DNA of 10,323 nucleotides, from assembly GCA_001803565.1 (NCBI GenBank), contig MHDQ01000120.1, positions 10,813 through 21,135 on the forward strand. Reading direction: 5' to 3'. Under the pieces are notes generated by a model. The model saw only the letters and a list, made by a program, of their open reading frames with translations, ran no database searches and was not told where the DNA came from. Position 1 is the first letter of the stretch; each line of letters opens with the position of its first letter. The position numbers were made by a program, and so were the translations under genes. Shown here in pieces: positions 1 to 10,323 of this stretch. This stretch comes from Nitrospinae bacterium RIFCSPLOWO2_12_FULL_45_22 (GTDB lineage Bacteria > 2-12-FULL-45-22).

Positions 1-59
1 AGCTTGTCTGGCAAAGACTTTTTCCGTGGCAACTAACTAGTTATTAAAGGAGATAAAGG
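1..59 (+). other. Region upstream of the ATP synthase genes, including a ribosome binding site
   Basis: The window opens inside unassigned sequence. All three forward frames reach a stop here (TAA at 34-36, TAG at 38-40, TAA in the third frame around 45), so the tail of an upstream gene may end in this stretch, but 11-14 residues are too few to identify it. AAGGAG at 47-52 sits 7 bases before the TTG at 60 and supports that start. No promoter is visible, so the operon promoter probably lies upstream of the window. Confidence 0.4.
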
Positions 60-1081
60 TTGCTAGAAGTAAATTTTACCCTGGTGGTTCAGATGGCCCT
101 TTTTCTGGTTACCATGTTTTTGTTAACAAAGTTGCTCTTTAAGCCCATCATGCAGACCCTGGAGAAAAGGGATGCAGCTATTTATGGTAGCCGGCAAGAG
201 GTAGAAGTAAAAGAAAAGCAGTTCAAAGAACAGTTAGAGAATTATCATACCACGATAGATGCTGCCAGGAGGCGATTAGCAGAGGAGTTGGCTCAAAAAA
301 GGAAAGAGGCAGAGGCCGAACAAGCCGCCCTACTAAATAAGGCACGGGAAGAATCTTCTAATCTATTAGATGAGGCCCGGATAAAGATAAAAGAAGAGGA
401 AGAAAAGGCCAGGATAGCCCTCAGAGCGCAAGGCCAGCTATTCGCCTCATTTATAGTGCGGAAGCTGTTAGGCCGCGACCTCTTGCAAAAGACATTAGGA
501 CTATTGCCCTTATTCTTATTGGTCCCCTCAGTTGCTATCTTTATTTTCCCGGCGCTGCTTTGGGCGGTAACCGAAGGCCCTGCCCATAACGGCGGAGTGC
601 CAGCCGAACAGTACATTAAGCTGGCCTGGCAAATCATCAACTTCATTGTCTTAGTGGTTGTACTATATCTACTCATGCGCAAGAACCTGGCAGATTATTT
701 TGTCCAACGTAGTAACACGATAGGGACAGAGATTGATGCAGCCCAAAAAGCCCGGATAGAGATGGAGCGAAAAATTAAAGAGTATGAGGCAAGACTGACA
801 GGAGTGGATCAGGAGGTTGCTCGTATGCAAAAAGAGGCACAGAAGGAGATGGAAGCCCTCCGGCAAAAGATGCGGGAAGATACTAAGCGGGTTTCAGGGC
901 TGATCTTGCAGCAATCCCAAAAAAGTATCCAGTTAGAGACTAAAAGGGCGCAACAAGCCCTGCAGGCTGAAGCGTCTTTGCTGGCTATCAACCTTGCCAA
1001 GGACATTTTGAAACGGGAGATAACCCCAGAAGACCAGACCCGCCTGGTCCAGAACTATATCGGTAAGATAGGAGAGTCAGC

Positions 1082-1085
<4 letters not shown>
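60..1085 (+). CDS. atpF: Fused ATP synthase F0 subunits b' and b (peripheral stalk)
   Basis: This frame encodes two complete stalk subunits in tandem. Residues 1-141 look like b': a membrane helix at about 6-27, the motif LLFKPIMQTLEKRD (25-38), then a charged coiled coil ending in KLLGRDL. Residues from about 142 look like the b subunit of Desulfobacterota-type operons: a signal-peptide-like hydrophobic stretch (about 147-169), a short polar loop (TEGPAHNGG), a second membrane helix (about 186-206), and a long charged coiled coil to residue 341. The b subunits anchor F1 to subunit a and resist rotation. b' and b are normally two genes of about 140 and 200 codons; here no stop separates them. 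Start is TTG at 60 with AAGGAG 7 bases upstream. An in-frame TTG at 483 (codon 142) could restart translation of b, but its upstream sequence has only a weak AGG. The identity is secure; whether it is one polypeptide in vivo is not. Confidence 0.9.
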
Positions 1086-3146
<2,061 letters not shown>

Positions 3147-3152
3147 TTTATC

Positions 3153-3320
3153 TGTAAGCATTCAGCCGTCAGCTATCAGTGGTCAGCAAGACTTATGGCA
3201 GGGAGTCAGCATTCAGGGATTGGCACTCAGGTGAAATCTTTTGATTCTTAACCGCTAACTACTGACCCCTGATACCTTGTTTATTACTGAAAGCTGAGGG
3301 CTGATAGCTGAACGCTTATC
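3153..3320 (+). repeat. Large imperfect palindrome built on a 7-base period, between atpA and atpG
   Basis: The gap between atpA and atpG is almost filled by this element. On the left, CAGC or CAGT occurs at 3163, 3170, 3177 and 3184, exactly 7 bases apart. On the right, ACTG or GCTG occurs at 3286, 3293, 3300 and 3307, again exactly 7 apart and as the reverse complement. The outer arms 3153-3166 and 3307-3320 match at 11 of 14 positions when one is inverted. Inner CAG units (3207, 3214, 3228) and CTG units (3262, 3269) keep the 7-base step. The transcript could fold into a long hairpin. It carries no gene and no CRISPR-like repeat-spacer order. I think it is a dispersed intergenic repeat, but its copy number elsewhere is unknown. 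Confidence 0.8.
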
Positions 3321-3330
3321 TATATTTGTT

Positions 3331-4194
3331 ATGTCGAGCCTAAGGATTATTCGCCGCAGAATAAACAGTATAAAGACTACGCAGCAGATAACTAAGGCCA
3401 TGAAGATGGTCTCTGCCGTCAAGTTTAGGCGAGCGCAAGAGCGGGTGATAGCCGCCCGGCCTTATGCCTACCGCATGGCTGAGGTAATCAGTAGACTGGC
3501 TAAAAGGACTAATCCAGAAGCCCATCCTTTACTGACCAGGCGGGCTAGAGAAAAGGCCTTGCTTATAGTTATAACGGCCGATAAAGGGCTCTGTGGTAGT
3601 TTCAATAGCAATGCAATAAAGAGAACGATGGCCCTTCTGGAAGAGGACCAGGTACAGTTCTCTCTTATAACTCTCGGGAAAAAAGGGACGGGTTACTTCA
3701 AGAAACGAAATGTAGTTATAAAAAGGGAGTATATAGACCTTTTCCGAAGCTTTTCATATAAAGACGCAGCGGCTATAGGCCGAGAGGTTAAAGAGGCTTA
3801 TATCCAGGGCGAGGTTGATGAAGTGATCATGGTATATAATGAATTTGTTTCAGCCATGCAGCAACGGCTAACAACAAAGACCCTCCTCCCTCTTGCCCTG
3901 CCTTCTTTAGGAGAGGGTGAAGGGGGGGAATTTATTGAGTATATTTATGAACCTTCAGCCAGCCAGGTACTGGAAGCCCTGCTAAATAGATATGTCGAGG
4001 TCCAAATCTTTCATGCCTTGCTTGAATCGGCTGCCAGTGAGCATGGGGCCAGGATGACAGCTATGGATGCAGCGACAGAAAATGCCTCAGAGATGATTGA
4101 TCGCCTCACTCTCCTGCTTAACAAGGCCAGGCAAGCGGCTATTACTAAAGAACTGATCGAAGTAGTTAGCGGTGCCGATGCCCTTAAAGGTTGA
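3331..4194 (+). CDS. atpG: ATP synthase F1 subunit gamma (central rotor shaft)
   Basis: Gamma is the rotating shaft inside alpha3beta3 and couples c-ring rotation to catalysis. The 287-residue length is normal. The N-terminal helix (LRIIRRRINSIKTTQQITKA, 4-23) fixes the start at ATG 3331. TADKGLCGSFN (82-92) is the central signature, and SAASEHGARMTAMDAA (233-248) leads into the C-terminal helix ending ITKELIEVVSGADAL. There is no recognisable Shine-Dalgarno sequence: the bases before the ATG are T-rich, and the nearest purine run, in the repeat around 3295-3300, is about 30 bases away. Residues 185-200 (LLPLALPSLGEGEGGE) occupy a variable loop and look unlike typical gamma sequence; the DNA there is strongly purine/pyrimidine biased. 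Despite this the protein appears intact. Confidence 0.97.
   Translation: MSSLRIIRRRINSIKTTQQITKAMKMVSAVKFRRAQERVIAARPYAYRMAEVISRLAKRTNPEAHPLLTRRAREKALLIVITADKGLCGSFNSNAIKRTMALLEEDQVQFSLITLGKKGTGYFKKRNVVIKREYIDLFRSFSYKDAAAIGREVKEAYIQGEVDEVIMVYNEFVSAMQQRLTTKTLLPLALPSLGEGEGGEFIEYIYEPSASQVLEALLNRYVEVQIFHALLESAASEHGARMTAMDAATENASEMIDRLTLLLNKARQAAITKELIEVVSGADALKG
3881..3928 (+). repeat. Repeat-like C-rich/G-rich inverted segment inside atpG
   Basis: CCCTCT at 3888-3893 and AGAGGG at 3912-3917 are perfect inverted copies separated by 18 bases. They are flanked by further pyrimidine-rich sequence on the left and a run of seven G on the right (3922-3928). The pattern resembles the CCCTCTCC...GGAGAGGG palindromic repeats scattered in many bacterial genomes, whose translations give LPS.GEGEG-like peptides. 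Here it is in frame and encodes part of gamma residues 185-200. It could equally be chance composition of a variable acidic loop. Confidence 0.35.
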
Positions 4195-5634
<1,440 letters not shown>

Positions 5635-5648
5635 ACGCCCTTAGCGCT

Positions 5649-6065
5649 ATGGCCGATAAAATATTGCTGGAAATTGTTAGCCCAGAAAGACAAGTAGTTA
5701 AGGAGCTGGTGGATGAAGTGACCGCCCCGGGTATAGAGGGCTATTTTGGTGTATTACCCGGACATACCCCATTCCTTACTACCTTAAAGATTGGTGAGAT
5801 AGCTTATAAGACAGATAACATTACTCGTTATTTAGCGCTCTGCTGGGGCTATGCCGAGGTAGAACCAGATAGGGTCGTTCTCCTGGCTGAGACGGCTGAG
5901 CCCGCAGAAGAGATTGATATAGAAAGGGCGGAGCGGGCCCGCCACCGGGCTGAGGATCGCCTGCGGCAAAAGACGGAGGAGTTAGATTTTGAACGGGCCC
6001 GCATAGCCTTAGAACGGGCACTTATCCGGCTCCAGGTAGCGAGTAAGAGAGTGAGTGGCCTATAA
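5649..6065 (+). CDS. atpC: ATP synthase F1 subunit epsilon
   Basis: Epsilon binds gamma and the c-ring and can inhibit ATP hydrolysis through its C-terminal helices. The protein has 138 residues, normal for the long bacterial form. Residues 1-85 are the beta-sandwich domain with the signature GYFGVLPGHTP (31-41). About 88-138 is the helical hairpin, rich in Glu and Arg (for example ERAERARHRAEDRLRQK), so both parts needed for inhibition are present. ATG at 5649 lies 14 bases after the atpD stop. No Shine-Dalgarno sequence precedes it and no upstream in-frame start exists before the atpD stop, so translation probably depends on coupling to atpD. It is the last gene of the ATP synthase set. Confidence 0.97.
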   Translation: MADKILLEIVSPERQVVKELVDEVTAPGIEGYFGVLPGHTPFLTTLKIGEIAYKTDNITRYLALCWGYAEVEPDRVVLLAETAEPAEEIDIERAERARHRAEDRLRQKTEELDFERARIALERALIRLQVASKRVSGL

Positions 6066-6066
6066 A

Positions 6067-6121
6067 GGCACGCGTAACAGTAGCCCTGTTAACTGAACCC
6101 CGTGAACTGTTACAGGCACGC
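6067..6121 (+). repeat. Short 7-base-period inverted element after atpC
   Basis: Right after the atpC stop, GTAACAG (6074), GTTAACT (6088), GTGAACT (6102) and GTTACAG (6109) fall on one 7-base register. The outer units GTAACAG at 6074-6080 and CTGTTAC at 6107-6113 are perfect inverted copies. The whole is bracketed by direct copies of GGCACGC at 6067-6073 and 6115-6121. It could fold into a hairpin, but no T-run follows, so it is not a typical intrinsic terminator. The architecture resembles the larger element before atpG. Confidence 0.55.
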
Positions 6122-6157
6122 AATAATATAAAGCAGGAATAAATAGGTGGTTTTAAG

Positions 6158-6673
6158 GTGGTGTCCCTCGCATTAAGAGACGTGGCTTATATCCTGCCCA
6201 AAAAAATCTTATTATTTATCCTGTATCAAGTTTTTTTCGTTTTCCTTTTCTTTCCCTCAGTACAAGCTGGCGAGCTTATTTGCCAGGTCTGCCAGCGAAA
6301 AATCCACCCCCAGGTCAGCTTTGTCCTGGAGTTACGAGATGGGTCAAGGATAAAGACTTGCTGTCCCGGGTGTGCCATTTATCAGCAAGCCCAGGCAAAG
6401 CTCAAGGTCAAGGCTGCTTTTGCTACCGATTATATAAGTGGAAAAGCCCTTAAGGCAGAAGAGGCTATCTTTGTGGAGGATAGTGACCTGGATTTCTGTA
6501 GTCATCCAGCAATGCTTCTCACTGAGTCAAAAACCCCACTGGCAAAGGTTTGGGACCGCTGCTTGCCCAGCCTGGTAGCCTTCGGAAACCCTGATGACGT
6601 CCGTAAGTTCCAACAAAAACATGGTGGCCACCTTCTCTCCTATGAAGACATAGTAAGGGAGAGACAGAAATAA
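6158..6673 (+). CDS. NosL-like, Cys-rich exported or membrane-anchored protein
   Basis: The function is not established. Residues about 14-37 form a hydrophobic segment after two lysines, ending PSVQAG, which looks like a signal peptide or membrane anchor, so the rest is probably extracytoplasmic. The mature part has CQVC (42-45) and CCPGC (68-72), plus Cys at 114 and 135, arranged like TRASH/NosL-type metal sites. ATDYISGKALKAEEAIFVE (89-107) and the C-terminal VAFGNPDDVRKFQQKHGG...YEDI follow the NosL pattern, in which a TDY-containing segment, an xxFVxxSD strand and an AF.....A..F...HGG ending recur. NosL proteins bind Cu(I) for nitrous oxide reductase; no nos gene is seen here, so copper delivery is only a possibility. 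The start is GTG at 6158 (GTG at 6161 is an alternative), with AGGTGG at 6145-6150. It is 31 bases upstream of the GH57 start and probably cotranscribed with it. Confidence 0.65.
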   Translation: MVSLALRDVAYILPKKILLFILYQVFFVFLFFPSVQAGELICQVCQRKIHPQVSFVLELRDGSRIKTCCPGCAIYQQAQAKLKVKAAFATDYISGKALKAEEAIFVEDSDLDFCSHPAMLLTESKTPLAKVWDRCLPSLVAFGNPDDVRKFQQKHGGHLLSYEDIVRERQK

Positions 6674-6692
6674 TAATCTATAGGTCATGCAA

Positions 6693-6700
6693 GGGAGGGG
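6693..6700 (+). promoter_or_regulatory. Ribosome binding site that sets the GH57 start at 6705
   Basis: GGGAGGGG at 6693-6700 precedes the ATG at 6705 by four bases (about six from the GGAGG core), an ideal arrangement. The in-frame ATG at 6687 would place this purine run inside the coding region and itself has only a weak AGG upstream. The conserved GH57 N-terminus (LVLAFFWHMHQP) also begins just after the second ATG. Confidence 0.8.
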
Positions 6701-6704
6701 TTTT

Positions 6705-8861
6705 ATGGAGCAGGGATTAGTGCTCGCCTTTTTCTGGCATATGCATCAGCCCATATATAAAGACCCTATAACCCAACAGTACCTCTTACCCTGGGTAAGG
6801 TTGCATTCTACCAGGGGATACTTTGATATGATCTCTATCCTGGAGGATTTTCCCCAGATAAAAGCGACTTTTAACCTTACTCCTTCGTTGCTTCAGCAGA
6901 TAGTAGATTATTCCACTAACGCTAATATAAACGATGTTTATCTGTACTATACCAGAATACCAGCCGCAGAGTTGCCCCAGGAGGGAAAGCTCTTTATCTT
7001 AAAAAATTTTTTTAAATGTAATTGGGATACAATGATTAAACCCTTTCCTCGTTACTGGTCTCTCTTACAGAAGCGGGGGTTGAATCCGAGCAGAGAGGAT
7101 CTAAACAGTACGGCGGGGAAATTTTCTGGTCAAGATTTTTTAGATCTACAGGTTCTTTTTAACCTGGCATGGTTTGGTTTTCGGGCTAAGCAGCGCTGGT
7201 TTGAGCTTTCGGAGCTGATAAAAAAGGGGGAAGGATTTTCCGAGCAGGATAAAGAGTTGGTCTTGTCTATCCAGCAGGCAGTCGTCAAAGAAGTCCTCCC
7301 TTATTATCGGAAGTTGGCCGAAGCCGGGCAGATTGAATTGACTACCAGCCCTTATTGTCATCCTATATTACCTTTGCTCTGGGATACCTCCCTGGCCCGT
7401 AGGGCATTCCCGAATATATCCCTTCCCAACCCATTTCAACACCCAGAAGATGTAAGGGCTCAGATTGATAAAGCTATTAGTTGCCATAAGGAGATTTTTG
7501 GCATAGCCCCAAAAGGGCTGTGGCCTTCAGAAGGTGCGGTCTGCCCTGAATTGATACCAGTTTTATCCGAAGCGGGTATAGAATGGATAGCTACCGATGA
7601 AGGGATTTTATGGGGCTCTCTGCCAACCGAAGGGCGGGGCAGGGATTCTCTCTATAAGCCATATCGGGCTACCTTTAGGGATAAGGAAATAGGTATAGTA
7701 TTCCGGGATCGGGGGTTGTCCGACCTCTTTGGTTTTGTATATCATCACAATAGGCCGGAAAACGCCGTAGAAGACTTTTTCGGACGCCTATCCCAGATAA
7801 AAAATTACGTAGAGAACCCCCTGGTTTCCATAATCCTGGATGGTGAGAATCCATGGGAATACTATCCTGATGGGGGGCAGGGTTTTTTGTCCCTGCTTTA
7901 TCAAGGCATTACCCAACAAAAAGTCCTCCAGACCACCAAGTTAGGAGATTATATCCGTTCTCATCCCTCTATCCTAACGCTGAGTAAACTAGCCTCTGGC
8001 TCCTGGATAAATAGCAACTATGAAATCTGGATAGGTAGCCAGGAAGATAATCAGGCCTGGAACTATTTGGGACATACCCGGCAGTGGCTGGAATACCAGA
8101 GGCAAAAGGGCAGCCGCCCCAACGAACAGATAGCCATTGCCCTGGAAGCAATTTATACGGCCGAGGGGAGTGACTGGTTTTGGTGGTACGGGCCCCAGTT
8201 CTCTAATCCCTATAAGGGGATATTTGATGAACTGTTCCGAAAAAACCTTATGCAGGTCTACCGGGCTTTAGGTGAGGAGGTCCCGCAGTATCTCTCCTTC
8301 CCTGTCTGTCAAGCGGAGAGGCAGGAAAAGAGCGGCCTGCCTGTGGGTTTTATTTCTCCTCATATTGATGGTAAAATAACCCATTTTTATGAATGGCGGG
8401 CAGCCGGGTTTTACACGGTTAGCTTAGGGCAAGGGGCTATGGCCGAGGGCCAGGCCCTGCTATCGGCGATCTATTTTGGTTTTGATCAGGATAATCTTTA
8501 TTTTCGCTTAGACCCTATGCCTCTCCCGGAAGGGCTGGATACTGCGGCATGGGAAATCCATATCGAGCTGCGTGGCCCAGAAGAAAGGAAGCTGATGTTC
8601 CCTTTCGATAAAGAAAGATGTAACGGACTAACTTTGCATAAAGCTGGCCTGGTCAGCCAGACTTTTTCGTCTATAGCTTATGATAAAATAATAGAGGTCG
8701 GGGTCCCTTTTCGGAGCCTGGATTATTTACCCGGTTGTTCTATCGGCTTTTGTGTATCTATTCAGAATAGCTTCTTGGAAATAGCCCGCTATCCGAGGGA
8801 GGGACTCCTTAACTTTACTATACCCGAAGAGTCTTTTGAAGCTACCATGTGGAGCGTCTAA
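6705..8861 (+). CDS. Glycoside hydrolase family 57 enzyme (alpha-amylase/glucanotransferase type)
   Basis: GH57 enzymes act on alpha-glucans with retention of configuration, as amylases, 4-alpha-glucanotransferases, branching enzymes or related activities; the exact one cannot be read here. The 718-residue protein has the family regions in order: WHMHQP (11-16), HPILP (219-223), GLWPSE with the likely nucleophile E276, and LDGENPWE with the likely acid/base D379. AEGSDWFWWYG (486-496) marks the end of the catalytic part. Residues from about 535 to 718 are predicted beta-rich and probably form a C-terminal sandwich domain, possibly DOMON-like or carbohydrate-binding. There is no signal peptide, so it should be cytoplasmic and act on stored or imported glucan. 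The start is chosen at ATG 6705 for its ribosome binding site. Both catalytic carboxylates are present, so it is likely active. Confidence 0.93.
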   Translation: MEQGLVLAFFWHMHQPIYKDPITQQYLLPWVRLHSTRGYFDMISILEDFPQIKATFNLTPSLLQQIVDYSTNANINDVYLYYTRIPAAELPQEGKLFILKNFFKCNWDTMIKPFPRYWSLLQKRGLNPSREDLNSTAGKFSGQDFLDLQVLFNLAWFGFRAKQRWFELSELIKKGEGFSEQDKELVLSIQQAVVKEVLPYYRKLAEAGQIELTTSPYCHPILPLLWDTSLARRAFPNISLPNPFQHPEDVRAQIDKAISCHKEIFGIAPKGLWPSEGAVCPELIPVLSEAGIEWIATDEGILWGSLPTEGRGRDSLYKPYRATFRDKEIGIVFRDRGLSDLFGFVYHHNRPENAVEDFFGRLSQIKNYVENPLVSIILDGENPWEYYPDGGQGFLSLLYQGITQQKVLQTTKLGDYIRSHPSILTLSKLASGSWINSNYEIWIGSQEDNQAWNYLGHTRQWLEYQRQKGSRPNEQIAIALEAIYTAEGSDWFWWYGPQFSNPYKGIFDELFRKNLMQVYRALGEEVPQYLSFPVCQAERQEKSGLPVGFISPHIDGKITHFYEWRAAGFYTVSLGQGAMAEGQALLSAIYFGFDQDNLYFRLDPMPLPEGLDTAAWEIHIELRGPEERKLMFPFDKERCNGLTLHKAGLVSQTFSSIAYDKIIEVGVPFRSLDYLPGCSIGFCVSIQNSFLEIARYPREGLLNFTIPEESFEATMWSV

Positions 8862-9284
8862 ACTTGCCCCCCATTAGCCAAAGGCTCCGTTACCTTACCT
8901 CTTGCTGGCCTGTACCTGAACTATCCTGAGACCTGTCCTCTACCAGCACCTTATAACTGCGGAGAACTATGCCGATAAGATAAGATGGAGGAGTAACCCT
9001 TACCAGGCTAACTGACCCATAGCATTGCCACCCCAGGAAGGAGCTAGCTGGCAGATCGGGCCGTCCATATCGGGAATTTAATGCTTATTGATAACTAAAA
9101 TCAAAGTAATTATAATTATAATAACTATACCTTGATTGATGATTGTTTAATCTTCTTGCTTTTTTTAAATTATTAGATATAATAAGTCCACTCTTGGCGT
9201 TTTATGATTCTTTTTCTTTTTGCCTGATTAATTACCTATAATGGGCGCCCCATGCTTTTCTAAATAATTACCAGGAGGGGGAAA
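8862..9284 (+). other. 423-base stretch without a recognised gene
   Basis: No frame here carries a convincing protein. The first part (8862-9080) is of ordinary base composition and contains several small inverted or direct repeats: GCTGG near 8904 with CCAGC near 8943, TGCCA with TGGCA around 9027-9053, the palindrome AGCTAGCT near 9043, and ATCGGG at 9055 and 9069 (14 bases apart). It does not match the cores I know for RNase P, tmRNA, SRP RNA, T-box, cobalamin, glycine or cyclic-di-GMP RNAs. The second part (9080-9235) is AT-rich and holds the promoter candidate for the next gene. No convincing intrinsic terminator follows the GH57 gene. Confidence 0.6.
9156..9183 (+). promoter_or_regulatory. 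Candidate sigma-70-type promoter for the GalT-like gene
   Basis: TATAAT at 9178-9183 is a perfect -10 box. TTGCTT at 9156-9161, 16 bases upstream, is a weak -35 (three of six consensus positions). The AT-rich tract upstream, including repeated AATTAT units near 9110, could act as an UP element. Transcription from here would leave a leader of about 95 bases. A second TATAAT at 9237-9242 lacks a well-placed -35. Confidence 0.5.
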
Positions 9285-10283
9285 ATGCCAGAACTCAGAA
9301 AAGACCCGGTTACCAGCCGCTGGGTTATTATTGCTACCGAGCGGGCCCAAAGGCCTTCAGACTTTGGCGTAGAGCCAGAGATCAGCCGCGGTGGATTTTG
9401 TCCCTTTTGTCCAGGTTTTGAAGGCAAGACTCCCAGAGAAGTAATGGCCTATCGGCCCAATGGCTCTTTACCAGATACTCCGGGCTGGTGGGTGCGGGTA
9501 GTGCCTAACAAGTTCCCGGCCCTGATGATCGAGGGAGGGCTAGGTAAGGTAGGCTATGGCATGTTTGACCGGATGAATGGCATTGGGGCTCATGAGGTTA
9601 TAATTGAGACCCCCAGGCATGAGGCTACCCTCTCTAGCTTAACAGAAAAGGAAATAGTGGACGTGTTCTGGGCTTATCGGGACCGGATCATTGACCTTAG
9701 CCGGGATAATCGCTTCCAATATATCCTTGTCTTCAAGAACCATGGCTCTTCAGCCGGTGCATCCCTGGAACATTCCCACTCGCAGCTTATTGCCTTGCCC
9801 ATTGTCCCTAAGCAGGTAATGGAGGAGTTATCTGGTTCTGCAGACTATTATCGCTATAAAGACCGCTGTGTATTTTGCGACATGGTAACTCAGGAATCCA
9901 CCGAGGGCACGCGGGTAATATACCAGAATGAGGACTTTCTGGTGGTGGCCCCCTATTCCTCTCGCTTTCCTTTCGAGATCTGGGTTTTACCTAAGTATCA
10001 TAATTCCTCTTATGTAGAAGCGCAGAAGATCCATTATGAGCGCTTAGCCAATGCCTTCAGTATAAGCTTAAAGAAATTGGATCGGGCCTTAAATAAACCC
10101 CCTTACAACTTTATCCTCCATACTGCCCCCATTAAGAACCAGTGCGAAGCCCATTATCATTGGCATTTCGAGATAATGCCTAAACTGACTAAAGTAGCAG
10201 GATTCGAATGGGGCTCGGGCTTCTATATCAATCCTACACCACCAGAAGAGGCCGCTAAATTCTTGTGCGACCTGGAAATCTGA
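9285..10283 (+). CDS. galT: GalT-like sugar-nucleotide uridylyl/adenylyltransferase (HIT superfamily)
   Basis: The 332-residue protein has the GalT fold: RKDPVTSRWVIIATERAQRP (5-24), CPFC (39-42), H112 and H163 as likely zinc ligands, HSHSQ (163-167) with H165 as the likely nucleophile that becomes nucleotidylated, a second CVFC pair (195-198), and HWHFEIMPKLT (292-302). Classical GalT moves UMP between UDP-glucose and galactose-1-phosphate and has HPHGQ at the active site. HSHSQ, the preceding GSSAGASLE, and the GSGFYINPTPPEEAAKFL ending recall plant ADP-glucose phosphorylase (At5g18200), so glucose-1-phosphate or ADP-glucose chemistry is a real alternative. No galK or galE is nearby; a GH57 gene is upstream. 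ATG at 9285 has a strong AGGAGGGGG at 9273-9281. The gene has its own promoter candidate. Confidence 0.88.
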   Translation: MPELRKDPVTSRWVIIATERAQRPSDFGVEPEISRGGFCPFCPGFEGKTPREVMAYRPNGSLPDTPGWWVRVVPNKFPALMIEGGLGKVGYGMFDRMNGIGAHEVIIETPRHEATLSSLTEKEIVDVFWAYRDRIIDLSRDNRFQYILVFKNHGSSAGASLEHSHSQLIALPIVPKQVMEELSGSADYYRYKDRCVFCDMVTQESTEGTRVIYQNEDFLVVAPYSSRFPFEIWVLPKYHNSSYVEAQKIHYERLANAFSISLKKLDRALNKPPYNFILHTAPIKNQCEAHYHWHFEIMPKLTKVAGFEWGSGFYINPTPPEEAAKFLCDLEI

Positions 10284-10323
10284 TTCTACTCTATCTCCCC
10301 CTTGGGCGCCAAACCATCCCTTT

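Follow-up and report, generated by a model that had tools for sequence, protein, structure and literature searches.

The 10,323-nucleotide stretch of DNA analysed here (the window) carries at 60-1085 of the forward strand one open frame of 341 amino acids, without an internal stop, in which the b' and b subunits of the F1Fo ATP synthase follow each other. We regard this frame, with a probability of roughly 0.6, as a genuine fusion by which both subunits of the peripheral stalk are made as one precursor that is subsequently cut. The parts are ordinary b' and b; what is new is their arrangement.

The fused gene starts with TTG (60-62) behind a good Shine-Dalgarno sequence (AAGGAG at 47-52 of the forward strand; 47-59 including the spacer) and is terminated by TGA at 1083-1085. 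The Pfam family ATP-synt_B (PF00430) matches the protein twice, at residues 7-137 (b') and 188-317 (b), and the halves, each compared alone with this profile, scored 59.6 and 63.4 bits, well above its cut-off of 28. The NCBIfam labels were PRK07353, subunit B', at residues 2-139 and TIGR01144 on the b part. Both the joining of b' and b in one frame without a stop and the in-frame position of the TTG at 483-485, as claimed in the initial annotation, were confirmed. The b' part delimited by the Pfam and PRK07353 matches (60-482, residues 1-141, forward strand) consists of a membrane helix at about residues 4-28 and a long amphipathic helix, and its end lies near residues 139-141 (KLLGRDLL). It is followed by a hydrophobic, signal-like segment, LQKTLGLLPLFLLVPSVAIFIFPALLWA, recognised by hydropathy at 483-566 of the same strand (residues 142-169), then by VTEGPAHNGG and, again according to hydropathy, by the membrane helix of b at about residues 185-211, from which the stalk helix extends up to the stop. 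The initial annotation let b' run straight into the hydrophobic start of b; the direct passage into a hydrophobic stretch holds, but this stretch is signal-like, precedes the conserved b domain and lies outside it. By eye it can be aligned with the N-terminal signal-like segments of the separate b subunits of three other genomes (G001, G033 and G043). A candidate signal peptidase I site is located after LLWA (residue 169), at 566/567, so that the mature b part, which contains the Pfam 188-317 and TIGR01144 matches, would correspond to 567-1085 of the forward strand.

Downstream of the fused gene and on the same strand the atp operon continues directly with atpH (delta subunit, 1082-1633, TIGR01145), which overlaps b by 4 nt (TTGA), and with the intact genes atpA (alpha, 1635-3146), atpG (gamma, 3331-4194), atpD (beta, 4219-5634) and atpC (epsilon, 5649-6065). 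Since the frame that joins the two homology domains stays open through the junction, and the other genes of the operon are intact, the junction is more than a chance event. The usual arrangement, i.e. separate b' and b genes, which is not part of the Pfam definition, is absent in the window, where there is one ORF. A profile search of the whole genome found no second PF00430 gene above the cut-off, and the fused gene is the sole detected source of both b and b' in this genome. Subunit a (PF00119) was not found in the genome, an 85%-complete MAG that does contain the F1 genes, delta and b'/b; this is probably a gap in the MAG. An Rfam search of the window gave no match.

The surroundings of the operon contain some further genes. 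Just upstream of the window, on the minus strand of the same contig (C120:6583-10266, locus L037), a protein of 1227 aa is encoded next to the atp genes; it has a caspase-like (CHAT) domain, a middle part that appears to bind ATP and many near-identical TPR repeats. Within the window, 6158-6673 encodes a small, apparently exported protein that matches NosL weakly (26.5 bits) and belongs to no NCBIfam family, and 6687-8861 a 724-aa protein of glycoside hydrolase family 57, which has about 300 additional residues in its C-terminal part.

The initial annotation had proposed a search for the same fusion in related genomes; it was found in an unrelated family of another phylum and in a second family of that phylum, and the only phylum-mate of the window's organism is unfused. 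In a domain-wide survey of 386 genomes at least one further true fusion (G346) was present among the matches listed, beyond which further fusions may exist. In the family of this genome (f248) an uninterrupted b'-b ORF was observed in all 14 genomes, which represent five genera and share 32-75% identity. Each genome gave one match, and at E 0.001, a threshold at which more distant copies could be missed, no further b or b' gene was present among the matches. The same fused architecture occurs in G441, i.e. in at least one genome of the second family. As a trait conserved in f248, the fusion is no artefact of assembly. About 25 further genomes of this phylum have separate b' and b genes, and only a few residues precede the membrane helix in their b, which lacks a signal-like segment; in all 15 fused proteins of f248 and G441, by contrast, an additional hydrophobic segment lies between b' and b. 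The coincidence of this segment with the fusion can be understood from the topology: the end of b' is cytoplasmic and the start of b lies outside, so one more membrane crossing is needed. The fused protein of the window is only about 25% identical to those of f248, and its halves are closest to the products of the separate genes of G001. Judged from these similarities, the two fusions most likely arose independently.

Not every fused-looking frame in the survey turned out to be one. Four genomes (G072, G213, G342 and G298) appeared fused by the length of the open frame, but in the DNA of each of them b' and b are divided by a stop, and they were dropped. In the phylum of G275 (18 genomes) there are six cases where b' and b share a frame and are parted by a single stop; about one third is what chance would give, and this was not taken as a sign of readthrough. 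At three loci (L141 in G443, L142 in G448 and L004 in G043) 0 to 3 bases separate the b' stop from the b start, the two are in frame with each other (e.g. TAG ATG), and a single substitution would give the same fusion. In most genomes of genus g308 of f248 (L077-L083) b' has a longer and near-invariant N-terminal part (MAGSLDIYPFHDTEG) ahead of the first membrane helix.

In the phylum of the window, which has two genomes in the comparison set, the fusion rests on one assembly, a single MAG. The sole phylum-mate, G001, belongs to the same order and encodes b' and b separately, in genes that share 4 nt (TTGA); the proteins of the two organisms are 44% identical in b' and 40% in b. It is therefore not a close relative with separate genes and identical flanking sequence, of the kind that the initial annotation thought would speak against the fusion. 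In G001, in G033 (the one genome of its phylum in the comparison set) and in members of the G275 phylum, b' stops three residues beyond a conserved GR, and the N-terminus of b is a signal-like segment. Three residues past this GR the window has a CAA codon (486-488, forward strand), one transition away from TAA. In addition, a TAG is found in the +1 frame at 496-498 of the same strand, and an excess of one base upstream would have hidden this stop. When single edits were made systematically, an extra base anywhere at 470-496, or any of seven substitutions, could have masked a stop. Since a single base error would suffice to mimic the open frame, the window alone cannot prove the fusion. It is conceivable that the MAG contains such an error, and that in the organism the two genes overlap or abut as in G001: removal of one extra base in 470-496, or a T in place of C at 486, would restore a b' of normal length. 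The quality of the data does not favour this explanation. The longest homopolymer at the junction does not exceed 4, the neighbouring atp genes are all intact, and the 210 genes predicted in 21 sampled stretches of the MAG (mean 327 aa, 84% coding) gave no sign of frequent frameshifts. Moreover, the same architecture, conserved elsewhere, gives the fusion a realistic prior, and a faulty MAG leaves the other family unexplained. The loss of a stop by an assembly error, one of the explanations put forward initially, thus stays a possible, though unlikely, cause in the window's genome and fails for f248. The fusion is very probably truly present in the organism, which is our judgement and not a computed value. 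A search for related loci among the genome contigs returned one match only, a distant and unrelated locus.

If the fused chain is a precursor, its maturation may be envisaged as follows. The b' half would insert in the membrane, with its stalk emerging into the cytoplasm, and the hydrophobic segment 142-169 would act as an internal signal peptide that crosses the membrane from inside to outside. The b membrane helix could then cross from outside to inside, in its normal orientation. Signal peptidase I would most likely cleave behind LLWA (residue 169), on the outer face of the membrane, so that the N-terminus of mature b would be free in the periplasm. What is left of the signal would remain attached to the b' C-terminus on the cytoplasmic side and might be released by a site-2-type intramembrane protease or by another protease, so that b' could reach delta at the top of F1. 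Signal peptidase I and M50 site-2 proteases are both encoded in the window's genome. The topological reasoning in the initial annotation (in-to-out, then out-to-in) proved sound. According to hydropathy and the alignment, the internal hydrophobic segment inverts the topology between two membrane proteins of one complex.

Of the four possibilities considered initially, cleavage after the signal-like segment, near LLWA, is the best supported, since the fusion is conserved in the other phylum together with a motif at a near-constant position. There the segment resembles a signal peptide, a short hydrophobic stretch followed by A-X-A. Just before b this motif occurs in 12 of the 15 fused proteins, in 11 of them at -14 to -18 from the b core, a position that was noticed post hoc. 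The enrichment is statistically modest: 6.8 were expected from shuffles (p 0.0015), and with one sequence per divergent group the motif was present in 8 of 11 against 4.9 expected (p 0.02). The remaining three proteins have LLA, AFS or AQG at the site, which are allowed by the small-residue rules. The site of the window, LLWA/VTEG (L-W-A), is weaker than A-X-A; by eye its counterpart in G001, where b is separate, is an A-X-A (GWALA/AGEGGH). The sequence shows the fusion and the logic of its topology; the cleavage, its site and the release of the b' tail we infer. The signal-like segment of the window is longer than that of the other lineage and could persist as a membrane anchor.

This last point bears on the idea that the fused chain is translated and never cut. 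The stator would then be a single chain, with a normal b helix beside a b' helix that is bent or has its C-terminus anchored at the membrane. Such a chain is topologically allowed, the segment 142-169 of the window could by its length span the membrane stably, and the cleavage site is not strong. The geometry, however, is unfavourable. A straight helix from residue 29 to 136 rises about 160 angstroms (1.5 per residue), while the roughly 20 residues of 137-156 can bridge at most about 70 angstroms. Since this linker is too short for the return to the next membrane helix, an uncut chain with a normal b' would, on this estimate, not fit, and cutting would be the simplest way out. A single-sequence AlphaFold model of the fused protein (mean pLDDT 73, pTM 0.26), to be taken as a hint only, predicted b' as one straight helix at 2-136, breaks at 137-156, a helix at 157-176 and b at 182-318. 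It is the sole model and a weak one, and its straight b' lends no positive support to the folded-back helix that the initial annotation had suggested. In addition, the fusions keep a full-length b' with its conserved C-terminal end, which argues for a reach to the top of F1, and motifs resembling signal peptidase sites are conserved in the other lineage. Altogether an uncut chain appears improbable, and still somewhat more so in the specific form of a stator in which a third span ties the b' helix to the membrane and b' works beside b in one polypeptide. To our knowledge, a stalk with b' tied back by a third membrane span has been seen in no solved ATP synthase.

It was also suggested initially that b may be produced separately by internal initiation at TTG 483; TTG 504 could serve likewise, and the fused chain would then be just a source of b'. 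TTG starts are common in the window's genome (40 of the 210 predicted genes), and MQKTLGLLPLF... would make a passable signal peptide. The Shine-Dalgarno sequences before TTG 483 and TTG 504 are, however, weak or badly spaced, no in-frame start codon is conserved across the junctions of the fused proteins, and the junction of G346 has no in-frame ATG, GTG or TTG. Besides, no free b' would be supplied, as each b' would still have b attached. Internal initiation is therefore very unlikely, above all as a general mechanism. A programmed +1 frameshift in the CAA AAG region, after which part of the ribosomes would end at TAG 496-498 and release free b', can practically be dismissed: the +1 stop does lie a few bases 3' of the A-run, but a stop within five codons of a given frame is expected in about 1 of 5 cases, there is no recognised +1 slip motif or stimulator, and the feature is not conserved in the other lineage.

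The b' and b subunits are needed in equal amounts and side by side; one precursor would fix their ratio at 1:1 and couple their insertion. A joint precursor also means that the halves must be separated or the stalk rebuilt. A fusion conserved throughout a family offers a clean natural test of the freedom of the stator, and that of f248 tests as well whether bacterial signal peptidase processes a polyprotein in a core energy-converting machine. Since the b of G001 already has a signal-like N-terminus, loss of the stop codon would give the fused architecture from a G001-like state. This suggests an evolutionary route in which b first gains a signal peptide and the stop codon between the genes is lost afterwards, resulting in a topologically workable fusion.

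Where b' and b are separate genes, in bacteria and chloroplasts (PF00430; atpF2/atpG and atpF), the two domains, their order, the layout of membrane and stalk helix in each half and the operon order, b'-b-delta-alpha-gamma-beta-epsilon, are the same. The window differs from this arrangement in having one frame instead of two and an internal signal-like segment between the halves. In the solved relatives in the PDB b and b' are separate chains. The closest working analogue known to us is the cytochrome b/c1 precursor FbcH of Bradyrhizobium, in which likewise two subunits of one bioenergetic complex are made in one chain; this is split at an internal signal peptide, and its cleavage is experimentally known. 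The proteins are unrelated, and in the case of the b'-b fusion the cleavage is a prediction. The literature search found no open paper that describes this precursor. A natural stator fusion of the ATP synthase is known from mycobacteria, where b is joined to delta via a helical bundle and the product stays one chain (PMC8617483). That join is located at the top of F1, while the b'-b join forces a return to the membrane; b of the window is not fused to delta, which is a separate ORF. This b-delta protein was the only such fusion found in the open literature, the scope of our search, and no report of a b'-b fusion was found there. For the two-step maturation proposed here a parallel is provided by the viral core-E1 junction, where signal peptidase makes the first cut at the signal peptide on the C-terminus of the upstream protein and an intramembrane protease the second (PMC5402940). 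The topology is the same, with a cytoplasmic domain, an internal signal and an exported N-terminus, but the viral process takes place in the eukaryotic endoplasmic reticulum and employs an aspartyl protease. Its bacterial analogue would be an M50 protease such as RseP, which in E. coli clears remnant signal peptides (PMC10470546).
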